Source: Phycisphaerales bacterium (GTDB lineage: Bacteria > Planctomycetota > Phycisphaerae > Phycisphaerales > SM1A02). Taken from it: a stretch of 64,000 nucleotides of DNA. Location: contig JAKVBQ010000013.1 of assembly GCA_022447205.1 (NCBI GenBank), forward strand, positions 1-64,000, written 5' to 3'. A model generated the notes under the pieces. The model saw only the letters and a list, made by a program, of their open reading frames with translations. It was not told the DNA's origin and made no database searches. Positions within the stretch are counted from its first letter, which is position 1; each line of letters opens with the position of its first letter. Below are positions 1 to 64,000 of the stretch, in pieces. A program made the position numbers and the translations under genes.

Positions 1-344
1 ACGTTGTCCTGGTCCTCGGGGCTCCAGGGATGGTCCGCATGCCAGGCGGTCTCCGCGTCGATGAGCACCTGCACGTCCTCGATCAGCACCCTGAACTCGA
101 TGCCGCTCGCGCGCAGCGCGTCCATTCGATCCGGGGGGATTCGGAAGTCCAGTGAACCGACACCGATCGATTCGCTCCAGCAGTCCGGGGAGAGCACGAG
201 CATCGTCTGGAGCTCGCGAATCGAGTCGAGCTCCACGCGGACCACGGCATGCCCGTCGAACCGGGCGGGGCCCTCATCCTGTGCGAGTGCGGGAACCGCG
301 CAGGCGATGGTCGCGAGAAGGCAGCTGGTGAATCGGATCTTCAT
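1..344 (-). CDS. M14-type zinc carboxypeptidase, N-terminal fragment (cut by window edge)
   Basis: The reading frame starts with ATG at 344 and runs leftward off the window without a stop, giving 114 residues. Residues 1-22 form a signal peptide (MKIRFTSCLLATIACAVPAL), so the product is secreted. The following stretch (VVRVELDSIRELQTMLVL, then FRIPPDRMDALRASGIEF and VLIEDVQVLIDAE) resembles the activation propeptide of M14 metallocarboxypeptidases. The zinc-binding HxxE and catalytic glutamate would lie outside the window, so activity cannot be judged. The family assignment rests on the propeptide pattern alone. It is divergent from the DUF1592 gene at 504, with 159 bases between the start codons. 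Confidence 0.6.
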   Translation of the reverse strand, partial: MKIRFTSCLLATIACAVPALAQDEGPARFDGHAVVRVELDSIRELQTMLVLSPDCWSESIGVGSLDFRIPPDRMDALRASGIEFRVLIEDVQVLIDAETAWHADHPWSPEDQDN

Positions 345-465
345 GGCTGGTTTCCATCTTCGGTGAGGAGTGGGGGGATGGTCCTGTATCCTGATCTTCC
401 CCCCCTGATGCCGTTGCGGCAAGGTTTTTCCACGCAGCGATCTCATTTCCGCCGTGGGAATCGGA

Positions 466-494
466 TTGCCGGGGGTCGCTCCTCCCGATAGCCT
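466..494 (+). promoter_or_regulatory. Probable sigma70-type promoter of the DUF1592 gene
   Basis: TTGCCG (466-471) and TAGCCT (489-494) are separated by 17 bases. The -10 hexamer ends 9 bases before the ATG at 504, so the predicted transcript would have almost no 5' leader and no room for a Shine-Dalgarno sequence. Inference from spacing only. Confidence 0.4.
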
Positions 495-503
495 CGAAAA
501 CGC

Positions 504-2795
504 ATGCTTCAACTCGCGCTCATCCTCGCCTCCATCAGCTCGAACTCGTTCGTGCCGGCATCGCCCCTGGAGGACATCGAGGGCATTCGGCCGTTCATGG
601 AGACCTGGTGCATCGGCTGCCATGAAGGTCGGCGTTCGAAGGCGGATCTCGATCTCGTCGTGATGCTCGATCGGATCGAGGCAGGCGAACTCCCCGCGGC
701 GATCGATCGCGTCATCGATCGACTGGATGAACGGGACATGCCGCCATCCGAGGAACCGCGTCCTGGAGAGACCGAGTACGACGACGTCATCCACGCCCTC
801 GAGTCACTGCTTGCACGCCGGGCGGAACGACCGCCCGCGCGCACCACGATCCGTCGCCTCGGTCGATACGAGTATGCGAACACCATTCGTGATCTCCTCG
901 GTGTCGAACTGTCCATCGAGGATGAGCTTCCCGCCGATGAGATCGGCGACGGTTTCGACAACAGCGGTGACGTCCTCTCCGTGCCGCCGCTCCTGCTCGA
1001 GAAGTACTTCGATCTCGCCGAGATGATCGCGTCCGGTGCGATCGCGGATTCCGACCAGGTGATCTCCACCACCGAACGCTTCAGCCTCGACGACCTGGAG
1101 GCGACCAACCGTGGCGTGCTCAGGCGTTCGGTCTGGATGCTTCCCACCAGGGGTGCGGTGTTCGCGCGTCACGCCATTCCCGCGGCCGGTCCGTACCTCC
1201 TTCGTGCGCGGGTGCGTGCGCAGCAGGCAGGACCGGATCCCGTTCGGATGGGGCTGGTCGTCGATGGCGAGATCCTCGAGAGCTTCACGGTCGAGGGCGC
1301 GGTCGACGACGCGATCGAGATCGAGACCGAGGTCGACCTGGATGCGGGCGTGCGCGATGTCGGGGTGATGTTCCTCAATGACTACTGGAATCCCGAAGCG
1401 ACCGAGCCGGCCGACCGTGATCGCAACGCGTTCGTCGAATGGGTCGAGCTCGAGGGGCCGATCCGAAGCGTCTATCCCACGAAACTCCAGGCGCGGCTGC
1501 TCGACCGCCATGGTTCCCCGGACGAACCGGCCGCCCTGCGTGCGATCCTCGGCTCCCTTGCGTCACTGGCCTGGCGTCGGCCGGTCGAACCGAACGACGT
1601 CGATGCATTGCTCGCGTTGTCCGACGGGGAGGAGCCGGGATGGGATCGTGTCCGGACCGGCCTGCTCGCGATGCTCGTCCACCCGCGTTTCCTCTTCAGG
1701 ATCGAGGCGGAACCGGCGCCGGGTCTTGCCGAACGGCGACTCGATGGCTGGGAGATCGCGACGCGGTTGTCCTACTTCCTCTGGTCGACGATGCCGGATG
1801 GACGATTGCGCCGTGCCGCCGCGACCGGTCAGCTGGACACGCCCGAGGGTCGTGCGCGCGAGGTGCGTCGCATGATCAGGGATCCGAGGTCTCGGAACCT
1901 CGCGCGTCACTTCGCGACCCAGTGGTTGCAGATCCGATCCGTCAAGGATGCGATTCCCGACGATGAACTGTTCCCCGGCGTGGATGATCGACTGCTTCGC
2001 CTGATGAGCGAGGAGACCGAGCGGTTCTTCGACGAGATCCTGCGCAAGGGTCTTCCCGTCACCGACCTCATCGACGGTGACTGGAGCTGGTTGAACCAGC
2101 CGCTCGCCGCGCACTACGGGATCGAGGGGGTGCAGGGCAACCGGATGCGCAAGGTGCGCATCGCCACGGAGGGCGAGAAGGGCACCGGCCTCCTCCGACA
2201 TGGCAGCATCCTCGTCTCGACGAGCAATCCGACCCGGACCTCGCCGGTCAAGCGGGGGAAGTGGGTGCTCGAGGCACTGCTCGACGATGCGCCGCCGCCT
2301 CCGCCACCCGGCATCTCCGGACTGCCTGATGATGGTGCGGTCGTCGGTGAACTGACTCTTCGCGAGATGCTCGAGCGTCACCGAAGCGATCCCGAGTGCG
2401 CCTCCTGTCACCTGCAGATGGATGCGCTCGGTTTCGCGCTGGAACCGTTCGATGCGGTCGGTCGACCCCGGACCGAGCAGGGCGGGATGCCGATCGATGC
2501 ACTCGGCGAACTGCCCGACGGTCGTCTCGTCGACGGACCCACCGGACTGCGCGACGTCCTGCTCGATGCGATCGGGCTCGCCCGCTTCCAGCGGTCGCTT
2601 GCGATGCACCTGGCCACCTACGGCCTCGGCCGAGGTCTCGACCTCCGGGACGAGGCGATGCTCGACCGACTTGTGGGTGCACTCGAGGAAACGCCCACCC
2701 TGGAGCGTCTGATCCTCGAACTTGTCGAGACCGATGCATTTCTGCTCCGACCTGCGCCGATCGAGGTCATAATGGAGGGTGAAGGAACGCCATGA
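504..2795 (+). CDS. Secreted DUF1587/DUF1592/DUF1588/DUF1585 protein with two CxxCH motifs
   Basis: 763 residues with an N-terminal signal sequence (MLQLALILASISS). A planctomycete cytochrome-like motif CIGCH lies at residues 36-40 and a second motif, CASCH, at 632-636 inside the DUF1588 part. The order seen is the heme motif, DUF1587 (IRRLGRYEYANTIRDLLG), a carbohydrate-binding-like middle region, DUF1595/DUF1592 (RLSYFLWSTMPD), DUF1588 (NPTRTSPVKRGKWVLEALL; ALEPFDAVGR) and DUF1585 (QRSLAMHLATYGLGR). This is the usual full-length architecture of the family, whose biochemical role is not established. Covalent heme and redox function are inferred from CxxCH. Its stop overlaps the DUF1552 start by four bases (ATGA), so the two are probably translated together. 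Confidence 0.88.
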   Translation: MLQLALILASISSNSFVPASPLEDIEGIRPFMETWCIGCHEGRRSKADLDLVVMLDRIEAGELPAAIDRVIDRLDERDMPPSEEPRPGETEYDDVIHALESLLARRAERPPARTTIRRLGRYEYANTIRDLLGVELSIEDELPADEIGDGFDNSGDVLSVPPLLLEKYFDLAEMIASGAIADSDQVISTTERFSLDDLEATNRGVLRRSVWMLPTRGAVFARHAIPAAGPYLLRARVRAQQAGPDPVRMGLVVDGEILESFTVEGAVDDAIEIETEVDLDAGVRDVGVMFLNDYWNPEATEPADRDRNAFVEWVELEGPIRSVYPTKLQARLLDRHGSPDEPAALRAILGSLASLAWRRPVEPNDVDALLALSDGEEPGWDRVRTGLLAMLVHPRFLFRIEAEPAPGLAERRLDGWEIATRLSYFLWSTMPDGRLRRAAATGQLDTPEGRAREVRRMIRDPRSRNLARHFATQWLQIRSVKDAIPDDELFPGVDDRLLRLMSEETERFFDEILRKGLPVTDLIDGDWSWLNQPLAAHYGIEGVQGNRMRKVRIATEGEKGTGLLRHGSILVSTSNPTRTSPVKRGKWVLEALLDDAPPPPPPGISGLPDDGAVVGELTLREMLERHRSDPECASCHLQMDALGFALEPFDAVGRPRTEQGGMPIDALGELPDGRLVDGPTGLRDVLLDAIGLARFQRSLAMHLATYGLGRGLDLRDEAMLDRLVGALEETPTLERLILELVETDAFLLRPAPIEVIMEGEGTP

Positions 2796-4171
2796 GGTCA
2801 CCCGGTCGTCAATCCCAACCGATCAATCGACGAACGATGCTGCAGGGACTCGGCGTCGCGATGTCGCTGCCCTGGCTCGAGGCGATGATGCCGAACAGCC
2901 TGGTCCGCGCCGGTTCCATCGTCAGTGGATCCGCGCCCGTCGCCTCGCCGCTTCGCATGGCCTTCCTCTTCATCCCCAACGGCGTCGATCCCGACGGCTG
3001 GTATCCGCAGGGAGAGGGTCGTGACTACGAACTCTCGCCCGCGCTCGCCCCGCTTGCCGAACATCGGGAACACTTCAGCGTCCTGCGCGGACTCGCTCAT
3101 CGGAACGCGATGGCGCTTGGTGACGGGCCTGGTGACCACGCTCGTTCCGCAGCCTGCTTCCTCACCGGAGCGCATCCCTACAAGACCGCCGGTCGCGACA
3201 TCCGGGTCGGCACCTCCGTCGACCAGCTCGCCGCCCAGGCACTGGGTGACCGAACCCTGCTTCCCTCCCTCGAGATCGGTTGCGAGCCTGCACTGCAGTC
3301 CGGCAACTGCGACTCCGGGTATTCATGTGCGTACAGCGCGAACATGTCGTGGCGAAGCCCGACCCAGCCGAACCTGAAGGAGATCCGTCCTCGCGAGGTC
3401 TTCGAGCGACTCTTCGGGATCAATCGACCCGGCGAATCCGGAGACGAGCGTGATCGGCGTCTCGCCGCGCGGAGGTCGATCCTCGACTACGTCCGTGATG
3501 ACGCACGCCGCCTCAACGATGCGCTCGGTTCGACCGACCGGATGCGCATGGAGGAGTACACCGAAGGTGTCCGTGCCCTCGAACAGCGCATCGAGAACCT
3601 CGAACGCGCGACGCAGGACCCCGAGGAATTCGCCTCGATGAAACCGATCGAGGGCGTGCCCGCGGATTACCGCGAGCATGTCGAACTCATGAACGACATG
3701 CTGGTCCTCGCATTCCGTCTCGACCAGACCAGGATCTCGACCTTCATGCTGGCCAACGAGGGTTCCAATCGGAGCTTCCCGTTCCTCGGCGTGAAGGAAG
3801 GGCACCACCACATCTCCCATCACAAGGGCGACGAGGGCATGATCGAGGGCATCCAGGCCATCAACCATTTCCAGAGCGAGATGCTGGCGGACCTGCTCAC
3901 GAAGATGCGCGCCGTCGAGGAACCCGACGGGACGCTCCTCGACAACTCGATGATCGTCTACGGAAGCGCGATTCGCGACGGCAACCGGCACAACCATGAC
4001 GATCTTCCGGTCATCCTGGCTGGTGGTGGTGGCGGCACGCTCGATCCCGGACGTCATGCCCAGTGGTCGAAGGGGACGCCGCTTTCGAACCTCTACGTCT
4101 CGATGCTGCAGCGCATGGGGGTCGAGGTCGACGCCTTCGCCGACTCGACGGGCGCCCTCAAGGGAATCTGA
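2792..4171 (+). CDS. DUF1552 protein with Tat-type signal
   Basis: 459 residues. The N terminus INRRTMLQGLGVAMSLPWLE is a twin-arginine-like leader; an RR motif before a hydrophobic stretch fits Tat export. The rest matches the DUF1552 family: AFLFIPNGVDPDGWYPQG near the start, and the histidine-rich EGHHHISHHKGDEG and NRHNHDDLPVILAGGGGG towards the end, which could bind metal. In planctomycetes DUF1552 proteins are regularly encoded beside DUF1592-type cytochromes, as here, with an ATGA overlap. The pair probably acts together outside the cytoplasm, but no substrate is known. tatA is present in this window at 29998. Confidence 0.88.
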   Translation: MRSPGRQSQPINRRTMLQGLGVAMSLPWLEAMMPNSLVRAGSIVSGSAPVASPLRMAFLFIPNGVDPDGWYPQGEGRDYELSPALAPLAEHREHFSVLRGLAHRNAMALGDGPGDHARSAACFLTGAHPYKTAGRDIRVGTSVDQLAAQALGDRTLLPSLEIGCEPALQSGNCDSGYSCAYSANMSWRSPTQPNLKEIRPREVFERLFGINRPGESGDERDRRLAARRSILDYVRDDARRLNDALGSTDRMRMEEYTEGVRALEQRIENLERATQDPEEFASMKPIEGVPADYREHVELMNDMLVLAFRLDQTRISTFMLANEGSNRSFPFLGVKEGHHHISHHKGDEGMIEGIQAINHFQSEMLADLLTKMRAVEEPDGTLLDNSMIVYGSAIRDGNRHNHDDLPVILAGGGGGTLDPGRHAQWSKGTPLSNLYVSMLQRMGVEVDAFADSTGALKGI

Positions 4172-4176
4172 GCCCC

Positions 4177-4890
4177 ATGCAGCTTCTCGATGCCGAGCAT
4201 TCGTGTTTCACGGTGGGGGCACCGGAAGCCGGCGACATCGACGTGCACCTCTTCGATCTCGATCGGGTCGATCGTGTCGAGGCATCCGATCTCCTCGATG
4301 GCGAACAGGCGCGCTCCGAACGGTTTCACAAGCCGGAGGACGGCCGTCACTTCCTCGCGCGTCGGGTGCTGCTCAGGCAGCTCCTTGCGCAGCGGACCGG
4401 ACGTGCGCCGCATGAACTCGGTGCCACACCCGATGCCCATGGACGTCCGGTGATCGACGGCATCGAGCCGGTTCGCTTCAACAGCAGCAGGACCCGCAAC
4501 TGGTTCGCGGTCGCGATCCATGCGGGCGAACGGGGGACACCCGGCATCGACATCGAGTGCAGCCGCGAGCTTCCCGACTCCGGTGCACTCTCGCGCCGGG
4601 TCTTCTCGCCGGAGGAACGTGCTTCGCTCGGTGAGGGCGTGGATCCCGGAAGCGATCGGCTCTTTCGGGTCTGGACCCGCAAGGAGGCGGTCCTCAAGGC
4701 GGTGGGTCGCGGCCTGTCGATCGATCCGTCCCTGATCACCGTCACGCTTGCGGATGACCTGCAGGGTGATCGGGTCGATGTTCCTGATCCTGCGTCAGGC
4801 GATTCCTGGCGGGTGTGCCTCTGGGATGTCGTCGATGATCGTGCGCCTCGCGGCCTCTTTCTGGCGGCGGCGCTCGCCGCTCCGGCCTGA
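4177..4890 (+). CDS. 4'-phosphopantetheinyl transferase (Sfp-type)
   Basis: 237 residues from the ATG at 4177, five bases after the DUF1552 stop; an upstream in-frame start at 4063 would lie inside DUF1552 and is rejected. The family transfers phosphopantetheine from CoA to a serine of carrier proteins. Diagnostic motifs are GIDIE (123-127, magnesium-binding), FSPEERA (143-149) and WTRKEAVLKAVGRGL (166-180). The upstream motif, usually FSLSHS-like, reads FNSSRTRN here, so one conserved histidine is not obvious. No carrier protein, polyketide or peptide synthase is in the window. Its place inside a cytochrome/dehydrogenase operon is unusual. Confidence 0.85.
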   Translation: MQLLDAEHSCFTVGAPEAGDIDVHLFDLDRVDRVEASDLLDGEQARSERFHKPEDGRHFLARRVLLRQLLAQRTGRAPHELGATPDAHGRPVIDGIEPVRFNSSRTRNWFAVAIHAGERGTPGIDIECSRELPDSGALSRRVFSPEERASLGEGVDPGSDRLFRVWTRKEAVLKAVGRGLSIDPSLITVTLADDLQGDRVDVPDPASGDSWRVCLWDVVDDRAPRGLFLAAALAAPA

Positions 4891-4895
4891 CGCTG

Positions 4896-4901
4896 TATCC
4901 T
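4896..4901 (+). promoter_or_regulatory. -10-like hexamer before the stand-alone DUF1080 gene
   Basis: TATCCT ends 9 bases before the ATG at 4911. No convincing -35 is seen 17 bases upstream (CTCGCC). It is listed because the same placement recurs at other genes in the window. Confidence 0.3.
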
Positions 4902-4910
4902 GCATCCATC

Positions 4911-5597
4911 ATGAAGCACTACCCACGACTGGCGTTGGCCGCACTCTCGCTCGCACTGCTCGCGATGAGCGCGTCCCAGGATGGCACGAACGGCAAGGAC
5001 GACGGACCGGACTTCGGCGAGACCGTCCAGCTCTTCAACGGCAAGAACCTCGATGGCTGGACCGCCTTCTTCCGTGACGGCAGCACCGATCCCGCCAAGG
5101 CGTTCTTCGTCGAGGACGGCATCCTGAAGTGCAAGGGACAGCCGATCGGCTATCTCAAGACGAAGAAGAAGTACGACTCCTTCGAACTCATCGTCGAGTG
5201 GCGTTTCGATCCCGAGAAGGGTGCCGGCAACAGCGGCGTCCTGATGCGGATGATCGGCGAGGACAACGTGTGGCCGAACTCGATCGAGGCGCAGCTGCAT
5301 TCACGCAATGCCGGTGACATCTGGAACATCGGCGACTTCGAGATGACCACCGATGCGAAGCGCACCCAGGGGCGACGCACCATCAAGGCCGCGGACACCA
5401 ACGAGAAGCCCCTCGGCGAGTGGAACCGCTATCGCATCCTGATGGACGGCACCGACCTCGTCCTCGAGGTGAACGGTCTGGTCCAGAACGTGGCGAGTGA
5501 CTGCAAGGTGGTCGCCGGCCCGATCTGCCTGCAGTCCGAAGGTGCCTGGATCGAGTTCCGCAAGGTCGAGCTGCGCGAGATCAAGCCCGCGAAGTGA
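4911..5597 (+). CDS. Secreted DUF1080 (3-keto-disaccharide hydrolase family) protein
   Basis: 228 residues: a signal peptide (about 1-22, MKHYPRLALAALSLALLAMS) and one DUF1080 domain. Hallmarks are LFNGKNLDGWTAF, FELIVEWRFDPEKGAGNSGV, NSIEAQL, and EGAWIEFRKVEL at the end. Family members have a concanavalin-like beta-sandwich and some act on 3-keto-glycosides by hydrolysis or elimination. The substrate here is unknown. It lies between the phosphopantetheinyl transferase and the first giant dehydrogenase, whose own C-terminal DUF1080 domain is very similar to it (about 70 percent identical by eye), indicating a local duplication. Confidence 0.9.
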   Translation: MKHYPRLALAALSLALLAMSASQDGTNGKDDGPDFGETVQLFNGKNLDGWTAFFRDGSTDPAKAFFVEDGILKCKGQPIGYLKTKKKYDSFELIVEWRFDPEKGAGNSGVLMRMIGEDNVWPNSIEAQLHSRNAGDIWNIGDFEMTTDAKRTQGRRTIKAADTNEKPLGEWNRYRILMDGTDLVLEVNGLVQNVASDCKVVAGPICLQSEGAWIEFRKVELREIKPAK

Positions 5598-5636
5598 CTC
5601 GTTTCGGGATCGTTCCGTCCGACTGACGGTCCGTTG

Positions 5637-5642
5637 TACGCT
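5637..5642 (+). promoter_or_regulatory. -10-like hexamer before the first giant dehydrogenase gene
   Basis: TACGCT ends six bases before the ATG at 5649. A weak TTCCGT lies 18 bases upstream. Same short-leader placement as at 489, 9489 and 62520. Confidence 0.3.
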
Positions 5643-5648
5643 GTCTTC

Positions 5649-8600
5649 ATGAAGCACGCTGCAACCATCGTTCCGTTCATCCTGCTCTCGACACTCGGCT
5701 CTCGCGCGGAGGACGTCACCGATCGGTACGTCGTCCCGGAGGGCCTGTCCGTCGCCAAGGTGGCCGAGAGCCCCGAGGTCTACAACCCGACCGCGATCGA
5801 CATCGATCCCGAGGGCCGGATCTGGGTCTCGGAAGCGGTGAACTATCGACAGTGGAACGGACGCAACCCCGGTCGTCATCACGAGGAGGGGGACCGCATC
5901 GTCGTGCTCGAGGACCTCGACGGTGACGGTGTGCACGAGACGTCACACGTCTTCGCGCAGGACGAGGACCTCGTGGCCCCGCTGGGGATCGCGGTCCTCG
6001 GTGACGCGGTGGTGGTCTCCTGTTCGCCGCACATCCTCGTCTACCACGATGACGACGGTGACCTCAAGGCCGATCGACGCGAGACGCTCCTCACCGGGTT
6101 CGGTGGCTTCAACCACGACCATGGCGTCCACTCCGTGGTGCCCGGCCCCGACGGTCGCTGGTATCTCGCCGCCGGCAACGCCGGCCCGCACGAGGTCACC
6201 GGTTCCGACGGCAGTCGGATCAGTTCCGGTTCGATCTACAACGGTGGTGGTCCGGAACACGCCGGCAACACGCCCGGTCGGATCTCGAGTGACGGGCGCG
6301 ACTGGACGGGTGGGATCATGGTGTCGTTCCTGCCGGATGGTTCCGACCTCCGCGTTCACGCACACAACTTCCGCAACCAGTACGAGGTGGCACTCGACGC
6401 CTTCGGCAACATGTACACCGAGGACAACGACGACGACGGGAACCGTGGTTGTCGCACCACCTGGGTGATGGAAGGTGGCAACTACGGTTTCTTCTCCGCG
6501 GACGGGACGCGTTCCTGGCAGGCGGATCGACGGCCCGGACAGAACACCTGGATCGCCCACTGGCACCAGGATGATCCCGGGGTGATGCCTGCGGGCACCC
6601 AGAACGGTGCCGGGGGACCGACCGGGGTCGCGGTCTATGAAGGTTCGCGTCTCGCGCCGTGGATCGACGGGGCGGTCCTCGACTGCGATGCCGGTGCGGG
6701 TGTCGTCTACATCCATCGACCGACGATCAACGGCGCGGGCATCGACCTGCCCGCGTCGGTCCTGATCTCCGCGGATCCCGGTGAACACGGGGATCGTGCC
6801 CGTTGGTTCCGGCCGAGTGATGTCGCGGTCGGTCCGGATGGTGCGGTCTACGTCGCCGACTGGTACGACCCCGGGGTCGGCGGTCACGGTGCGGGTGATC
6901 GTGAGGCGTACGGACGCATTCTCCGGATCGATGCCGCGGATCCGGAGGCGACTGTCGAGTCACCGGCCCACCCACTGGTTTCGCCCGCACCGAGTGTCCG
7001 CTGGAACGCGATCGAGGCGATCCTCGAAGCGGGTGAGGATGCGCTTCCGGATCTCGAGGACCTCTTCTTCTCCGATGACCGGCGTGCCCGTGCACGAGCG
7101 GCATGGATGCTCGCCGGGATCAGGCCGGATGGTCGTGATCTCCTCCGCGAAAGCCTGCTCGACGAGGACCCCGGCCTGCGACTCGTCGCCTGGCGCGCTC
7201 TTCGCGAGGCGGGGGAGCCGGTCGTGCCGATGGCGCGCATGGTCGCGCGCGATCCGGATCCCGCGGTTCGCCGCGAGGTCGCGATCGCTCTTCGAGACGA
7301 GGAGTGGTCGGAGATCGACGACATCGTGATCGAACTCGCCCGGCGACTGGATGGCACCGATCGCGTCGCGGTCGAGGCGTTCGGACTCGCCTGCGACGGC
7401 AAGGAAGCGGAGGCGTACTCGACGCTCGCCCAGGAATTCGGCGGGCTGCCCGCGAACTGGGACGACCGGTTCGAGGCGATCGCCTGGCGACTGCACCCGG
7501 ATGGTGCGGTCGACGGGCTTGCCGGTCGTGCGATGGACCGACTGCTCGGCCGTGCCGAACGTCGGCGTGCCGTCGATGCGCTTGCGTTCATCCCCACCGA
7601 GGACGCGGCGAAGGCGATGGTCGAGATCGCTCGACGCGGTCCCGATGACGTTCGTGGCCTCGCGTCATGGTGGGTCGACATGCGGAGTGGGAACGACTGG
7701 TCCGACCACGAACTCCCCGGCGGATTCGGTGAAGGCGATCTCGAGGGGGCGACCCGTGCGTGGTCGAGCGGGGTGGTGGTCGAGGGACTGCATCCCTTCG
7801 AGATCGACGTCTCCGATGCCGCACAGGTCGTCTTCATCGTCGATCCGGCGGGAGGCGACAGCTACGACTGGGCGGACTGGCTCGATGTCGTCTTCATCGA
7901 CGAGTCGGGCGGGACCCGGGCGTTCGCCGAGATGGACTGGATGCGCGAGCAGACCGGATGGGGTTCCCTCAATCGTGATCGCAATGCCGGAGGTGCGCCC
8001 CTGCGTGCCGGGGGACGGGACTTCGCCGAGGGGGTCGGGGTGCATGCGCCCTCCGCGATCATGGTGGGCGTCCCGGACGGTGCGGTTCGCCTCGCGGGGT
8101 TCGGTGGTGTCGACGAGGGTGGGACCGGACAGGCGGGCAGTTCGACCAGGCTGGAGTTCCAGGTCTGGACGAAGCCGCACCGCACCTCGATCGACTACGG
8201 ACCGATCAAGGAACGGATCACCGACGACTCGCTCGATGCGGGCACGCGGACCGCGGCGGTGCGTGAACTCGCGCGAGACGGCAACGGTGGCTTCGTGCTC
8301 CTTGCGATGAAGCGGGAGGGCGCGTTGCCGGAGGTGGTCGAACCGATCACCGCGGAGGTGCTGCGTGCCCATCCCGACATCACGGTGCGTGCCGCCGCGC
8401 TCGAAGCGTGGCCGCCGGTCGCCGAGGGCGTCACGCTGCCATCGGTCGAGGAACTGATCGCGATGGTCGATGCCACCGACGATCAGGGGGTTGCCGCCGG
8501 GCGCACGGTCTACGAGACCGTCGGACTCTGTGCGAACTGTCATGCGTTCCGTGGTGCGGGTGGTGCGATCGGTCCCGACCTCTCGATGATCGCACGCAAG

Positions 8601-9491
8601 CTCGACGCCCGAGGCATCATCGACTCGATGATCAACCCGAACGCCGCGATCTCCTTCGGTTACGAACTCACCACGGTCGAGACGACCTCCGGTGGTTCGT
8701 TCACCGGGACGGTCATCGCGGATGGTCCGGTGGTGGTGCTTCAGGATGCGGAGGGCTTCCGCACCAGCGTGCCCGCCGAGGAGGTCGCAAGCCGCGCAAC
8801 GATGGGCACCTCGCCGATGCCCGGCGCACTTCCCACCGGTCTGTCCGCCGAACAGATCGCGCAGGTCACGAGCTACCTCCTGAGCGAGGACTCGCGGGTC
8901 CCGGTCTTCGGTGAGCCGATCCAGCTCTTCAACGGCAGGAACCTCGACGGTTGGACCGCTCACTTCCAGGACGGATCTCGTGATCCGGCGAAGGCGTTCT
9001 TCGTCGAGGACGGCATCCTCAAGGATCTCGGCAACCCGATCGGCTACCTCAAGACGATCGACGAGTACACCTCCTTCGAACTGGTCGTCGAGTGGCGCTT
9101 CGATCCCGAGAAGGGCGCCGGCAACAGCGGGGTCCTGATGCGACTGCAGGGTGCGGACAAGATCTGGCCGAACTCGATCGAGGCGCAGCTCTGGTCGACC
9201 AATGCCGGTGACATCTGGAACATCGACGACTACCCGATGACGACCGACAAGGAGCGCACCAACGGACGACACACCGTGAAGGCGCATCCCACCAATGAAA
9301 GACCGCTCGGTGAGTGGAACAGCTATCGCATCCTCCTCGATGGGGAGAACCTGACCCTCGAGGTCAACGGGCTCGTGCAGAACGAGGCGATCGACTGTGC
9401 CGTCCAGTCAGGGCCGATCGCCCTGCAGGCCGAAGGCGCCTGGATCGAGTTCCGGAAGGTCGAGCTTCGCCCGATCATCGGCCACGAGTAG
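5649..9491 (+). CDS. Giant PVC-type dehydrogenase: beta-propeller, HEAT repeats, NPCBM-like domain, CxxCH heme domain, C-terminal DUF1080
   Basis: 1280 residues from the ATG at 5649; the in-frame start 15 bases upstream would fall in the -10 region. Order: signal peptide (1-18); a sugar-dehydrogenase-like propeller (about 20-430, with NPTAIDIDPEGRIWV and VAVGPDGAVYVADWYDPG) of the PVC membrane-bound dehydrogenase type; HEAT-like helices (about 440-680); an NPCBM-like carbohydrate-binding segment (about 725-845, FAEGVGVHAPSAI); the planctomycete heme-binding domain with CANCH at 961-965; and a DUF1080 domain (about 1089-1278). The known members of these families suggest oxidation of a sugar, electron transfer to heme, and 3-keto-glycoside cleavage. 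Joining all three in one chain is inferred to make a self-contained enzyme. Substrate and cofactor (PQQ or other) are not readable from sequence. Confidence 0.85.
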   Translation: MKHAATIVPFILLSTLGSRAEDVTDRYVVPEGLSVAKVAESPEVYNPTAIDIDPEGRIWVSEAVNYRQWNGRNPGRHHEEGDRIVVLEDLDGDGVHETSHVFAQDEDLVAPLGIAVLGDAVVVSCSPHILVYHDDDGDLKADRRETLLTGFGGFNHDHGVHSVVPGPDGRWYLAAGNAGPHEVTGSDGSRISSGSIYNGGGPEHAGNTPGRISSDGRDWTGGIMVSFLPDGSDLRVHAHNFRNQYEVALDAFGNMYTEDNDDDGNRGCRTTWVMEGGNYGFFSADGTRSWQADRRPGQNTWIAHWHQDDPGVMPAGTQNGAGGPTGVAVYEGSRLAPWIDGAVLDCDAGAGVVYIHRPTINGAGIDLPASVLISADPGEHGDRARWFRPSDVAVGPDGAVYVADWYDPGVGGHGAGDREAYGRILRIDAADPEATVESPAHPLVSPAPSVRWNAIEAILEAGEDALPDLEDLFFSDDRRARARAAWMLAGIRPDGRDLLRESLLDEDPGLRLVAWRALREAGEPVVPMARMVARDPDPAVRREVAIALRDEEWSEIDDIVIELARRLDGTDRVAVEAFGLACDGKEAEAYSTLAQEFGGLPANWDDRFEAIAWRLHPDGAVDGLAGRAMDRLLGRAERRRAVDALAFIPTEDAAKAMVEIARRGPDDVRGLASWWVDMRSGNDWSDHELPGGFGEGDLEGATRAWSSGVVVEGLHPFEIDVSDAAQVVFIVDPAGGDSYDWADWLDVVFIDESGGTRAFAEMDWMREQTGWGSLNRDRNAGGAPLRAGGRDFAEGVGVHAPSAIMVGVPDGAVRLAGFGGVDEGGTGQAGSSTRLEFQVWTKPHRTSIDYGPIKERITDDSLDAGTRTAAVRELARDGNGGFVLLAMKREGALPEVVEPITAEVLRAHPDITVRAAALEAWPPVAEGVTLPSVEELIAMVDATDDQGVAAGRTVYETVGLCANCHAFRGAGGAIGPDLSMIARKLDARGIIDSMINPNAAISFGYELTTVETTSGGSFTGTVIADGPVVVLQDAEGFRTSVPAEEVASRATMGTSPMPGALPTGLSAEQIAQVTSYLLSEDSRVPVFGEPIQLFNGRNLDGWTAHFQDGSRDPAKAFFVEDGILKDLGNPIGYLKTIDEYTSFELVVEWRFDPEKGAGNSGVLMRLQGADKIWPNSIEAQLWSTNAGDIWNIDDYPMTTDKERTNGRHTVKAHPTNERPLGEWNSYRILLDGENLTLEVNGLVQNEAIDCAVQSGPIALQAEGAWIEFRKVELRPIIGHE

Positions 9492-9494
9492 ACT
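9466..9494 (+). promoter_or_regulatory. Possible promoter inside the end of the first giant gene
   Basis: TTCGCC (9466-9471) and TAGACT (9489-9494) have a 17-base spacer. The -10 overlaps the stop codon of the upstream gene and ends 7 bases before the ATG at 9502. This would allow independent short-leader transcription of the second giant gene. Confidence 0.35.
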
Positions 9495-9501
9495 CTGCGG
9501 C

Positions 9502-12500
9502 ATGAAGACACTTCTTGCCGCCGTCGTTCTCTGCACCGCCTCCGCCTCCGCCGACGACTGGGTCGCCCTCTTCGACGGGACCACCCTGGACGGCTGGCAG
9601 GGTGACCCCGCGATCTGGAGCGTCGAGAACGGCGAGATCGTCGGGCGCACGACGCCCGAGACCAACCGGACCACCTACCTGCATCGCGACGGGGTCTTCG
9701 ACGACTTCGAACTGGAGTTCGAGATCAAGCTCGAGGGCGACACCGCGAACAGCGGCATGCAGTACCGCTCCCGCCGACTCGGACCGGAGGTCGGTGACGG
9801 CTGGGACCTCGCCGGCTACCAGGCGGACTTCGATGCGAACCACAACTACAGCGGCATCCTCTACGAGACGCGCGGTCGTGCGATCGCGGCGGTGCGCGGC
9901 GAGTCGAAGCGGTTCATGGTCGACGGCTCGACCCGTGACCTCGCGCCACCGAAGACCGACGCCGAGCTCGGCGCGACCCTGAACGACGACTGGCACCGTT
10001 ACCGCATCGTCGCGGACGGGGAACGACTGGAACACTGGATCAACGGCACGCGGTTGCTTCTGGTCGAGGACGCCGCCCCGACACGGACCGCATCGGGCAG
10101 CCTTGCGCTGCAGGTCCATGCGGGTGATCCGATGGCCGTACGCATGCGCAACATCCGGATCCGTCCGCTCGGCAGTGGGCGCCTCGATCTCGGTGGTGGT
10201 CCCGATCCGGACGCGGAACCGGAGTGGATCTGGGCCGCGGAGGAATCGCGCGACGGCGAGCAGTGCACGCTGATCAGGCCCTTCACCGTCGACGGTCCCG
10301 CCAGGATCTCGATCGTGGCGACCTGTGACAACGCCTTCCGACTCCTGCTCGATGGCGAGGAAGTCCTCGCCGGCACCGACTGGGGCAGGACCTGGAGCTG
10401 GAACGGCTCGATCGAACCGGGTGAACACCTGGTGCGCGTCCACTGCACGAACGAAGGTGGTCCGGCGGGATTCATCGCACGGATCATCCTGCGCCACGAG
10501 GACGGCACCGTCGAACGAATCCTCACCGGTGAAGGCTGGCTCGTCGAATCGACCGACACCCGGCGCTTCATCCGTCCGATGCCGGTCTTCTCCCACGGGA
10601 CGATCTCCGGCCATGACGGTCCGTGGGGCAACGTCATGCAGTCCAAGCGTGCCGAAGGCACGCGGACCTGGTCGCTCCCCGACGGCTTCGACGCGGAACT
10701 CATGGTCTCTGCGCAACCGGGCGAGGGTTCCTGGGTGTCCTGCGCCTTCGATCCGAAGGGCCGCCTGGTGATCTGTCCGCAGTACGGTCCGATCCAGGTC
10801 GTCGAGTTCGCCGATGACGGGACGGTCAGTGCGGTCCGACCACTCGCGGACGAGAGTGGCGAACCCCTCGGATACGCACAGGGACTGCTGCATGCGCACG
10901 ATGCCCTGTGGGTCAACATCTCCAAGGGGCCCGACGACGGTGGGGGGCTGTGGCGCCTTCGCGACACCGACGGTGACGACGTCTACGACGAACGCACCCG
11001 GGTCGGTGTCTACGGCAACGGCAGTGAACACGGGTGTCACGGCGTGGCGCTCGCACCGGACGGTTCGCTCTGGGTCGTCAACGGGAACTACACCAAGCCG
11101 CCACGCAGTGTCTCCGAGGAGTCACCCTTCCGTGGTTGGGCGGAGGATCAGCTGCTCGAACGACAGTGGGATCCGAACGGCCACGCGGTCGGGGTCTCGA
11201 TGCCGGCAGGCACCGTGCATCGCTACGACCCCGTGACCGGTGAGTGGACGATGCTGGTCGGTGGTTTCCGCAATGCCTACGACCTCGCCTTCAGCCCGGG
11301 TGGTGAATGCTTCCTCTACGACTCGGACATGGAGTGGGACATCGGCACGCCCTGGCACATCTGGCCTTTGGTGCACCACGTGGTGCCCGGTGCCGACTAC
11401 GGCTGGCGCGGTGGCAACGGCAAGGCTCCGATGTGGGCGCCGGACCGCATGCGCACCGTCTGCGCCACCGACGAGTCCTCGCCGACCGGCGTCGCCTTCG
11501 GGACCGACAGCAGCTTCCCCGAACCCTGGCGGAGTCGCTTCTTCATCGGTGACTGGTCGTACGGTCGGGTGCTCGCGGTCGACCTGATGCCGGATGGATC
11601 GACCTACACCGGCACCGTGCATGACTTCGCGCGGGGGACTCCGTTGAACGTCACCGACTTCACGTTCGGACCCGACGGGCACATGTACCTCCTCACCGGT
11701 GGTCGTCGGACCCAGAGCGGTCTCTACCGGATCGCTTCCGACGTCCAGGTGCCGGTCGGCACCACCACCCGGCTCGCGGAACTCGAGGCGACCACCGCCG
11801 ACCTGCGTGCGGCGCGCCATGCGCTGCAGGCGGATCACCCGACCGACTTCGCGACGCTCGAGCCTGCGCTCGACTCCGAGGACCCCGCGCTTCGGCTCAC
11901 TGCCCGCAACGCGGTGCGTGACGCCGGCGCACTCGGGTACCTCGGCGAGGTGCGTGGACACGACGGCCGTGCCGTGGTCGAGGTTCTCCTGGCGATCGCC
12001 CAGGAGGGTGAGGGGCCGGATGTGATCGCGAACGTCTGGCTCGACGCCTTCGAACGTGGGGACGATGCCCGGCGACTCGAACTCATGCGCGTCCTTGCGA
12101 TCGCGATCGCACGTGGTGGCGAGCCCGATGAGGCGAACCGCGTGCGTTTCCTCGACATGCTTGATCCGCTCTTCCCGACCGATGCCTTCCAGTTCGATCA
12201 CCAGTTGCTCGAACTGCTGGTCGCCCTGGGTGCGATGGATCTTCCTGAACGCGCCGTCGATCTCCTCCTGAGCGATCCCGATCCCGCACACCAGCTGGGC
12301 TACGCGATGGCGATCCGGAACCATCCCGACGACTGGAACGAGTTCACGGTCAGCGGCATGCTGGAGTGGACGAAGTACGCTTCCGACCTCCACGGCGGAC
12401 ACAGCCTGCGCGGCTTCGTGAACGCGGCCCGCGAGGACCTCGCCCAGACGATCGATCCCAACCTGCTGGTCGGCTATCGCATGAATGAAAGCGTCGCGGC

Positions 12501-13032
12501 GATTCCGGTCGATCCCGAGGCGGAACTCGGTCGCATGCCGGAACACGTCCGGGTGTGGACCGTCGCGGACCTCGTGCCTCGACTCGACGAGGTGGGAGCC
12601 GATCGGGACCTCGAACGCGGGGCGCGGGTCTATCGAGCCGCCCTCTGTATCCAGTGCCATCGCTTCGATGGTGACGGTGGTGCCACCGGTCCCGATCTCA
12701 CCGGCGTCGCCGGTCGTTACTCACGGGAGGACATGCTTCGTTCACTGATCGAACCGTCGCACAGCATCAGCGACCAGTACGGTCAGTCCGCGGTGATCCG
12801 CAATGACGGGACGCGGGTCGTGGGTCGCGTTGTCGGCCTGTCCGACGAGAACGTCGAAGTGAACACCAATCCCTACGGTCGTTCGATCGTGACCATCCCG
12901 CAGTCCGAGATCCGGGAGACGGTCGCGGTCGACACCAGTGCGATGCCTGCGCACCTCCTTGACACCCTCCGCGCCGAGGAGATCCTCGATCTCATGGCGT
13001 ACCTCGAGAGCGGTCGCACGGCGAACGACTGA
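9502..13032 (+). CDS. Giant PVC-type dehydrogenase with N-terminal DUF1080 and C-terminal CxxCH heme domain
   Basis: 1176 residues from the ATG at 9502; the longer frame opening at 9397 overlaps the previous gene and lacks the signal peptide. Order: signal peptide (1-16, MKTLLAAVVLCTASAS); DUF1080 (about 18-220, LFDGTTLDGWQGD); a beta-sandwich carbohydrate-binding-like region (about 250-360); a propeller dehydrogenase domain (about 390-755, VSCAFDPKGRLVICPQYG); helical repeats (about 760-1010); and the heme domain with CIQCH at 1049-1053. The same modules occur in the previous protein with DUF1080 at the other end. It starts 10 bases after the previous stop, so the two are likely expressed together and may act on related glycosides in the periplasm. 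Confidence 0.85.
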   Translation: MKTLLAAVVLCTASASADDWVALFDGTTLDGWQGDPAIWSVENGEIVGRTTPETNRTTYLHRDGVFDDFELEFEIKLEGDTANSGMQYRSRRLGPEVGDGWDLAGYQADFDANHNYSGILYETRGRAIAAVRGESKRFMVDGSTRDLAPPKTDAELGATLNDDWHRYRIVADGERLEHWINGTRLLLVEDAAPTRTASGSLALQVHAGDPMAVRMRNIRIRPLGSGRLDLGGGPDPDAEPEWIWAAEESRDGEQCTLIRPFTVDGPARISIVATCDNAFRLLLDGEEVLAGTDWGRTWSWNGSIEPGEHLVRVHCTNEGGPAGFIARIILRHEDGTVERILTGEGWLVESTDTRRFIRPMPVFSHGTISGHDGPWGNVMQSKRAEGTRTWSLPDGFDAELMVSAQPGEGSWVSCAFDPKGRLVICPQYGPIQVVEFADDGTVSAVRPLADESGEPLGYAQGLLHAHDALWVNISKGPDDGGGLWRLRDTDGDDVYDERTRVGVYGNGSEHGCHGVALAPDGSLWVVNGNYTKPPRSVSEESPFRGWAEDQLLERQWDPNGHAVGVSMPAGTVHRYDPVTGEWTMLVGGFRNAYDLAFSPGGECFLYDSDMEWDIGTPWHIWPLVHHVVPGADYGWRGGNGKAPMWAPDRMRTVCATDESSPTGVAFGTDSSFPEPWRSRFFIGDWSYGRVLAVDLMPDGSTYTGTVHDFARGTPLNVTDFTFGPDGHMYLLTGGRRTQSGLYRIASDVQVPVGTTTRLAELEATTADLRAARHALQADHPTDFATLEPALDSEDPALRLTARNAVRDAGALGYLGEVRGHDGRAVVEVLLAIAQEGEGPDVIANVWLDAFERGDDARRLELMRVLAIAIARGGEPDEANRVRFLDMLDPLFPTDAFQFDHQLLELLVALGAMDLPERAVDLLLSDPDPAHQLGYAMAIRNHPDDWNEFTVSGMLEWTKYASDLHGGHSLRGFVNAAREDLAQTIDPNLLVGYRMNESVAAIPVDPEAELGRMPEHVRVWTVADLVPRLDEVGADRDLERGARVYRAALCIQCHRFDGDGGATGPDLTGVAGRYSREDMLRSLIEPSHSISDQYGQSAVIRNDGTRVVGRVVGLSDENVEVNTNPYGRSIVTIPQSEIRETVAVDTSAMPAHLLDTLRAEEILDLMAYLESGRTAND

Positions 13033-13049
13033 TGAAGGAAGCCTGAATC

Positions 13050-14465
13050 GTGCAGCTCGACGTCGAGATCACACCACTTCGCCGCTGGATGCTCCTGGTC
13101 GGTCCGCTGCTCGCGGCCGCCGCGGGGTTCGGACTCTGCCTGGGTGGTCACGATGGACCGGTCTGCTGGACCGCGGCGATCACCGTGCTCTGTGCGGCGT
13201 GGTGGGTGACCGAAGCGCTGCCGATCCCCGCAACCTCGCTGATCCCGCTTGCACTGCTGCCGCTCACCGGAGTCCTCGATCGGAACGAGGTCTCCAATGC
13301 GTACGGTCACTACCTGATCCTCCTCCTCATGGGCGGCTTCATGCTTTCCAAGGCGATGGAGAAGACCGGCACCCATGAGAAGGTCGCCCTCGCGATCATG
13401 CGGCTGGTCGGTGCGAACAGTCCCCGTCGCCTGATTCTCGGGTTCATGATCGCGACCGCGACGATCTCGATGTGGGTGAGCAACACCGCCACCACCCTCG
13501 CGATGCTGCCGGTGGCCCTGGCGACTCTTGCGTTGCTCGACGACAAGCGCGTCGCGGTGCCGCTGCTCCTCGGAATCGCGTTCGCCGCGAACATCGGTGG
13601 GATCGGCACGCCGATCGGCACACCTCCGAACGTGGTCTTCATGGGGCAGTACGACGAACTGCTCGCGACCGGCGGGGACGACTCGCTCCGACCGTGGTCG
13701 TTCGCACGCTGGATGATGATCGGGATTCCGGTGGTCGCGGTCTTCGTGCCGCTCACCTGGTGGTGGTTGACGCGGGGTCTTTCCGGGGGTGATGCGGTGG
13801 CCCTGCCCGAGGCGAAACGCTGGACGAGCGCACAGCGCCGAGTCCTGGTTGTCTTCGCGATCACGGCATTGCTGTGGATCTTCAGGAGCGTTCCCTTTGG
13901 AGGCTGGTCGGCGATGATCGGCGTGCCGAAGGGGATCGGTGACTCCACGGTCGCGGCGCTCATGGTGATCGTGATGTTCCTGATCCCTGACGGCAGGGGG
14001 TCGCGACTGCTCGATTGGAAGAGTGCGGGTTCGATTCCCTGGGGGATTCTGCTCCTCTTCGGCGGAGGTATCGCGCTCGCCCAGGGGTTCAAGGCGTCCG
14101 GCTTGAGCGACGTCATCGCGGCGCAGCTGGTCGGGGTCACGGTCCTGCCGGAATTCCTGATGATCCTCGTGATCTGCCTGGTGGTGACCTTCCTCACCGA
14201 GGTCACGAGCAACACCGCGATCACGGTGCTCCTCATGCCGATCCTGGCCGCAGCCGGCCAGGCCGCGGGGATCGATCCTGCTCGGCTGATGATTCCCGCG
14301 GCGATGAGTGCGTCCTGTGCGTTCATGATGCCGGTCGCCACCGCGCCCAACGCGGTCATCTTCGGCACCGGGAGGATCCCGATGCGCCGGATGAATCTCG
14401 AGGGCGTCGGACTGAACATCATCGGCGCAGTCGTCATCACCGTGATCACCACGGTCGCACTCTGA
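13050..14465 (+). CDS. DASS/SLC13-family anion:sodium symporter
   Basis: 471 residues, GTG start at 13050, 17 bases after the second giant dehydrogenase and probably in the same transcript. The family imports dicarboxylates, citrate or sulfate with sodium. It has many hydrophobic membrane segments and the two signature motifs that bind carboxylate and sodium: SNTATT (144-149) in the first half and SNTAIT (387-392) in the second half, the expected inverted repeat. The conserved AWWVTEALPIPATSLIPLALLP-type segment is near residues 50-71. Length fits bacterial DASS carriers. The substrate is not readable; a sugar-oxidation product is a possible but untested link to the upstream cluster. Confidence 0.9.
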   Translation: MQLDVEITPLRRWMLLVGPLLAAAAGFGLCLGGHDGPVCWTAAITVLCAAWWVTEALPIPATSLIPLALLPLTGVLDRNEVSNAYGHYLILLLMGGFMLSKAMEKTGTHEKVALAIMRLVGANSPRRLILGFMIATATISMWVSNTATTLAMLPVALATLALLDDKRVAVPLLLGIAFAANIGGIGTPIGTPPNVVFMGQYDELLATGGDDSLRPWSFARWMMIGIPVVAVFVPLTWWWLTRGLSGGDAVALPEAKRWTSAQRRVLVVFAITALLWIFRSVPFGGWSAMIGVPKGIGDSTVAALMVIVMFLIPDGRGSRLLDWKSAGSIPWGILLLFGGGIALAQGFKASGLSDVIAAQLVGVTVLPEFLMILVICLVVTFLTEVTSNTAITVLLMPILAAAGQAAGIDPARLMIPAAMSASCAFMMPVATAPNAVIFGTGRIPMRRMNLEGVGLNIIGAVVITVITTVAL

Positions 14466-14617
14466 GGTCCTGTCCCGGCTCCTGGGGCGGCAATCGCGGG
14501 AAACCTCCGGCTGCCCTGTAGTCTTGTGGTGGTTGGATCCGATATGATCCTCGTTCGCTTGAATTCCCGATCGCAGCTGCGTTCCGGCTGGATCCCCTGA
14601 CTTCTGGAGTGAGTTCC

Positions 14618-14779
14618 GTGGACGAAAGCAACACTTCACTGATCTACCTGGGCCTCATAGGCGGCGTTCTCGGTCTCGGTGGCGGCCTGGTGGCCTTCTT
14701 CTTCGGCAAGGTGCTCTGGGGGAGCCTCGAGGAGGTTCCCGAGGACGGCGACGGCGACGACGAGGAAGCCCTGGCCTGA
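14618..14779 (+). CDS. 53-residue single-pass membrane protein
   Basis: GTG start at 14618 with GGAG (about 14606-14609) eight bases upstream. One hydrophobic glycine-rich helix (LIYLGLIGGVLGLGGGLVAF, residues 8-27) is followed by a short basic/aromatic stretch and an acidic tail (EDGDGDDEEA). I do not recognise the family. Size and topology are like small respiratory-complex subunits or assembly peptides, but no diagnostic motif is present. A second small membrane peptide follows copA at 22738. Confidence 0.55.
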   Translation: MDESNTSLIYLGLIGGVLGLGGGLVAFFFGKVLWGSLEEVPEDGDGDDEEALA

Positions 14780-14905
14780 TCGCCTTGATGCGCTCGGCAG
14801 GGTCGGGAACCCCTTGATTCGATTCAAAACGAGGATCTGGACGTTTCCAGCGCGATGTCACGTGGTACTTTTGGGTTCCACCTGATCTCGATGGAGCCTG
14901 TCCAG

Positions 14906-16597
14906 ATGCATCCGTTCGCACGACCTGTCGTTCTTCTTGCTGCCTGCATCACCTGCGCCCTGCACGGTGACTCGAATTGCTACGAGCCCCATGATGATCC
15001 AGGGTGCGACGACCCCAAGTGCGAGGCCCTGGTCTGCAACGAGGATCCCTTCTGCTGCGAGGCGACCTGGGATGCCAATTGCGTGGAGATCGCGCTCGAT
15101 GTGTGTGAAGAGGACGACAACGGCGGTGGCGGTGGTGGTGGCGATGACGCACTGGGTTGCGACGACGCGGAACTCATCGACACCGTCGGTGACTTCCCGT
15201 TCGACAACACCTTCTCGGAAGCAGCGATCGACCTGAGCGGAACGTGCGACCCCGGTCCTTCCGGCAACGACATCCTCTACAAGCCGGTCTGGTTCCGATG
15301 GACCTGCCCGGAGGATGACGCCTACATCTTCTCGACCTGCAACCAGGCCGCGTTCAACACCCGCATCGCGATCTTCGAGGGCAGCTGTGATCTCGAGACC
15401 ACCATCACCTGTCTCGACGACACACCCGGTTGCGGCGTCTTCACCACCGAGATCGGCCTCAGTTGCGAGGGCGGCACCGAGTACGTCGTCTGCGTCGGCT
15501 CCTACGCGCCGTTCCTCTTCGGTTCCGGCACCCTCACCATCGAACCCGCCCAGCGCATCCTCGTGCGCGAAGTGGCCTGGACCACGGATCTCGGTGCTCC
15601 CGAGGACATGATCTACGAGGCCTGGGAGCCTGCAGGAGGCGTGACCGACTGGGACGGCTGTCTGCAGGATGCCGCGAAGAACGGGGATGAACTGGTTTCG
15701 ATCACCAACGCCGAGGAGAACACCGTGGTCGCGGCGCTCTTCTCCGGGTTCTCCTCCGGCTTCCAGGCGTTCGGGCTCTACCAGGATCTCGGTTCCTCGG
15801 ACTACTCCGAACCGGCAGGTGGCTGGTCGTTCACCAATGGCGATCCCCTGAGCTTCACCAACTGGTCTCCGGGTGAGCCGAACGACACCGGCAACGTCGA
15901 GCATGTCGGGCAGATCGGCGCCTCCGGTGCCTGGAACGATCTCGATGGTTCACGCGCTGAATGGAACGCCTATGCGACCAGACGACCGGGTACGCCGTTC
16001 CGTTACACCTGGTCCAAGGAGGACGGCGGCAACGGTCATGAGTACGAGGCGTTCGCCCTCCCGGTCGACATGACGATCCTCGAGGCCCACGCCTACGCGG
16101 AGCAGAGGGGCGGCCATCTGGTCTCGATCAATTCATCCGCTGAGCAGGCGATGCTCAACCAGTACGTGATCGATGCCTGCTACAGCGAGTTGGCGATCGT
16201 CATCGGCCTGGTGCAGGACCTTGATGCCGCCGACTACGTGGAGCCTGCCGGTGGTTGGAAGTGGTCGAGCGGCGAACCGCTCGAGTACACGAACTGGAGG
16301 ACCGGCGAGCCCAACGACAATCCCGTCGGTGAGAACTTCGCCGAGATGTACGACAACGGCACCTGGAACGACCTGCAATCCGGATCGGTCGCCAAGGCGG
16401 TGATCATCGAGTACGGAACCGATGTTTCCGACTGTCCCGAGGATCTTGACGGCGACGGAATCGTCGGCGGTGCGGACCTCACCATCCTGCTCGGGATGTG
16501 GGGCCAGTCCGACGAGAACATCGACCTCGACGGCAGCGGGGCGGTCGACGGAGGCGATCTGACGATCCTCCTCGGGGCCTGGGGTCCCTGCTCCTGA
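14906..16597 (+). CDS. Secreted protein with two C-type lectin domains and a C-terminal dockerin-like pair
   Basis: 563 residues from the ATG at 14906, chosen because GGAG (14893-14896) lies nine bases upstream. A signal peptide (1-20) is followed by a cysteine-rich motif (HDDPGCDDPKCEALVC, FCCEATWDANC; about 25-65), a Gly/Asp linker and a beta-rich region. Two C-type lectin-like domains follow, each with a WSxGEPLxxTNWxxGEPND-type core (about 270-350 and 400-490). It ends with two dockerin-like calcium-binding loops carrying LLGMWG and LLGAWG. C-type lectin folds often bind carbohydrate. Role is probably extracellular or cell-surface binding; no catalytic domain is seen. Confidence 0.82.
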   Translation: MHPFARPVVLLAACITCALHGDSNCYEPHDDPGCDDPKCEALVCNEDPFCCEATWDANCVEIALDVCEEDDNGGGGGGGDDALGCDDAELIDTVGDFPFDNTFSEAAIDLSGTCDPGPSGNDILYKPVWFRWTCPEDDAYIFSTCNQAAFNTRIAIFEGSCDLETTITCLDDTPGCGVFTTEIGLSCEGGTEYVVCVGSYAPFLFGSGTLTIEPAQRILVREVAWTTDLGAPEDMIYEAWEPAGGVTDWDGCLQDAAKNGDELVSITNAEENTVVAALFSGFSSGFQAFGLYQDLGSSDYSEPAGGWSFTNGDPLSFTNWSPGEPNDTGNVEHVGQIGASGAWNDLDGSRAEWNAYATRRPGTPFRYTWSKEDGGNGHEYEAFALPVDMTILEAHAYAEQRGGHLVSINSSAEQAMLNQYVIDACYSELAIVIGLVQDLDAADYVEPAGGWKWSSGEPLEYTNWRTGEPNDNPVGENFAEMYDNGTWNDLQSGSVAKAVIIEYGTDVSDCPEDLDGDGIVGGADLTILLGMWGQSDENIDLDGSGAVDGGDLTILLGAWGPCS

Positions 16598-16615
16598 CCC
16601 GACCTCGGGTGGATT
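16597..16615 (+). terminator. Possible weak terminator after the lectin/dockerin gene
   Basis: ACCCGA/TCGGGT inverted repeat (16597-16610) immediately followed by GGATTTT. The stem is short and the loop tight, so confidence is low. Confidence 0.3.
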
Positions 16616-16642
16616 TTGAATCACGGTCGGTTCTGATAGCCT
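16614..16642 (+). promoter_or_regulatory. Possible promoter of the DUF481 gene
   Basis: TTTTGA (16614-16619), 17-base spacer, TAGCCT (16637-16642). This leaves a leader of about 28 bases before the ATG at 16677, which carries an AAGG Shine-Dalgarno-like sequence. Confidence 0.4.
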
Positions 16643-16676
16643 GTACGCCCTTTCAAGCTTCCACAAGGCGTACCCC

Positions 16677-17666
16677 ATGCATCATCACCGTGTTCTTCTC
16701 GTCCTGATCTCATCCGTCCTGTGCTTCTCCTGCGGCGTGCACGCCGTTCAACAGGAGGAGACCTCGTCAGATGCCACATCGAACCAGGTGGTGATCGAGG
16801 TGAAGGGCGGCGATCGCATCCACGGCAAGCTTGTCAGCGAGGATGATTCCGCAGTGGTGGTGGTCTCCCCGATCCTCGGCACGATGACCCTTCCCCGCGA
16901 GCAGATCGATTCGATCAACTACGACGATGCGGCGGCGAAGAAGGCCGCGGAAGAGCGTGAAGCAGCCAGAAAGAAGGCTGCCGCAGAGGCGGCTGCGGCC
17001 ACGGCACCCAAGAGTCCCTGGTCCGGAACGGTCAACCTCGGGTACACCTACAGCAACGCGACATCCGTGACCAGCGCGCTGAATCTCGGCGGCTCGATCA
17101 CCAAGAAGACCGAGCTCGAGACGTTCAACCTGAACGCCAAGTACTTCTACGCCTACGACAATGGCGCGGTCACCGACAACGACGTCGTCGCCAACATCAG
17201 CGACACCTGGTACGTCACCAAGGACAGCCCTTGGAACTACTTCGTCCAGGGCGCCTACCAGTGGGACCAGTTCCAGGACTGGGAGCAGCGCTTCAGCCCC
17301 TATGGGGGCGTGGGCTACGCCCTGTATCGACTGGATGACCTCACCTGGAACCTCAAGTTCGGTGGTGGTGGCACCTGGGAATACACCGGTGATCGTGGAT
17401 TCGACACTCAGTTCCTCTTCGAGACCAATGTCGACTGGACCATCGATGAACTGCAGTCCCTGACCGCTTCGGTCCGGTTCGCTCCCGAGGTGTCCGACTT
17501 CGCCAACTACCTCCTGACCGTCAGCACGAACTACAAGTTGAGGATCGGCACCAAGTCGCCGTTCTCCCTCAACCTGTCCGTCCTCGACATCTACGATCCC
17601 AAGGCGACCGGCGACAGCTCGACGAACGACCTGAAGGTCGTCGTCTCGCTCGGATACGACTTCTGA
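16677..17666 (+). CDS. DUF481-family outer-membrane protein
   Basis: 329 residues. A signal peptide (about 1-24) is followed by a small beta-rich domain (about 35-80, IEVKGGDRIHGKLVSEDDS), an alanine/lysine-rich coiled-coil linker (about 85-110, AAAKKAAEEREAARKKAAAE), and then a series of alternating beta-strands ending in VVVSLGYDF with a terminal phenylalanine, typical of an outer-membrane barrel. The barrel matches DUF481 (YdiY-like) proteins. AAGG nine bases upstream supports the start. Function is unknown beyond outer-membrane location. Confidence 0.8.
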   Translation: MHHHRVLLVLISSVLCFSCGVHAVQQEETSSDATSNQVVIEVKGGDRIHGKLVSEDDSAVVVVSPILGTMTLPREQIDSINYDDAAAKKAAEEREAARKKAAAEAAAATAPKSPWSGTVNLGYTYSNATSVTSALNLGGSITKKTELETFNLNAKYFYAYDNGAVTDNDVVANISDTWYVTKDSPWNYFVQGAYQWDQFQDWEQRFSPYGGVGYALYRLDDLTWNLKFGGGGTWEYTGDRGFDTQFLFETNVDWTIDELQSLTASVRFAPEVSDFANYLLTVSTNYKLRIGTKSPFSLNLSVLDIYDPKATGDSSTNDLKVVVSLGYDF

Positions 17667-17679
17667 CGAAGAACCTCGT

Positions 17680-19323
17680 TCAGCCGCCGGCAAGCGCGGC
17701 GTCGACGATCGCCTGGGCGTCGCCGAGGATCTCGTCGACGTGCGCCTCGTCACGGAAGCTTTCCGCGTAGATCTTGTAGATGTCCTCGGTCCCGCTCGGT
17801 CGGGCCGCGAACCACCCGTTCTCGCTCGTCACCTTCAGCCCGCCGATCGGCGCTCCGTTGCCGGGCGCCTCGACGAGCTTCGATCGGATCGGCTCGCCCG
17901 CGAGTTCGCCTGCCGTCACGTCATCCGGTGACAGGCGCTTCAACCTCGCCTTTTGTTCATGGTCCGCCGGGGCGCCGATCCTCCGGTACACGGGGCTGCC
18001 GAACTCAGCACCGAGCCGTTGATAGTGTTCGCCGGGGTCGCTTCCGGTCCTCGCCGAGATCTCCGCGGCCAGGAGGCACATGATGAGACCGTCCTTGTCG
18101 GTGGACCACGGAGTGCCGTCGCGTCGGAGGAACGAGGCGCCTGCACTTTCCTCGCCACCGAAGCAGAGCGTGCCTTCGTGGAGGCCCTTCGCAAACCACT
18201 TGAAACCGACGGGCACCTCGTAGGCGTCCCGGCCGAGACGGCCGAGCACGCGGTCGATCATGCCGCTGGTCACCACGGTCTTGCCGACCATCATGTCCGT
18301 CGACCAGTCGGTCCTCGTCTCGATGAGGTACTCGATCGCGACCGCGAGGTAGTTGTTCGGGTTCATCAGCCCCCGTCCGGGGACGACCACCCCATGGCGA
18401 TCCGCATCCGGGTCGGTTCCGAACGCGATGTCGAAGCGATCCTTGAGCGCGACCAGTCCCGCCATCGCCCATTCACTCGAACAGTCCATCCGGATGCGAC
18501 CGTCCTTGTCGACGTGCATGAAGGCGAACCGCGGGTCGAGTCGGTCGTTGACGATCTCGATGTCGAGTCCGTGCCGTTCGGCGATCGGTGCCCAGAGGGG
18601 GAGGCTCGAGCCGCCGAGCGGATCGACACCGATCCTGATGCCTGCGTCCCGGATCAGATCGAGGTCCAGGATCTCCGGCAGCATCTCGATGTAGGGCGCA
18701 TGGAAGTCGGTCTCGACGAGGCAGGGGTCACCCGATCCGCCGATCGATCTTCTTCGGACCGAGCGATTCCCGTCGACGAGGATCTCGTTGGCTCGATCCT
18801 CGATCCATCGGGTCACCGAGGTGTCCGCGGGTCCGCCGTTGGTGGGGTTGTACTTGAAGCCGCCATCCTCTGGAGGATTGTGCGACGGCGTGATCACGAT
18901 GCCGTCCGCGAGACCATCGGTTCGACCGCGGTTGTATTCGAGGATCGCATGCGACATCACCGGTGTCGGCGTCGGCAGTTCGTCTCGCTGCACCATCGTT
19001 CGAACGTCGTTGGCGACGAGCACCTCGCAGGCGGTGCGTTGCGCGCAGGCGGAGAGGGCGTGGGTGTCGACTCCGAGCAGGAGCGGCCCATCGGTTCCGG
19101 CGTGCATCCGGTAGTCGCAGATCGCCTGGGCGATCGCCAGGATGTGCGCCTCGGTGAAGGTGCCGTTCCCCGGTGTGCCCCGATGCCCGCTGGTGCCGAA
19201 GATCACGCGTTCGCCGGGGATGCCCGGGTCCGGGGTGCGATCGACGTACGATCGCCGCAACTCCTCGACATCGATGAGCAGGTGTTCGGGGGCGGGCTTT
19301 CCTGCGAGATCACTCTGGGCCAT
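17680..19323 (-). CDS. pgm: Phosphoglucomutase (alpha-D-glucose phosphate-specific)
   Basis: 547 residues, almost the length of E. coli Pgm (546). Interconverts glucose 1-phosphate and glucose 6-phosphate. Seen: FGTSGHRG (42-49), the catalytic phosphoserine loop TPSHNPPEDGG with Ser147, the magnesium loop DPDADRH (304-310), the sugar-specificity segment GGEESAGASFLRRDG and a C-terminal phosphate-binding ARPSGTEDIYKIY. All active-site motifs are intact. It converges with the DUF481 gene (14 bases between stops) and is divergent from the DUF3500 gene. It would feed glycogen and nucleotide-sugar synthesis in the cytoplasm. Confidence 0.97.
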   Translation of the reverse strand: MAQSDLAGKPAPEHLLIDVEELRRSYVDRTPDPGIPGERVIFGTSGHRGTPGNGTFTEAHILAIAQAICDYRMHAGTDGPLLLGVDTHALSACAQRTACEVLVANDVRTMVQRDELPTPTPVMSHAILEYNRGRTDGLADGIVITPSHNPPEDGGFKYNPTNGGPADTSVTRWIEDRANEILVDGNRSVRRRSIGGSGDPCLVETDFHAPYIEMLPEILDLDLIRDAGIRIGVDPLGGSSLPLWAPIAERHGLDIEIVNDRLDPRFAFMHVDKDGRIRMDCSSEWAMAGLVALKDRFDIAFGTDPDADRHGVVVPGRGLMNPNNYLAVAIEYLIETRTDWSTDMMVGKTVVTSGMIDRVLGRLGRDAYEVPVGFKWFAKGLHEGTLCFGGEESAGASFLRRDGTPWSTDKDGLIMCLLAAEISARTGSDPGEHYQRLGAEFGSPVYRRIGAPADHEQKARLKRLSPDDVTAGELAGEPIRSKLVEAPGNGAPIGGLKVTSENGWFAARPSGTEDIYKIYAESFRDEAHVDEILGDAQAIVDAALAGG

Positions 19324-19378
19324 GTTGTTGCTCCGGGGGACGACAGGATACCTTGGGACACGAGAATGGAGTCACGAC

Positions 19379-20350
19379 ATGATGCGATTGCCGATCCTGC
19401 TTCCGACCGTGTTGATCCTCTTCGGAGCGTCCTCGCCCGCCTCTGGCTGTCAACAGGATGATCGACACGCCGCGGCGACCGCTTTCCTGGAACTGCTCGA
19501 GGACGACGAGCGTGCTTCGAGCCTCCGTGGTTTCGACCATTCGTCACGTCATGGCTGGTCGTTCTTCCCGGTCCGTCGGGAGGCCCTGCGGATCGGTGAT
19601 CTCGACAAGGAGGAGCGTGCCGCACTGGAAGCGTTCCTCGGCACCGCCCTGAGCCCCGCTGGAATCGCGAAGCTGAGGGATGTCCTGGTGGTCGAGGCGG
19701 TGAGCGATCGTGGCGGGGGTGTCGTGACCGGTCCCGAGGAGTACCACGTCACCTTCTTCATGAACGAGGATCCGGATGCACCCTGGGCCTGGCGGCTCGA
19801 GGGCCATCACGTCGCCCTCAACCAGACCATCGTCGACGGGCGGGTCATCTCTTCCACGCCGAGCTTCCTCGGTTCCGCGCCGATCCGGGATCGAAACGGA
19901 CTGGAACCGCTGCGTCGCGAGATCGACATCGCCCAGGCGTTGACGAGATCGCTCGACGACGAACTGCGGGCGCGTGCGGTGCATGACAAGGTCCCGCGGG
20001 AGATCGTCACCGGCATGAAGGTGGACTGGGCAATGCCTGATGCGGCGGGGATCACGATGGCCTCGATGCCGGAATCATCACGCAAGATGCTTCGCGATCT
20101 TGCCGAACAGCATGTCGCGATCCATGCGGATGACGTGAGTCGACCCTTCTTCGAGCGCTGGGATGCGACCGATCCCGCGGGGATCTCGTTCGCCTGGTTC
20201 GGTTCCGTCGAGAAGGACGGTGCGCACGCGTACCGCCTCCAGGGTCCGGGCTGGGTGATGGAGTACGTGAATTTCCAGGGTGGCGCGAACCATGTCCACA
20301 CCGTCTGGCGAAACCGGGAAGGTGAGTTCCTTCCGATCGCGGGCCGCTGA
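19379..20350 (+). CDS. DUF3500 secreted protein
   Basis: 323 residues from the ATG at 19379, with GGAG seven bases upstream; the longer frame from 19142 overlaps pgm and is rejected. Signal peptide about 1-21 (MMRLPILLPTVLILFGASSP). The body has DUF3500 features: HGWSFFPVRREAL, the repeated YHVTFFMNEDPDAPWAWRLEGHH pattern (split across about 130-155), and FAWFGSVEKDGAHAYRLQGP with NHVHTVWR near the end. The conserved His/Trp-rich core hints at a metal or ligand site, but no function is established for the family. It precedes copA by 21 bases and may be co-transcribed. Confidence 0.82.
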   Translation: MMRLPILLPTVLILFGASSPASGCQQDDRHAAATAFLELLEDDERASSLRGFDHSSRHGWSFFPVRREALRIGDLDKEERAALEAFLGTALSPAGIAKLRDVLVVEAVSDRGGGVVTGPEEYHVTFFMNEDPDAPWAWRLEGHHVALNQTIVDGRVISSTPSFLGSAPIRDRNGLEPLRREIDIAQALTRSLDDELRARAVHDKVPREIVTGMKVDWAMPDAAGITMASMPESSRKMLRDLAEQHVAIHADDVSRPFFERWDATDPAGISFAWFGSVEKDGAHAYRLQGPGWVMEYVNFQGGANHVHTVWRNREGEFLPIAGR

Positions 20351-20371
20351 TCCGGAATCGACATCGACGAC

Positions 20372-22588
20372 ATGACCACCGAACAGGACACCAACAACCG
20401 GTTGCGCTTCGAGGTCGATGGCATGCACTGTTCGTCGTGCGTCGCGCATGTCGAGGATGCGCTGCAGTCGGTCCCCGGCGTTGATTCCGCGGCGGTCAGC
20501 CTCGCCGACTCGACGGCCGACGTCCGGGGCAGCGGGCTCGACGAATCGACGATCGTCGATGCGGTCCGGAATGCCGGGTACGGGGCGGCTCCGATCGCCA
20601 TCCGCCGTTCGGTCGCCGAGGAGCGTGACGACCTCGAACGCAGGATGGAGGCCCGGTCCGCTCGCTGGCGGAAGCGCGTCGTCTTCGGCCTCGTCACCTG
20701 GCTGCCACTCGCCTTCGTCCACTGGTTCGGTGGCCTGGTCGGGGTGCCGATGGGTTCACTCGTCGTCCAGTGGGTGATCGCCGGTGTCGCGACGTTGTCC
20801 TTCCTCTACGTCGGGTCGGCATTCTTCAGTTCCGCCTGGGACGCGCTTCGGGTCCGGACCACCAACATGGACACCCTGGTGTCGATCGGTTCGATCTCCG
20901 CCTACGGGTTCTCGCTCGTCGAACTCATCCTCAGGACGACCGGTTCACAGAACGTCCCGTTGTACTTCGTGGAGGTCGCGGGCCTGCTTGCCTTCATCGC
21001 CTTCGGTCACTGGCTCGAGGCACGAACGACGTCCTCCGCGGGAAGCGCGCTGCGCAAGCTGCTCTCGCTCCAGCCCGACGAGGTGCTCCGGCTTTCGGGG
21101 GCTGATGACGACACTGGTGAACTGGTCCGGACCTCCTCGATCCGGCCCGATGACTTCTTCCAGGTCCGTCCCGGTGACCGGGTCGGCGTGGACGGCATGA
21201 TCATCGATGGTCGTTCCGCGATGGATGAATCCGCGGTGACCGGTGAGCCGCTTCCGGTGGAACGCGGTCCCGGCGAGCCCGTGACGGCGGGCACCGTGAG
21301 CACCAACGGGCGGCTCGTGGTGCAGGCTTCGACCGACGGGGACTCGACCACCATCTCCCGCATCGCGGAGATCGTCCGGAGCGCGCAGGCCACCAAGACC
21401 CGCATGCAGCACATGGCGGACCGCATCGCCGGCGTGTTCGTGCCGATCGTGCTCGTGGTCTCCGTGGTCACCTTCGCCGCCTGGTGGCTGCTTGGAGGTG
21501 AAGGCGGAGTCGCGGAGGGCATCATCAACGGTGTGACGGTCCTCGTCATCGCCTGCCCGTGCGCCCTCGGACTCGCCACACCCACTGCGGTGATGGTGGG
21601 GTCCGGTGCCGCCAGTACCCAGGGCATCCTGGTTCGCTCGGCGGGTGCGATGGAGTCCGCGGCAGTGATCGACATGGTCCACCTCGACAAGACCGGCACC
21701 CTCACTCGTGGTCAGCCGCGCGTCGAGGATGCGGAGGATGCGGTCCTCGCGCGTGCGGCGGCACTTGCGGCGGGTTCCGCGCATCCGCTCTCCGTAGCAG
21801 TGGTCGAGGCCGCCCGTGAACGGGGATTGGAGGTGCCGCGTGGTGCGGACCTCATCGAACATCCCGGACGCGGGGTGTCGGGCACCGTGGATGGTGTCCA
21901 GCTTGAACTGGTCTCCGCTCGCGTCGTGAGCGAGGAGGGACTGGGTGACGTCGGCAAGATTCCCGAGGGGCGCAGTTGTTCGGTTCTCCTCGAGCATGGT
22001 GAGGTTCGTGGTCGAATCACCTTCTCGGATGAACTTCGACCTGATGCGCCAGCGCTGATCTCCGCGCTGCGGGAGATGGGGATCGAGTCCGGTCTTCTCA
22101 CTGGAGATCGCCGGGGAGTCGCGTTGCAGGTGGCACGAGCCGTCGGCATCGACGAGGCCAATGTCCATGCCGATCTTCGGCCCGAGGACAAGGTCCGCCT
22201 CGTCAGCGAGTCGACGGGTCGCGTGGCGATGGTCGGGGACGGGATCAATGACGCCGCGGCGCTCGCTGCGGCGGGTGCCGGCGGTGGGGTCGGGATCGCG
22301 ATCGGTGCGGGCACCAACATCGCGATCGAATCCGCGGACATCATCATCCCGGCCGACCGTCTGGTCACGATCGTCGACAGCGTGCGCATCGCGCGTGCGA
22401 CTCGGAAGACGATCCGAGAGAACCTCGTGCTGTCGTTCCTCTACAACACCTGCATGATCCCGGTGGCCGCGTTCGGCCTGCTGGGTTCGTCGGGTCCCCT
22501 CATCGCCGGGGCCGCGATGGGCATGAGCAGCGTCTCGGTGGTGGTCAACTCGCTGCGCATGCGGCACCGGCTGCGCACTCGCGGATGA
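20372..22588 (+). CDS. copA: Copper-translocating P1B-type ATPase
   Basis: 738 residues. One N-terminal heavy-metal-associated domain with GMHCSSC (Cys20, Cys23), the membrane CPC metal site (395-397, IACPCALGLATPTAV), phosphorylation motif DKTGTLT (439-445), the P1B-specific SAHPLS motif, and the hinge motif GDGINDAAAL (622-631). These identify a monovalent-copper exporter with all catalytic motifs intact. Some members (CcoI/FixI) instead supply copper to cbb3 oxidase; no cbb3 genes are in the window. Located 21 bases after the DUF3500 gene. Confidence 0.95.
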   Translation: MTTEQDTNNRLRFEVDGMHCSSCVAHVEDALQSVPGVDSAAVSLADSTADVRGSGLDESTIVDAVRNAGYGAAPIAIRRSVAEERDDLERRMEARSARWRKRVVFGLVTWLPLAFVHWFGGLVGVPMGSLVVQWVIAGVATLSFLYVGSAFFSSAWDALRVRTTNMDTLVSIGSISAYGFSLVELILRTTGSQNVPLYFVEVAGLLAFIAFGHWLEARTTSSAGSALRKLLSLQPDEVLRLSGADDDTGELVRTSSIRPDDFFQVRPGDRVGVDGMIIDGRSAMDESAVTGEPLPVERGPGEPVTAGTVSTNGRLVVQASTDGDSTTISRIAEIVRSAQATKTRMQHMADRIAGVFVPIVLVVSVVTFAAWWLLGGEGGVAEGIINGVTVLVIACPCALGLATPTAVMVGSGAASTQGILVRSAGAMESAAVIDMVHLDKTGTLTRGQPRVEDAEDAVLARAAALAAGSAHPLSVAVVEAARERGLEVPRGADLIEHPGRGVSGTVDGVQLELVSARVVSEEGLGDVGKIPEGRSCSVLLEHGEVRGRITFSDELRPDAPALISALREMGIESGLLTGDRRGVALQVARAVGIDEANVHADLRPEDKVRLVSESTGRVAMVGDGINDAAALAAAGAGGGVGIAIGAGTNIAIESADIIIPADRLVTIVDSVRIARATRKTIRENLVLSFLYNTCMIPVAAFGLLGSSGPLIAGAAMGMSSVSVVVNSLRMRHRLRTRG

Positions 22589-22715
22589 TCGCTTCGAACT
22601 TGACCACGCCTCGCCGGGTGTGAACGGGCAATATGCAGAGGCATGGTCCCCTGGCCTCCAGGCACCACCGCCATCACCATCTCGAAAACCCCGGGAGGAA
22701 CGAGATCCGGCTTCC

Positions 22716-22721
22716 TATACT
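22716..22721 (+). promoter_or_regulatory. -10 element before the 39-residue membrane peptide
   Basis: TATACT, a strong -10 match, followed by GGAGG (about 22727-22731) and the ATG at 22738. No good -35 is apparent. Confidence 0.4.
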
Positions 22722-22737
22722 GACACCGGAGGCAGCA

Positions 22738-22857
22738 ATGAACGAAGACATGACCAACCTGGTACCTCTGGCCCTTGGACTCGGCGGCGGTGTCGCCCTC
22801 GTTCTCGTGATCTGGGCGGTGTTCGCCATCGTGAACAAGATCAAGGGCACCGAATGA
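22738..22857 (+). CDS. 39-residue single-pass membrane protein
   Basis: ATG at 22738, six to seven bases after a GGAGG ribosome-binding site; a longer in-frame reading from 22633 precedes the -10 box and is less likely. One hydrophobic helix (NLVPLALGLGGGVALVLVIW, residues 7-26) ends in a short basic tail (NKIKGTE). No family recognised. It follows copA by 149 bases. CcoS-like cbb3 assembly peptides also follow a copper ATPase, but their QFDD-type motif is absent, so that assignment is not made. Confidence 0.6.
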   Translation: MNEDMTNLVPLALGLGGGVALVLVIWAVFAIVNKIKGTE

Positions 22858-22986
22858 CCTCTTTGGCTCCGTCTGGCCCACGAAAAGCCGGTCAAACGCA
22901 GATTGCACAGCTCAGGATCGGCATGTCGCGATCCAGAACGCGGCCACCCTGCACCTGACATCGCGTTGGAGACGAGCAGGGCGTCA

Positions 22987-25971
22987 TCACCCGCCGTCGC
23001 AGCCACCCCAGTAACCCAGCAGCTGGGCCAGGTCGGCGCCGTTGACGGTGCCGCTCTGGTCGAAGTCCGCACTTCCGGATCCACCCCACTGACCGAGGAG
23101 CAAGGTGAGGTCGGCGCCATCGACGGCACCGTTGCCATCGAGGTCACCAGGGCATTGGGTGGCCTGGAACTCGTAGCAGCCCATGTCCACGGTCGCACCG
23201 GCGATTCGCGCCTCCCCGTCGAGATCCAGGTCCCCGTCCAGGATCACCTCGTTCGTGCCCGTATCGATGCAGGGCGAGCCCGAGGCGAGGTGGTAGTCGG
23301 AACCATCTTCGACGAACTTCGGGTCGAGGTCGATGTTGCCGGTTCCGGTGACTCCACCGGCGACGTTCGAATAGGCGACGCTCAAGGTCTGGACGCCGCC
23401 ACCACCGCCACCGCCGATCTCCGGCTGGATGACCGCATCGTTGTTCCAGAGGATGCTGTTCACGATCTCGATCATGCCGCCACCGCCACCGCGGAAGATC
23501 GCACCGCCGCGCTCGTCCGCGATGTTCCCGGTGATCGTGTTGTTCGTCAGCAGGGCGCTGTACCTGAGGGCCATGGCGCCACCCACCTTCGCGGAGTTTC
23601 CGATCAACAGGTTGTTCGCGAAGTAGGCCGGTTCGTTTGCTGGCTCCTCGATGCAGAACACGCCGCCGCCGTCCTCGCTCGCGGAGTTGCCCGAGAAGAC
23701 GTTGCCCACCACCTGAAGCTGCATCGGAATGGCGAACTCGAAGCTGTTGTTGACCGCGAGGCCTCCGCCGTCCTGGTTCGGAGCGGCGTTGTCCTCGATC
23801 CGGTTGCCGAAGATGACCGGGGATCCGTTGCTGACGAAGATGCCACCGCCGGTGTCCGTGGCGGTGTTTCCACGGATCGTGTTGCCGCTGATCACCGGCA
23901 CATCGCCGGTCAGGGTGAACGAGACCACGATCCCGCCCCCGTATGTCGCGGTGTTGTCCTCGATCACGTTGTCAACCACGGTGGCGGTCGAGTTGTTGTA
24001 GATGAACACCCCGCCGCCGGTCTGGTTGTTGCCTTCGGTGTTGTCGTTTCCACGGATGACGTTGTTCCGGATCGTCGCGTCGGCATTGATCGCCCAGACG
24101 CCGCCGCGCGTGCCGCCGGTGACGGTGAAGCCTTCCAGCAGCTGATCGCCGGACTCCGCGTCGTTGAAGACCACGGCGGGACCGTAGAGCGGATCGGCGA
24201 CGATCGTCGTCGCGTCGGGTCCGTCCGAACTCACCACGGCGATCGACTTGCCGTCCACCACCACGGAGCCCTGCCAGGTGCCTGGTCCCACCACGACCGT
24301 CGAACCTTCCGGGACGATCCGCGCCGCGCTCGCGATGTCGTTGAACTGGCCCGGCACCGAGTAGGTGCCCGGGATGTAGCACTCGTCCGGGAGTTCGTCG
24401 CCGTCATCGTCGGGGCTCCGCCCGCTGCTCACGTCGCAGAAGTCGTCGATGCCGTTCTCGTTGCAGTCCTCGTAGATGATGACGCCCCGGGTGTCGATTC
24501 CCCGGATCATCCAGTTCCCGGTGAAGAAGCTTTCGGTGGTTGCGAACTCCACTGCGTTCGCGGAGAGATCGTCGGGATCGATCTCCTGGTTCGCGCCGAT
24601 GATCCAGCTCTGGCCGAGGGCGTGCGGTGCGTCGGCGTCGAGGAACCCCGGCCAGCCGTCGGCGGTCTGCACGATGCCGCCGACGAAGAACGAGGTACCC
24701 GGTGGTCCGATCTGGACATCCGGGATGTTGATCGTGAACCAGGTCTCCTCGGTGAGCTGGACCAGCCGCGTGGCGGAGCTGAGCAGCTGAGCATCGGTCG
24801 GATCACCGTCGCCGTTCGGGTCGGACCAGACACCGACCATGAACGTCAGTCCGTCGTTCAGGTCGTCGATCAGGAGTTCGATCGAGGTGATGGTTTCGAT
24901 GTCCTCGGTCGCGATGAACCGGTTCAGCCAGCAGGTCCAGCTTCCGTCGGAACGCACCAGGACCTCTCCGGAGCCATCGTCGTAGACGTAGCGTGCGGGT
25001 TCGGCCTGGCAGGAATCGATCTTCCCGTCCTTGTTGCAGTCGAGGTCCGGTGTCAGGGCAAGGTCGCAGGAATCGGGCACGAAGTTCCCGTTGCAGTCGG
25101 ACCCCGGTGTCTCGAGCTCGATGGGGTCGTTGATGCCGTTCCCGTCACAGTCGGTCGGTGTCGCGTCGAGCAGGAAGTCGACGGGCAGGGCGGTCCGGGT
25201 GATCCGGAATTCGTCGATCGTCCCGCGCACGAACTGGTTCTTGTCGCCGAAGGTGTTCTCATGTCCCCCGATGAGGAGAGGGCCCGCATCGTAGACCTCG
25301 GAACCGCTGCCCCAGGTCGGCCAGTAGGGCTTGATGAAGCTCAGCGTCTCGAAGTCCCCGTCGAGGCCGAATCGGAGGGTCCGGTTCGTGACGTCGTAGA
25401 CGAGACTGACGAAGTGCCAGTCGGTGTCCTCGATGGAGAGCGTGCTCACCACGGTGAAGGTCTGGGTGCCGTCCCCGCACTGGAAGAGCAGTTCTCTTCC
25501 CGAGTTTCCGAGGTCGCCCGCCTGCACCAGGAACCCGTAGTCGAGCTCCGCGCCCGGCGCATTGACCGCCTTCTTCTGGCAGAGCCATTGGCGCTGGTTG
25601 CCCCCGTTGCTGTTGCTCACATGGTCCAGCCGGACCCACGCCTCGATCGAGAAGCTCGTGTAGGTCATCCGGAAGAGATCACTCTCGTCCTCGACCGTGA
25701 CCAGCCCGCCGGTGGTGCCATTGATCCATTCAAGGTTGACGGCGCCATCGTTCTGGTACTCGTAGAGGGGGACCTCGTCGACACCCACATCGATGACATG
25801 GGTCGCGCGGGCGTTCATCATGCCGTCTGCGCCGTACGGACCCGAGTCGACGGCGATGGATCCTGCCCCCTCCTCGAACCGCCAGTACCCGGAGACATCG
25901 ATGCTGTCCGACCAGGTGATCGTCGTCAGGCTGAGCAGGGCTGCGATCGGGACGAGTGCCATTGTCTTCAT
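22987..25971 (-). CDS. Secreted LamG / calcium-loop / beta-helix protein with C-terminal dockerin-like pair
   Basis: 994 residues, ATG at 25971 preceded by AAGGAG. Signal peptide (1-22). A LamG-like sandwich follows (about 25-245; YWRFEEGAG, SFSIEAWVRLDH, RGTIDEFRI), then Asp/Asn-rich calcium loops (about 250-320; CNGNFVPDSC), a beta-rich region (about 325-540), and a right-handed parallel beta-helix with repeated GGG.x..N..T.N.A motifs (about 545-920). It ends with two dockerin-like loops bearing LLGQWG and LLGYWG. It is probably an extracellular adhesion or polysaccharide-interaction protein. No catalytic residues could be assigned. Confidence 0.82.
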   Translation of the reverse strand: MKTMALVPIAALLSLTTITWSDSIDVSGYWRFEEGAGSIAVDSGPYGADGMMNARATHVIDVGVDEVPLYEYQNDGAVNLEWINGTTGGLVTVEDESDLFRMTYTSFSIEAWVRLDHVSNSNGGNQRQWLCQKKAVNAPGAELDYGFLVQAGDLGNSGRELLFQCGDGTQTFTVVSTLSIEDTDWHFVSLVYDVTNRTLRFGLDGDFETLSFIKPYWPTWGSGSEVYDAGPLLIGGHENTFGDKNQFVRGTIDEFRITRTALPVDFLLDATPTDCDGNGINDPIELETPGSDCNGNFVPDSCDLALTPDLDCNKDGKIDSCQAEPARYVYDDGSGEVLVRSDGSWTCWLNRFIATEDIETITSIELLIDDLNDGLTFMVGVWSDPNGDGDPTDAQLLSSATRLVQLTEETWFTINIPDVQIGPPGTSFFVGGIVQTADGWPGFLDADAPHALGQSWIIGANQEIDPDDLSANAVEFATTESFFTGNWMIRGIDTRGVIIYEDCNENGIDDFCDVSSGRSPDDDGDELPDECYIPGTYSVPGQFNDIASAARIVPEGSTVVVGPGTWQGSVVVDGKSIAVVSSDGPDATTIVADPLYGPAVVFNDAESGDQLLEGFTVTGGTRGGVWAINADATIRNNVIRGNDNTEGNNQTGGGVFIYNNSTATVVDNVIEDNTATYGGGIVVSFTLTGDVPVISGNTIRGNTATDTGGGIFVSNGSPVIFGNRIEDNAAPNQDGGGLAVNNSFEFAIPMQLQVVGNVFSGNSASEDGGGVFCIEEPANEPAYFANNLLIGNSAKVGGAMALRYSALLTNNTITGNIADERGGAIFRGGGGGMIEIVNSILWNNDAVIQPEIGGGGGGGVQTLSVAYSNVAGGVTGTGNIDLDPKFVEDGSDYHLASGSPCIDTGTNEVILDGDLDLDGEARIAGATVDMGCYEFQATQCPGDLDGNGAVDGADLTLLLGQWGGSGSADFDQSGTVNGADLAQLLGYWGGCDGG

Positions 25972-25991
25972 CGATTGCTCCTTCAGCAGTC

Positions 25992-26029
25992 AAAAATACA
26001 CTCGGTTCCATGAGGAACCGAGTGTATTT
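25992..26029 (-). terminator. Rho-independent terminator of tRNA-Val
   Basis: A perfect 16-bp stem (AAATACACTCGGTTCC / its complement, 25994-26029) with a four-base loop. Read on the minus strand it runs into TTTTTG. It lies 35 bases downstream of the tRNA and just before the ribosome-binding site of the LamG gene. Confidence 0.85.
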
Positions 26030-26063
26030 CCAGAAATTGCGGATGGTGCCATGGTCGGCGCAA

Positions 26064-26137
26064 TGGGCGATATAGGACTTGAACCTACGACCTCTGCCAT
26101 GTGACGGCAGCGCTCTAGCCAGCTGAGCTAATCGCCC
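26064..26137 (-). tRNA. tRNA-Val (anticodon CAC)
   Basis: A complete cloverleaf reads on the minus strand: acceptor GGGCGAT/ATCGCCC, D-arm GCTC/GAGC with GG in the loop, anticodon stem CTGCC/GGCAG with loop GTCACAT giving CAC, and T-arm GTAGG-TTCAAGT-CCTAT. The discriminator is A and CCA is not encoded. Position 32 is G rather than the usual pyrimidine. It reads valine GTG codons. Confidence 0.93.
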
Positions 26138-26146
26138 GGGTCAGTC

Positions 26147-26152
26147 AGTATA
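26147..26152 (-). promoter_or_regulatory. -10 element of the tRNA-Val gene
   Basis: TATACT on the minus strand ends nine bases before the tRNA 5' end, which fits transcription starting at or just before the tRNA. The -35 is weak. Confidence 0.5.
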
Positions 26153-26225
26153 CAGGACATGGCTTCCACTCACGATCATCGCTCGTGAAGGCCTCCAAGC
26201 GGGTTCTGGTGCCGCCTGCTGCGGT

Positions 26226-27638
26226 TCAGGCTTCGATTCTTGTTCGCACGAGTTTCGCGATGCGCCTGATCAAGGCGGTCCGTGCACCGTTTTCCGAACC
26301 CGTTCGGTCGACCCGGCTCCAGGAGGGATGGCTTCGTGCACGTCGCAGCAGTGCGAGGGTCTCCTTCAGGAAGTCGTCCTTCAGGACCAGCTCCCGGACC
26401 GCGATTCGTCTGGTCGCTGCGTGGCCGCGGGTGCACATGCCTCGTGCCAGGTCCAGTGATCGGGCGAGGAGCACCTGCAGCGTCGCGTCGCCCGCGCGAA
26501 GTTCATCGCCGCCTCGCAGTCGTCGGTAGAGACGCCGTCCCTGTCCGGCAGTCGAGCCGAGCAGGCCGCCGACCAATGCCCCGATGCCGGCCGCCGCTCC
26601 GAGACTCATGCCGCCGAGGGCAAGGTCGATCATCGCTCCGGTCGCCGCGCCACCCGCCGCACCGGCCGTCGCCCCGACGCCGGACTGCTTGAGTGCCTCC
26701 GTCGAGAAGAGGTCGATGCCGAGGCGACCCTGCGTGCATTCGAGCAGCGCGGCATCGGTGTCATCGTCCGTGAACTCGAACGCGGCGAGGATCGCGCGGT
26801 GGGTGAGGCGTTCATGCTTGCGCAGCGCCGCCTGCAGGACCTGTTCCGCCTCCAGCACTCGTTGGCGATCCTCGCTCGAATCATCCTGTTCCCCGGCGGG
26901 TTCCACCGGGACCACGTAGGCCGAGGCATCGACCAGAAGTTCCGCGATCGCGTGTGCGGCCCTCTTGATCGAACGCACGCGTCGTTGTGTCCGGTCCTCG
27001 ATGAGGGCATCGATCGCCTTGCGATGGGGTTCCGAGAGCACCGACATCGCCTCGAAGAGTCGACGTTCGTCCTCCACGTCGTAGACCACGGTGTCGAAGC
27101 TCGCCGCGGCGTGCAGGCCGAGCCTGGCGAGGGCCTCCCGCCATTCCTCCGCACGGTTGGACTCGTCCGAGACGAAGTTCATCACTGGAAGAAGGGGGCG
27201 TCCGCATCGCGTGAGCAGTTCGATTTCGTCGAGGTAGCGGGGAAGGATCCTGTCCCGGGCATCGATCACGTAGAGCACGAGATCCGCGACACGCGCCTGC
27301 CGGATCGACTTCGCCTCCTGTGAGAATCGACCGCCCGCCTCGCTGCTTCCGAGGAATCGTTCGATGAGTGACGGTCCGTCGTCCCGTCGGTCGGTTCGCA
27401 TGCAATCGACGAGTTCGAGCAGTCCGATCGAATCCTCGAGTCCCGGCGTGTCCCTGAAGTCGGCTCTCGGTTCACCGTCGGCGAGGAGTGCGATCGATGT
27501 GACCTCACGGGTGGTCGCAGGGCTGGGCGAGACCTCGCCGAACTCCGCGTCGCGGGAGAGCGTCCGCATGAGCGACGTCTTGCCGGCATTGGTGTGGCCG
27601 ACCACCGCGATCTGGAAGATGTCCTTCTGTTCGCTCAT
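26226..27638 (-). CDS. GTPase with DUF3482 domain
   Basis: 470 residues from the ATG at 27638, which overlaps the upstream DUF2868 stop as ATGA; the longer frame adds 15 residues inside that gene. The GTPase domain has the P-loop GHTNAGKT (14-21), a switch region and DTPGLED as G3. The C-terminal half is the DUF3482 type, with a glycine/alanine-rich hydrophobic hairpin (VGATAGAAGGAATGAMIDL and a following segment) that could insert in or lie on the membrane. DUF3482 and DUF2868 proteins are known as adjacent gene pairs in proteobacteria. Role unknown; a membrane-associated GTP switch is inferred. Confidence 0.87.
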   Translation of the reverse strand: MSEQKDIFQIAVVGHTNAGKTSLMRTLSRDAEFGEVSPSPATTREVTSIALLADGEPRADFRDTPGLEDSIGLLELVDCMRTDRRDDGPSLIERFLGSSEAGGRFSQEAKSIRQARVADLVLYVIDARDRILPRYLDEIELLTRCGRPLLPVMNFVSDESNRAEEWREALARLGLHAAASFDTVVYDVEDERRLFEAMSVLSEPHRKAIDALIEDRTQRRVRSIKRAAHAIAELLVDASAYVVPVEPAGEQDDSSEDRQRVLEAEQVLQAALRKHERLTHRAILAAFEFTDDDTDAALLECTQGRLGIDLFSTEALKQSGVGATAGAAGGAATGAMIDLALGGMSLGAAAGIGALVGGLLGSTAGQGRRLYRRLRGGDELRAGDATLQVLLARSLDLARGMCTRGHAATRRIAVRELVLKDDFLKETLALLRRARSHPSWSRVDRTGSENGARTALIRRIAKLVRTRIEA

Positions 27639-29899
27639 GTGGTCCGTGACTCGTGTGATGCGATGACGATCCTCGAACGCCACTTGCTCAGTGCGTGGGT
27701 GGCACTCTCCATGTCGGGCAGTGCGGGCGGATCCTCGGTGAACACCTGCTCCATGATCTCCTGGATGTGGCGTTCACCTCGACCCTGGAAGGTGAGGATG
27801 ACCGCATGCAGCGCCGCCCCTGCAATCGCCTCTCCACGGGCTTCCGCCTCGGACCGGGTGTCGACGATTTCCGCGGTCGGCTCATCGGCGAGTGCGGCGA
27901 TGCCTGCTCCTGAAGCCGCGCCGGTGGCAAGCCAGACCGGTAGTGCTGCGAGGACCGCGGGTGCGACCGTGCCCGCGGTCGCGAGACAGGCGAGTGCCCC
28001 GACCGTTCCACCGACGGCAGCCCAGCGGCCCGATGCCAGGAGGCGATCGGGAAGAAGTTGCAGGACGTTTCGACCCGCCCTGGTGATCGTTTCCCGTGGA
28101 TCCTGCATGAGGTCCTCGGTGCCCGGCAGCGTCCACAGGTTGCCACCGGTTTCCGCACCGGCACAGCGGGCGACAGCCTTGTGCAGGGCGAGGCGTTCCT
28201 TGTCGCTCGGTGCTCCATGCCACCTTCGCATCTGGGAACCGATCTCCGCGAACGCGGCGTCGATCGTGGAGATCGGTCCGCGTTCGATCGGAAGATTGGG
28301 ACGTGCGCTGCCACTGACGGCTTCACTGAGCTGTGCGCGAGTGGTGGCGGTCAGGTTGTCGAGGTCGATTTCGTGCAGGTGACCGCCGACCTCGAGTCTT
28401 CCGACCAGTCCTCGCCAGTCCTCGCTTCGACGTTCCAGTGCATCCGAGTCGACGCGGGTCCGGAATCGTTCGCCTCCGGTGACGACGACGACGAGTACCG
28501 GCTGTTCCGCCGCCTCGTGGATCAGCTCGATCGATCGTGCGATGCCGCGGTCCGGTGTCGTCGACATGTCCACGACCACCACGAGTCGGGCCGGCAGGGT
28601 CGTGGCGTGCCGCAGCCGCTGGACGGTGGCGATCCGATCCTCACGGCTTTCGACCATCCCGAGATCGTCCGCGGGTGCGCCGGACGGTGGGGGCCAGCCA
28701 CAGGAGGGGGTGTCCAGTTCGATGCCGACGATCGCCGACCCGATCGACTGTCGATCAGGCGGTGGTGGTGCCTCGTCTGCGTCGGGGCCCGGGTCGCCAT
28801 CGACCAGTTCGATCGCCTCGACCCTGACCGCCTGTGGTTCCGTCAGTCTTCGCAGCGGCGCGAAGCGCGTGCCTTCCACTTCCGGTCGCCAGCTGCGGCG
28901 GAGACCGCTCCAGACCATCAGACAGAAGAGGAGGAGCAGCAGTCGAGGAGCGAGCCCATAGAGGACCACGCTGCCCATCAACAGTCCGCTGAACGCCTTT
29001 CTCGCTTCATCACCCGCGCCGGCAAGGGCACCGGTCGAGGGATCGATTCGTGCGGCCTTCACCTCCGCCTGGTCCGGCACGTTGAAGCCCACCCATTCCG
29101 GGGCGATCGAGATCGCCTGGGCCGCTTCCTCGAAGAAGGCATCGGAACCGATCGTCGTCTCCCAGCCGAAATCGAACTGACGCACGGAAAGGACACCGAT
29201 CAGTGCACCGAGCAGGCCGACGTTGAATGCGAGCCACGCGAGGTTGGTGACACAACCCAACGCCCATCGCGAGCGTGCGCCTCCGAAGTCCGTTTCGGCG
29301 ACGGCCGCCGCCGCCGCACGTCCCTGGCGATGTCGATCGCTGTCCCGTGCAGTGCTTCGCAGGCTCATCCGACTCGAGATCCAGCCGGCCGTCCCGAGCA
29401 GGAGGCCACCGATCGACCATCGTCGAAGGACGGCGCCTCCGAAGAGCAGCAGCAGCAGCCAGATCGCGAGCAGGACCGTCTGGCCTCCGAGCACCGCACC
29501 CAGCAGCCAGAAGATGTTCACCGGTCGTTCGCCCTCGACCTCGAGGCTGCCCATGCCGGCCAGGACACCTGCCCCGCACGCCACAAGCATGCCGATCCCG
29601 AGCGCGATCCTCGTCCATCCACGTATGCCACGGATCGCCGCCGCGAGGGCCGGGGCGTCGGTCTGGGCACCGGCCACGTCATCGAGCTTGCGGACGATGG
29701 GGGCATCCGGGTCACGCGGTTGCGTTTCGATGATCGGATGTGCATCCGGGTCGCCGTGGATGAGGTTGGCGACCGAAGTGGCAAGCAGACCCGTCGGATA
29801 CGGAGGATCCGGACGGTGGCTGGCTGCATCGACTTCGTGGTTGCTGCTCACCATGCTGCTGCAGGCTGACTCGGCTTCATCCCCATCGGGGTGGGGCAT
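27635..29899 (-). CDS. DUF2868 membrane protein
   Basis: 754 residues. Several hydrophobic segments (about 92-115, 128-155, 210-230 and 300-325), then a long cytoplasmic-type region with a conserved LVVVVDMSTTPDRG segment. Near the C terminus a second Gly/Ala-rich hydrophobic hairpin (about 630-690) resembles the one in its partner GTPase. Matches the DUF2868 family. The four-base overlap with the DUF3482 GTPase implies a stoichiometric complex at the inner membrane. No enzymatic motif is recognised. The start may instead be the internal ATG at 29854, since no clear ribosome-binding site precedes either. Confidence 0.8.
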   Translation of the reverse strand: MPHPDGDEAESACSSMVSSNHEVDAASHRPDPPYPTGLLATSVANLIHGDPDAHPIIETQPRDPDAPIVRKLDDVAGAQTDAPALAAAIRGIRGWTRIALGIGMLVACGAGVLAGMGSLEVEGERPVNIFWLLGAVLGGQTVLLAIWLLLLLFGGAVLRRWSIGGLLLGTAGWISSRMSLRSTARDSDRHRQGRAAAAAVAETDFGGARSRWALGCVTNLAWLAFNVGLLGALIGVLSVRQFDFGWETTIGSDAFFEEAAQAISIAPEWVGFNVPDQAEVKAARIDPSTGALAGAGDEARKAFSGLLMGSVVLYGLAPRLLLLLFCLMVWSGLRRSWRPEVEGTRFAPLRRLTEPQAVRVEAIELVDGDPGPDADEAPPPPDRQSIGSAIVGIELDTPSCGWPPPSGAPADDLGMVESREDRIATVQRLRHATTLPARLVVVVDMSTTPDRGIARSIELIHEAAEQPVLVVVVTGGERFRTRVDSDALERRSEDWRGLVGRLEVGGHLHEIDLDNLTATTRAQLSEAVSGSARPNLPIERGPISTIDAAFAEIGSQMRRWHGAPSDKERLALHKAVARCAGAETGGNLWTLPGTEDLMQDPRETITRAGRNVLQLLPDRLLASGRWAAVGGTVGALACLATAGTVAPAVLAALPVWLATGAASGAGIAALADEPTAEIVDTRSEAEARGEAIAGAALHAVILTFQGRGERHIQEIMEQVFTEDPPALPDMESATHALSKWRSRIVIASHESRTT

Positions 29900-29902
29900 G
29901 CC

Positions 29903-29984
29903 GGTCGATCACCTGACCCGGGTCAGGTTGGATGCCCTGCTCCATGTTGCGGTTGCGAGATCGACGCCCTGCATCGAATGCAGG
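29903..29984 (-). other. Structured intergenic region between tatA and the DUF2868 gene
   Basis: Three nested inverted repeats lie between the tatA stop and the DUF2868 ATG. A perfect 18-bp palindrome ACCTGACCCGGGTCAGGT is at 29911-29928; GTCGATC (29904-29910) is complementary to GATCGAC (29959-29965); and CCTGCAT-CGA-ATGCAGG forms a hairpin at 29968-29984. It could be an operator or an RNA leader. No known riboswitch or SRP-RNA signature is present. Confidence 0.4.
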
Positions 29985-29997
29985 CGGCTCTCCCGAC

Positions 29998-30318
29998 CTA
30001 GGCGTCCTTGACGGAGGATCCCTCGGTCGCGTTCTCGTACATCGCCGACTTGGCGGCGTCCGTCGAGTCGTCCTTCAACTGGGCGGTGGAACGCGAGGAT
30101 CGTGTCGATTCCTCTTCGATCTCCTGCTCGATGCCCTTGATGCCCTTCTTGAACTCCACGATCGACTTGCCCACCGACCGCCCGACCTCCGGCAGCCTGC
30201 GTCCGAAGATCAGCAGGCCGAGGATCAGGATGGCCGCCCACTCCCATCCCCCGGGCAGGCCGAAGGCGAGGGTGGCTTCCGTGGTGAGTCCGAACGACAT
30301 GGTGAAGGCACTGGTCAT
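29998..30318 (-). CDS. tatA: Sec-independent translocase subunit TatA/E
   Basis: 106 residues from the ATG at 30318. TatA forms the pore-lining component of the twin-arginine export system. The transmembrane helix (about 19-35, GWEWAAILILGLLIFG), the FGRRLPEVGRSVGKSI hinge and the amphipathic helix with FKKGI are diagnostic. The acidic/serine-rich tail is variable in the family. Starts further upstream (30360 and beyond) would precede or overlap the -10 box TACAAT at 30363-30368. tatC and tatB are not in the window. The window encodes two Tat-type client proteins (DUF1552, DUF1501). Confidence 0.92.
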   Translation of the reverse strand: MTSAFTMSFGLTTEATLAFGLPGGWEWAAILILGLLIFGRRLPEVGRSVGKSIVEFKKGIKGIEQEIEEESTRSSRSTAQLKDDSTDAAKSAMYENATEGSSVKDA

Positions 30319-30362
30319 CGAGTTGATTCCGTCCGCGGTCCCGGCGCGGGTCCGTTTCAACC

Positions 30363-30368
30363 ATTGTA
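30363..30368 (-). promoter_or_regulatory. -10 element of tatA
   Basis: TACAAT on the minus strand gives a predicted start of transcription near 30356. This supports translation from 30318 rather than from the longer frame. No good -35 is seen. Confidence 0.4.
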
Positions 30369-30503
30369 GCGAGCTGCGTGCTCAAGGCGCCCTCTCTCTT
30401 CAAACCAGCTTCATCCGGATCGCTTGAAGCAACTGGTACGATTCGGTCGATTATTCGGACTGGCGCGCTGTCACGGGCCCTGTTGGAGTGGTCTTCACGC
30501 GTC

Positions 30504-31793
30504 ATGAAGGGATTTTTCATGCAGTTCAGGCCTCGAATCACCTCCGCCGACCCATCCGAACTTTTCCGAATTCGCCCCCTGCGATTGCATCTTTTTGGCG
30601 CTTTCATCGCCGGAATGCTGCTCGCGGGCTGCTCCTCGACGCCGGAGGCAGCCAAACCTCACTACGACCGGCCCCTTCGCCAGGGCGAGCAGGCCCTGCG
30701 CAAGATCGACTCCGGTCAGGTGCGACCCCTGCTGGTCGAGGCCTGGTCGGCACAGGAGGACGGCCTCGAGGACTCGCTCCAACGGAGTGAGACCTGGTAT
30801 TCGAAACCGTCGAGTGCCTCGCGTTTTCCCTTCCGGACCCAGGGTGAGACCATCACCCACCAGCGGGCGATGGAGAGCGTTGAGGAACTCAAGGTGATCC
30901 TGGCCGCAAGCGGTTCCGCCGAGGAGTTCGCGGATCGGGTCCTGGACCGGTTCGACGTCTACCAGACCGTCGGATGGGATGACCGGGGCACGGTGCTCTT
31001 CACCGGCTACTACGCCCCGATCTTCAAGGGAAGCCTGCATCCTGCTCCGGGTTTCACGCATCCCCTCCATCGCAGGCCCGACTGGCTCCTCAGTTCGCCC
31101 GAGGGTGTGCCTTTCGGAATGCGCGCGGCGGATGGACGCATCGTCGATTCCCCGCCTCGTGCCGAGATCGAGTCGAGTGGAATGCTCGAGGGACTTGAAC
31201 TGGTCTGGCTGCCGAATCGACTTGATGCCTACATCTGCCAGGTCAACGGTTCGGCGAGGATCGAACTTCCCGACGGTCGAATCATGCATGTCGGCTATGG
31301 GGGCAAGACCGAGCGGCCCTACACCGGACTCGGCGAGTCGATGCTTCGCGAAGGCCTCCTCCCGAAGGAAGGACTGAGCCTCAAGGCGATCCAGGCGTAC
31401 TACCAGCGAGAGCCGGCAGTCGTCGACCGATTGATCGATCGCAACGAGAGCTTCGTCTTCTTCACCGAATACGATGGTGACGGATGGCCTGCCGGTTCAC
31501 TCGGGGTTCCGGTGACGACGCGCGCCTCGATCGCGACGGACAAGTCGGTCTATCCTCCCGGTGCCGTCGCACTCGTCGACACCCGTGCCGTGCAGTCGGA
31601 TGGCAGTCGTGAGCGATTCGTCCGGCTGGTCTGCGACCAGGACACCGGCGGTGCGATCGTCGCCCCCGGTCGCTGTGATCTCTTCATGGGGATCGGTCCG
31701 CAGGCTCGCGTGCTTGCCGGCGGACAGTACGCGGAAGGCACGATGTACTACATCTTCCGCAAGCCGGGAGCGATGGTGACCCAGGTCGACTAG
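30504..31793 (+). CDS. mltA: Membrane-bound lytic murein transglycosylase A (lipoprotein)
   Basis: 429 residues from the ATG at 30504; ATG 30519 is an alternative with a weak AAGG upstream. MltA cleaves peptidoglycan glycan strands, leaving 1,6-anhydro ends. The leader ends in a lipobox LLAGC, so it is a lipoprotein. MltA domain signatures are FTGYYAPIFKGS, VGYGGKTERPYTGLGESM and GSLGVPVTTRASIATDKS. The C-terminal 3D domain carries DTGGAI (about 380-385), then RCDLFMGIGPQA, including the catalytic aspartate region, and it ends in YYIFRKP. All expected parts are present. Divergent from tatA. Confidence 0.93.
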   Translation: MKGFFMQFRPRITSADPSELFRIRPLRLHLFGAFIAGMLLAGCSSTPEAAKPHYDRPLRQGEQALRKIDSGQVRPLLVEAWSAQEDGLEDSLQRSETWYSKPSSASRFPFRTQGETITHQRAMESVEELKVILAASGSAEEFADRVLDRFDVYQTVGWDDRGTVLFTGYYAPIFKGSLHPAPGFTHPLHRRPDWLLSSPEGVPFGMRAADGRIVDSPPRAEIESSGMLEGLELVWLPNRLDAYICQVNGSARIELPDGRIMHVGYGGKTERPYTGLGESMLREGLLPKEGLSLKAIQAYYQREPAVVDRLIDRNESFVFFTEYDGDGWPAGSLGVPVTTRASIATDKSVYPPGAVALVDTRAVQSDGSRERFVRLVCDQDTGGAIVAPGRCDLFMGIGPQARVLAGGQYAEGTMYYIFRKPGAMVTQVD

Positions 31794-31838
31794 TTCGTTT
31801 CCCTCGTCATCCACCTGCGAGGACCGTGCCTGGTTGCA

Positions 31839-33860
31839 TCAGGCGCCGATCTCTCGAATCTTGTCCATGATCTCGTCCGGCATCGACTGCTGGGTGGCGT
31901 ATCGACGGACCCTCGATCCCGAACTGTGATCGCCTTCCGACTTCGAGGTGGCGTCGAACGCGATCCGTCGCCCCTCGGTGGCGTCATCCCGGACCAGGTC
32001 CCGGACCGGGTCCGCGCAGGCGGTGAGCTCGAAGAGGACGTCGTCGAAGGCATCGAGCCTGACCGACTCGTCGACGATCAGCAGGAGGTCCGCCGCACTG
32101 GACTCGACGCCCACGCGTTCCCAGATCGATTCGATCATCCGGTGGACGGCATCGGTCCCGCACGGGCCGGGGACTGCGGCCACCGTCAGTCGTCCGGCAC
32201 CCCACTCGGGCATCGACCAGCGGAGGTCCTTGATTTCCGCGATTCGTGCTTCGGCGGCTCGTCGTTCCTCGGTGGTGTCGATCCGGGGCATATCCAATGA
32301 ACGTGTCCGGGTCCGATCGCCTTCGAGCTTTCGAGTGGCGTCGAATCCGATCTTGCCGCCGGCCCCGAGTTCCGGTGCGGCCTGGTCCAGGATGTCCAGG
32401 GGACCTTCGGTGAGCTGCAGGTCCCAGCGGAAGTCGCATCGGGTGAGCACGGCTTCGAACATGGCACGTTCGTCATGAATGTCCACATCCTCGTCGACGA
32501 CCATGATCATCTTGGTCCATGCCATCTGGCCGGCTCCCCAGACCGAATGCATCACGCGTCGTCCCTGCATCGGGTAGGCCTTGCTGATCTGGATCGCGGC
32601 ACAGTTGTGGAAGCAACCGAACATGGGCAGGTGGTAGTCCTCGATGTCGTGGACGATCGTCTTCAGCAACGGAAGGAAGACGCGTTCGGTCGCCTTGCCC
32701 AGGTAGTAGTCCTCCATCGGTGGTGCGCCGACGATCGTCGTGGGATAGACCGCGTCGCGACGGTGGGTGATCGCGGTGACCTCGACGATCGGATAGCGAT
32801 CGGGGAGGGAGTAGAAGCCGGTGTGATCCCCGAACGGTCCCTCGAAGACCGCGCCCGGACCGAGCGGTTCGCCGTTCGACGGTTCCCAACCGATCGGTCC
32901 GCATTCGGTGGAGACCCAGCCCTCGATCACGATCTCGCTGTTGGCAGGCACCCGGATCGGGACGGTTCGTGCCTCGACCATCGGAATGCCCCGTCCCATG
33001 AGGAAGCCGGCCATGAGCAGTTCGGAGATGCCCGGTGGAAGCGGGGCGGTCGCCGCATACGGAAGCACCGATTCGCCGCCGAGGCAGATCGCGATCGGCA
33101 TCGGCTTGCCGAGCTTCTTCCAGCTTCGCCAGTGATTCGCGCCATCGTGATGGACATGCCAGTGCATGGCGAGATGGGTCTCGTCGATGAGCTGCGATCG
33201 GTACATCCCGATGTTGTGACTGCCGGGCTTCGCCTTGCCGGCGTCGTCGGCATGGATCGTGTGCATGCCCGCAAGCGTGATGTACCGGCCCTGTCCCTTC
33301 GCCGTGCCCGCCTGTTCCGCGGTCATCGGGTAGCCGACCGCCTCGGGGTCCCCGTCGAGCGGCCACGCCTTGATCATGCCGAGTCTCGTGAGGTCGACCT
33401 GGCCTTCCGAGGTCAGCTTGACGACCTCCTGGCAAAGCGCGTGTCGTCGTACGGTACGTGGTGGGATCCGCAGGAGCGGGAGGAATTCGCGTGCCTTCGC
33501 CAGCAGTTCACCCAGCCCGCGTGGCGGGGTCGGCTTCGTCAGCGATGCGATGCGTGCCGCGATCGATTCAAAATCGGAGCCGAGCGCGAGCTCCATGCGG
33601 TGGTAGCTCCCCCAGAGGTTGATCGCGACGGGGAAATCGCTTCCTTCCACGTTCTCGAAGAGCAGGGCGCGTCCGCCTCGGTCCTCGTGTCCGGGATCGA
33701 ACGTTCCCGCCACCGCGCTTCGTCCTCGGGCGGACGACTTGCTCTCCCGATCGGCGATCGCGGCGATCTCGAGGATCGGCGAGACGGGGGTGTCGACCCG
33801 GAGGAGTTCGCCTCTGGAGTCGAGTTCCTTGATGAAGCTGCCGAGGGAGTGAAAGGACAT
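31839..33860 (-). CDS. UbiD-family decarboxylase, probably menaquinone-type, with duplicated C-terminal segment
   Basis: 673 residues from the ATG at 33860 (a GTG nine bases upstream is possible). UbiD enzymes decarboxylate aromatic acids using prenylated FMN; in futalosine-pathway bacteria one acts in menaquinone synthesis. Seen: NIGMYRSQLIDETHLAMHWH, the ligand region IEGWVSTECGPIGWEPSNGE, and GPFGDHTGFYSLPDRYP with the expected acidic/arginine residues. The protein is longer than usual (about 490-610). The segment at about 446-512 (VVDEDVDI ... GFDATRKLEGD) appears again at 588-642 (IVDESVRL ... AFDATSKSEGD), so the C-terminal element is partly duplicated. ubiE at 40632 fits the quinone role. 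Confidence 0.88.
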   Translation of the reverse strand: MSFHSLGSFIKELDSRGELLRVDTPVSPILEIAAIADRESKSSARGRSAVAGTFDPGHEDRGGRALLFENVEGSDFPVAINLWGSYHRMELALGSDFESIAARIASLTKPTPPRGLGELLAKAREFLPLLRIPPRTVRRHALCQEVVKLTSEGQVDLTRLGMIKAWPLDGDPEAVGYPMTAEQAGTAKGQGRYITLAGMHTIHADDAGKAKPGSHNIGMYRSQLIDETHLAMHWHVHHDGANHWRSWKKLGKPMPIAICLGGESVLPYAATAPLPPGISELLMAGFLMGRGIPMVEARTVPIRVPANSEIVIEGWVSTECGPIGWEPSNGEPLGPGAVFEGPFGDHTGFYSLPDRYPIVEVTAITHRRDAVYPTTIVGAPPMEDYYLGKATERVFLPLLKTIVHDIEDYHLPMFGCFHNCAAIQISKAYPMQGRRVMHSVWGAGQMAWTKMIMVVDEDVDIHDERAMFEAVLTRCDFRWDLQLTEGPLDILDQAAPELGAGGKIGFDATRKLEGDRTRTRSLDMPRIDTTEERRAAEARIAEIKDLRWSMPEWGAGRLTVAAVPGPCGTDAVHRMIESIWERVGVESSAADLLLIVDESVRLDAFDDVLFELTACADPVRDLVRDDATEGRRIAFDATSKSEGDHSSGSRVRRYATQQSMPDEIMDKIREIGA

Positions 33861-34023
33861 CACGTCCACGATATCTCGTCAGTGCTCCGAGGTCTTCCTC
33901 CCCGGACCGCTTTCCCGTCGAAGCACGTGCCTTCCCGGTCTGGTGGACGCCCTCTCGATGCTCGCCGCACGATTCCCCAGCAAGTATGCTTGTTCCGTCC
34001 CTCCTGCATCCTCTGGGAAGAAC

Positions 34024-35040
34024 ATGGGTTCCGATTCACTCGCCATCGACCTGTCGCACGTGTCCAAGATCTACCGAGGTGGCATCCACGCCCTTCGGGA
34101 CATCGACATCCAGGTCCATCCCGGCGAGATCTACGGTCTGCTGGGCCCGAACGGTGCCGGCAAGAGCACGCTCGTCAAGATCATGATGACCGTGGTGCGA
34201 CCCACCCATGCGACGGGAAGTCTCCTCGGCGAACCACTCGGTCGGAAGGCCACCCTGGCGCGGGTGGGCTACCTGCCCGAACACCACCGTTTCCCGCTCT
34301 GGCTGACCGGACGACAGGCGATCGAGTTCTCCGGTGCGATGTCCGGGGTCAGGAGGGTCCTCCGCAGGCGAAGGACCTCGGAGCTCCTCGAGAAGATGCG
34401 CATGACCGAATGGGAGAAGGTGCGCATCGGCTCCTATTCGAAGGGCATGCAGCAGAGAATCGGTCTGGCGGCAGCCCTCGTGAACGATCCCCGACTCGTC
34501 CTCCTGGACGAACCCACCGACGGTGTCGACCCGGTCGGCAGGCGGGAGATCCGCGACATCCTCGTGGAGATGCGGGAGGAGGGACGAAGCGTCCTGGTCA
34601 ACAGCCACATCCTCTCCGAACTGGAGATGGTCTGTGATCGTGTCGGGATCCTCGTCAAGGGATCGGTCGCGATGCAGGGGACCATGGATGAACTGACCGC
34701 GAGCAGTCAGCGCTACGAGATCATCATCAAGGGCGGGCCGCCGGAGTGGATCGGTGAGCATGGACTTGCCGCGAAGGCCGTTGATGGGGGCCTCACGAAG
34801 CTCGTGATGCCGACGACCGATCCCGAGTCCATTCAGCCGGTCCTCGACCGTCTTCGTGCGTCTTCCTGCACGATTCACGCGCTCCAGCCGATCCGGGAAT
34901 CCCTCGAGGACCTCTTCCTTCGTGCGGTCACCGATCCCGAGACCGGCAATGCGCTCATGCCCGGCGCGAAGGGTGACGCCCTCATCGTCCCACCGACCTC
35001 ACCTCGGTCGGATCTCGAGGATGGGGAGGGTGGCTCATGA
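34024..35040 (+). CDS. ABC transporter ATP-binding protein
   Basis: 338 residues from the ATG at 34024, with GGGAAG upstream; an extended reading to 33943 is less likely because a TATGCT -10-like box lies at about 33984. Walker A GPNGAGKST (41-49), signature YSKGMQQRIGLAAAL, Walker B VLLDEPTDG and the H-loop NSHILSELE are all intact. It resembles the CcmA/NatA-type ATPases that drive ABC-2 exporters. Its stop overlaps the permease start by four bases (ATGA), so they form one exporter. Substrate unknown. Confidence 0.93.
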   Translation: MGSDSLAIDLSHVSKIYRGGIHALRDIDIQVHPGEIYGLLGPNGAGKSTLVKIMMTVVRPTHATGSLLGEPLGRKATLARVGYLPEHHRFPLWLTGRQAIEFSGAMSGVRRVLRRRRTSELLEKMRMTEWEKVRIGSYSKGMQQRIGLAAALVNDPRLVLLDEPTDGVDPVGRREIRDILVEMREEGRSVLVNSHILSELEMVCDRVGILVKGSVAMQGTMDELTASSQRYEIIIKGGPPEWIGEHGLAAKAVDGGLTKLVMPTTDPESIQPVLDRLRASSCTIHALQPIRESLEDLFLRAVTDPETGNALMPGAKGDALIVPPTSPRSDLEDGEGGS

Positions 35041-36128
35041 CCCAGACCCTTGCGCTCCTTCATGCCGCGTACCGAGAGCTGAACGCACGCAAGCTCTTCT
35101 GGGTGACGATGGCGCTCTCCCTGCTGATCGTCGCGGTCTTCGCCGCGCTCGGCATCAATGAGAACGGCATCACCATCCTGTGGTGGGAGTTCGATCTCGA
35201 GTTCGTGAACACCAGGTTCTTCCCCCGGGAGGTCTTCTACAAGGTCCTCTTCACGACCTTCGGCATCGGGTTCTGGCTGACCTGGCTCGCTTCGATCCTC
35301 GCCCTCATCTCCACCTCCAGCATCGTGCCGGACATGGTGAGTGGCGGATCGATCGACATCCTGCTTTCGAAGCCGATCGGACGAACGCGTCTCTTCCTCA
35401 CGCGGTACTTCACCGGCCTGATCTTCGTGACCGTCCAGGTGTCGGTCTTCACGGTCGCCTCCTTCCTGCTCATTGGAATCCGGGGCGGGGCCTGGGAGCC
35501 GTGGTTCCTGATCGCGATCCCCCTGGTCGTGGTCTTCTTCTCCTACCTCTACGGCGTCTGTGCCCTTGTGGGGCTCCTCACCCGTTCGACGATCGTGTCG
35601 CTGCTGGTGACCATGCTCTTCTGGCTGTTCATCTTCGGCGTCCATTCCGGCGAGGAGATCACCCAGTCCGGCAGCATCGCCTACGAGCTTGATCTCAAGC
35701 AGGTGCAGGCGGATCTGGCTGAAGCGGTTGAATACGGGGATCCGATCGAGGTCACGGAACCCTTGCAGGAGGTCGTCGATTCGGTGCAGGCGAGCTACGA
35801 CACCTGGGCCATGACGCATGCCTGGTTCTACGGAGCGAAGTGCATCCTGCCCAAGACCTCCGAGACGATCGGGGTGCTCGACCGCACCCTTCGAAAGAAT
35901 GCCGGGCTTGAGGTGGGACTTCCCGAGGAGACCGAGGGACGTCGTCGCGGGCCTCGCAGCGGCAACATGTTCGGAACGACATCGCGTGTTCCCCAGCGCG
36001 AGATCGATCGCATCCAGTCGGAGCGGAAGGACAGCCGAAGCCTGACCTGGATCATCGGCACCAGCCTGTTGTTCGAGGCGGTGTTGCTCGGGATCTGCTG
36101 CTGGCTCTTCTCAAGACGCGACTTCTGA
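35037..36128 (+). CDS. ABC-2 type transporter permease
   Basis: 363 residues with about six hydrophobic segments: one after residue 18 (ARKLFWVTMALSLLIVAV), a group between about 75 and 210, and a last one at the C terminus (LTWIIGTSLLFEAVLLGICC). A long soluble loop (about 215-335) lies between the fifth and the last segment, as in the NosY/YhaP-type ABC-2 permeases. The start overlaps the ATPase stop. It converges with proC; the two coding regions overlap by 18 bases at 36111-36128. Confidence 0.88.
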   Translation: MTQTLALLHAAYRELNARKLFWVTMALSLLIVAVFAALGINENGITILWWEFDLEFVNTRFFPREVFYKVLFTTFGIGFWLTWLASILALISTSSIVPDMVSGGSIDILLSKPIGRTRLFLTRYFTGLIFVTVQVSVFTVASFLLIGIRGGAWEPWFLIAIPLVVVFFSYLYGVCALVGLLTRSTIVSLLVTMLFWLFIFGVHSGEEITQSGSIAYELDLKQVQADLAEAVEYGDPIEVTEPLQEVVDSVQASYDTWAMTHAWFYGAKCILPKTSETIGVLDRTLRKNAGLEVGLPEETEGRRRGPRSGNMFGTTSRVPQREIDRIQSERKDSRSLTWIIGTSLLFEAVLLGICCWLFSRRDF

Positions 36129-36923
36129 GTCGAGCTCGATACCTCTGCGTGTCGCAGCCTCGATCGCCTCGTTCATCGCATCCCTGAAACCCCGTGCCTC
36201 CAGTGCAGCGATCGCCGCCGCCGTGGTGCCGCCCTTGCTCGTGACGGCGGCACGAAGTGACTTGGGATCCTCTTCTCCCGCAACAAGTGCGGTTGCGCCT
36301 TGGAGCGTCCCCCTGACCAGTCGTTCCGCGGTGGCCCTGTCGATGCCCTGGTTGGTTGCCGCATCGATCCAGGCTTCCGTGAGCAGGAAGACGTAGGCCG
36401 GTCCCGATCCGCTGATCGCGGTCACTGCGTACATCTCCTCCTCTCGGACTCGAACGACCTCGCCGACGGTCGCGAGGATTTCCTCCGTCTGCTCGAGGTC
36501 CTCGTCGGTTGCCCCGATTCCCGGCGCGACTGCCGTGATCCCGGCATGGATCCGGCAGGGGGTGTTGGGCATCGTCCTCACCACGCGGGCATGCTCGCCC
36601 AGCGGTTTCCTGATCGCCTTGCTCGAGAGTCCCGCCATCACGCTCATGACCAGGGTCGGGCGGGGCAGGGTCCCGAGGCCCTCCGCCACCTCGTGGAACA
36701 TCTGCGGCTTGACCGCCAGGAGGATCCGCTTCGCCTCCCTCGCGTCCGCGAGCGCCTCGGTGGCGGGAATCCCCGTCTGCTCGCATCTGGAGCGAATTTC
36801 AGCGGATCTTTCCACCACCAGGATCCGCTCCACGGGGAATCCATCCGCGGCAATCATGCCGTCCAGGATCGCTCCACCCATGTTGCCGCAGCCGATGATC
36901 GCCAGTTCGATGTCCTGATTCAT
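36111..36923 (-). CDS. proC: Pyrroline-5-carboxylate reductase
   Basis: 270 residues from the ATG at 36923, the normal family length; the longer frame to 37001 adds an unconserved extension. Catalyses the last step of proline synthesis with NAD(P)H. The nucleotide-binding motif IIGCGNMGGAI (9-19) is at the N terminus. Further ProC signatures are AVKPQM, RTMPNTPCRIHAGIT and the C-terminal SGSGPAYVFLLTEAW helix followed by AAVTSKGGTTAAA. No key residue is missing. Confidence 0.95.
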   Translation of the reverse strand: MNQDIELAIIGCGNMGGAILDGMIAADGFPVERILVVERSAEIRSRCEQTGIPATEALADAREAKRILLAVKPQMFHEVAEGLGTLPRPTLVMSVMAGLSSKAIRKPLGEHARVVRTMPNTPCRIHAGITAVAPGIGATDEDLEQTEEILATVGEVVRVREEEMYAVTAISGSGPAYVFLLTEAWIDAATNQGIDRATAERLVRGTLQGATALVAGEEDPKSLRAAVTSKGGTTAAAIAALEARGFRDAMNEAIEAATRRGIELDSEVAS

Positions 36924-36981
36924 GCCTTCAGGCTCCTGCATCCCCGAGGTCGCGTCAACCGGGGTTCTTGCCGCGTTCGCC

Positions 36982-37010
36982 TTCATTCCTGCCCGTTCCA
37001 CCCCTATAGT
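36982..37010 (+). promoter_or_regulatory. Probable promoter of accA
   Basis: TTCATT (36982-36987), 17-base spacer, TATAGT (37005-37010). This gives a leader of about 20 bases containing AAGGA before the ATG at 37037. Confidence 0.5.
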
Positions 37011-37036
37011 GTGCCCCGGAAGGATCGCCGAACCGC

Positions 37037-38020
37037 ATGCTGACGCTTGACTTCGAAGAACCCGTCCTGGAAATCGAGAAGCAGATCGACTCCCTCACCA
37101 GCGGGGACGATGCGGATCGCTACGCCGATGAGATCTCCCAGCTCCAGGAGACGCGTGACCGTCTTCTGGCAAAGACCTACGCCTCACTCACACCCTGGCA
37201 GACGGTACGAGTCGCGCGACATCCCAACCGGCCTCAGAGCTCCGATTACATCCGGATGATCTGTCGGGACTTCTGTGAGCTGCATGGGGATCGTCACTTT
37301 GGCGACGATCCCGCGATCGTGACCGGCTTTGCACGCATCGGTTCGATGAAGGTCCTGGTCGTCGGCCATCGCAAGGGGCGGACGACTGCCGAGAAGATCG
37401 CCTGCCACTTCGGATGTGCACATCCCGAGGGCTACAGGAAGGCGTTGATGAAGATGCGCCTTGCCGAGAAGTACGGGCTGCCGATCGTCTGCTTCATCGA
37501 CACCCCCGGGGCCTATCCCGGTGTCGGTTCCGAGCAGCGAGGTCAGGCCGAGGCCATCGCCATGAATCTTCGTGAGATGAGCAGGATGAGAACCCCGATC
37601 ATCGCCGTCGTGATCGGCGAAGGTGGTTCTGGTGGCGCGCTCGGGATCGGAGTTGGTGATCGCGTCGCGATGCTGGAGCACTCCTGGTATTCCGTGATCA
37701 GCCCGGAAGGCTGTGCCGCGATTCTCTGGAAGGAAGCGAACGAGGAGACCAACAACCTCGCAGCCAGTGCTCTTTCGCTCACCGCTCGACACAATCTCGA
37801 GAATGGCCTCATCGATGACGTGCTCCAGGAGCCCGCGGGGGGGGCGCATCGGGATCCCGAGGGTGCAGCTCGTTCGATCGAGGCCTGGGTCCTTGATCAG
37901 CTCCGCGATCTGTCTCGGTTGAAGCCGGATACCCTCGTCCGCAGGCGGTTCGAGAAGTTCCGAAGCATTGGGGCGATCACGACTCGGGTCGCCGAGTCCG
38001 CTGCCGATTCCCCGGACTGA
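37037..38020 (+). CDS. accA: Acetyl-CoA carboxylase carboxyltransferase subunit alpha
   Basis: 327 residues. AccA with AccD transfers the carboxyl group from biotin to acetyl-CoA, the first step of fatty acid synthesis. Signatures seen: DFEEPVLEIEKQIDSL at the N terminus, WQTVRVARHPNRPQSSDYI, the oxyanion/CoA region IDTPGAYPGVGSEQRGQAEA, IGEGGSGGALGIGVGDRVAM and SVISPEGCAAILWK. Length matches the family (about 320). accD and the biotin subunits are not in the window. Confidence 0.96.
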   Translation: MLTLDFEEPVLEIEKQIDSLTSGDDADRYADEISQLQETRDRLLAKTYASLTPWQTVRVARHPNRPQSSDYIRMICRDFCELHGDRHFGDDPAIVTGFARIGSMKVLVVGHRKGRTTAEKIACHFGCAHPEGYRKALMKMRLAEKYGLPIVCFIDTPGAYPGVGSEQRGQAEAIAMNLREMSRMRTPIIAVVIGEGGSGGALGIGVGDRVAMLEHSWYSVISPEGCAAILWKEANEETNNLAASALSLTARHNLENGLIDDVLQEPAGGAHRDPEGAARSIEAWVLDQLRDLSRLKPDTLVRRRFEKFRSIGAITTRVAESAADSPD

Positions 38021-38043
38021 CCGGCTGACGCCTGCGCATCTGT

Positions 38044-38073
38044 TTGACGGTGCATGGAGGGGTCAGGTACCCT
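38044..38073 (+). promoter_or_regulatory. Promoter of the DksA-like gene
   Basis: TTGACG (38044-38049), 18-base spacer, TACCCT (38068-38073): one of the best sigma70-like pairs in the window. The predicted transcription start near 38080 lies downstream of the in-frame ATG at 38054, which therefore cannot be the start codon if this promoter is used. Confidence 0.6.
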
Positions 38074-38146
38074 TTCCGGTTGGAAACGAGTCAAGCAGCA
38101 GGACTTGTGCCTGAGTAGGGCCGCCAGACCGCTGCCGTGGAACAGC

Positions 38147-39001
38147 TTGTTGGCCAAGAAGAAGACCAAGAAGAAGGCAACCAGACGACCAGCGGCTTCC
38201 GGCCGCTCTGGGGGGTCCTCCAAGAAGACCGCCAAGAAGGCTGCCAAGAAGACCGCGAAGAAGACCGTGAAGAAGGCCGCCAAGAAGGCTGCCAAGAAGA
38301 CCACGAAGAAGGCCGCCAAGAAGGTCGCGAAGAAGGCCGCCAAGAAGGTCACCAAGAAGGCCGCCAAGAAGACGACCAAGAAGACGACCAAGAAGACGAC
38401 CAAGAAGGCGACCGCTGCCGCCCTCAAGAAGGCCGCTGCCGCAGGCAACACCCGATCCGTTGCTGCCGTTGCGGCTGCTGCGGAACCAGATGCCGCCGGC
38501 TATGTCGTCATCAATGGTCGTCGTGTTCGCATGATCTCCACCAAGGGCGTCACGACCACCAAGAAGAAGACCGCGGCCAAGAAGGTCGTCGAGGTCGAGC
38601 AGCCGATGGTTCCCGTCAAGGTCAAGACGAAGCTGGCGAAGAAGGATCTCGACCAGTATCGAATGCTGCTCCTGCAGAAGCGGGCTCAGCTGCTTGGACT
38701 CCTGCACGGCATGGAGAACGAGGCCCTTCGATCCAACGGAGGGAATCTCTCGAACATGCCCCTCCACATGGCTGACGTGGGTACCGATACCTTCGATCAG
38801 GATCTCGCGCTGGGCATGGCCGAGACCGAACGCAAGCTTCTCGAGGAGATCTACGCTGCACTCGGCCGGATCAAGGACAAGACCTACGGCATGTGCATGA
38901 TGACCGGGAAGTCGATCCCGAAGGCTCGTCTCCAGGCCAAGCCCTGGGCGCGATACACCATCGAGGCAGCCCGCAAGGTCGAGAGCGGCTTGCACCACTG
39001 A
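38147..39001 (+). CDS. Histone-H1-like lysine-repeat / DksA-TraR fusion with degenerate zinc finger
   Basis: 284 residues if translation begins at TTG 38147 (TTG 38150 is equally possible); the in-frame ATG at 38054 precedes the predicted transcription start. Residues about 5-95 are alanine/threonine-lysine repeats (KKTAKKAAKKTAKK pattern) like bacterial H1-type DNA-binding tails. After a linker, the C-terminal 120 residues form a DksA-like coiled coil (KKDLDQYRMLLLQKRAQLL ... ERKLLEEIYAALGRI). The zinc-finger position reads YGMCMMTGKSIPKARLQAKP with no cysteines where the last three are expected, so only one of four remains. It probably binds DNA and perhaps RNA polymerase. The lspA start overlaps the stop (TGATG). 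Confidence 0.82.
   Translation: MLAKKKTKKKATRRPAASGRSGGSSKKTAKKAAKKTAKKTVKKAAKKAAKKTTKKAAKKVAKKAAKKVTKKAAKKTTKKTTKKTTKKATAAALKKAAAAGNTRSVAAVAAAAEPDAAGYVVINGRRVRMISTKGVTTTKKKTAAKKVVEVEQPMVPVKVKTKLAKKDLDQYRMLLLQKRAQLLGLLHGMENEALRSNGGNLSNMPLHMADVGTDTFDQDLALGMAETERKLLEEIYAALGRIKDKTYGMCMMTGKSIPKARLQAKPWARYTIEAARKVESGLHH
38154..38420 (+). repeat. Low-complexity AAG-rich tract encoding the lysine repeats
   Basis: Irregular in-frame repeats of AAGAAGRCCRCC-type units encode KKAAKK/KKTTKK. Such tracts change length easily by slippage or recombination. This is a coding repeat, not a CRISPR array. Confidence 0.8.
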
Positions 39002-39699
39002 TGAACTGCAGGACCGGGCAGTGCGTGGGGCAGGCTCTTCCAGCTTGGCGTTCGCCGGTCGCCTGGCTCACGCTTCTTCTGGTCTTTGGAAGTGGTCTGC
39101 TGCTGGATCTCTGGTCGAAGGACTGGGCTTTTCGCTCGGTCGCTGCAGAGCCGGTCGTGCTTGATCGCGAAGTGATCCTGTCCGATCCTGATTGGAAGCC
39201 GCCGTACCACGAGAGTCTGGTCATTCTGCCCTTCGGGCTGCTCGACTTCGATCTTGTCCTGAACCACGGCGCGGTGTTCGGAATCGGCCAGCAGAGCCGG
39301 ATGATCTTCATCGTCTTCACGATCGTCGCAGTGACCGTCGCACTCCTCGTCTTCGCCTTCTGGACGAGAGCGTCATCCCATGCGGCGCATGTCGGCATCG
39401 CCCTCATCCTGGCAGGTGGTCTCGGCAATCTCTACGACAGGGTGCTTTTCGGAGCGGTGCGTGACTTCATGCACCTTGCGCCGGGTTGGGATCTTCCCTT
39501 CGGTTGGTCCTGGCCGCGGGGGGGCACCGGCGTCTTCCCCTGGGTCTTCAACGTGGCGGATGTCCTGCTCCTGATGGGGATGGCGATACTCATCCTCCGC
39601 AGCGGGAGCGCCCCGGATGACGGTGCATCCTCACCTTCCGATGAGACTGATGGCGCTCTCGACATCGACGAGCAGGTCGATCGGGAAGCTGTCGCCTAG
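39001..39699 (+). CDS. lspA: Lipoprotein signal peptidase (signal peptidase II)
   Basis: 232 residues from the ATG at 39001, which shares one base with the upstream stop (TGATG); the longer frame from 38893 is inside the DksA-like gene. LspA removes the signal peptide of lipidated prolipoproteins in the inner membrane. Motifs: NHGAVFGIG (88-96), the catalytic NLYDRV (Asp146) and FNVADV (Asp187), with four hydrophobic helices. A roughly 20-residue insert before FNVADV (PGWDLPFGWSWPRGGTGVFP) and the longer first loop make it larger than E. coli LspA (164). Likely clients here are the MltA and DUF1573 lipoproteins. Confidence 0.93.
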   Translation: MNCRTGQCVGQALPAWRSPVAWLTLLLVFGSGLLLDLWSKDWAFRSVAAEPVVLDREVILSDPDWKPPYHESLVILPFGLLDFDLVLNHGAVFGIGQQSRMIFIVFTIVAVTVALLVFAFWTRASSHAAHVGIALILAGGLGNLYDRVLFGAVRDFMHLAPGWDLPFGWSWPRGGTGVFPWVFNVADVLLLMGMAILILRSGSAPDDGASSPSDETDGALDIDEQVDREAVA

Positions 39700-40356
39700 T
39701 TCATCCGGTTCGATCGCATGCTCGAGGGTGAACGGGCCGACCGCTGTTCTCCTGATCGATGCACAGTGCCCTCCGGTTCCCAGAAGTTCCCCGAGCTCTC
39801 GTGCCAGGCTCCGGACGTAGAAACCCTTGCCGACGTGCAGGTCGAGCTCGAGTTCCGGCCAGTCGTAACGGACGACATCGATGTCATGGACATCGACCGG
39901 TCTCGGCTTCATCTCGGGCGTGCCTCCGCTGCGTGCCATCTTGTAGGCGCGTTGCCCGTTGATCTTCATCGCACTGAAGACCGGAGGGCGTTGCATGATC
40001 GTTCCCTTGAAACGGTCCAGCGCGATTCGAATCCCCGCTTCGTCCGGTGGAGATCCTCCCGTGACTTCCGTTCTTTCGCCTTCCCTGTCATCCGTGGTCG
40101 TGAAGGCGGAGAGGTCGATGACCGTCCGATAGCGTTTCGTGGTGGCCATCATCAGTTCGATCGCCTTGGTCGCCTTGCCCAGAGCCAGGACCAGAACACC
40201 GGTTGCCAAGGGGTCGAGCGTGCCTGCATGGCCTGTCTTCAGCCCTCCGGCCTTCCGACGAACGATCGCCACCGCCCTCATCGAGGACATGCCCAGGGGC
40301 TTGTCGATAACCAGAAAACCGGGTGGTATGGCTGGGTCCTTGTCCATGTCAGTCAT
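39631..40356 (-). CDS. truB: tRNA pseudouridine-55 synthase
   Basis: 241 residues. TruB makes pseudouridine 55 in the T-arm of tRNAs. Seen: GFLVIDKPLGMSSMRAV (13-29), the catalytic GHAGTLDPLATGVL with Asp48, KRYRTVIDLSAFTTTDDREG, and FYVRSLARELGELLG towards the end. It is short compared with E. coli TruB (314), lacking the C-terminal PUA-type extension. Its last 23 codons overlap the end of lspA on the opposite strand (39631-39699). It is divergent from the tRNA-Ser/tRNA-Pro pair, whose promoter overlaps its 5' end. Confidence 0.94.
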   Translation of the reverse strand: MTDMDKDPAIPPGFLVIDKPLGMSSMRAVAIVRRKAGGLKTGHAGTLDPLATGVLVLALGKATKAIELMMATTKRYRTVIDLSAFTTTDDREGERTEVTGGSPPDEAGIRIALDRFKGTIMQRPPVFSAMKINGQRAYKMARSGGTPEMKPRPVDVHDIDVVRYDWPELELDLHVGKGFYVRSLARELGELLGTGGHCASIRRTAVGPFTLEHAIEPDELGDSFPIDLLVDVESAISLIGR

Positions 40357-40367
40357 CCCGCTACACT
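40340..40367 (+). promoter_or_regulatory. Probable promoter of the tRNA-Ser/tRNA-Pro unit
   Basis: TTGTCC (40340-40345), 16-base spacer, TACACT (40362-40367). The tRNA-Ser begins 11 bases after the -10. The -35 lies inside the first codons of truB. Confidence 0.5.
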
Positions 40368-40378
40368 ACCTGACTCCC

Positions 40379-40467
40379 GGACAGGTGTCCGAGCGGCTGA
40401 AGGAGCGGCACTGGAAATGCCGTGTACGGATTTTTCCGTACCGTGGGTTCGAATCCCACCCTGTCCG
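40379..40467 (+). tRNA. tRNA-Ser (anticodon GGA)
   Basis: 89-nt class II tRNA: acceptor GGACAGG/CCTGTCC, anticodon stem CGGCA/TGCCG with loop CTGGAAA (anticodon GGA), long variable arm TACGGATTTTTCCGTA, T-arm GTGGG-TTCGAAT-CCCAC, discriminator G, no encoded CCA. Confidence 0.96.
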
Positions 40468-40503
40468 CTTTTCTTGTTCCAGATCCGACCGGGCGGATCG
40501 CAT

Positions 40504-40577
40504 CGGGCTGTAGCGCAGTTTGGTAGCGCGCTTCACTGGGGGTGAAGAGGTCGCAGGTTCAAATCCTGTCAGCCCGA
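40504..40577 (+). tRNA. tRNA-Pro (anticodon GGG)
   Basis: 74-nt tRNA: acceptor CGGGCTG/CAGCCCG with the C1-G72 pair typical of proline tRNAs, anticodon stem CTTCA/TGAAG with loop CTGGGGG (anticodon GGG), T-arm GCAGG-TTCAAAT-CCTGT, discriminator A, no encoded CCA. It lies 36 bases after tRNA-Ser, probably in one transcript. Confidence 0.96.
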
Positions 40578-40581
40578 TTGA

Positions 40582-40608
40582 AATGGGCCGCCCGAGAGGC
40601 GGCCCATT
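40582..40608 (+). terminator. Terminator after tRNA-Pro, possibly bidirectional
   Basis: An 11-bp stem AATGGGCCGCC/GGCGGCCCATT with loop CGAGA, a few bases after the tRNA. The T-tract is weak (TTGTCATT). It also lies just beyond the ubiE stop and could end that convergent transcript. Confidence 0.65.
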
Positions 40609-40631
40609 GTCATTCCTGGCGTTTGTCGCAT

Positions 40632-41411
40632 CTAGTCCTCGAGCGGTCGCTGCCCGGTGTATTCACTGAACACGCCCAGCTCGATGTGGCGATCCACGTT
40701 CTTGAAGCCCGCCGCCTTCATGGCCGCGATGATGCTTTCCGGTGGAACGCAGTGTTCGATCGTCTCCCAGTAGTAGGACATCAGCTCCTGCGCTGGCTTG
40801 CTCCGGGTCGTGAGTCGCGTGAACGCCGGGACCACCAGCCTCAGGTATGCCTTGAGCATCATGAAGGCCATGCGTGACCGTGGCGGCGTGATCTCCAGGA
40901 TCAACACCGTGCCACCCGGCCTGAGCACCCGGAGGTATTCCCGGAAGGCGTTCTCCAGGTCGTCGACGTGCCTCAGTGCGTAGCCCATGGTCACCATGTT
41001 GAAGCGCCGGTCCTCGACCGGAAGCGATTCCGCCTTGCCGACGTGACTGGACGTGACCCGGCCCTCCGCCTTGGCGACCGCGAGCATCCCCTCACTGGGG
41101 TCGACACCGACCACTTCCCCCGATTCACCGACGATGTCGCGAGCATGGCCTGCGATGACGCCCGTTCCGCAGCCGACATCAAGGAGCTTCATCCCCTTGC
41201 GGAGACGTGCCCGAATCAGTGCCTGGCGCCGATAGCGGTGCCCGGTTCCGAGGCTCATTCCGCGGTTGATGTGGTCGTAGTGGGGTGCTGACTCATTGAA
41301 GAGCTTCGCGACGAGTTCGAGTCGTTCCTCTTCGGTCTCGAAGTAGCCGGGAATCACCGGATGAGGTCGGGTCGAGCCGGTGTCTGTCTTGTTCATGGTG
41401 GCGTTCGTCAC
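40632..41411 (-). CDS. ubiE: Demethylmenaquinone / ubiquinone C-methyltransferase
   Basis: 259 residues with a GTG start at 41411 (ATG 41396 is the alternative; neither has a Shine-Dalgarno, and TATGTT ends six bases before the GTG). SAM-dependent methylation of the quinone ring, the last step of menaquinone synthesis. SAM motif LLDVGCGTGVIAGHA (about 76-90), acidic VGVDPSEGML, YALRHVDDLENAFREYLRVLRPGG and LILEITPP are all as in UbiE/MenG. YYWETIEHCVPPE is a variant of the family's YxxLxxSIxxFP motif. Together with the UbiD homologue it suggests a menaquinone-based chain. Confidence 0.92.
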   Translation of the reverse strand: MTNATMNKTDTGSTRPHPVIPGYFETEEERLELVAKLFNESAPHYDHINRGMSLGTGHRYRRQALIRARLRKGMKLLDVGCGTGVIAGHARDIVGESGEVVGVDPSEGMLAVAKAEGRVTSSHVGKAESLPVEDRRFNMVTMGYALRHVDDLENAFREYLRVLRPGGTVLILEITPPRSRMAFMMLKAYLRLVVPAFTRLTTRSKPAQELMSYYWETIEHCVPPESIIAAMKAAGFKNVDRHIELGVFSEYTGQRPLED

Positions 41412-41633
41412 GACTGCAACATACGTGGCACGATGACTTTCTTCAATACGTGGAAGGATCTCTCGTGCTTCTTCCCCGGCGATCCTGCCTCAACGGCAAC
41501 ATTTCGTGTCGCAGAGGATACGTTTGGGGATCTGGGCGTCGAACGGTGCAGACTCCCCCGTCCTGCCGGTGCCCTGTGTGCCCCCTCTGGTCATCCACAA
41601 CCGTTGATGGGCCAGGACGCTTTCATCGGGTGA

Positions 41634-43070
41634 TCACTCCCCGGCATTCCTGGTGTCGGCGAATGCCTTGATCGCTCGTGTTCTTCCTGCGGATTGATCC
41701 ACGATGGGTTGTGGATACGTGCTCGGGTTCCACAGACCGCCCGTCATCTTGCTCGGTTCATGGATCTCCCTTGCAGGGAGATCGGAGAGTTCCGGAATCC
41801 AGCTCCTGATGAATGCTCCGTCGGGATCGAACCGCCGACCTTGAGTCGTGGGATTGAACACCCTGAAGTAGGGCGCGGCATCGGTTCCCGTGGAAGACGA
41901 CCACTGCCAGCCACCATTGTTGGAGGCGAAGTCCATGTCGATGAGGTGTCTTGCGAAGAAGGCTTCTCCACGTCGCCAGTCGATCAAGAGGTGCTTGCTC
42001 AGGAACTGGCTGGTGACCATGCGCAGCCTGTTGTGCATCCACCCGGTTGCCACCAGGCAGCGCATCGCTGAATCGACGATCGGATAACCCGTCCTGCCCT
42101 CGCACCATGCCTTGAAGGAGGCTTCGTCATCTCTCCAGGCGACCTGCTCCGTCTCGGGCTTGAACGCGCGATTCCTGCAGACGTGCGGGAATTCATGCAC
42201 GACGTTCTTGTAGAAGTCCCGCCATGCAAGTTCACTGATCCAGACATTCAGTCCTTCCGCCGCTTCAGGGTGCCTTTCAGCGTGCCGCCATCCCATCGCG
42301 ACGCAGGTCCGTGGTGAGAGGGCGCCCACGGCCAGTGCCGCTCCGAGCCTGCTCGTGCCGTGTACCGAAGGAATGTCACGATCCCTGCCGTAGTCCGAGC
42401 CTCTTTCGCGCACGAATCGTTTCATGGTCTTCGAGGCTTCGACTTCGCCCACCGGCCACGCGTCCATCGGCACGAATCCCTCGAATTCCGGGATCACTTC
42501 CGGGAGTTCAGCCGGCGGGGGGGGTGGTTGTCGCATCGGTTCCGGGCGTTCGTGCATGCTTCCGGCAACATGGTCACGGGCAGCGGGAAGCCATGCCTTC
42601 CTGTATGGAGTGAAGACCTTGTAACCGGTGTCGCTGCCAGTCCGAACTGATCCAGGTGGAACCACGACCTGATCATCATGCTCATGGACCTGAAGGCCGG
42701 ACTCGGACAAGAGATTTCGTACTGCCTTGTCCCTGGCGACTTCATCGACTTCGTGTTCCCTGCCCCAGTGCACGTTCGTGCACGCCAGATCCCGGGCCAG
42801 TTCATGAATCGCTTTCGGGGCGTCCAGATAGGTATCGACCAACTTCACATGGAGCTGGATGTTGAGTTCCGCAAGCTGATCGGCCAGCGATGCAAGTGAG
42901 CGCCTCATGTATTCGACGTGGTTGGGACCCAGCCCATGCCGGCGCCACTGGCCTGCCGAGACGAGGAAGCAGGCATCGACGCGATCATTGTTCTTGCATG
43001 CAAGAGCGAGTGGCGCACAATCGATGGTGCGCAGGTCACGGCGATACCACACGAGTCCCGACATCATCAT
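41634..43070 (-). CDS. phrB: Class I deoxyribodipyrimidine photolyase
   Basis: 478 residues from ATG 43070; three ATGs in a row (43070, 43067, 43064) follow AGGAACGG, and the longer frame to 43253 adds an unconserved leader. Repairs UV-induced cyclobutane pyrimidine dimers with light and FADH-. The N-terminal photolyase domain begins LVWYRRDLRTIDCAPL; the FAD domain has ISELAWRDFYKNVVHEFP, RLRMVTSQFLSKHLLIDWRRGE and GGWQWSSSTGTDAAPYFRVF, very like E. coli PhrB, including the tryptophans of the electron-transfer chain. Divergent from the CarH-like regulator at 43573; control by that protein through the shared intergenic region is inferred. Confidence 0.95.
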   Translation of the reverse strand: MMMSGLVWYRRDLRTIDCAPLALACKNNDRVDACFLVSAGQWRRHGLGPNHVEYMRRSLASLADQLAELNIQLHVKLVDTYLDAPKAIHELARDLACTNVHWGREHEVDEVARDKAVRNLLSESGLQVHEHDDQVVVPPGSVRTGSDTGYKVFTPYRKAWLPAARDHVAGSMHERPEPMRQPPPPPAELPEVIPEFEGFVPMDAWPVGEVEASKTMKRFVRERGSDYGRDRDIPSVHGTSRLGAALAVGALSPRTCVAMGWRHAERHPEAAEGLNVWISELAWRDFYKNVVHEFPHVCRNRAFKPETEQVAWRDDEASFKAWCEGRTGYPIVDSAMRCLVATGWMHNRLRMVTSQFLSKHLLIDWRRGEAFFARHLIDMDFASNNGGWQWSSSTGTDAAPYFRVFNPTTQGRRFDPDGAFIRSWIPELSDLPAREIHEPSKMTGGLWNPSTYPQPIVDQSAGRTRAIKAFADTRNAGE

Positions 43071-43395
43071 CCGTTCCTGGCGGAGCCATTCAATGAGGAA
43101 GGGCCCGACCGTACCGGTTGCGGCATCGGTCTGGCCCTTCTTCAAACAGAGAAGAACACATTGGATTCCATAGGCATGAATGCCTTGTTGTCCTGGCTGA
43201 AAGAGGGCGGTGGAGGCACCCGTTGGGCACGCTACGTTTTGGGAGCCATCCACCGCCCGAATGGGGGGCCTGCATGGGGGCTGACCTGTCTCGAGTGGCT
43301 TCTGGCACGGTGTGTCCTTCGGACCTCGTGTCGGGGTGTGCCAGAGTTGACTTCGCCACTTGCAGGTTCCTGCCCTGTGCAGGCTCTATTCAGCT

Positions 43396-43414
43396 AAAAC
43401 GTTCAAAACGTTCA
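43396..43414 (+). repeat. Two tandem AAAACGTTCA operator-like repeats
   Basis: Copies at 43396-43405 and 43405-43414, period nine bases. Each contains the self-complementary AACGTT core, as expected for a site bound by a dimeric MerR-type regulator. Confidence 0.65.
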
Positions 43415-43477
43415 TTCCGATTTGGATAGTAGCCTGATATCAGGGATTTGAGGACTCTTTTTGGGGCAAATTTCGTC

Positions 43478-43487
43478 AAAACGTTCA
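43478..43487 (+). repeat. Third AAAACGTTCA operator-like repeat
   Basis: Lies against and partly inside the -10-like CATAAT facing the regulator gene, a position that would allow autorepression. Confidence 0.6.
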
Positions 43488-43572
43488 TAATTGTCCCTGA
43501 ATGCCATACCGTCTGGCATTCTTCAGGGATGCTGCCCCAGGCGGGGGGCTGCACCGAGGACTGGATCACTGC

Positions 43573-44469
43573 ATGAACAGGTTCGTCTCACCCAAGGAAC
43601 TGGCAACCTCGATCGGGGCGAGTGAGTCCTCGTTGAAGCGCTGGGTCGACAACGGCCATCTCGAGGTGACCAGGACTGCCGGTGGGCATCGCCGGATTCC
43701 GATCAATGAAGCCGTCCGTTTCATTCGTGATCGCGGGCTTCATCTGGTCCGTCCGGACGTTCTGGGCCTTGCCCCAAGCCTTGATCTCACTCAGGAGGCC
43801 CATCTGGAGCTTCCCATGGGCAAGCGCCTCTCCAGGTTGCTGATCGAAGGTCGAATGCAGGAAGCCCGGGGCCTGATCATGGCGCTCTTCATGGAAGGCA
43901 TGACCGTCGCCGAGATCGCGGATGGCCCCATCGCCACCGCCTTTGAGGAGATCGGGGAGCTCTGGCACCACTCTGAAACGGGCATCATCATCGAACACAG
44001 GGCGACGGAAGCCATCATCTACGCGATCAACGTGATTCGTCCGTTGCTCGAAGTGGACCCCGGAGAGACATCGCTGACCGCGATCGGTTGTTCTCTTTCG
44101 GGTGATCCCTACATCCTGCCTCCGTTGCTGGCTGCCGTCTCGATTCTCGAGCTGGGATTCAGGTCGATCGCGCTTGGCCCCGATCTTCCCTTCAGGGTGC
44201 TTGCGAACGAGGTCAAGCGTCTCCGGCCCGAGTTGATCTGGCTGAGTACGAGCCTCGTGCCCGATCCCAAGGGCGTTTCCGCCATGCTTGCCGAGCTTGG
44301 TGAGGAGGTCGCCTCCTGGGGTGGTCTCATCGTCCTGGGCGGGCGGGAAGCCCATCTCCTGGACTACCCGGAATCACCGGCAATCCAGTCGTGTTCAAGC
44401 ATGCAGGGCCTCGTGGAAGTGGCCGGCTGGATCGATCGGACCAGAAGATCAGACGATACAGCCGCCTGA
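43573..44469 (+). CDS. CarH/LitR-like MerR-family regulator with cobalamin-type domain lacking the ligand histidine
   Basis: 298 residues from the ATG at 43573; the upstream in-frame ATG 43501 lies in the leader hairpin. Residues 5-55 are a MerR-type winged helix (VSPKELATSIGASESSLKRW ... AGGHRRIP). Residues about 75-160 form the four-helix bundle with the W-x9-EH motif of AdoCbl photoreceptors (Trp131, Glu141, His142). Residues about 167-290 match the Rossmann cobalamin-binding domain (LGPDLPFRVL, STSL, LGGREA), but the E/DxHxxG motif reads DPYILP at 178-183, so the histidine that ligates cobalt is Tyr180. It may sense light atypically, bind B12 weakly, or be B12-independent. Confidence 0.85.
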   Translation: MNRFVSPKELATSIGASESSLKRWVDNGHLEVTRTAGGHRRIPINEAVRFIRDRGLHLVRPDVLGLAPSLDLTQEAHLELPMGKRLSRLLIEGRMQEARGLIMALFMEGMTVAEIADGPIATAFEEIGELWHHSETGIIIEHRATEAIIYAINVIRPLLEVDPGETSLTAIGCSLSGDPYILPPLLAAVSILELGFRSIALGPDLPFRVLANEVKRLRPELIWLSTSLVPDPKGVSAMLAELGEEVASWGGLIVLGGREAHLLDYPESPAIQSCSSMQGLVEVAGWIDRTRRSDDTAA

Positions 44470-44533
44470 TTCCGCTCAATCCAAGCCCTCATTTTCGGCC
44501 TCCAGGGTGTTTTTCCCCCCTCCGAGGCCTGAG

Positions 44534-44554
44534 AAGTCCCCTCCTGGGGGCTTT
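44534..44554 (+). terminator. Possible terminator of the CarH-like gene
   Basis: AAGTCCCC-TCCT-GGGGGCTT stem (8 bp with one T-G pair) followed by TC. It also lies 83 bases before the DUF1549 start. Short T-run, so moderate confidence. Confidence 0.45.
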
Positions 44555-44636
44555 CATGCAATGACTTTCGGAAATAATGTCGGCTGACGGACGTTCTCAT
44601 GACTGCCAGATTCCTACCTTGTCCGATGGAGTTTCC

Positions 44637-47264
44637 ATGGACCATCCTGCCGCCCAATCGAGTCATGCTGGAGCGACTCCTCGTCTCATCCTGTCCGGTT
44701 TCTTCGTGATCTCATGCTTCACCGGGACCGTCCTCGGGCAGTCGGAAGAAGTCCTGTCCCAGCAGGACGTCGCCTTCTTTGAATCCAAGATTCGCCCGAT
44801 CCTCATCGAGCACTGCTTCGATTGCCATGCTTCCGACTCGGACCGCATTCGAGGTGGGCTCGTTCTCGACTCGAAGGAAGGTTGGCAGGTCGGCGGGATC
44901 TCCGGGCCCGCCATCGTTCCCGGTGACCCTGATGCGAGCCTTCTGATCGAATCGATCCGATGGGAGGACGAGGACTTCCAGATGCCGCCACGTCGGAAAC
45001 TTTCCGACTCCGACATCAGCCTCCTCGAGGAGTGGGTCAGACGAGGAGCACCCGACCCCCGAGTGACCGTGCTGATCAGTGCAGAGGAAGGGCATGCCCT
45101 CGCGATTCCGGGTGGCGGCGTGCCCAAGGAGGCGGGCAAGGACCATTGGGCCTTCCAGCCGATCCTGTCCCCTGAAGCGCCGGAAGTCTTCAACGAGGAC
45201 TGGGCGGACTCCGACATCGATCGATTCATCCTTCGAAGACTCGAGGAGGCCGATCTGAAGCCGGCACGTGATGCAGATCGCGAGACGCTCATCCGACGCC
45301 TGAGTTTCGATCTTCGGGGCATCCAGCCTTCGCCGGAGGACATCGAGGCCTTCGTGTCCGATCGTTCACCTTCCGCGTACGAACGTCTGGTCGACCGCTA
45401 CCTCGGTGATCATGAGTTCGGTGAGCGGTGGGGGAGGCACTGGCTTGATGTCGCCAGGTATGCCGAGTCGAGTGGCAAGGAAAACGATATTCCATACCCA
45501 TACGCCTGGCGGTACAGGGACTGGGTCATCAAGGCATTCAACGAGGACCTGCCTTATGACGAATTCGTCCGCGCGCAGATTGCCGGGGACCTTCTTCCCG
45601 TGCGCTCCGTCGAGGATGCGACCGATCAGCTCGTCGCCACCGGATATCTCGCGATCGGTTCCAAGAGCCATCAGGAACGAAACCGCCAGCAGTTCATTCT
45701 CGATGTCGCTGACGAACAGATCGACGCGATCACCCAGGGGATGCTCGGCCTGACCGTGTCCTGCGCCCGATGCCATGACCACAAGTACGATCCGATCAGT
45801 CAGAAGGACTACTACCAGCTTGCCGGGGTCTTCATCTCAAGCGAGCCTCTCTTCGGCGGATCCGCGACGAATCGCTCGATGAGTTCGGACCTCTACACGC
45901 TGCCCGGCAGGGATGACATTCCGCTGGGCATGCCGATGCCTGCCGAGGTGTATGAACGAATCCTCTCCCTCGCCGACAGGACCGAACGTGAGATCGAGAC
46001 ACTTCGCGAAAGAGCCCAGACCGAGGGAAGAGGCAGTTCAGCGTCGCAGATGCTGCGCCTCGCCACGAATCGACTTGCTCCCCTCGTCGATGCCATGGAG
46101 CGCTATGACGAAGAGGGCAATCCCACCAGCGCGATGTATCGAGCGATGGGTTGTCGCGATCGGGATGGTGCCCGTGATGCCAACCTGCTCGTTCGAGGAG
46201 AACTTGATCAGCCCTCCGACCTCGTGCCCAGGGGCATTCCCCCCATTGCACATCTCGAGGAGCCCCTTCTCGTTTCGGAAGGAAGCGGTCGTCTCGGTTT
46301 CGCGGAGTGGATCGTCTCGACCGACAATCCGCTCACGTCTCGAGTCATGGTCAACCGGATCTGGCTGCATCTCTTCGGTGCGGGAATCGTCACCTCCACC
46401 GAGAATTTCGGGTTGGAGGGCAAGGCCCCGACGCATCCCGAGCTTCTGGACCATCTCGCCTCCAGCTTCATGGCCCAGGGCTGGTCGACCAAGTCGCTCA
46501 TACGTGAGATCGTGCTGAGCCGCGCCTATCGGATGAGCTCGAGGAGCAATGGCGCGGGTCCTCGGATCGATCCGGAAAACACCCTGTACTGGCGGATGGC
46601 ACCGCGTCGTCTCGAGGGCGAGGCGATACGTGATGCGATCCTCGTGGCTTCAGGCACCCTGGAAGGCACGCCGCAGGTCGGGTCACCGGTCGCCTGGGCG
46701 GCCGGCAGGGCATCCACGAGCCAGATCCAGACGCTTCTCCCGTCGAACCACCGTTCGGTGTACATGCCGATCCTGCGTGGGACGGTGCCTGCCTTCCTGG
46801 ACACCTTCGACCTGGCGGAACCATCTTTCGTCGTTGGTGATCGTGATGAGACCAGTGTTCCGTCACAGGCCCTGTACCTTCTCAACGACCCCTGGGTCAC
46901 CGAGCAGGCCGACGTGATGGCCAGGGAGCTCCTCGGAATGAGGGCCGACGACGAGGAGCGGGCACGCGTGGCGTTCATGAGGACGCTCGGTCGAGAGCCG
47001 ACCGCTTCTGAAATGGGTTCCGTGCGCTCCTTCTTCCGGGACTTCGGCCGACTTGATTCTGAAGGCAATGCCTTCGAGCAGCCCGAAGGCACGAGGCGTT
47101 TCAACGAGGGCGTGGGCAATCGATCGCAGCGACGCGCTGCCATTCGGGAACGAATGCGTGCCCGGGGCCGGGACATCCCCGAACCACTCGATGCCCGTGA
47201 AGTCGCGTGGAGTGCATTCTGCCAGTCGCTCTTCGCCTGCGCTGAATTCCGGTACATCAACTGA
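44637..47264 (+). CDS. Secreted cytochrome-type DUF1549/DUF1553 protein
   Basis: 875 residues from ATG 44637, with GGAG about six bases upstream; the ATG at 44577 has no such site. After a signal peptide (about 15-38) comes a planctomycete cytochrome domain with CFDCH (60-64), then DUF1549 (GRHWLDVARYAESSGKEND; second motif CARCH at 376-380, followed by DHKYDPIS) and DUF1553 (LTSRVMVNRIWLHLFGAGIV; TKSLIREIVLSRAYRMSSR). The carbohydrate-binding module often found between DUF1549 and DUF1553 is not seen. The role is unknown; the two CxxCH motifs suggest redox activity. It is followed 11 bases later by its usual partner, a DUF1501 protein. Confidence 0.9.
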   Translation: MDHPAAQSSHAGATPRLILSGFFVISCFTGTVLGQSEEVLSQQDVAFFESKIRPILIEHCFDCHASDSDRIRGGLVLDSKEGWQVGGISGPAIVPGDPDASLLIESIRWEDEDFQMPPRRKLSDSDISLLEEWVRRGAPDPRVTVLISAEEGHALAIPGGGVPKEAGKDHWAFQPILSPEAPEVFNEDWADSDIDRFILRRLEEADLKPARDADRETLIRRLSFDLRGIQPSPEDIEAFVSDRSPSAYERLVDRYLGDHEFGERWGRHWLDVARYAESSGKENDIPYPYAWRYRDWVIKAFNEDLPYDEFVRAQIAGDLLPVRSVEDATDQLVATGYLAIGSKSHQERNRQQFILDVADEQIDAITQGMLGLTVSCARCHDHKYDPISQKDYYQLAGVFISSEPLFGGSATNRSMSSDLYTLPGRDDIPLGMPMPAEVYERILSLADRTEREIETLRERAQTEGRGSSASQMLRLATNRLAPLVDAMERYDEEGNPTSAMYRAMGCRDRDGARDANLLVRGELDQPSDLVPRGIPPIAHLEEPLLVSEGSGRLGFAEWIVSTDNPLTSRVMVNRIWLHLFGAGIVTSTENFGLEGKAPTHPELLDHLASSFMAQGWSTKSLIREIVLSRAYRMSSRSNGAGPRIDPENTLYWRMAPRRLEGEAIRDAILVASGTLEGTPQVGSPVAWAAGRASTSQIQTLLPSNHRSVYMPILRGTVPAFLDTFDLAEPSFVVGDRDETSVPSQALYLLNDPWVTEQADVMARELLGMRADDEERARVAFMRTLGREPTASEMGSVRSFFRDFGRLDSEGNAFEQPEGTRRFNEGVGNRSQRRAAIRERMRARGRDIPEPLDAREVAWSAFCQSLFACAEFRYIN

Positions 47265-47275
47265 GGAGACGGACC

Positions 47276-48709
47276 ATGACGATGTGCAATGATGGTTTCT
47301 GCAACAACCGCTCCTATGCACTCTCACGCAGGGACATGCTGAAGGGTGTGTCATGCGGATTCGGCATGCTGGCCTTCTCCGGCATCGCGCAGGCGATGGC
47401 CCTGCGCACGATGTCCCAGGACAATCCGCTTGCTCCCAAGGATCCGCACTACGCGGCCACCGCGAAGCGTGTCATCTTCCTCTGCATGGCGGGGGGGCCG
47501 AGCCACCTCGACATGTTCGATTACAAGCCGAAACTGGTCGCGGATGACGGCAAGGCACTCTCCTCGGGACGTCGACGGAATGCGAAGCTCATGGGATCTC
47601 CGTTCAAGTTCTCCCAGCATGGAGAGAGCGGGACCTGGTTCAGCGAACTCGTTCCCAACATCGCGACCCATGCCGACCGGATCTGCATGTTGAATGGAAT
47701 GCACACCGACATCCCTGCCCACGCGCAGGCCTTCGTCCAGATGCACACCGGTTCCTTCCAGTTCGTGCGGCCGTCCCTCGGCGCATGGACCTTGTACGGG
47801 CTTGGCACCGAGAACGAGAACCTGCCCGGGTTCGTGACGATTTCGCCGCCCGGGGGCAATGGTGGCGCCCAGAACTATGGCAGCGCCTTCCTGCCTGCGA
47901 TCAATCAGGGGACCCGCATCGGAGGCGTCGGCCGCAATGCCGGTCGCGGTGATGGCGGAACCCAGGGAGCGATTCCGAACATCGCACAGGATCGACTGAC
48001 AAGGGCGGGTCAGCGTGAACAGATCGATCTCGTCCAGAAGATCAACGAGGGCTCCATCCGAAGAGGTGGGGACACCGAGGAGATCGAGGGCGTCATCCAG
48101 AGCTACGAACTCGCCTTCAGGATGCAGGACACCCTGCCTCGTGTCCTCGACATCGCCAACATCGACCAGCGCACGCGTGATCTCTACGGACTCGACGCGG
48201 AAGCCACGTCAGGCTTCGGACGCCAGTGCCTCATGGCCCGCCAGCTGGCGGAGAATGGTGTGAGGTTCATCGAGGTCGGCGCCGGCGGCTGGGATCACCA
48301 CCGAAACCTCCGGCAGTCCATGGCTGACAGTTGCGAGAGCATCGATCGTCCCATCGCCGGCCTCCTCACCGATCTTGAGGAGCGTGGCATGCTCGAGGAC
48401 ACGCTCGTCCTCTATGGCGGGGAGTTCGGGCGGACTCCCGACGCACAGAACGGCGATGGCAGGGATCACAACGCAAAGGGCTTCACGATGTGGATGGCCG
48501 GTGGGGGAGCGAAGGGCGGCTTGACCCATGGGTCGACCGACGACTACGGAGCCGAGGCCGTCGATGGCAGGATCCACATCCATGACTGGCATGCAACGAT
48601 CCTCCACATGCTCGGGATGGACCATGAGAGCCTCACCTACCAGCATGCGGGTCGCGACTTCAGACTGACCGATGTGCATGGGAACATCGTCAGGGAGATC
48701 CTTGCCTAG
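47276..48709 (+). CDS. DUF1501 protein with Tat-type signal
   Basis: 477 residues; GAGGAG lies just before the ATG at 47276. N terminus LSRRDMLKGVSCGFGMLAFS is a twin-arginine leader. The DUF1501 body is related to the alkaline-phosphatase-like fold: VIFLCMAGGPSHLDMFDYKP near the start, GVRFIEVGAGGWDHH, and LVLYGGEFGRTPDAQNGDGRDHN followed by a C-terminal histidine-containing HIHDWHATILHMLGMDHE. DUF1501 genes regularly accompany DUF1549/DUF1553 genes in planctomycetes, as here. Substrate unknown. Confidence 0.9.
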   Translation: MTMCNDGFCNNRSYALSRRDMLKGVSCGFGMLAFSGIAQAMALRTMSQDNPLAPKDPHYAATAKRVIFLCMAGGPSHLDMFDYKPKLVADDGKALSSGRRRNAKLMGSPFKFSQHGESGTWFSELVPNIATHADRICMLNGMHTDIPAHAQAFVQMHTGSFQFVRPSLGAWTLYGLGTENENLPGFVTISPPGGNGGAQNYGSAFLPAINQGTRIGGVGRNAGRGDGGTQGAIPNIAQDRLTRAGQREQIDLVQKINEGSIRRGGDTEEIEGVIQSYELAFRMQDTLPRVLDIANIDQRTRDLYGLDAEATSGFGRQCLMARQLAENGVRFIEVGAGGWDHHRNLRQSMADSCESIDRPIAGLLTDLEERGMLEDTLVLYGGEFGRTPDAQNGDGRDHNAKGFTMWMAGGGAKGGLTHGSTDDYGAEAVDGRIHIHDWHATILHMLGMDHESLTYQHAGRDFRLTDVHGNIVREILA

Positions 48710-48735
48710 CAGTGCAAGTCGCTCCTGCTCGATCG

Positions 48736-48757
48736 ACCTCCGGTCGACCGAGGTTTT
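48736..48757 (+). terminator. Terminator after the DUF1501 gene
   Basis: ACCTCCGG-TCGA-CCGAGGT stem (one bulged base) followed by TTTCAGTTTTC, between two convergent genes. Confidence 0.55.
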
Positions 48758-48788
48758 CAGTTTTCATGCCGTCGGGGCATCGTCGCGC

Positions 48789-50972
48789 TCAGGAACATGG
48801 CCCCCAGCTCGCCAGGACGATTGCAAGGTCGGCGCCATCCACGGCACCGTCCCCATTGAGGTCCTCCTGGCATCCGGTGCATGCTCCCCAGCTTCCGAGG
48901 ATCAGCGAGAGATCACTGCCGCTGACAGCGCCATCTCCGTCGAGGTCCGCAGGGCACGTCGAGCAGCTGGAGGCGATGATGTTGCCGCCGAGGTCACCGA
49001 TGTTCCCGGATGTCTGGGAGGGACTGTTGCCGCAGATGGTCGAATCCTGAAGCGTGGTGTACTGCGTCGCCCGGATTCCGCCACCGAGGAGTCCGCAGGT
49101 GTTGCTCACGACCTCGCAGTCTTCGATGGAGTTGCCGTACCTTCCGTTGAAGATTGCGCCGCCGTTCTCGAGTGCCTCGTTGTTCTCGAGTCGGGACCCC
49201 GTGATCTGGCAGTCGAGTGATCCCGAGTCGAGATGCACCGCACCGCCATCCTCGGTCGCGCTGTTGTCATTGAACGTCGAGTCCGTGATGACCACGGAAC
49301 TTCCGTCGCTCGCACCGATCGCGCCTCCATCACCGTCGCACTCGTTCTCGGAGAAGGTGCTGTTGCTGATCGTCACGCTCGCACCGCCTTCCGTGAACAC
49401 GGCGCCGCCCCTGTAGTCGTTTGGTCCCGAGACGATGTTCCTGATGAATTCGCAGTCATCGATCTCGACCGTGCAGTCATCCAGGCAGAGTGCCCCGCCT
49501 CGATCACCCGACGAATTGTCGGAGAACGTGCACCCGATGAAACTGCAGGGATCATTCGAATCGTCGTTGTAGATCCAGACCGCTCCGCTGTTGAGGAAGC
49601 CCTGTCTGTTGAATGTGAACGTGCAGTTGACTGCATTGATGACGCCGGAACTGCTCCTGACAGCCGTGCTGTCCGGATGATTGCGTATCTGGCATCCGAC
49701 CATGTTGAGCGTGTTCGGATGCTGTGCACCGGTGTAGCGGACCGCGTCGATCGCATCGGCCCATGATCCGGCGTCATTCGCATCGAACACGCAGTTCACG
49801 AGGTTGGTCGGGCTTGAATTCAGGTACAAGGCGCCCCCGTGAAACACGGCGTCGTTCCCTGTAAAGGTCGAATTGCTCAATTCGAGCGAAGGGCAGTCCA
49901 GTGCGAAGATGGCCCCTCCGTTTCGGAATCCTGTCCCGACGTCGATCATGGACTGGTCTGAGAAAGTACAGTCATCGAACGTGAATTCTCCGAGTTCGAG
50001 CCAGCAACCCGACCCTCCGTAGGAGGATTCGTTGACCTCGAAGTCCGAGTCCGTGACCTGCATTGTCCCGATGTTGTCGAAGTAGATCGCTCCTCCGCTC
50101 TTGCCGCTGTCATTGAGCCGGAGCAGGGAATCGGAGATCGTCAGGGTCCTCTCGCCGCCTTGATCGAGTGGATCACCCACGTAGATCGCGCCGCCTCTCT
50201 CGTCGGCCTCGTTGTCAAGGAGGTTGCAGTTCCTCAGGGTCACTTCCCCAGTGCCGATGATGGCGATCGCTCCGCCACCTGAGCTGTCCGCATCGGATGC
50301 GATCACCGATCTTCCCCCGACAAGCGATGAGTTCGAGATCAGGCTCGTCTCGGTGTCTGCAGCCAGGCAGATGTGTCCGCCGTAGTAGGATTCATTCGAG
50401 TTCATGGTGGTGTCGTCCATGTTCAGCCACCCCATACTGAGGGCTCCGCCACCGATCAGTCCCGAGTTCCCGGAAAGGACGGACTGATAGGTGCTGAAAC
50501 TGGAGCCTTCCGCGACATAGACACCTCCGCCGTAGATCGCTGCATTCGTGTGCAGGGTGCAGTCGTGGATCGTGGCACTGCCTCCATCCCAGATGTTCAT
50601 GGCTCCGCCATAGCTGAACCATCCAGAGACGATTCCCGACCCTCCGGTGAGCACGAGGTTCTCGAGGAAGACGCCACCATTGAACGGAGTGTTCGCGATC
50701 TCGACCACCGTTCCGCTGGAATTGCCGTCTATGACGACATCACCCGGGTCTCCTTCGCCGATCACCCAGCACGTCTTGTCCGAAAGAACGAGATTCTCGT
50801 TGTAGGTTCCTGGTTCGACCATGATGTACCAGCCGGGACCACCTGATCCGGGTATCGCATCCCATGCCTGCTGGATCGTTGGATACTCCGAAGGCACGTA
50901 GTACGTGTCTGCAAGTCCAGAGTTGGACGCACTGACTACAAGGAATGCGATCACGGTGGCACATCTGGTCAT
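48789..50972 (-). CDS. Secreted right-handed beta-helix protein with C-terminal dockerin-like pair
   Basis: 727 residues from ATG 50972, with GGAGGAG eight bases upstream. Signal peptide about 1-22 (MTRCATVIAFLVVSASNSG). YYVPSEYPTIQQAWDAIPG opens a long parallel beta-helix made of repeated units like GGAIY..N and TF..N.A..GGA (about 25-650), similar to polymorphic outer-membrane proteins and pectate-lyase-like folds. No catalytic residues are evident. It ends with two dockerin-like calcium loops carrying LILGSWG and VLASWG and four cysteines. Paralogous in design to the next gene upstream on the same strand. Confidence 0.83.
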   Translation of the reverse strand: MTRCATVIAFLVVSASNSGLADTYYVPSEYPTIQQAWDAIPGSGGPGWYIMVEPGTYNENLVLSDKTCWVIGEGDPGDVVIDGNSSGTVVEIANTPFNGGVFLENLVLTGGSGIVSGWFSYGGAMNIWDGGSATIHDCTLHTNAAIYGGGVYVAEGSSFSTYQSVLSGNSGLIGGGALSMGWLNMDDTTMNSNESYYGGHICLAADTETSLISNSSLVGGRSVIASDADSSGGGAIAIIGTGEVTLRNCNLLDNEADERGGAIYVGDPLDQGGERTLTISDSLLRLNDSGKSGGAIYFDNIGTMQVTDSDFEVNESSYGGSGCWLELGEFTFDDCTFSDQSMIDVGTGFRNGGAIFALDCPSLELSNSTFTGNDAVFHGGALYLNSSPTNLVNCVFDANDAGSWADAIDAVRYTGAQHPNTLNMVGCQIRNHPDSTAVRSSSGVINAVNCTFTFNRQGFLNSGAVWIYNDDSNDPCSFIGCTFSDNSSGDRGGALCLDDCTVEIDDCEFIRNIVSGPNDYRGGAVFTEGGASVTISNSTFSENECDGDGGAIGASDGSSVVITDSTFNDNSATEDGGAVHLDSGSLDCQITGSRLENNEALENGGAIFNGRYGNSIEDCEVVSNTCGLLGGGIRATQYTTLQDSTICGNSPSQTSGNIGDLGGNIIASSCSTCPADLDGDGAVSGSDLSLILGSWGACTGCQEDLNGDGAVDGADLAIVLASWGPCS

Positions 50973-51027
50973 CTTTGGTCTCCTCCGTTGCCCGGCCTTG
51001 GGCAACACGTGTTCAGATTCACGTTAC

Positions 51028-54000
51028 TCAATCTTCGAGCTGGCTGGAACCACAGTCTCCCCAACTTCCAAGGAGGTAGGCCAGGTCCGTCGCATTGACG
51101 AAGCCGTCCTTGTTCAGGTCTGCGACCGGACTCGAGCCTGCCGGGCCCCATGCCCCAAGCAGGAGCGCGAGATCGGCGGCATCGACCGTTCCATCACCGT
51201 TGATGTCTCCGAAGCAGTCCGACTCCATCCCGCCGAGAGCAGCCATCCAGCCGGGCAGCGGGCCCTGGAGTGACGGGGTGGTGGCGGTCACGAGGATGTC
51301 GTCGATCCCGTCATCGTCGAGCCGACCGACCAGGATCCTGTTGACCCCGTTGCCCTCGAAGAGCGTGTCGCTCTCGAGGCAGAACGTCGTGGTGCTCGTG
51401 ATGTCCGTGTCGTTCCTGAGGATGCGGACGCTGCTCGATCCGTTTCCGTCGTCGACGAGCACCGCGATGTCGAGGTCGCCGTCGCCATCGAAGTCGCCAA
51501 GGTTCGTGGCAAGACACTCGTTCTCGACTGCAATCGTGATCGCGGGATCGTAACTTCCTGTTCCGTTGCCCATGAGGATGGAGATGCTCTCGCCCGCCCT
51601 GTTCGCGGTCACGATGTCCTTGCTGCCGTCCCCATCGAGGTCGCCGGCGGCCGCATCGACCGGGTCGGTGTCGACCTCGTATTCATCCCATGAGAGTCGA
51701 AGGTCGAGCTGGTTCCCTGCCGAGGTGTTCCCGACCTGGACCTTCCCGGAATCATCATCCGCCTCGTCCTCGGATTCGCCGCCACCCTCCGATCCGTTCG
51801 CGTTCTTCTGCGGTGTGCTGCTGCCGAAGGGCACTTCATTCCGGCTCTTGCCGGTTCCCGTCGGTGAGATCCTCCGGATCTTGTGCAGGGGTATCGATGA
51901 AGAGGCGGATCCCAGCGAGATGGCGAGCGAAGACACGTTCTGGAAGGAAACGACGCTGCCATCGGTGTCGTTGTTGACGACGACATCGGGTCGACCATCG
52001 AAGTCCAGGTCGCCGACCCAGGTGCCGGTCGGCTGCGCCGTTCCTGCCGGAAGGTCCACGCTGGTGTCCTCGTTCAGGACGTCATTGAAGATGATCGTGC
52101 CCGGTACCGTCTGGTTCTGGAGAACGTGCACGGTGCCGCCTGCCTTGTTGGCGACGATTGCATCGATCCTGCCGTCCGAATCGAGGTCGCCGGCGGCGAG
52201 ACCGTTCGCGGACCCGCTGATCTTGACGGTGTTCACCCCGATCGCCAGTGCATCGAAGCCGTTCCAGAATCCCCCAGCGGTTCCCAGGTTCTCGATGATC
52301 CCGACGTGGGTGAACTCCTGACCTGCCGGATTCGTGAGCGAGATGATGAGATCGTCGTCTCCATCACCGTCCACGTCGGCAAGCACCGCGTCCTCGATCC
52401 CGTCCGGTGCGATGGAACTGAAGTAGGCATCGTCGAACTCGGTGTCCGACCCGGGGACCAGTTCGATGGTCGCTTCCGAGGATCCGCCCTGCACGGATTC
52501 CTCGATGGCGAGATTCACGGAGACGCCGTCGGGGATGTCACGGGCGACGACCAGCTCGAAAGTGTCCGAGATCGATGAGGCACCGAGCAACGGTACCGGC
52601 ACGCCGAGGGAAGGCAGGCCGTCCTTGCTTCCCCGGATGCCGAGCGTGCCTCCCAGCATCGCATCGCCGGTGAGCAGCAGGTCGGGCGTGCTGTTCTTGT
52701 CGTCATGAGGACCGATCTCGAATCCGATGAAGCCGGATGGTTGGGTGTACGCTCCGTTCGAAGTGGCGGACTGCATGTAGTCACCCAGCAGCTGCGTCTC
52801 GTTCACGAACAACGTCCCGTGGTTCAGGATCGATGGTGCGAACGTACCTGCATGATCGACGAAGGTGCCGGCGTACAGTCCGACGCTGGCTTCCGGACCG
52901 ATGAGGATGTTTCCGTCGAGCATCCTGAAGGCGACGTTCGAGAACTCCATCGTGCCGGCTTCCAGCGTGACCCTGCCGGCCTCGATATCGAGCCCATTGA
53001 TCATGAGCCTGGTCGTTTCGCCGGTTCTCTGCAGGACGTCGAAGCTTCCCGGCTGTCCCGCAGGGGTCTGCATGTACAACCCTGTTCCTGAAGGGGCTCC
53101 GAAGGAGGCTTGCAGTGCCATCGATCCGCCATCGAAGGTGAAGCTGTCCGTCGATTCCTGTGAATCAAGCCACCCGCTGTTCATGTACCCCGGGGTTCGG
53201 ACCAGGGCAGGCAGTCCGGGATTGGGCTCCGCGTTCTCGAACCAGTTGGTCTGGTCCATGAACGGAAGGCCCATGCCTCCCGCCTCGTCCCAGACGGCCA
53301 TCCGGCTGGAAAGTCCGGAGGTGTCGAATTCACTTGCGCCGAAGTCGATGGTGCCTGTTCCGATCGGGAGCGTGACGAGCGGGTCATCGATGTCCCTGGT
53401 GTTCTGGTAGACATCCTGGTCGGAGACGGGCTGGATCGATGGTGAGCCCCGGTCGACTGCGATCGACAGCGGTGACAACCGGAAGTTCTCGTCTCCGGTT
53501 CCGCTGATGCCGTCCGCACCGAACTCATCCGCGAAACCCGCGGAACCGAGGACCAGACCGTCTCCTGCCTCGATCGTGGCTTCGTCCTGGTCATCGAAGA
53601 GCGTGTGGGAGAAGTCGTTGCCCGACAGGGGAGCATCCTCGCCCAGTTCCGACTCCATTCTCAGCATCTGCGACCCAGAGTTGTTCGAGAGGATGCAGTT
53701 CATGACGGTGGTGACGGCCACGTCCATCTTCATGCCTGCCATGATCGTGTGGATGGCCGGGTCGCGAGGCGAGACGTTGCCGCTGAAGGTGCAGTTGAGG
53801 ACCGTGCAGGACGATTCGGGAATGTAGGGTTCGGGGGTCGCGACGATCGCCGCTCCGGCGGAAGTCGCGAAGTTTCCGGTGAAGACGGTGCTTTCGACCA
53901 GGAAGATCCCCGGATCCTTGAAACTGGCGTCGCTTCCGATGGCCAGACCGCCCGCCTCGTTGCCCGAAAGGTTGCCCTCGAATCGCGTACGCAGGACCGT

Positions 54001-54579
54001 CGCGGCGTTGAGGCACATCAAGGCCGCCCCTCCGCCACTGGAGCCTGCCGTGTTGTTTCGGAAGATGCAGTCCGTGATCACGACGGACGAGTTTTCGTCG
54101 GCGTAGAGTCCGCCGCCTCTTGATGCCGCGGCATTGTCACTGATGATGCAGTCGGTCAATCGGAAGGCGAGGATCTTCCCGAAGGGGTCGCCGCCTCCGC
54201 TGCTCACGATCTCGATGCCGCCGCCGGCACCACTTGCAGCGTTGCCGCCGCTGATCGTGAAGCCTGCCACCTCGATGATCCCGTCGCTTCCACGGACCGT
54301 GATCACCGTGTCGTTCACTCCGGAGGTGTTCGTGATCGTCGTCTGTGAGGGCCCTCCCGAGCTCATCAGCAGGATCGATTTTCCGCCGGTGTTCAAGGGC
54401 CCTTCGTCATAGAGACCCGGTGCGACCAGGATCGTGTCACCGTCGACCGCGGCAACGAGGGCCGTACCGATCGTCGGGTAGTCACCCGGCACCTCGAGAA
54501 CATCCGCATGGGCATGGTGTGAAGCCAGAGCGGATGCTGAAGCAAGCAGGAGCATCATCGTCTTGTAATAAGTGGACAC
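51028..54579 (-). CDS. Large secreted beta-helix / FG-GAP (VCBS) repeat protein with C-terminal dockerin-like pair
   Basis: 1183 residues from GTG 54579, chosen because GGAGG lies six bases upstream. Signal peptide about 1-26 (MMLLLASASALASHHAHA). EVPGDYPTIGTALVAAVDGD starts a beta-helix (about 30-400). A beta-rich region follows (about 420-720), then five FG-GAP/VCBS-type calcium repeats (for example DVDGDGDDDLIIS, DLDFDGRPDVVVNNDTDG, DFDGDGDLDIAVLVDDG; about 730-1110), which form propeller blades. The protein ends with dockerin-like loops carrying LLGAWG and LLGSWG. Probably a surface or matrix protein. It lies 55 bases upstream of the smaller beta-helix gene on the same strand. Confidence 0.82.
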   Translation of the reverse strand: MSTYYKTMMLLLASASALASHHAHADVLEVPGDYPTIGTALVAAVDGDTILVAPGLYDEGPLNTGGKSILLMSSGGPSQTTITNTSGVNDTVITVRGSDGIIEVAGFTISGGNAASGAGGGIEIVSSGGGDPFGKILAFRLTDCIISDNAAASRGGGLYADENSSVVITDCIFRNNTAGSSGGGAALMCLNAATVLRTRFEGNLSGNEAGGLAIGSDASFKDPGIFLVESTVFTGNFATSAGAAIVATPEPYIPESSCTVLNCTFSGNVSPRDPAIHTIMAGMKMDVAVTTVMNCILSNNSGSQMLRMESELGEDAPLSGNDFSHTLFDDQDEATIEAGDGLVLGSAGFADEFGADGISGTGDENFRLSPLSIAVDRGSPSIQPVSDQDVYQNTRDIDDPLVTLPIGTGTIDFGASEFDTSGLSSRMAVWDEAGGMGLPFMDQTNWFENAEPNPGLPALVRTPGYMNSGWLDSQESTDSFTFDGGSMALQASFGAPSGTGLYMQTPAGQPGSFDVLQRTGETTRLMINGLDIEAGRVTLEAGTMEFSNVAFRMLDGNILIGPEASVGLYAGTFVDHAGTFAPSILNHGTLFVNETQLLGDYMQSATSNGAYTQPSGFIGFEIGPHDDKNSTPDLLLTGDAMLGGTLGIRGSKDGLPSLGVPVPLLGASSISDTFELVVARDIPDGVSVNLAIEESVQGGSSEATIELVPGSDTEFDDAYFSSIAPDGIEDAVLADVDGDGDDDLIISLTNPAGQEFTHVGIIENLGTAGGFWNGFDALAIGVNTVKISGSANGLAAGDLDSDGRIDAIVANKAGGTVHVLQNQTVPGTIIFNDVLNEDTSVDLPAGTAQPTGTWVGDLDFDGRPDVVVNNDTDGSVVSFQNVSSLAISLGSASSSIPLHKIRRISPTGTGKSRNEVPFGSSTPQKNANGSEGGGESEDEADDDSGKVQVGNTSAGNQLDLRLSWDEYEVDTDPVDAAAGDLDGDGSKDIVTANRAGESISILMGNGTGSYDPAITIAVENECLATNLGDFDGDGDLDIAVLVDDGNGSSSVRILRNDTDITSTTTFCLESDTLFEGNGVNRILVGRLDDDGIDDILVTATTPSLQGPLPGWMAALGGMESDCFGDINGDGTVDAADLALLLGAWGPAGSSPVADLNKDGFVNATDLAYLLGSWGDCGSSQLED

Positions 54580-54714
54580 GAGGTGCCTCCATCCTTCACT
54601 GGCCGTCGCCCCGGTGTTGCCGGGACTGGTTTCATTGTGGCCCTTTTCCCCGGTCGAAAAAGGGGAAATGCGGGAATCGACCAACAGTTCGTCGATCATC
54701 CGGCCCCTGGTCCG

Positions 54715-57204
54715 TCAGGGGTCCCCGTCACGCTTCCGCAGGGTGAACAATCTTGCACGGAGCTGCTCAAGGGCAAGGTTCTCGGGCATCGATTCCGCGA
54801 CGGGCTGGATCAGGAGCAGGGACTCCTCCAGGGCGTCGTTCGCTCGCCGTTCATGTCCGGATTCCATCAGGATCTCGTAGACGGCTTCCGCCACGCGCCC
54901 GAGGTCGTTTCGATACTGTTCCTCTTCCGGAGCGGAGAGGCACACCGAGGTCATGCCCCCGAGCGATTCAACCAGCAGGTCGGGCCCGCGATCGTCATCG
55001 GTGTGTGCATCAAGGTATGAACCGTAGTGGTAGCAACTCCATGCCACATCCCATCGATGACGCACGGAGTTCTCGTCGGATGCGAGGTTCGCCCTCATTC
55101 GTTCGAGTGAAGTCGACCAGAGATCGTTCGATTGATCGAGCTCGCCACGTTCCTCGAGGATCCAGGCGAATCGTCTTTCCAGGAGTGCGATGTCTCGATT
55201 CAGGTTCCAGTTCTCCGGATCCTCGGCGAGAAGCTCCCTGTTCCGTTCGAGTGCTTCGTCGTAGTAGATCATCGCCTTGCCGAGATCCCCGTTGTCCAGG
55301 AGCAGGTCTCCCGTCTTCATCAGGATGCTGAAGAGACGTTGCGTGCTGATCTCGTTCCGGTCGGAATCCTCGTAGACCGAGATCGCCAGCGACCTCGACT
55401 CCTTGAAGAATTCGTTGGCTTGCTCGATGCCCTGCTCGTCGCCTATCCAGTAGAGGACCTCGCCTCGCTTCTGCAGGAGGCGCGAGAGGTTCCCTCTCCG
55501 GTAGAGGTCGACCATGGGATCGTCGGAAGGCGATCTCAGGATGGCTTCTGCGGAGACATATTCATCGAGTGCCTCCTCGATCCTGCCGACGCTCGTCGCC
55601 TGCCTGCCCCCCAGGAGATCGCCCAGGTTCTCGTGGGCCACGGCGATCTCGTCATCGAGATCCTCCTTGTCCGGTCTGGCCGCCTTGAGCTCGTTCAGGT
55701 ACTCCCTGGCGATCTTCGTCATCATCTGCTGGGCCTGGTTCGACCCTTCCAGGTTCTTGATCTCCCTGGCGATGGGCCCGAGCATTTCCCTCGTCAGGTT
55801 GCGGACCTGTTCAAACCTGTCCTCGGCGAGCGTTCTTGCCGCGCTCTCCCTTTCGAGTGACTCCTCGAGGGCGATGTTCGCGTTCTCGGCATCCTCTCTC
55901 GCCCGGTCCGCTTCGATGGCGAACAGCACGATCCCCACGACACCGATGATGATGGCGGCGGAAATGCCCATGATGGCCGTCGCCATCGGTTTGTTCTTCC
56001 TGGCATATCGCCTGATGATCTCGCTCATCGAGGGAGGACGTGCCATGATCGGCTCGTCCGCGAGGAAGCGCTTCACGTCATCCGCGAGATCGCCTGCCGA
56101 CCTGTACCTGCGTTCGGGCTCCTTCTCGAGCGCCTTGCCCGCGATCACTTCCACGTCATGTGCGATCTCTCGTCCGAAGGTCGAGAGCCTTGGCGGCATC
56201 ACGTTCTGGATCACCTGGACGGCTTCCGCGATCGCGATCCGTCTGAGGTCGTACGGGAGCTGGTCCGCAAGGAGCTCGTAGAGGATGACGCCAAGTGAGT
56301 ACACATCTGCGCGAATATCGATGTCGTTCGGATCGGCGGAGCACTGTTCCGGCGACATGTACTGAAGCGTTCCGATGAGCTGGCCGACGTTCGTCCGCGC
56401 GATCGTCGCCCGCGTATCGGAGTCGGATGCCCGAGCCACGCCGTAGTCGATGACCTTCGGCCTTCCCTCCTTGTCGACCAGGATGTTTGCCGGCTTCAGG
56501 TCCCTGTGGATGATGCCGCGCTGGTGACCATGGGAGACCGCTTCGCAGACCTTCGTGAAGAGGCTCAGTTTCTGGGTGAGATCGAGTCTCTTCTTGCGGC
56601 AATAGACATCGATGGGTTCCGCACTGGCGATGAACTCCATGGCGAAGTAGGGGATCTTCTCGCCATCGAGATCGAGCTCGCCCGCGTTGTAGATCTGCGC
56701 GATGTTCGGGTGTCGCAGTCTTCCCAGGATCTCCACCTCGAACTGGAATCGCTCGCGGGCCGCCGGTGAGACGATCGCCGCCCGCAGGATCTTCAGCGCG
56801 ACGGATCTCTGGGGTTTCTTCTGGATCGCCTCCCAGACCTGCCCCATGCCTCCGGAACCGATGAGGCGCTTGATCGAGTAGGGGCCGAGCTTTCGTCCGA
56901 CCAGCTGCCGGTGGGTCGATTTCAGGTCGGAACGGACATCCTCCACGCCGGGGGTCGGCGGGGGGGCGTTCTCGCCGTCAGGAGCGACGGTGGCCGCTTC
57001 ACTTTGGTCCTTCACGGTGGGCGTGGTGTGTTCCGCGAGGGTCCCGGCTTCCGAGTGCAGTCGTGCGCGCAGCTCATCCGCGGTGCGGGCGTCGATCGAT
57101 TCCAGGCGGGTCTCAAGCTCATCCGGCTGGAGATCCCTCAGCTCATCCATGAGGTTCCTGATGCGATCAGGGTCGTTCCGCCGATCTCCATTGGATTCAC
57201 CCAC
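54715..57204 (-). CDS. Membrane-anchored serine/threonine protein kinase with helical C-terminal domain
   Basis: 829 residues, GTG start at 57204 with GGAG eight bases upstream. Kinase domain about 107-390: glycine loop GSGGMG (116-121), ATP lysine VALK (Lys138), catalytic HRDLKPAN with Asp235, magnesium loop DYG (253-255) in place of the usual DFG, and SPEQ. One transmembrane helix (about 408-430, AIMGISAAIIIGVVGIVLFA) is followed by a coiled coil and a TPR-like helical region to the end, presumed extracytoplasmic. This is the common planctomycete Hanks-type architecture. Such genes are often preceded by an ECF sigma factor; none is seen here. Confidence 0.92.
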   Translation of the reverse strand: MGESNGDRRNDPDRIRNLMDELRDLQPDELETRLESIDARTADELRARLHSEAGTLAEHTTPTVKDQSEAATVAPDGENAPPPTPGVEDVRSDLKSTHRQLVGRKLGPYSIKRLIGSGGMGQVWEAIQKKPQRSVALKILRAAIVSPAARERFQFEVEILGRLRHPNIAQIYNAGELDLDGEKIPYFAMEFIASAEPIDVYCRKKRLDLTQKLSLFTKVCEAVSHGHQRGIIHRDLKPANILVDKEGRPKVIDYGVARASDSDTRATIARTNVGQLIGTLQYMSPEQCSADPNDIDIRADVYSLGVILYELLADQLPYDLRRIAIAEAVQVIQNVMPPRLSTFGREIAHDVEVIAGKALEKEPERRYRSAGDLADDVKRFLADEPIMARPPSMSEIIRRYARKNKPMATAIMGISAAIIIGVVGIVLFAIEADRAREDAENANIALEESLERESAARTLAEDRFEQVRNLTREMLGPIAREIKNLEGSNQAQQMMTKIAREYLNELKAARPDKEDLDDEIAVAHENLGDLLGGRQATSVGRIEEALDEYVSAEAILRSPSDDPMVDLYRRGNLSRLLQKRGEVLYWIGDEQGIEQANEFFKESRSLAISVYEDSDRNEISTQRLFSILMKTGDLLLDNGDLGKAMIYYDEALERNRELLAEDPENWNLNRDIALLERRFAWILEERGELDQSNDLWSTSLERMRANLASDENSVRHRWDVAWSCYHYGSYLDAHTDDDRGPDLLVESLGGMTSVCLSAPEEEQYRNDLGRVAEAVYEILMESGHERRANDALEESLLLIQPVAESMPENLALEQLRARLFTLRKRDGDP

Positions 57205-57219
57205 GTCGAGCTCCTCTGG

Positions 57220-57236
57220 ACGGACCTCTGGTCCGT
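57220..57236 (-). promoter_or_regulatory. Perfect inverted repeat just upstream of the kinase ribosome-binding site
   Basis: ACGGACC-TCT-GGTCCGT, 7-bp arms with a three-base loop, ending 16 bases before the GTG start. It could be an operator or a leader hairpin influencing translation. Confidence 0.35.
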
Positions 57237-57359
57237 ACGTTTCTGCATCACAATGCTAGTGGGGTCCATTCCTCGTGTGACGGCAACCCTTGAAGATTTC
57301 GAATCAGTCCCGCTCTGGAGGCCATCAGCGTCGATTCGATGGCGTTATGGTGTCGGCCC

Positions 57360-58235
57360 ATGATGCATCCATCGAGTCGCCTCCTCTCATGTGCCGCAGC
57401 CTGCCTTTTCGCAGTTCTCGCGGTGACCTGCCATGCTTGCGCGCAGGAGGCACCATCCGAGACGACGGGAGTCGGAGTCATGTACGAGTCCGCCACGGTC
57501 GCCTTGACGACCGCCTCAGGCGTGGAGCGCGTCTTTCCGTATCGCCTGATGCGTCCCGACCCGGAGGTCGCAGGTGACAGCCATCCACTGGTCGTGTTCC
57601 TCCACGGTGCAGGTGAACGTGGGTCCGACAATCGCAGGCAGCTGACCTACCTTCCTGAGTGGATGGCCAGCGAGGAGCATCGCAGGAATCATCCATGCTT
57701 CCTGCTGGCCATGCAGTGTCCTGAGGGAGAGTTCTGGGCGCCCTACGACAAGGAACGGGACATGGCTCCCATCCCCGGACCTCCTGTCGATGTGCTCCTC
57801 GCCTTGATCCGTGCCATCGACGAGGTCACCGATGCCGAACCGATCGACCTTGAGCGGGTCTACCTCACCGGTCTGTCGATGGGGGGGTACGGAACCTGGC
57901 GACTCGCTTCGCTCCAGCCCGGTCGGTTCGCCGCAGTCGTCCCCATATGTGGCGGCGGTGATCCCGCGGATGCGAAGGCTCTTGCCGGACAGTCGATCTG
58001 GGCGGTGCATGGCACCAGGGATGCTGTCGTGCCCGAGCGCCGTTCACTGGACATGGTGGAGGCGATTCGTGCCGCCGGGGGCGATGTGCGCTACTCCGCA
58101 CTTGAAGGCGTGCACCATGACTCCTGGACCCCGGCCTATCGGCGTCTGGGCGTCATCGAGTGGATGTTCGGGAAGAGACTGCCCTCAGGAGCGCAGGGCG
58201 GGACGGATTCCGAGAAGCCGACCACCTCGAACTAG
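57360..58235 (+). CDS. Secreted alpha/beta-hydrolase esterase (prolyl-oligopeptidase/feruloyl-esterase-like)
   Basis: 291 residues from ATG 57360 (an in-frame ATG at 57339 is possible). Signal peptide about 1-29. Fold signatures: HPLVVFLHGAGERGSDNRRQ (oxyanion region), nucleophile elbow GLSMGG (Ser173), Asp221 in GTRDAVVP and a catalytic histidine in VHHDSW (252 or 253). All three members of the triad are visible. Similar planctomycete proteins are annotated as phospholipase/carboxylesterase or polysaccharide esterases; the substrate is unknown. Divergent from the kinase gene. Confidence 0.88.
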   Translation: MMHPSSRLLSCAAACLFAVLAVTCHACAQEAPSETTGVGVMYESATVALTTASGVERVFPYRLMRPDPEVAGDSHPLVVFLHGAGERGSDNRRQLTYLPEWMASEEHRRNHPCFLLAMQCPEGEFWAPYDKERDMAPIPGPPVDVLLALIRAIDEVTDAEPIDLERVYLTGLSMGGYGTWRLASLQPGRFAAVVPICGGGDPADAKALAGQSIWAVHGTRDAVVPERRSLDMVEAIRAAGGDVRYSALEGVHHDSWTPAYRRLGVIEWMFGKRLPSGAQGGTDSEKPTTSN

Positions 58236-58259
58236 AGGCGGCGGTCATCCGGTTCGGGT

Positions 58260-59468
58260 TCAATCCCGATCCCGGACGCTTCCCGCGATCCGCAGCACGA
58301 TCTCCTCCTCGCCCGGAACGTCAGTGCGTACCCTGACCTGACCCATGATCGAGGTGTTCACGTTCCCGGTCTTTCCTGCGAGGACCAGTTCGTAGGCCGA
58401 GCCTTTGCTGCCCTCGACGGGTGTGAACGCGACCACCATGTTGTCGGGTCTCGCGTTCTCGACTTCCGCGCTGATGATGTTGAAGGGGATCTTCCCCTCC
58501 CGGCGAAGCGTGAGGCTCTTCTTGAACTCCTTGTTGGTGTTCAGGATCATCAGCCTGAAGATCGTGTCCGAGCCCCTGATCTCGCCTTCGATGCTCGCAT
58601 TCATGCCGACCACGGTCGTCTTGGGTCGGGTTTCGCCGGAGACCGGGTCGGTGAGGTTGCCCACGATCTGCAGTGATCCGGTGTACCAGCCCCACGGAAT
58701 GTCGGGCTTCAGCGCCACTTCGACGCGCCAGGACTTCTTCCTTGCACCGGGCGTCGAGATGGGAACGATCCGGGCGGTCGCATATTCCCTGAGCTGACCC
58801 AGCACCTTGGTGGTCTTCGGTTCATACGAAGGGATTTCCGCGGTCATGATGACCGATTTCATGTCGCCCGTTCCGGTGATGACCGTTCCGAAGGCGAGTG
58901 ACTTGGGGGTCGTGCTGACCGTCGTCGACACGTTCGCCTTGATCGTGATCGTCTGGACCGGATTCACCGAATCATTCGTGTGCACCTTCACGAGCTTGGT
59001 CTGGCTTCCACTGCCCTTCGGCTTGAAGGTCAGCTCGATCTCCGAGCCTTCGCCCGGTGCGAACAGCTTCTGATCAAGAGCGGTGGTGGTGCAGCCGCAC
59101 GTGGGCTGGACTCTCGTGATTTCAAGGGTCTGGTCGCCGCTGTTGAGGAAACCGACCTTGACGGTTCTGGTCTCGTAGTCGGCGATGGGGCCGAAATCGA
59201 CTCGTGGTTCCGCCATGTAGAGCATCGCCCCGCCGGTCCTGATCGGTGGAGACTTGGTCCCGGCCTTGGCGGCTCCCGTTGTCCCGGGCGCGTTCGCCCT
59301 GGTCGTTGCGCCACTCGGTTCTTCCGGGGTCGTGGGCGCCGAGGACGCTCCAGGACCAGGCTTGCCTGCCGCGCCTTCATCCCGGCATCCTGTCGAGAAG
59401 ACCAGGAACCACGCACAGGTCAGGATGGTGATGCATGTGGTCAGTCGACGGCTGAAGAGGGATTCCAT
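58260..59468 (-). CDS. DUF1573 lipoprotein
   Basis: 402 residues from ATG 59468, chosen because GGAG lies eight bases upstream. The leader ends in the lipobox-like FSTGC, so it is probably a lipoprotein. A Pro/Ala/Thr-rich linker (about 28-70) follows. DUF1573 is an immunoglobulin-like module with the conserved PTCGCTTT and LTFKPKGSGSQTK motifs (about 105-160); further beta-rich segments follow to the C terminus. DUF1573 domains are probably extracytoplasmic binding or scaffold modules. Converges with the esterase gene; 24 bases separate the stops. Confidence 0.85.
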   Translation of the reverse strand: MESLFSRRLTTCITILTCAWFLVFSTGCRDEGAAGKPGPGASSAPTTPEEPSGATTRANAPGTTGAAKAGTKSPPIRTGGAMLYMAEPRVDFGPIADYETRTVKVGFLNSGDQTLEITRVQPTCGCTTTALDQKLFAPGEGSEIELTFKPKGSGSQTKLVKVHTNDSVNPVQTITIKANVSTTVSTTPKSLAFGTVITGTGDMKSVIMTAEIPSYEPKTTKVLGQLREYATARIVPISTPGARKKSWRVEVALKPDIPWGWYTGSLQIVGNLTDPVSGETRPKTTVVGMNASIEGEIRGSDTIFRLMILNTNKEFKKSLTLRREGKIPFNIISAEVENARPDNMVVAFTPVEGSKGSAYELVLAGKTGNVNTSIMGQVRVRTDVPGEEEIVLRIAGSVRDRD

Positions 59469-59630
59469 TTGTAGCTCCATGATGCTCCTGCGAGCAGATG
59501 AGCGTACATCGTAACCCTGCCTTGGCTGCATGTGAATAGATCGCCATCAGGTCGGCCGGTTGGATCGATATCGCCCCCCATGCCTGAAGGGTCCCCAGCG
59601 AGGAAACCGGAGGGTGACCCTCCTCGTTGC

Positions 59631-61442
59631 TCAATCCTTCGGACTGAGGACGATCGATCGAAGGTTCATGAGTCCGCCCCCATCCACCGAGGACGCCCTT
59701 GCCGTGATCGTGACAAGGCCTTCCTCCGGACCGGTAACGGTTCCGATCATCCGTTCGGTGAAGCTGGACCAGCCACCGGTCGGCTCGTCGATCACGACAG
59801 TCAGGATCGTGTCACCGATCCTGAGTTCGAGGGTGCCGCCTTCCTCGCCGTCCGCACACGCATGGTCGATGAGGATCTCGTAGTTCCTCCCGGGTTGCAG
59901 ATGTGCCTGCCATGATGCCGTCGCTGATGCATTGTTCCAGTAGCCGAGATTCTCCGGCATCGAACCATCGCTCGACTCGTAGCGCTCCAGCTTGAGTGAA
60001 GGCCCTTCGATCTCCGCTGAACCCGCTGCGAGTCGGACCATTCCGTTCTCGTCGGGGCGAATGGAACGATCGAAGATGGGTTCGCCTTCCAGTTCGAGTC
60101 GGAGCACCGTCGCATGGGGATAGGGGTGCAGGCCATCGAGGTCGATTCGATTGCCGTCGATCGGAAGCACCCGATCGGATTTCCTGTCACCGAGCATCCG
60201 GGCGGAACCGATCGGCGTCACCAGGCCGTCCACGACGAGGACGTCGTCCTCCGGCCAGTCGAACACGTGGAGGTAGAGGGCGTCCCCCTTCAGCGTGCTG
60301 CGTCCCCAGTCAAACATGCCTCCCTCGGGTCCGGCGGTGGTTCCGTGGATCGCTTCGCCGTTCACATCCAGCCACCTGCCGATCGCGAGGAGTCGATCGA
60401 CCATGATCACCGGGATCCTTCCGTCCGCGGTGGGACCGATGTCGAGGAGCAGGTTGCCACCCTTCGACACCAGGTCGATGAGCATCCGGACGCACTCGGT
60501 CCTGCTCGAGTAGATGTCGTAGCCTTCCGCCCTGTTGAAGGCGAATGAATGGCCGATCCCCCTGCATTCCTCGAAGGGCCTCGCCTTTCTCATCCCCATG
60601 CCCGATGAGTTGCCGAGGCTGCCGTACTCCGTGGTCGAGAAGTCGCCGGTCTGCCCGCGAAGCCCCTTGCCCCACCGGTCGTTGACGACGATCTCCTCGT
60701 TCGGACTGTTCTCGTAGATCCATTCGAGGATCTCCCGGCTCTTCCAGAGCTCGTCCGGATGATCCCATTCCCCGTCTGGCCAGAAGACATCGGGTTCGTA
60801 GTTCTCGATGATCTCCTTGATCTGGGGGATCATGACTTCGTCCACGTACCTCGGCTTGTCCTCGTCGTAGAGCGGGTTGTGCCATTCCATGAAGGAGTAG
60901 TAGAGGCCGGGCCTGACCCCATGATTCCGACATGCCTCGAACAGGTCGGCGATCAGGTCTCGCTTCGGGCCGACCTCCATGGCGTTCCAGGGGTAGCCCC
61001 TGACCTCGCTCGCCTTCTCGTTCGGCCACAGGCAGAAACCGTCATGGTGCTTGCTGGTGAGCACCATGTACTTCGCGCCGGAGCGCTTGAAGATCTCCGC
61101 CCACTCGTCCGGATTCCAGAGTTCCGCCCTGAATGCCGGCGCGAACTCCCTGTATTCGAAATCCTCTCCGTAGTTGGCGTGGTGGAAGTCCCTGACCTTG
61201 CCTCCGTGTGAATTCGTGTCGTACCACCACTGGTACCACTCGCTGTAGGTGCTCGTGTCACAGAACGAGGGCACGGAGTAGACGCCCCAGTGAATGAAGA
61301 TGCCGAACTTGGCTTCCGAGAACCACGCCGGCGTTTCGTGACGGTCGAGTGAAGCCCACTCCGGCTCGTAGTCCTTCATCGTGGAATCATCCTGGTACGG
61401 AACGCAGAGGGACAGTGCGAGAGCAAGGCTGCAGAGTGGCAT
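59631..61442 (-). CDS. Secreted alpha-L-fucosidase (GH29)
   Basis: 603 residues from ATG 61442, with AAGGAG nine to ten bases upstream; the frame extends to 61559 but the extension crosses a strong hairpin. Signal peptide about 1-16. GH29 signatures: WFSEAKFGIFIHWGVYSVPS (40-59), YMVLTSKHHDGFCLWP (125-140), and the nucleophile Asp223 in VFWPDGEWD. The acid/base residue is less conserved in the family and is not assigned. C-terminal beta-sandwich regions follow about residue 430. It releases terminal fucose from glycans, which suits growth on algal sulfated polysaccharides. Confidence 0.94.
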   Translation of the reverse strand: MPLCSLALALSLCVPYQDDSTMKDYEPEWASLDRHETPAWFSEAKFGIFIHWGVYSVPSFCDTSTYSEWYQWWYDTNSHGGKVRDFHHANYGEDFEYREFAPAFRAELWNPDEWAEIFKRSGAKYMVLTSKHHDGFCLWPNEKASEVRGYPWNAMEVGPKRDLIADLFEACRNHGVRPGLYYSFMEWHNPLYDEDKPRYVDEVMIPQIKEIIENYEPDVFWPDGEWDHPDELWKSREILEWIYENSPNEEIVVNDRWGKGLRGQTGDFSTTEYGSLGNSSGMGMRKARPFEECRGIGHSFAFNRAEGYDIYSSRTECVRMLIDLVSKGGNLLLDIGPTADGRIPVIMVDRLLAIGRWLDVNGEAIHGTTAGPEGGMFDWGRSTLKGDALYLHVFDWPEDDVLVVDGLVTPIGSARMLGDRKSDRVLPIDGNRIDLDGLHPYPHATVLRLELEGEPIFDRSIRPDENGMVRLAAGSAEIEGPSLKLERYESSDGSMPENLGYWNNASATASWQAHLQPGRNYEILIDHACADGEEGGTLELRIGDTILTVVIDEPTGGWSSFTERMIGTVTGPEEGLVTITARASSVDGGGLMNLRSIVLSPKD

Positions 61443-61494
61443 GACCGGATCTCCTTCATGTGGCCTGATCGTACCAATCGACTGCCGACGAGGC

Positions 61495-61521
61495 AGCGGC
61501 CCGGACGAGGTCCGGGCCGCT
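61495..61521 (-). terminator. Strong hairpin between the PDZ and fucosidase genes
   Basis: A perfect 12-bp stem AGCGGCCCGGAC / GTCCGGGCCGCT with loop GAG. There is no T-run on either side, so termination is inferred from position only (83 bases after the PDZ gene, 53 bases before the fucosidase start). Confidence 0.5.
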
Positions 61522-61603
61522 GTCGTCACGGTGGGTTCTCCGTGGGGTTCATTTCCCACCGCGCCGTGGTCATGGTGAACGGGTCCACCCGTTGGTCCCG
61601 CTC

Positions 61604-62356
61604 TCAGAGAATGGAGCTCGCCGCTTCATGTCGCGTGGCACTGCTCGATCCGTTCGTCCGGGCCTTCATGCCGGGAGTTGCGTTCTTCTTCATCTCGAAG
61701 TCTGCATCCAGGCGGACCTCCGCCTTTCGCTTGAGTCCCTTGCACAACCAGGTGAGTCGAACGGGCCTGCCATCGGTGGCCGATGCGATCTCATCCTTGA
61801 GAGCGGTCGGGCTCGCCTTCCTGCCGTTGACCTCGAGGAGCACGTCATTCGTGTCGATGCCCGCGACGAAGGCCGGGCTTCCGGCGACGACGTCGTCGAC
61901 GACACAGGTGCCGAGGGGGTCGATCGCGACATGATGAGCGAGCTCGCTGCTCACCGGCCTGACGGTGAGTCCCAGCACGGGCCTGGTCAACGAGGTCGTT
62001 CCTTCCTCGTTCGCACCGCTTTCAAGCGTCATTGCGTCATTGATGGGAAGCCGGACCCGATCGATCAGCATGCCGTTGAGGTCCCTGATCTCCGCCATGC
62101 CGTCTGCATCGACCGTGACCGAGTTCCCGGGGAGCAGTCCGCCGTTCAGGGTCGCCACCGGAGCGGCACCCGTCGCGCCGGAGATCTCCAGTACATGGAT
62201 CCGGTCCCCTGCGACATTCGAGGTGTTCCAGCGGCATGCGAGTCGTCGGTTCACCGTGTAGTCACCTGCTCCATCGACCGAGGTCGTGGTCGAGACGCAT
62301 GTGATCCTGCAGTTTCCGTTTTCGATTCCGTAGAGGTTGTCGTTGATGGTCGTCAT
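61604..62356 (-). CDS. PDZ-domain protein
   Basis: 250 residues; AAGGAG nine to ten bases before the ATG supports the start. Residues about 125-220 form a PDZ domain: PVLGLTVRPVS, DDVVAGSPAFVAGIDTNDVL, LLEVNGRKASPTALKDEIA. The N-terminal 120 residues are beta-rich and unassigned (NDNLYGIENGNCRITCVSTT at the start). No signal peptide and no protease domain are visible, so this is a cytoplasmic or non-classically exported scaffold. Divergent from the S10 carboxypeptidase. The C terminus is lysine/alanine/serine rich. Confidence 0.75.
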   Translation of the reverse strand: MTTINDNLYGIENGNCRITCVSTTTSVDGAGDYTVNRRLACRWNTSNVAGDRIHVLEISGATGAAPVATLNGGLLPGNSVTVDADGMAEIRDLNGMLIDRVRLPINDAMTLESGANEEGTTSLTRPVLGLTVRPVSSELAHHVAIDPLGTCVVDDVVAGSPAFVAGIDTNDVLLEVNGRKASPTALKDEIASATDGRPVRLTWLCKGLKRKAEVRLDADFEMKKNATPGMKARTNGSSSATRHEAASSIL

Positions 62357-62504
62357 GATTGGATCTCCTTGTCTCGGCCCGGCTGCCGTCGCGTGTTCGG
62401 CGGTGTCGAGCCATTGGGATCTACGTCCGGCGGATACCGGGGTTTTCGATTCCGTTCGAATGGCGCAAAGTGTCAGGCGATTGGCGTGGAATGGTGGGGA
62501 GACC

Positions 62505-62518
62505 CCGGTTTAAACCGG
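62505..62518. promoter_or_regulatory. Perfect 14-bp palindrome before the S10 carboxypeptidase gene
   Basis: CCGGTTTAAACCGG lies directly upstream of the -10-like TAGCAT (62520-62525), which ends seven bases before the ATG at 62533. The placement fits an operator overlapping the promoter spacer. Confidence 0.45.
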
Positions 62519-62532
62519 TTAGCATTGCCTTC

Positions 62533-64000
62533 ATGAACACCAGACAACGAAGAATTGCTCTCCGCTCCGCATGCATGCTCATGGTCACGTGCTCCGCCGT
62601 CTTCGGTCGGCCGCAGGAGGAACATGACGTTGAAGCTGTCGGAATGGATGGTGCCAGCTCCGAAGTCGTTCTCCATCCCGAACCCGTCACCAGCGATCAT
62701 CAGGTCGAGATCAACGGGGAGACCGTGCACTACCGTGCGATCGCAGGAACCCAGCCGCTCTTCGAGGAGAGCGATGGTTCGGTCAAGGCGGAGGTCTTCC
62801 ATGTCGCCTACCTGAAGCTGGAGCGTGAGGGTGAGGAGTGGGTGCATCCGGATCCTTCGACGCGTCCGATCCTCTTCCTCTTCAACGGAGGTCCCGGATC
62901 GTCGAGCGTCTGGCTCCATCTGGGTGCGTTCGGGCCCCGACGCGTCCTCATGGGTGACGTCGGTTCACTCCTGCCTGCACCCTGGCAGGTCGTTCCGAAC
63001 GACGCCTGCCTGCTCGATGTCGCCGACCTGGTCTTCATCGATCCCGTCACCACCGGATACTCACGTGCCGCGGAAGGCGAGGACGATCACCAGTTCCACG
63101 GTCTCGAGCAGGACACCAGCTCGGTCGCCGAGTTCATCAGGTTGTTCGTGTCGAGGAACGGGCGATGGCAGAGCCCGAAGTACATCGGCGGCGAGTCCTA
63201 CGGGACCACGAGGGCGGCGGCCCTTTCAAGCAGCCTCCAGGATCGACACGGGATCTTTCTTGATGGCGTGATTCTCGTGTCCAGTGTCCTGGATTTCGGG
63301 ACGATCCGATTCGCGAGGAACAACGACCTTCCACACGCGCTCTACCTTCCGACCTACGCGGCGACCGCCTGGTACCACGAAGTGCTCGATCGAACCGACT
63401 TTCCAACCCTGCGTTCCGCCATCGATGCCGCGGAGTCATGGGCCTTGTCCGACTACCTGCATGCGCTCGCGCAGGGCAGTTCGATCGACCCGGCAAGGAA
63501 GTCTGAAGTGGTCGAGGGCCTTGCCCGGCTCACCGGTCTTTCGGAGGAGGTGATCGAACAGGCGAACCTTCGTGTCGGTCCCGGACTCTTCCGCAAGGAG
63601 TTGCTGCGTTCCGACCGGGAAACCGTCGGCCGTCTCGATTCCAGGTTCACCGGCTTCGATGCGGACGCCTCCGGAAGCAGGCCGGAGTACGACCCCAGTT
63701 ACAGCGCGATCCAGGGTCCCTACACCGCGGCGATGAATCACTACGTCCGCTCGGACCTCGGGTACGAGAGCGATCTTCCCTACGAGATCCTCACCGGGCG
63801 CGTCCATCCCTGGGACTACTCCGATTTCGAGGGGCGATACGTCGATGTCGCAGGAAGACTTCGTTCGGCGATGGTTCGGAATCCGGAACTCCGGGTCTTC
63901 GTCGCCAGTGGGTACTTCGATCTCGCAACACCTCATTTCGCCGCGGACTACGTGCTTGATCATCTTGAACTGGAGCCCGCGTTCCTCGAGCACATCTCGG
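62533..64000 (+). CDS. Secreted S10-family serine carboxypeptidase (cut by window edge)
   Basis: 489 residues are visible and the frame runs off the window. Signal peptide about 1-25. S10 signatures: ILFLFNGGPGSSSVW with GGPGSSS at 119-125 (oxyanion loop), the nucleophile in YIGGESYGTTR (Ser222), and the catalytic aspartate Asp463 in VFVASGYFDLATPHF. The catalytic histidine, normally 50-60 residues later, would lie outside the window. It removes C-terminal residues from peptides, probably outside the cytoplasm. The other window edge also carries a carboxypeptidase fragment (M14). Confidence 0.92.
   Translation, partial: MNTRQRRIALRSACMLMVTCSAVFGRPQEEHDVEAVGMDGASSEVVLHPEPVTSDHQVEINGETVHYRAIAGTQPLFEESDGSVKAEVFHVAYLKLEREGEEWVHPDPSTRPILFLFNGGPGSSSVWLHLGAFGPRRVLMGDVGSLLPAPWQVVPNDACLLDVADLVFIDPVTTGYSRAAEGEDDHQFHGLEQDTSSVAEFIRLFVSRNGRWQSPKYIGGESYGTTRAAALSSSLQDRHGIFLDGVILVSSVLDFGTIRFARNNDLPHALYLPTYAATAWYHEVLDRTDFPTLRSAIDAAESWALSDYLHALAQGSSIDPARKSEVVEGLARLTGLSEEVIEQANLRVGPGLFRKELLRSDRETVGRLDSRFTGFDADASGSRPEYDPSYSAIQGPYTAAMNHYVRSDLGYESDLPYEILTGRVHPWDYSDFEGRYVDVAGRLRSAMVRNPELRVFVASGYFDLATPHFAADYVLDHLELEPAFLEHIS

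Follow-up and report, generated by a model that had tools for sequence, protein, structure and literature searches.

The P0001 gene of the Phycisphaerales bacterium encodes a predicted secreted protein in which a six-bladed propeller with the fold of PQQ sugar dehydrogenases, HEAT repeats, an NPCBM domain, a c-type heme domain and a DUF1080 domain are joined in one chain. This protein is best explained as a quinohemoprotein-type sugar dehydrogenase that is exported and carries a fused 3-keto-glycoside eliminase; it would oxidize a glycoside and then eliminate its aglycone. We hold this reading tentatively, at a probability of roughly 0.4.

The window, a stretch of 64,000 nucleotides, contains P0001 as a single open reading frame from ATG to stop (Table 1). 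The start codon is supported by the closest orthologue, which has an ATG at the same place, and the N-terminus, MKHAATIVPFILLSTLGSRA followed by ED, has by eye the appearance of a Sec signal peptide. Scans against Pfam and NCBIfam gave the domain order TIGR02604/DUF7133 propeller, HEAT_2, NPCBM, TIGR02603 c-heme and DUF1080, with all matches far above chance. TIGR02604 matched at 5e-101 with 338.6 bits (curated cut-off 122.2), DUF7133 over residues 23-407 at 6e-52, TIGR02603 with 82.4 bits (cut-off 68.15) and DUF1080 with 112.9 bits (gathering score 26.8). The four domains that a first-pass annotation had named, i.e., propeller, NPCBM, CxxCH heme and DUF1080, were thus all recovered in the one chain, whereas the HEAT_2 repeats had been overlooked.

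Table 1. Features of the P0001 locus, in window coordinates.
Feature	Coordinates	Strand	Description	Basis
Stand-alone DUF1080 gene	4911..5597	+	Identity to the P0001 C-terminal domain about 74-76%; also in L039 at the same place	
Fusion gene P0001	5649..9491	+	ATG to stop; secreted (predicted), 1280 amino acids	Frame, Pfam/NCBIfam matches, orthologues, dN/dS
Sec-type signal peptide	5649..5708	+	Residues 1-20	Read by eye
Six-bladed propeller TIGR02604/DUF7133	5742..6935	+	Residues 32-429; sGDH/AA12-like fold; kept D157, H158, R242, N243, R388	
HEAT_2 repeats	7074..7295	+	Best stretch residues 476-549, 1.5e-14	Pfam
NPCBM/NEW2	7926..8171	+	Best stretch residues 760-841, 1.6e-17; two stretches	Pfam
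TIGR02603 c-type heme domain	8490..8885	+	Residues 948-1079, 2.7e-23; CxxCH 961-965	NCBIfam
DUF1080/PF06439	8916..9470	+	Residues 1090-1274, 2.4e-32	Pfam
Permuted fusion, adjoining P0001	9502..13032	+	DUF1080 (with Q-x-H His) - propeller-like - TIGR02603 heme	

The fusion is not peculiar to the host genome, since a clade of Planctomycetota shares its architecture. In the phylogenetic survey that had been called for earlier, the full architecture was found in one frame in 19 of the 294 genomes sampled from the phylum, comprising 15 single-match full-length frames (the host's own included) and four split in two pieces of one frame. Full-length orthologues in this sample were 45-50% identical to P0001. 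About 30 named contig records carry the full fusion, all from Planctomycetota wherever a phylum is named, and Planctomycetes bacterium Poly30, for which a complete genome is available, is among the carriers. The closest orthologue, in the Phycisphaerales metagenome-assembled genome L039, is 84% identical (dN 0.108, dS 0.683, dN/dS 0.16), and L039 shares with the host the stand-alone DUF1080 gene, P0001 and the permuted fusion in the same order. Chance or a frame artefact as the source of the fusion is ruled out by the orthologues, the dN/dS ratio and the identical layout in L039, and a single-genome oddity by the 19 carrier genomes. The permuted fusion itself has full-length relatives in at least 10 sampled genomes.

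Among the relatives sampled from the family and order of the host, none had the full fusion, and this patchy distribution suggests transfer. In a propeller tree the fused proteins formed one cluster with moderate support (82/74), which included one unfused member (L059). A single origin of the fusion with one loss, in L059, is likely, although not proven. The propeller-HEAT-heme core without DUF1080 occurs in Bacteroidota and Verrucomicrobiota. No conserved operon was found around the fusion beyond L039, and its commonest neighbours were sulfatases (7 of 91 neighbour proteins).

The fold class of the propeller was established from a structure model with a pLDDT of 90.4. The top 16 rows of the structural search were all PQQ sugar dehydrogenases (Z 25.4-31.6), among them 3a9g, fungal AA12, 3das, Asd and sGDH, and propellers of other kinds reached Z 24.9 or less. 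The six-bladed fold of sGDH, Asd and AA12 was matched with Z up to 31.6 over 307 aligned residues at an rmsd of 2.8. This kinship was seen via the model; a phmmer search of the propeller alone against the PDB gave no match, and Pfam GSDH (PF07995) gave none in P0001 at E 0.01, a related Runella core showing a weak GSDH match (2.4e-4). Alignment with E. coli Asd by hhalign gave E 3.5e-4 at a probability of just 37% and paired R242-N243 with the Asd Arg-Asn and R388 with the Asd Arg.

In the sequence alignment, residues D143, H144, R228, N229 and R406 of sGDH correspond to D157, H158, R242, N243 and R388 of P0001, D157 and the putative catalytic H158 being placed only by gap-free extension. All five are invariant among fused and unfused relatives. 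In P0001 the Arg-Asn pair is followed by an acidic loop (residues 259-262) that is likewise invariant. The catalytic His and the PQQ-binding Arg-Asn and Arg thus appear to be kept, as judged from the alignment, and together with the model they bear out the earlier description of the propeller as sugar-dehydrogenase-like. Invariance in the 60-sequence set is partly selected, because the peptide patterns with which the set was collected include [DN]HDHG[LV]HS and DPGVGGH; a pattern-free alignment of 14 rows agrees at H156-H161. Three further sGDH residues, Q76, K377 and R408, are not kept and are replaced by L108, A348 and S390.

The closest parallel to these residues is the pyranose dehydrogenase CcPDH of Coprinopsis cinerea (AA8 cytochrome - AA12 PQQ propeller - CBM1), which like P0001 combines a six-bladed PQQ-type dehydrogenase, a heme and a carbohydrate-binding module in one chain. 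In this proven PQQ enzyme the catalytic His, one Arg and the Arg-Asn pair are present, counterparts of K377, Q76 and R408 are missing, and Ca2+ is held via side chains (PMC6881789). The residues kept and missing relative to sGDH are therefore identical in the two proteins, and Q76, K377 and R408 do not define the wider sGDH/Asd/AA12 family. CcPDH differs from P0001 in having heme b instead of c-type heme, in its domain order and in having no DUF1080, HEAT or NPCBM domain; the two propellers are about 20% identical in the structural alignment.

These likenesses make PQQ a candidate cofactor of the propeller. PqqC was found in none of the 19 fusion-carrying genomes; the initial control genomes gave no match, and the search was then validated by a positive control from the same phylum (G252). 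PQQ would therefore have to come from outside, in the way that E. coli scavenges it for Asd. In the search for PqqE every match fell below the cut-off, and such matches also occurred in all control genomes. As for the heme domain, C961, C964, H965 and M1057 show no variation across the fused set, and M1057 aligns with M292 of Kustd1711, a cytochrome of Kuenenia, so that both the CxxCH motif noted earlier and a distal Met are kept, and the host genome has a cytochrome c assembly gene.

We know of no characterized sGDH/AA12-type enzyme that oxidizes a glycoside at C3. The first-pass annotation had suggested C3 oxidation by the propeller; this we can only infer, because its characterized relatives take aldoses, presumably at C1, where CcPDH is also thought to act (PMC6881789). 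The propeller-heme core is linked to the chemistry of 3-keto-glycosides by its gene neighbours and by fusions, one of them the permuted fusion that adjoins P0001. A Catenovulum plasmid carries in a row genes for a TIM-barrel protein, the core, DUF1080, a GMC oxidoreductase and gluconate-2-dehydrogenase subunit 3 (G2DH3), and on two Runella plasmids a core-type cytochrome is followed by DUF1080. Verrucomicrobial cores are fused to ThuA, which is tied to 3-keto-trehalose. The haloarchaeal Natronococcus protein WP_252490925 (DUF1080 - GSDH) likewise holds a PQQ-sugar-dehydrogenase-type propeller and DUF1080 in one chain, although it is archaeal, has DUF1080 first and shows no heme or NPCBM match. 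A PF01261 TIM-barrel gene lies beside the core at 12 Bacteroidota loci, which are not 12 independent events since they belong mostly to one Cytophagales group; of two proteins annotated as sugar phosphate isomerases, AtOGE is a 3-keto-glycoside eliminase with a TIM-barrel fold and AtHYD a putative hydratase (PMC10628242). With the narrow profile used, DUF1080 was rare within 8 kb of unfused core loci, so the neighbour linkage of core and DUF1080 rests on the plasmid loci, which are biased towards joint matches because they were found by searching with P0001 itself.

The known 3-keto-glycoside pathways of Bacteroides, Alistipes and Caulobacter (BT2157-type eliminase/hydratase with LacABC or NAD-dependent dehydrogenases) share with P0001 the DUF1080 domain and the proposed logic of oxidation followed by elimination. 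In contrast to P0001, they consist of separate proteins, their oxidant is a GMC or Gfo/Idh protein and not a propeller, and His275 is kept where P0001 has Glu. The pair of GMC oxidoreductase and gluconate-2-dehydrogenase subunit 3 is the usual C3 oxidant. As this pair adjoins the core in Catenovulum, C3 oxidation may not be a task of the propeller at that locus. The order of events could be reversed, with the propeller oxidizing C1 of the free aldose or 3-keto-aldose released by DUF1080 and another enzyme supplying the 3-keto-glycoside. Such a role fits the knowledge of the family better than oxidation before elimination, since C1 is expected for the characterized sGDH/Asd/AA12 enzymes, and genes of the known C3-oxidizing type adjoin core and DUF1080 not only in Catenovulum but also in Runella rosea. 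However, neither GMC_oxred_C nor Gluconate_2-dh3 had a match in the host genome (G000, 95% complete), and Gluconate_2-dh3 is present in just 1 of the 19 fusion genomes. With the usual C3 oxidant missing, the propeller is the obvious candidate for this role in the host, although an NAD-dependent enzyme may act instead. We consider cleavage before oxidation rather unlikely.

A different role for the propeller is raised by Lac161_ORF7 of Verrucomicrobia (Piru_Ver_Nterm - HEAT_2 - cytochrome c), which has the propeller, HEAT and c-heme core of P0001. Unlike P0001, it is described as having beta-galactosidase activity, with a Km of 1.8 mM and a kcat of 13.2 per s. Its report states that glucose was set free from lactose, mentions no addition of an electron acceptor and names neither NPCBM nor DUF1080 (PMC5342196). 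This activity fits neither oxidation before elimination nor a C1 account well. The propeller could accordingly be a hydrolase or a binding scaffold, with the heme serving sensing or another electron transfer, and its fold is common to lactonases and other enzymes (Z about 25). We regard this as improbable, as the fold and the kept residues favour PQQ sugar dehydrogenases and the heme is conserved together with the propeller. Moreover, three unrelated E. coli-made proteins in the same report have Km values that resemble one another and lie close to the LacZ value (PMC5342196), so that host contamination is possible and the reported activity may be an effect of host LacZ.

The DUF1080 domain of P0001 matches PDB structures whose titles name a 3-keto-glycoside eliminase/hydratase and a 3-keto-2-hydroxy-glucal hydratase. 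Its placement in a 3-keto-glycoside family agrees with these titles, whereas the earlier label "hydrolase" does not. N1159-S1160-G1161, E1178 and Q1260 do not vary within the fused set, but the hydration residue His275 of the Bt enzyme (BT2157), equated with the QDHG His by residue count, is replaced by Glu1262 in 31 of 31 fused sequences covering the position. A hydration defect is reported for the H275N variant of this enzyme (PMC13273386), and it is an attractive guess that P0001 eliminates and its permuted neighbour, which keeps the His, hydrates. That DUF1080 of this subfamily is instead a binding module or an ordinary glycosidase with a CBM66-like fold, as Glu1262, the fold shared with CBM66 and GH16 enzymes, the proposal of a Thermogutta DUF1080 as a xanthan glycosidase and the report of THTE_1561 as an endo-xanthanase might suggest, is quite improbable in view of the best structural and profile matches, which are the eliminase/hydratase set, the invariant residues, which go beyond the needs of a binding module, and the recurrence of DUF1080-dehydrogenase linkages.

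Under the preferred reading, oxidation followed by elimination, NPCBM would hold the glycoside, and the propeller would use Ca2+ together with PQQ or a similar quinone to oxidize a sugar hydroxyl, most usefully at C3. The tethered c-heme would take up the electrons and deliver them to a soluble cytochrome or the respiratory chain, and DUF1080 would take the aglycone off the 3-keto-glycoside by beta-elimination, perhaps with channelling between the domains. The C1 chemistry of the relatives, the lack of PqqC, the loss of Q76, K377 and R408, Glu1262, the Catenovulum GMC/G2DH3 pair, Lac161_ORF7 and the rarity of DUF1080 near unfused cores all speak against this reading. It is doubtful that the one secreted chain does everything by itself, its PQQ-type propeller oxidizing C3, its own c-heme draining the electrons and its own DUF1080 eliminating the aglycone, which would make it, within the soluble quinoprotein sugar dehydrogenase fold, the first member specific for C3, and also the first glycoside-cleaving enzyme to oxidize and eliminate on its own.

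No paper describing the domain combination of P0001 was found in the literature searched, in line with the first-pass annotation, although the approximately 30 orthologues, the permuted fusion next door and the archaeal DUF1080-GSDH protein show that it does not stand alone. The individual parts are all known, and databases contain related fusions; the conserved combination itself is new. The first-pass interpretation is thus partly supported. It stands for the domains, the fold class and the link to 3-keto-glycosides; C3 oxidation stays a proposal, the hydrolase label needs correction, and the combination is not unique to P0001.

Non-hydrolytic glycoside breakdown via 3-keto intermediates has been recognized only recently, and the oxidant of many bacteria is not identified. 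Planctomycetota have many DUF1080 and propeller-heme proteins without an assigned role. The orthologue in Poly30, a strain with a complete genome, makes a direct test feasible. Should the proposed mechanism hold, the fusion would name the oxidant for this phylum, give the TIGR02604 and TIGR02603 families a function and provide a compact enzyme for cleaving glycosides.

Two further DUF1080 genes of the window, beside the P0001 fusion
Position	Gene
4911-5597	Stand-alone DUF1080
9502-13032	Second fusion, permuted order, with DUF1080 at the start and heme at the end

The permuted fusion has its own set of relatives throughout the Planctomycetota, and its DUF1080 domain retains the hydration histidine. 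Elsewhere, ThuA is fused to the propeller-HEAT-heme proteins of two Verrucomicrobial loci (L079 and L081), in L079 together with a GDSL lipase domain, and DUF1080 lies at the N-terminus of a Natronococcus 'PQQ-dependent sugar dehydrogenase' (L138:5968-8490).

Upstream of P0001 in the window, a PSD-type planctomycete protein (DUF1587/1592/1588/1585/1595 and a CBM60 domain) is followed by a DUF1552 (HXXSHH) gene (504-4171), the end of which shares ∼100 bases with a frame for an Sfp-like phosphopantetheinyl transferase (4063-4890). Downstream, 14855-16597 encodes a protein with a C-type lectin domain and a weak GC-type dockerin match.

The stand-alone DUF1080 is ∼74% identical to the C-terminal domain of P0001, and a stand-alone gene is likewise present in L039, the Phycisphaerales MAG with the nearest P0001 orthologue. 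The split between fused and stand-alone copies is older than the separation of the host genome and L039.
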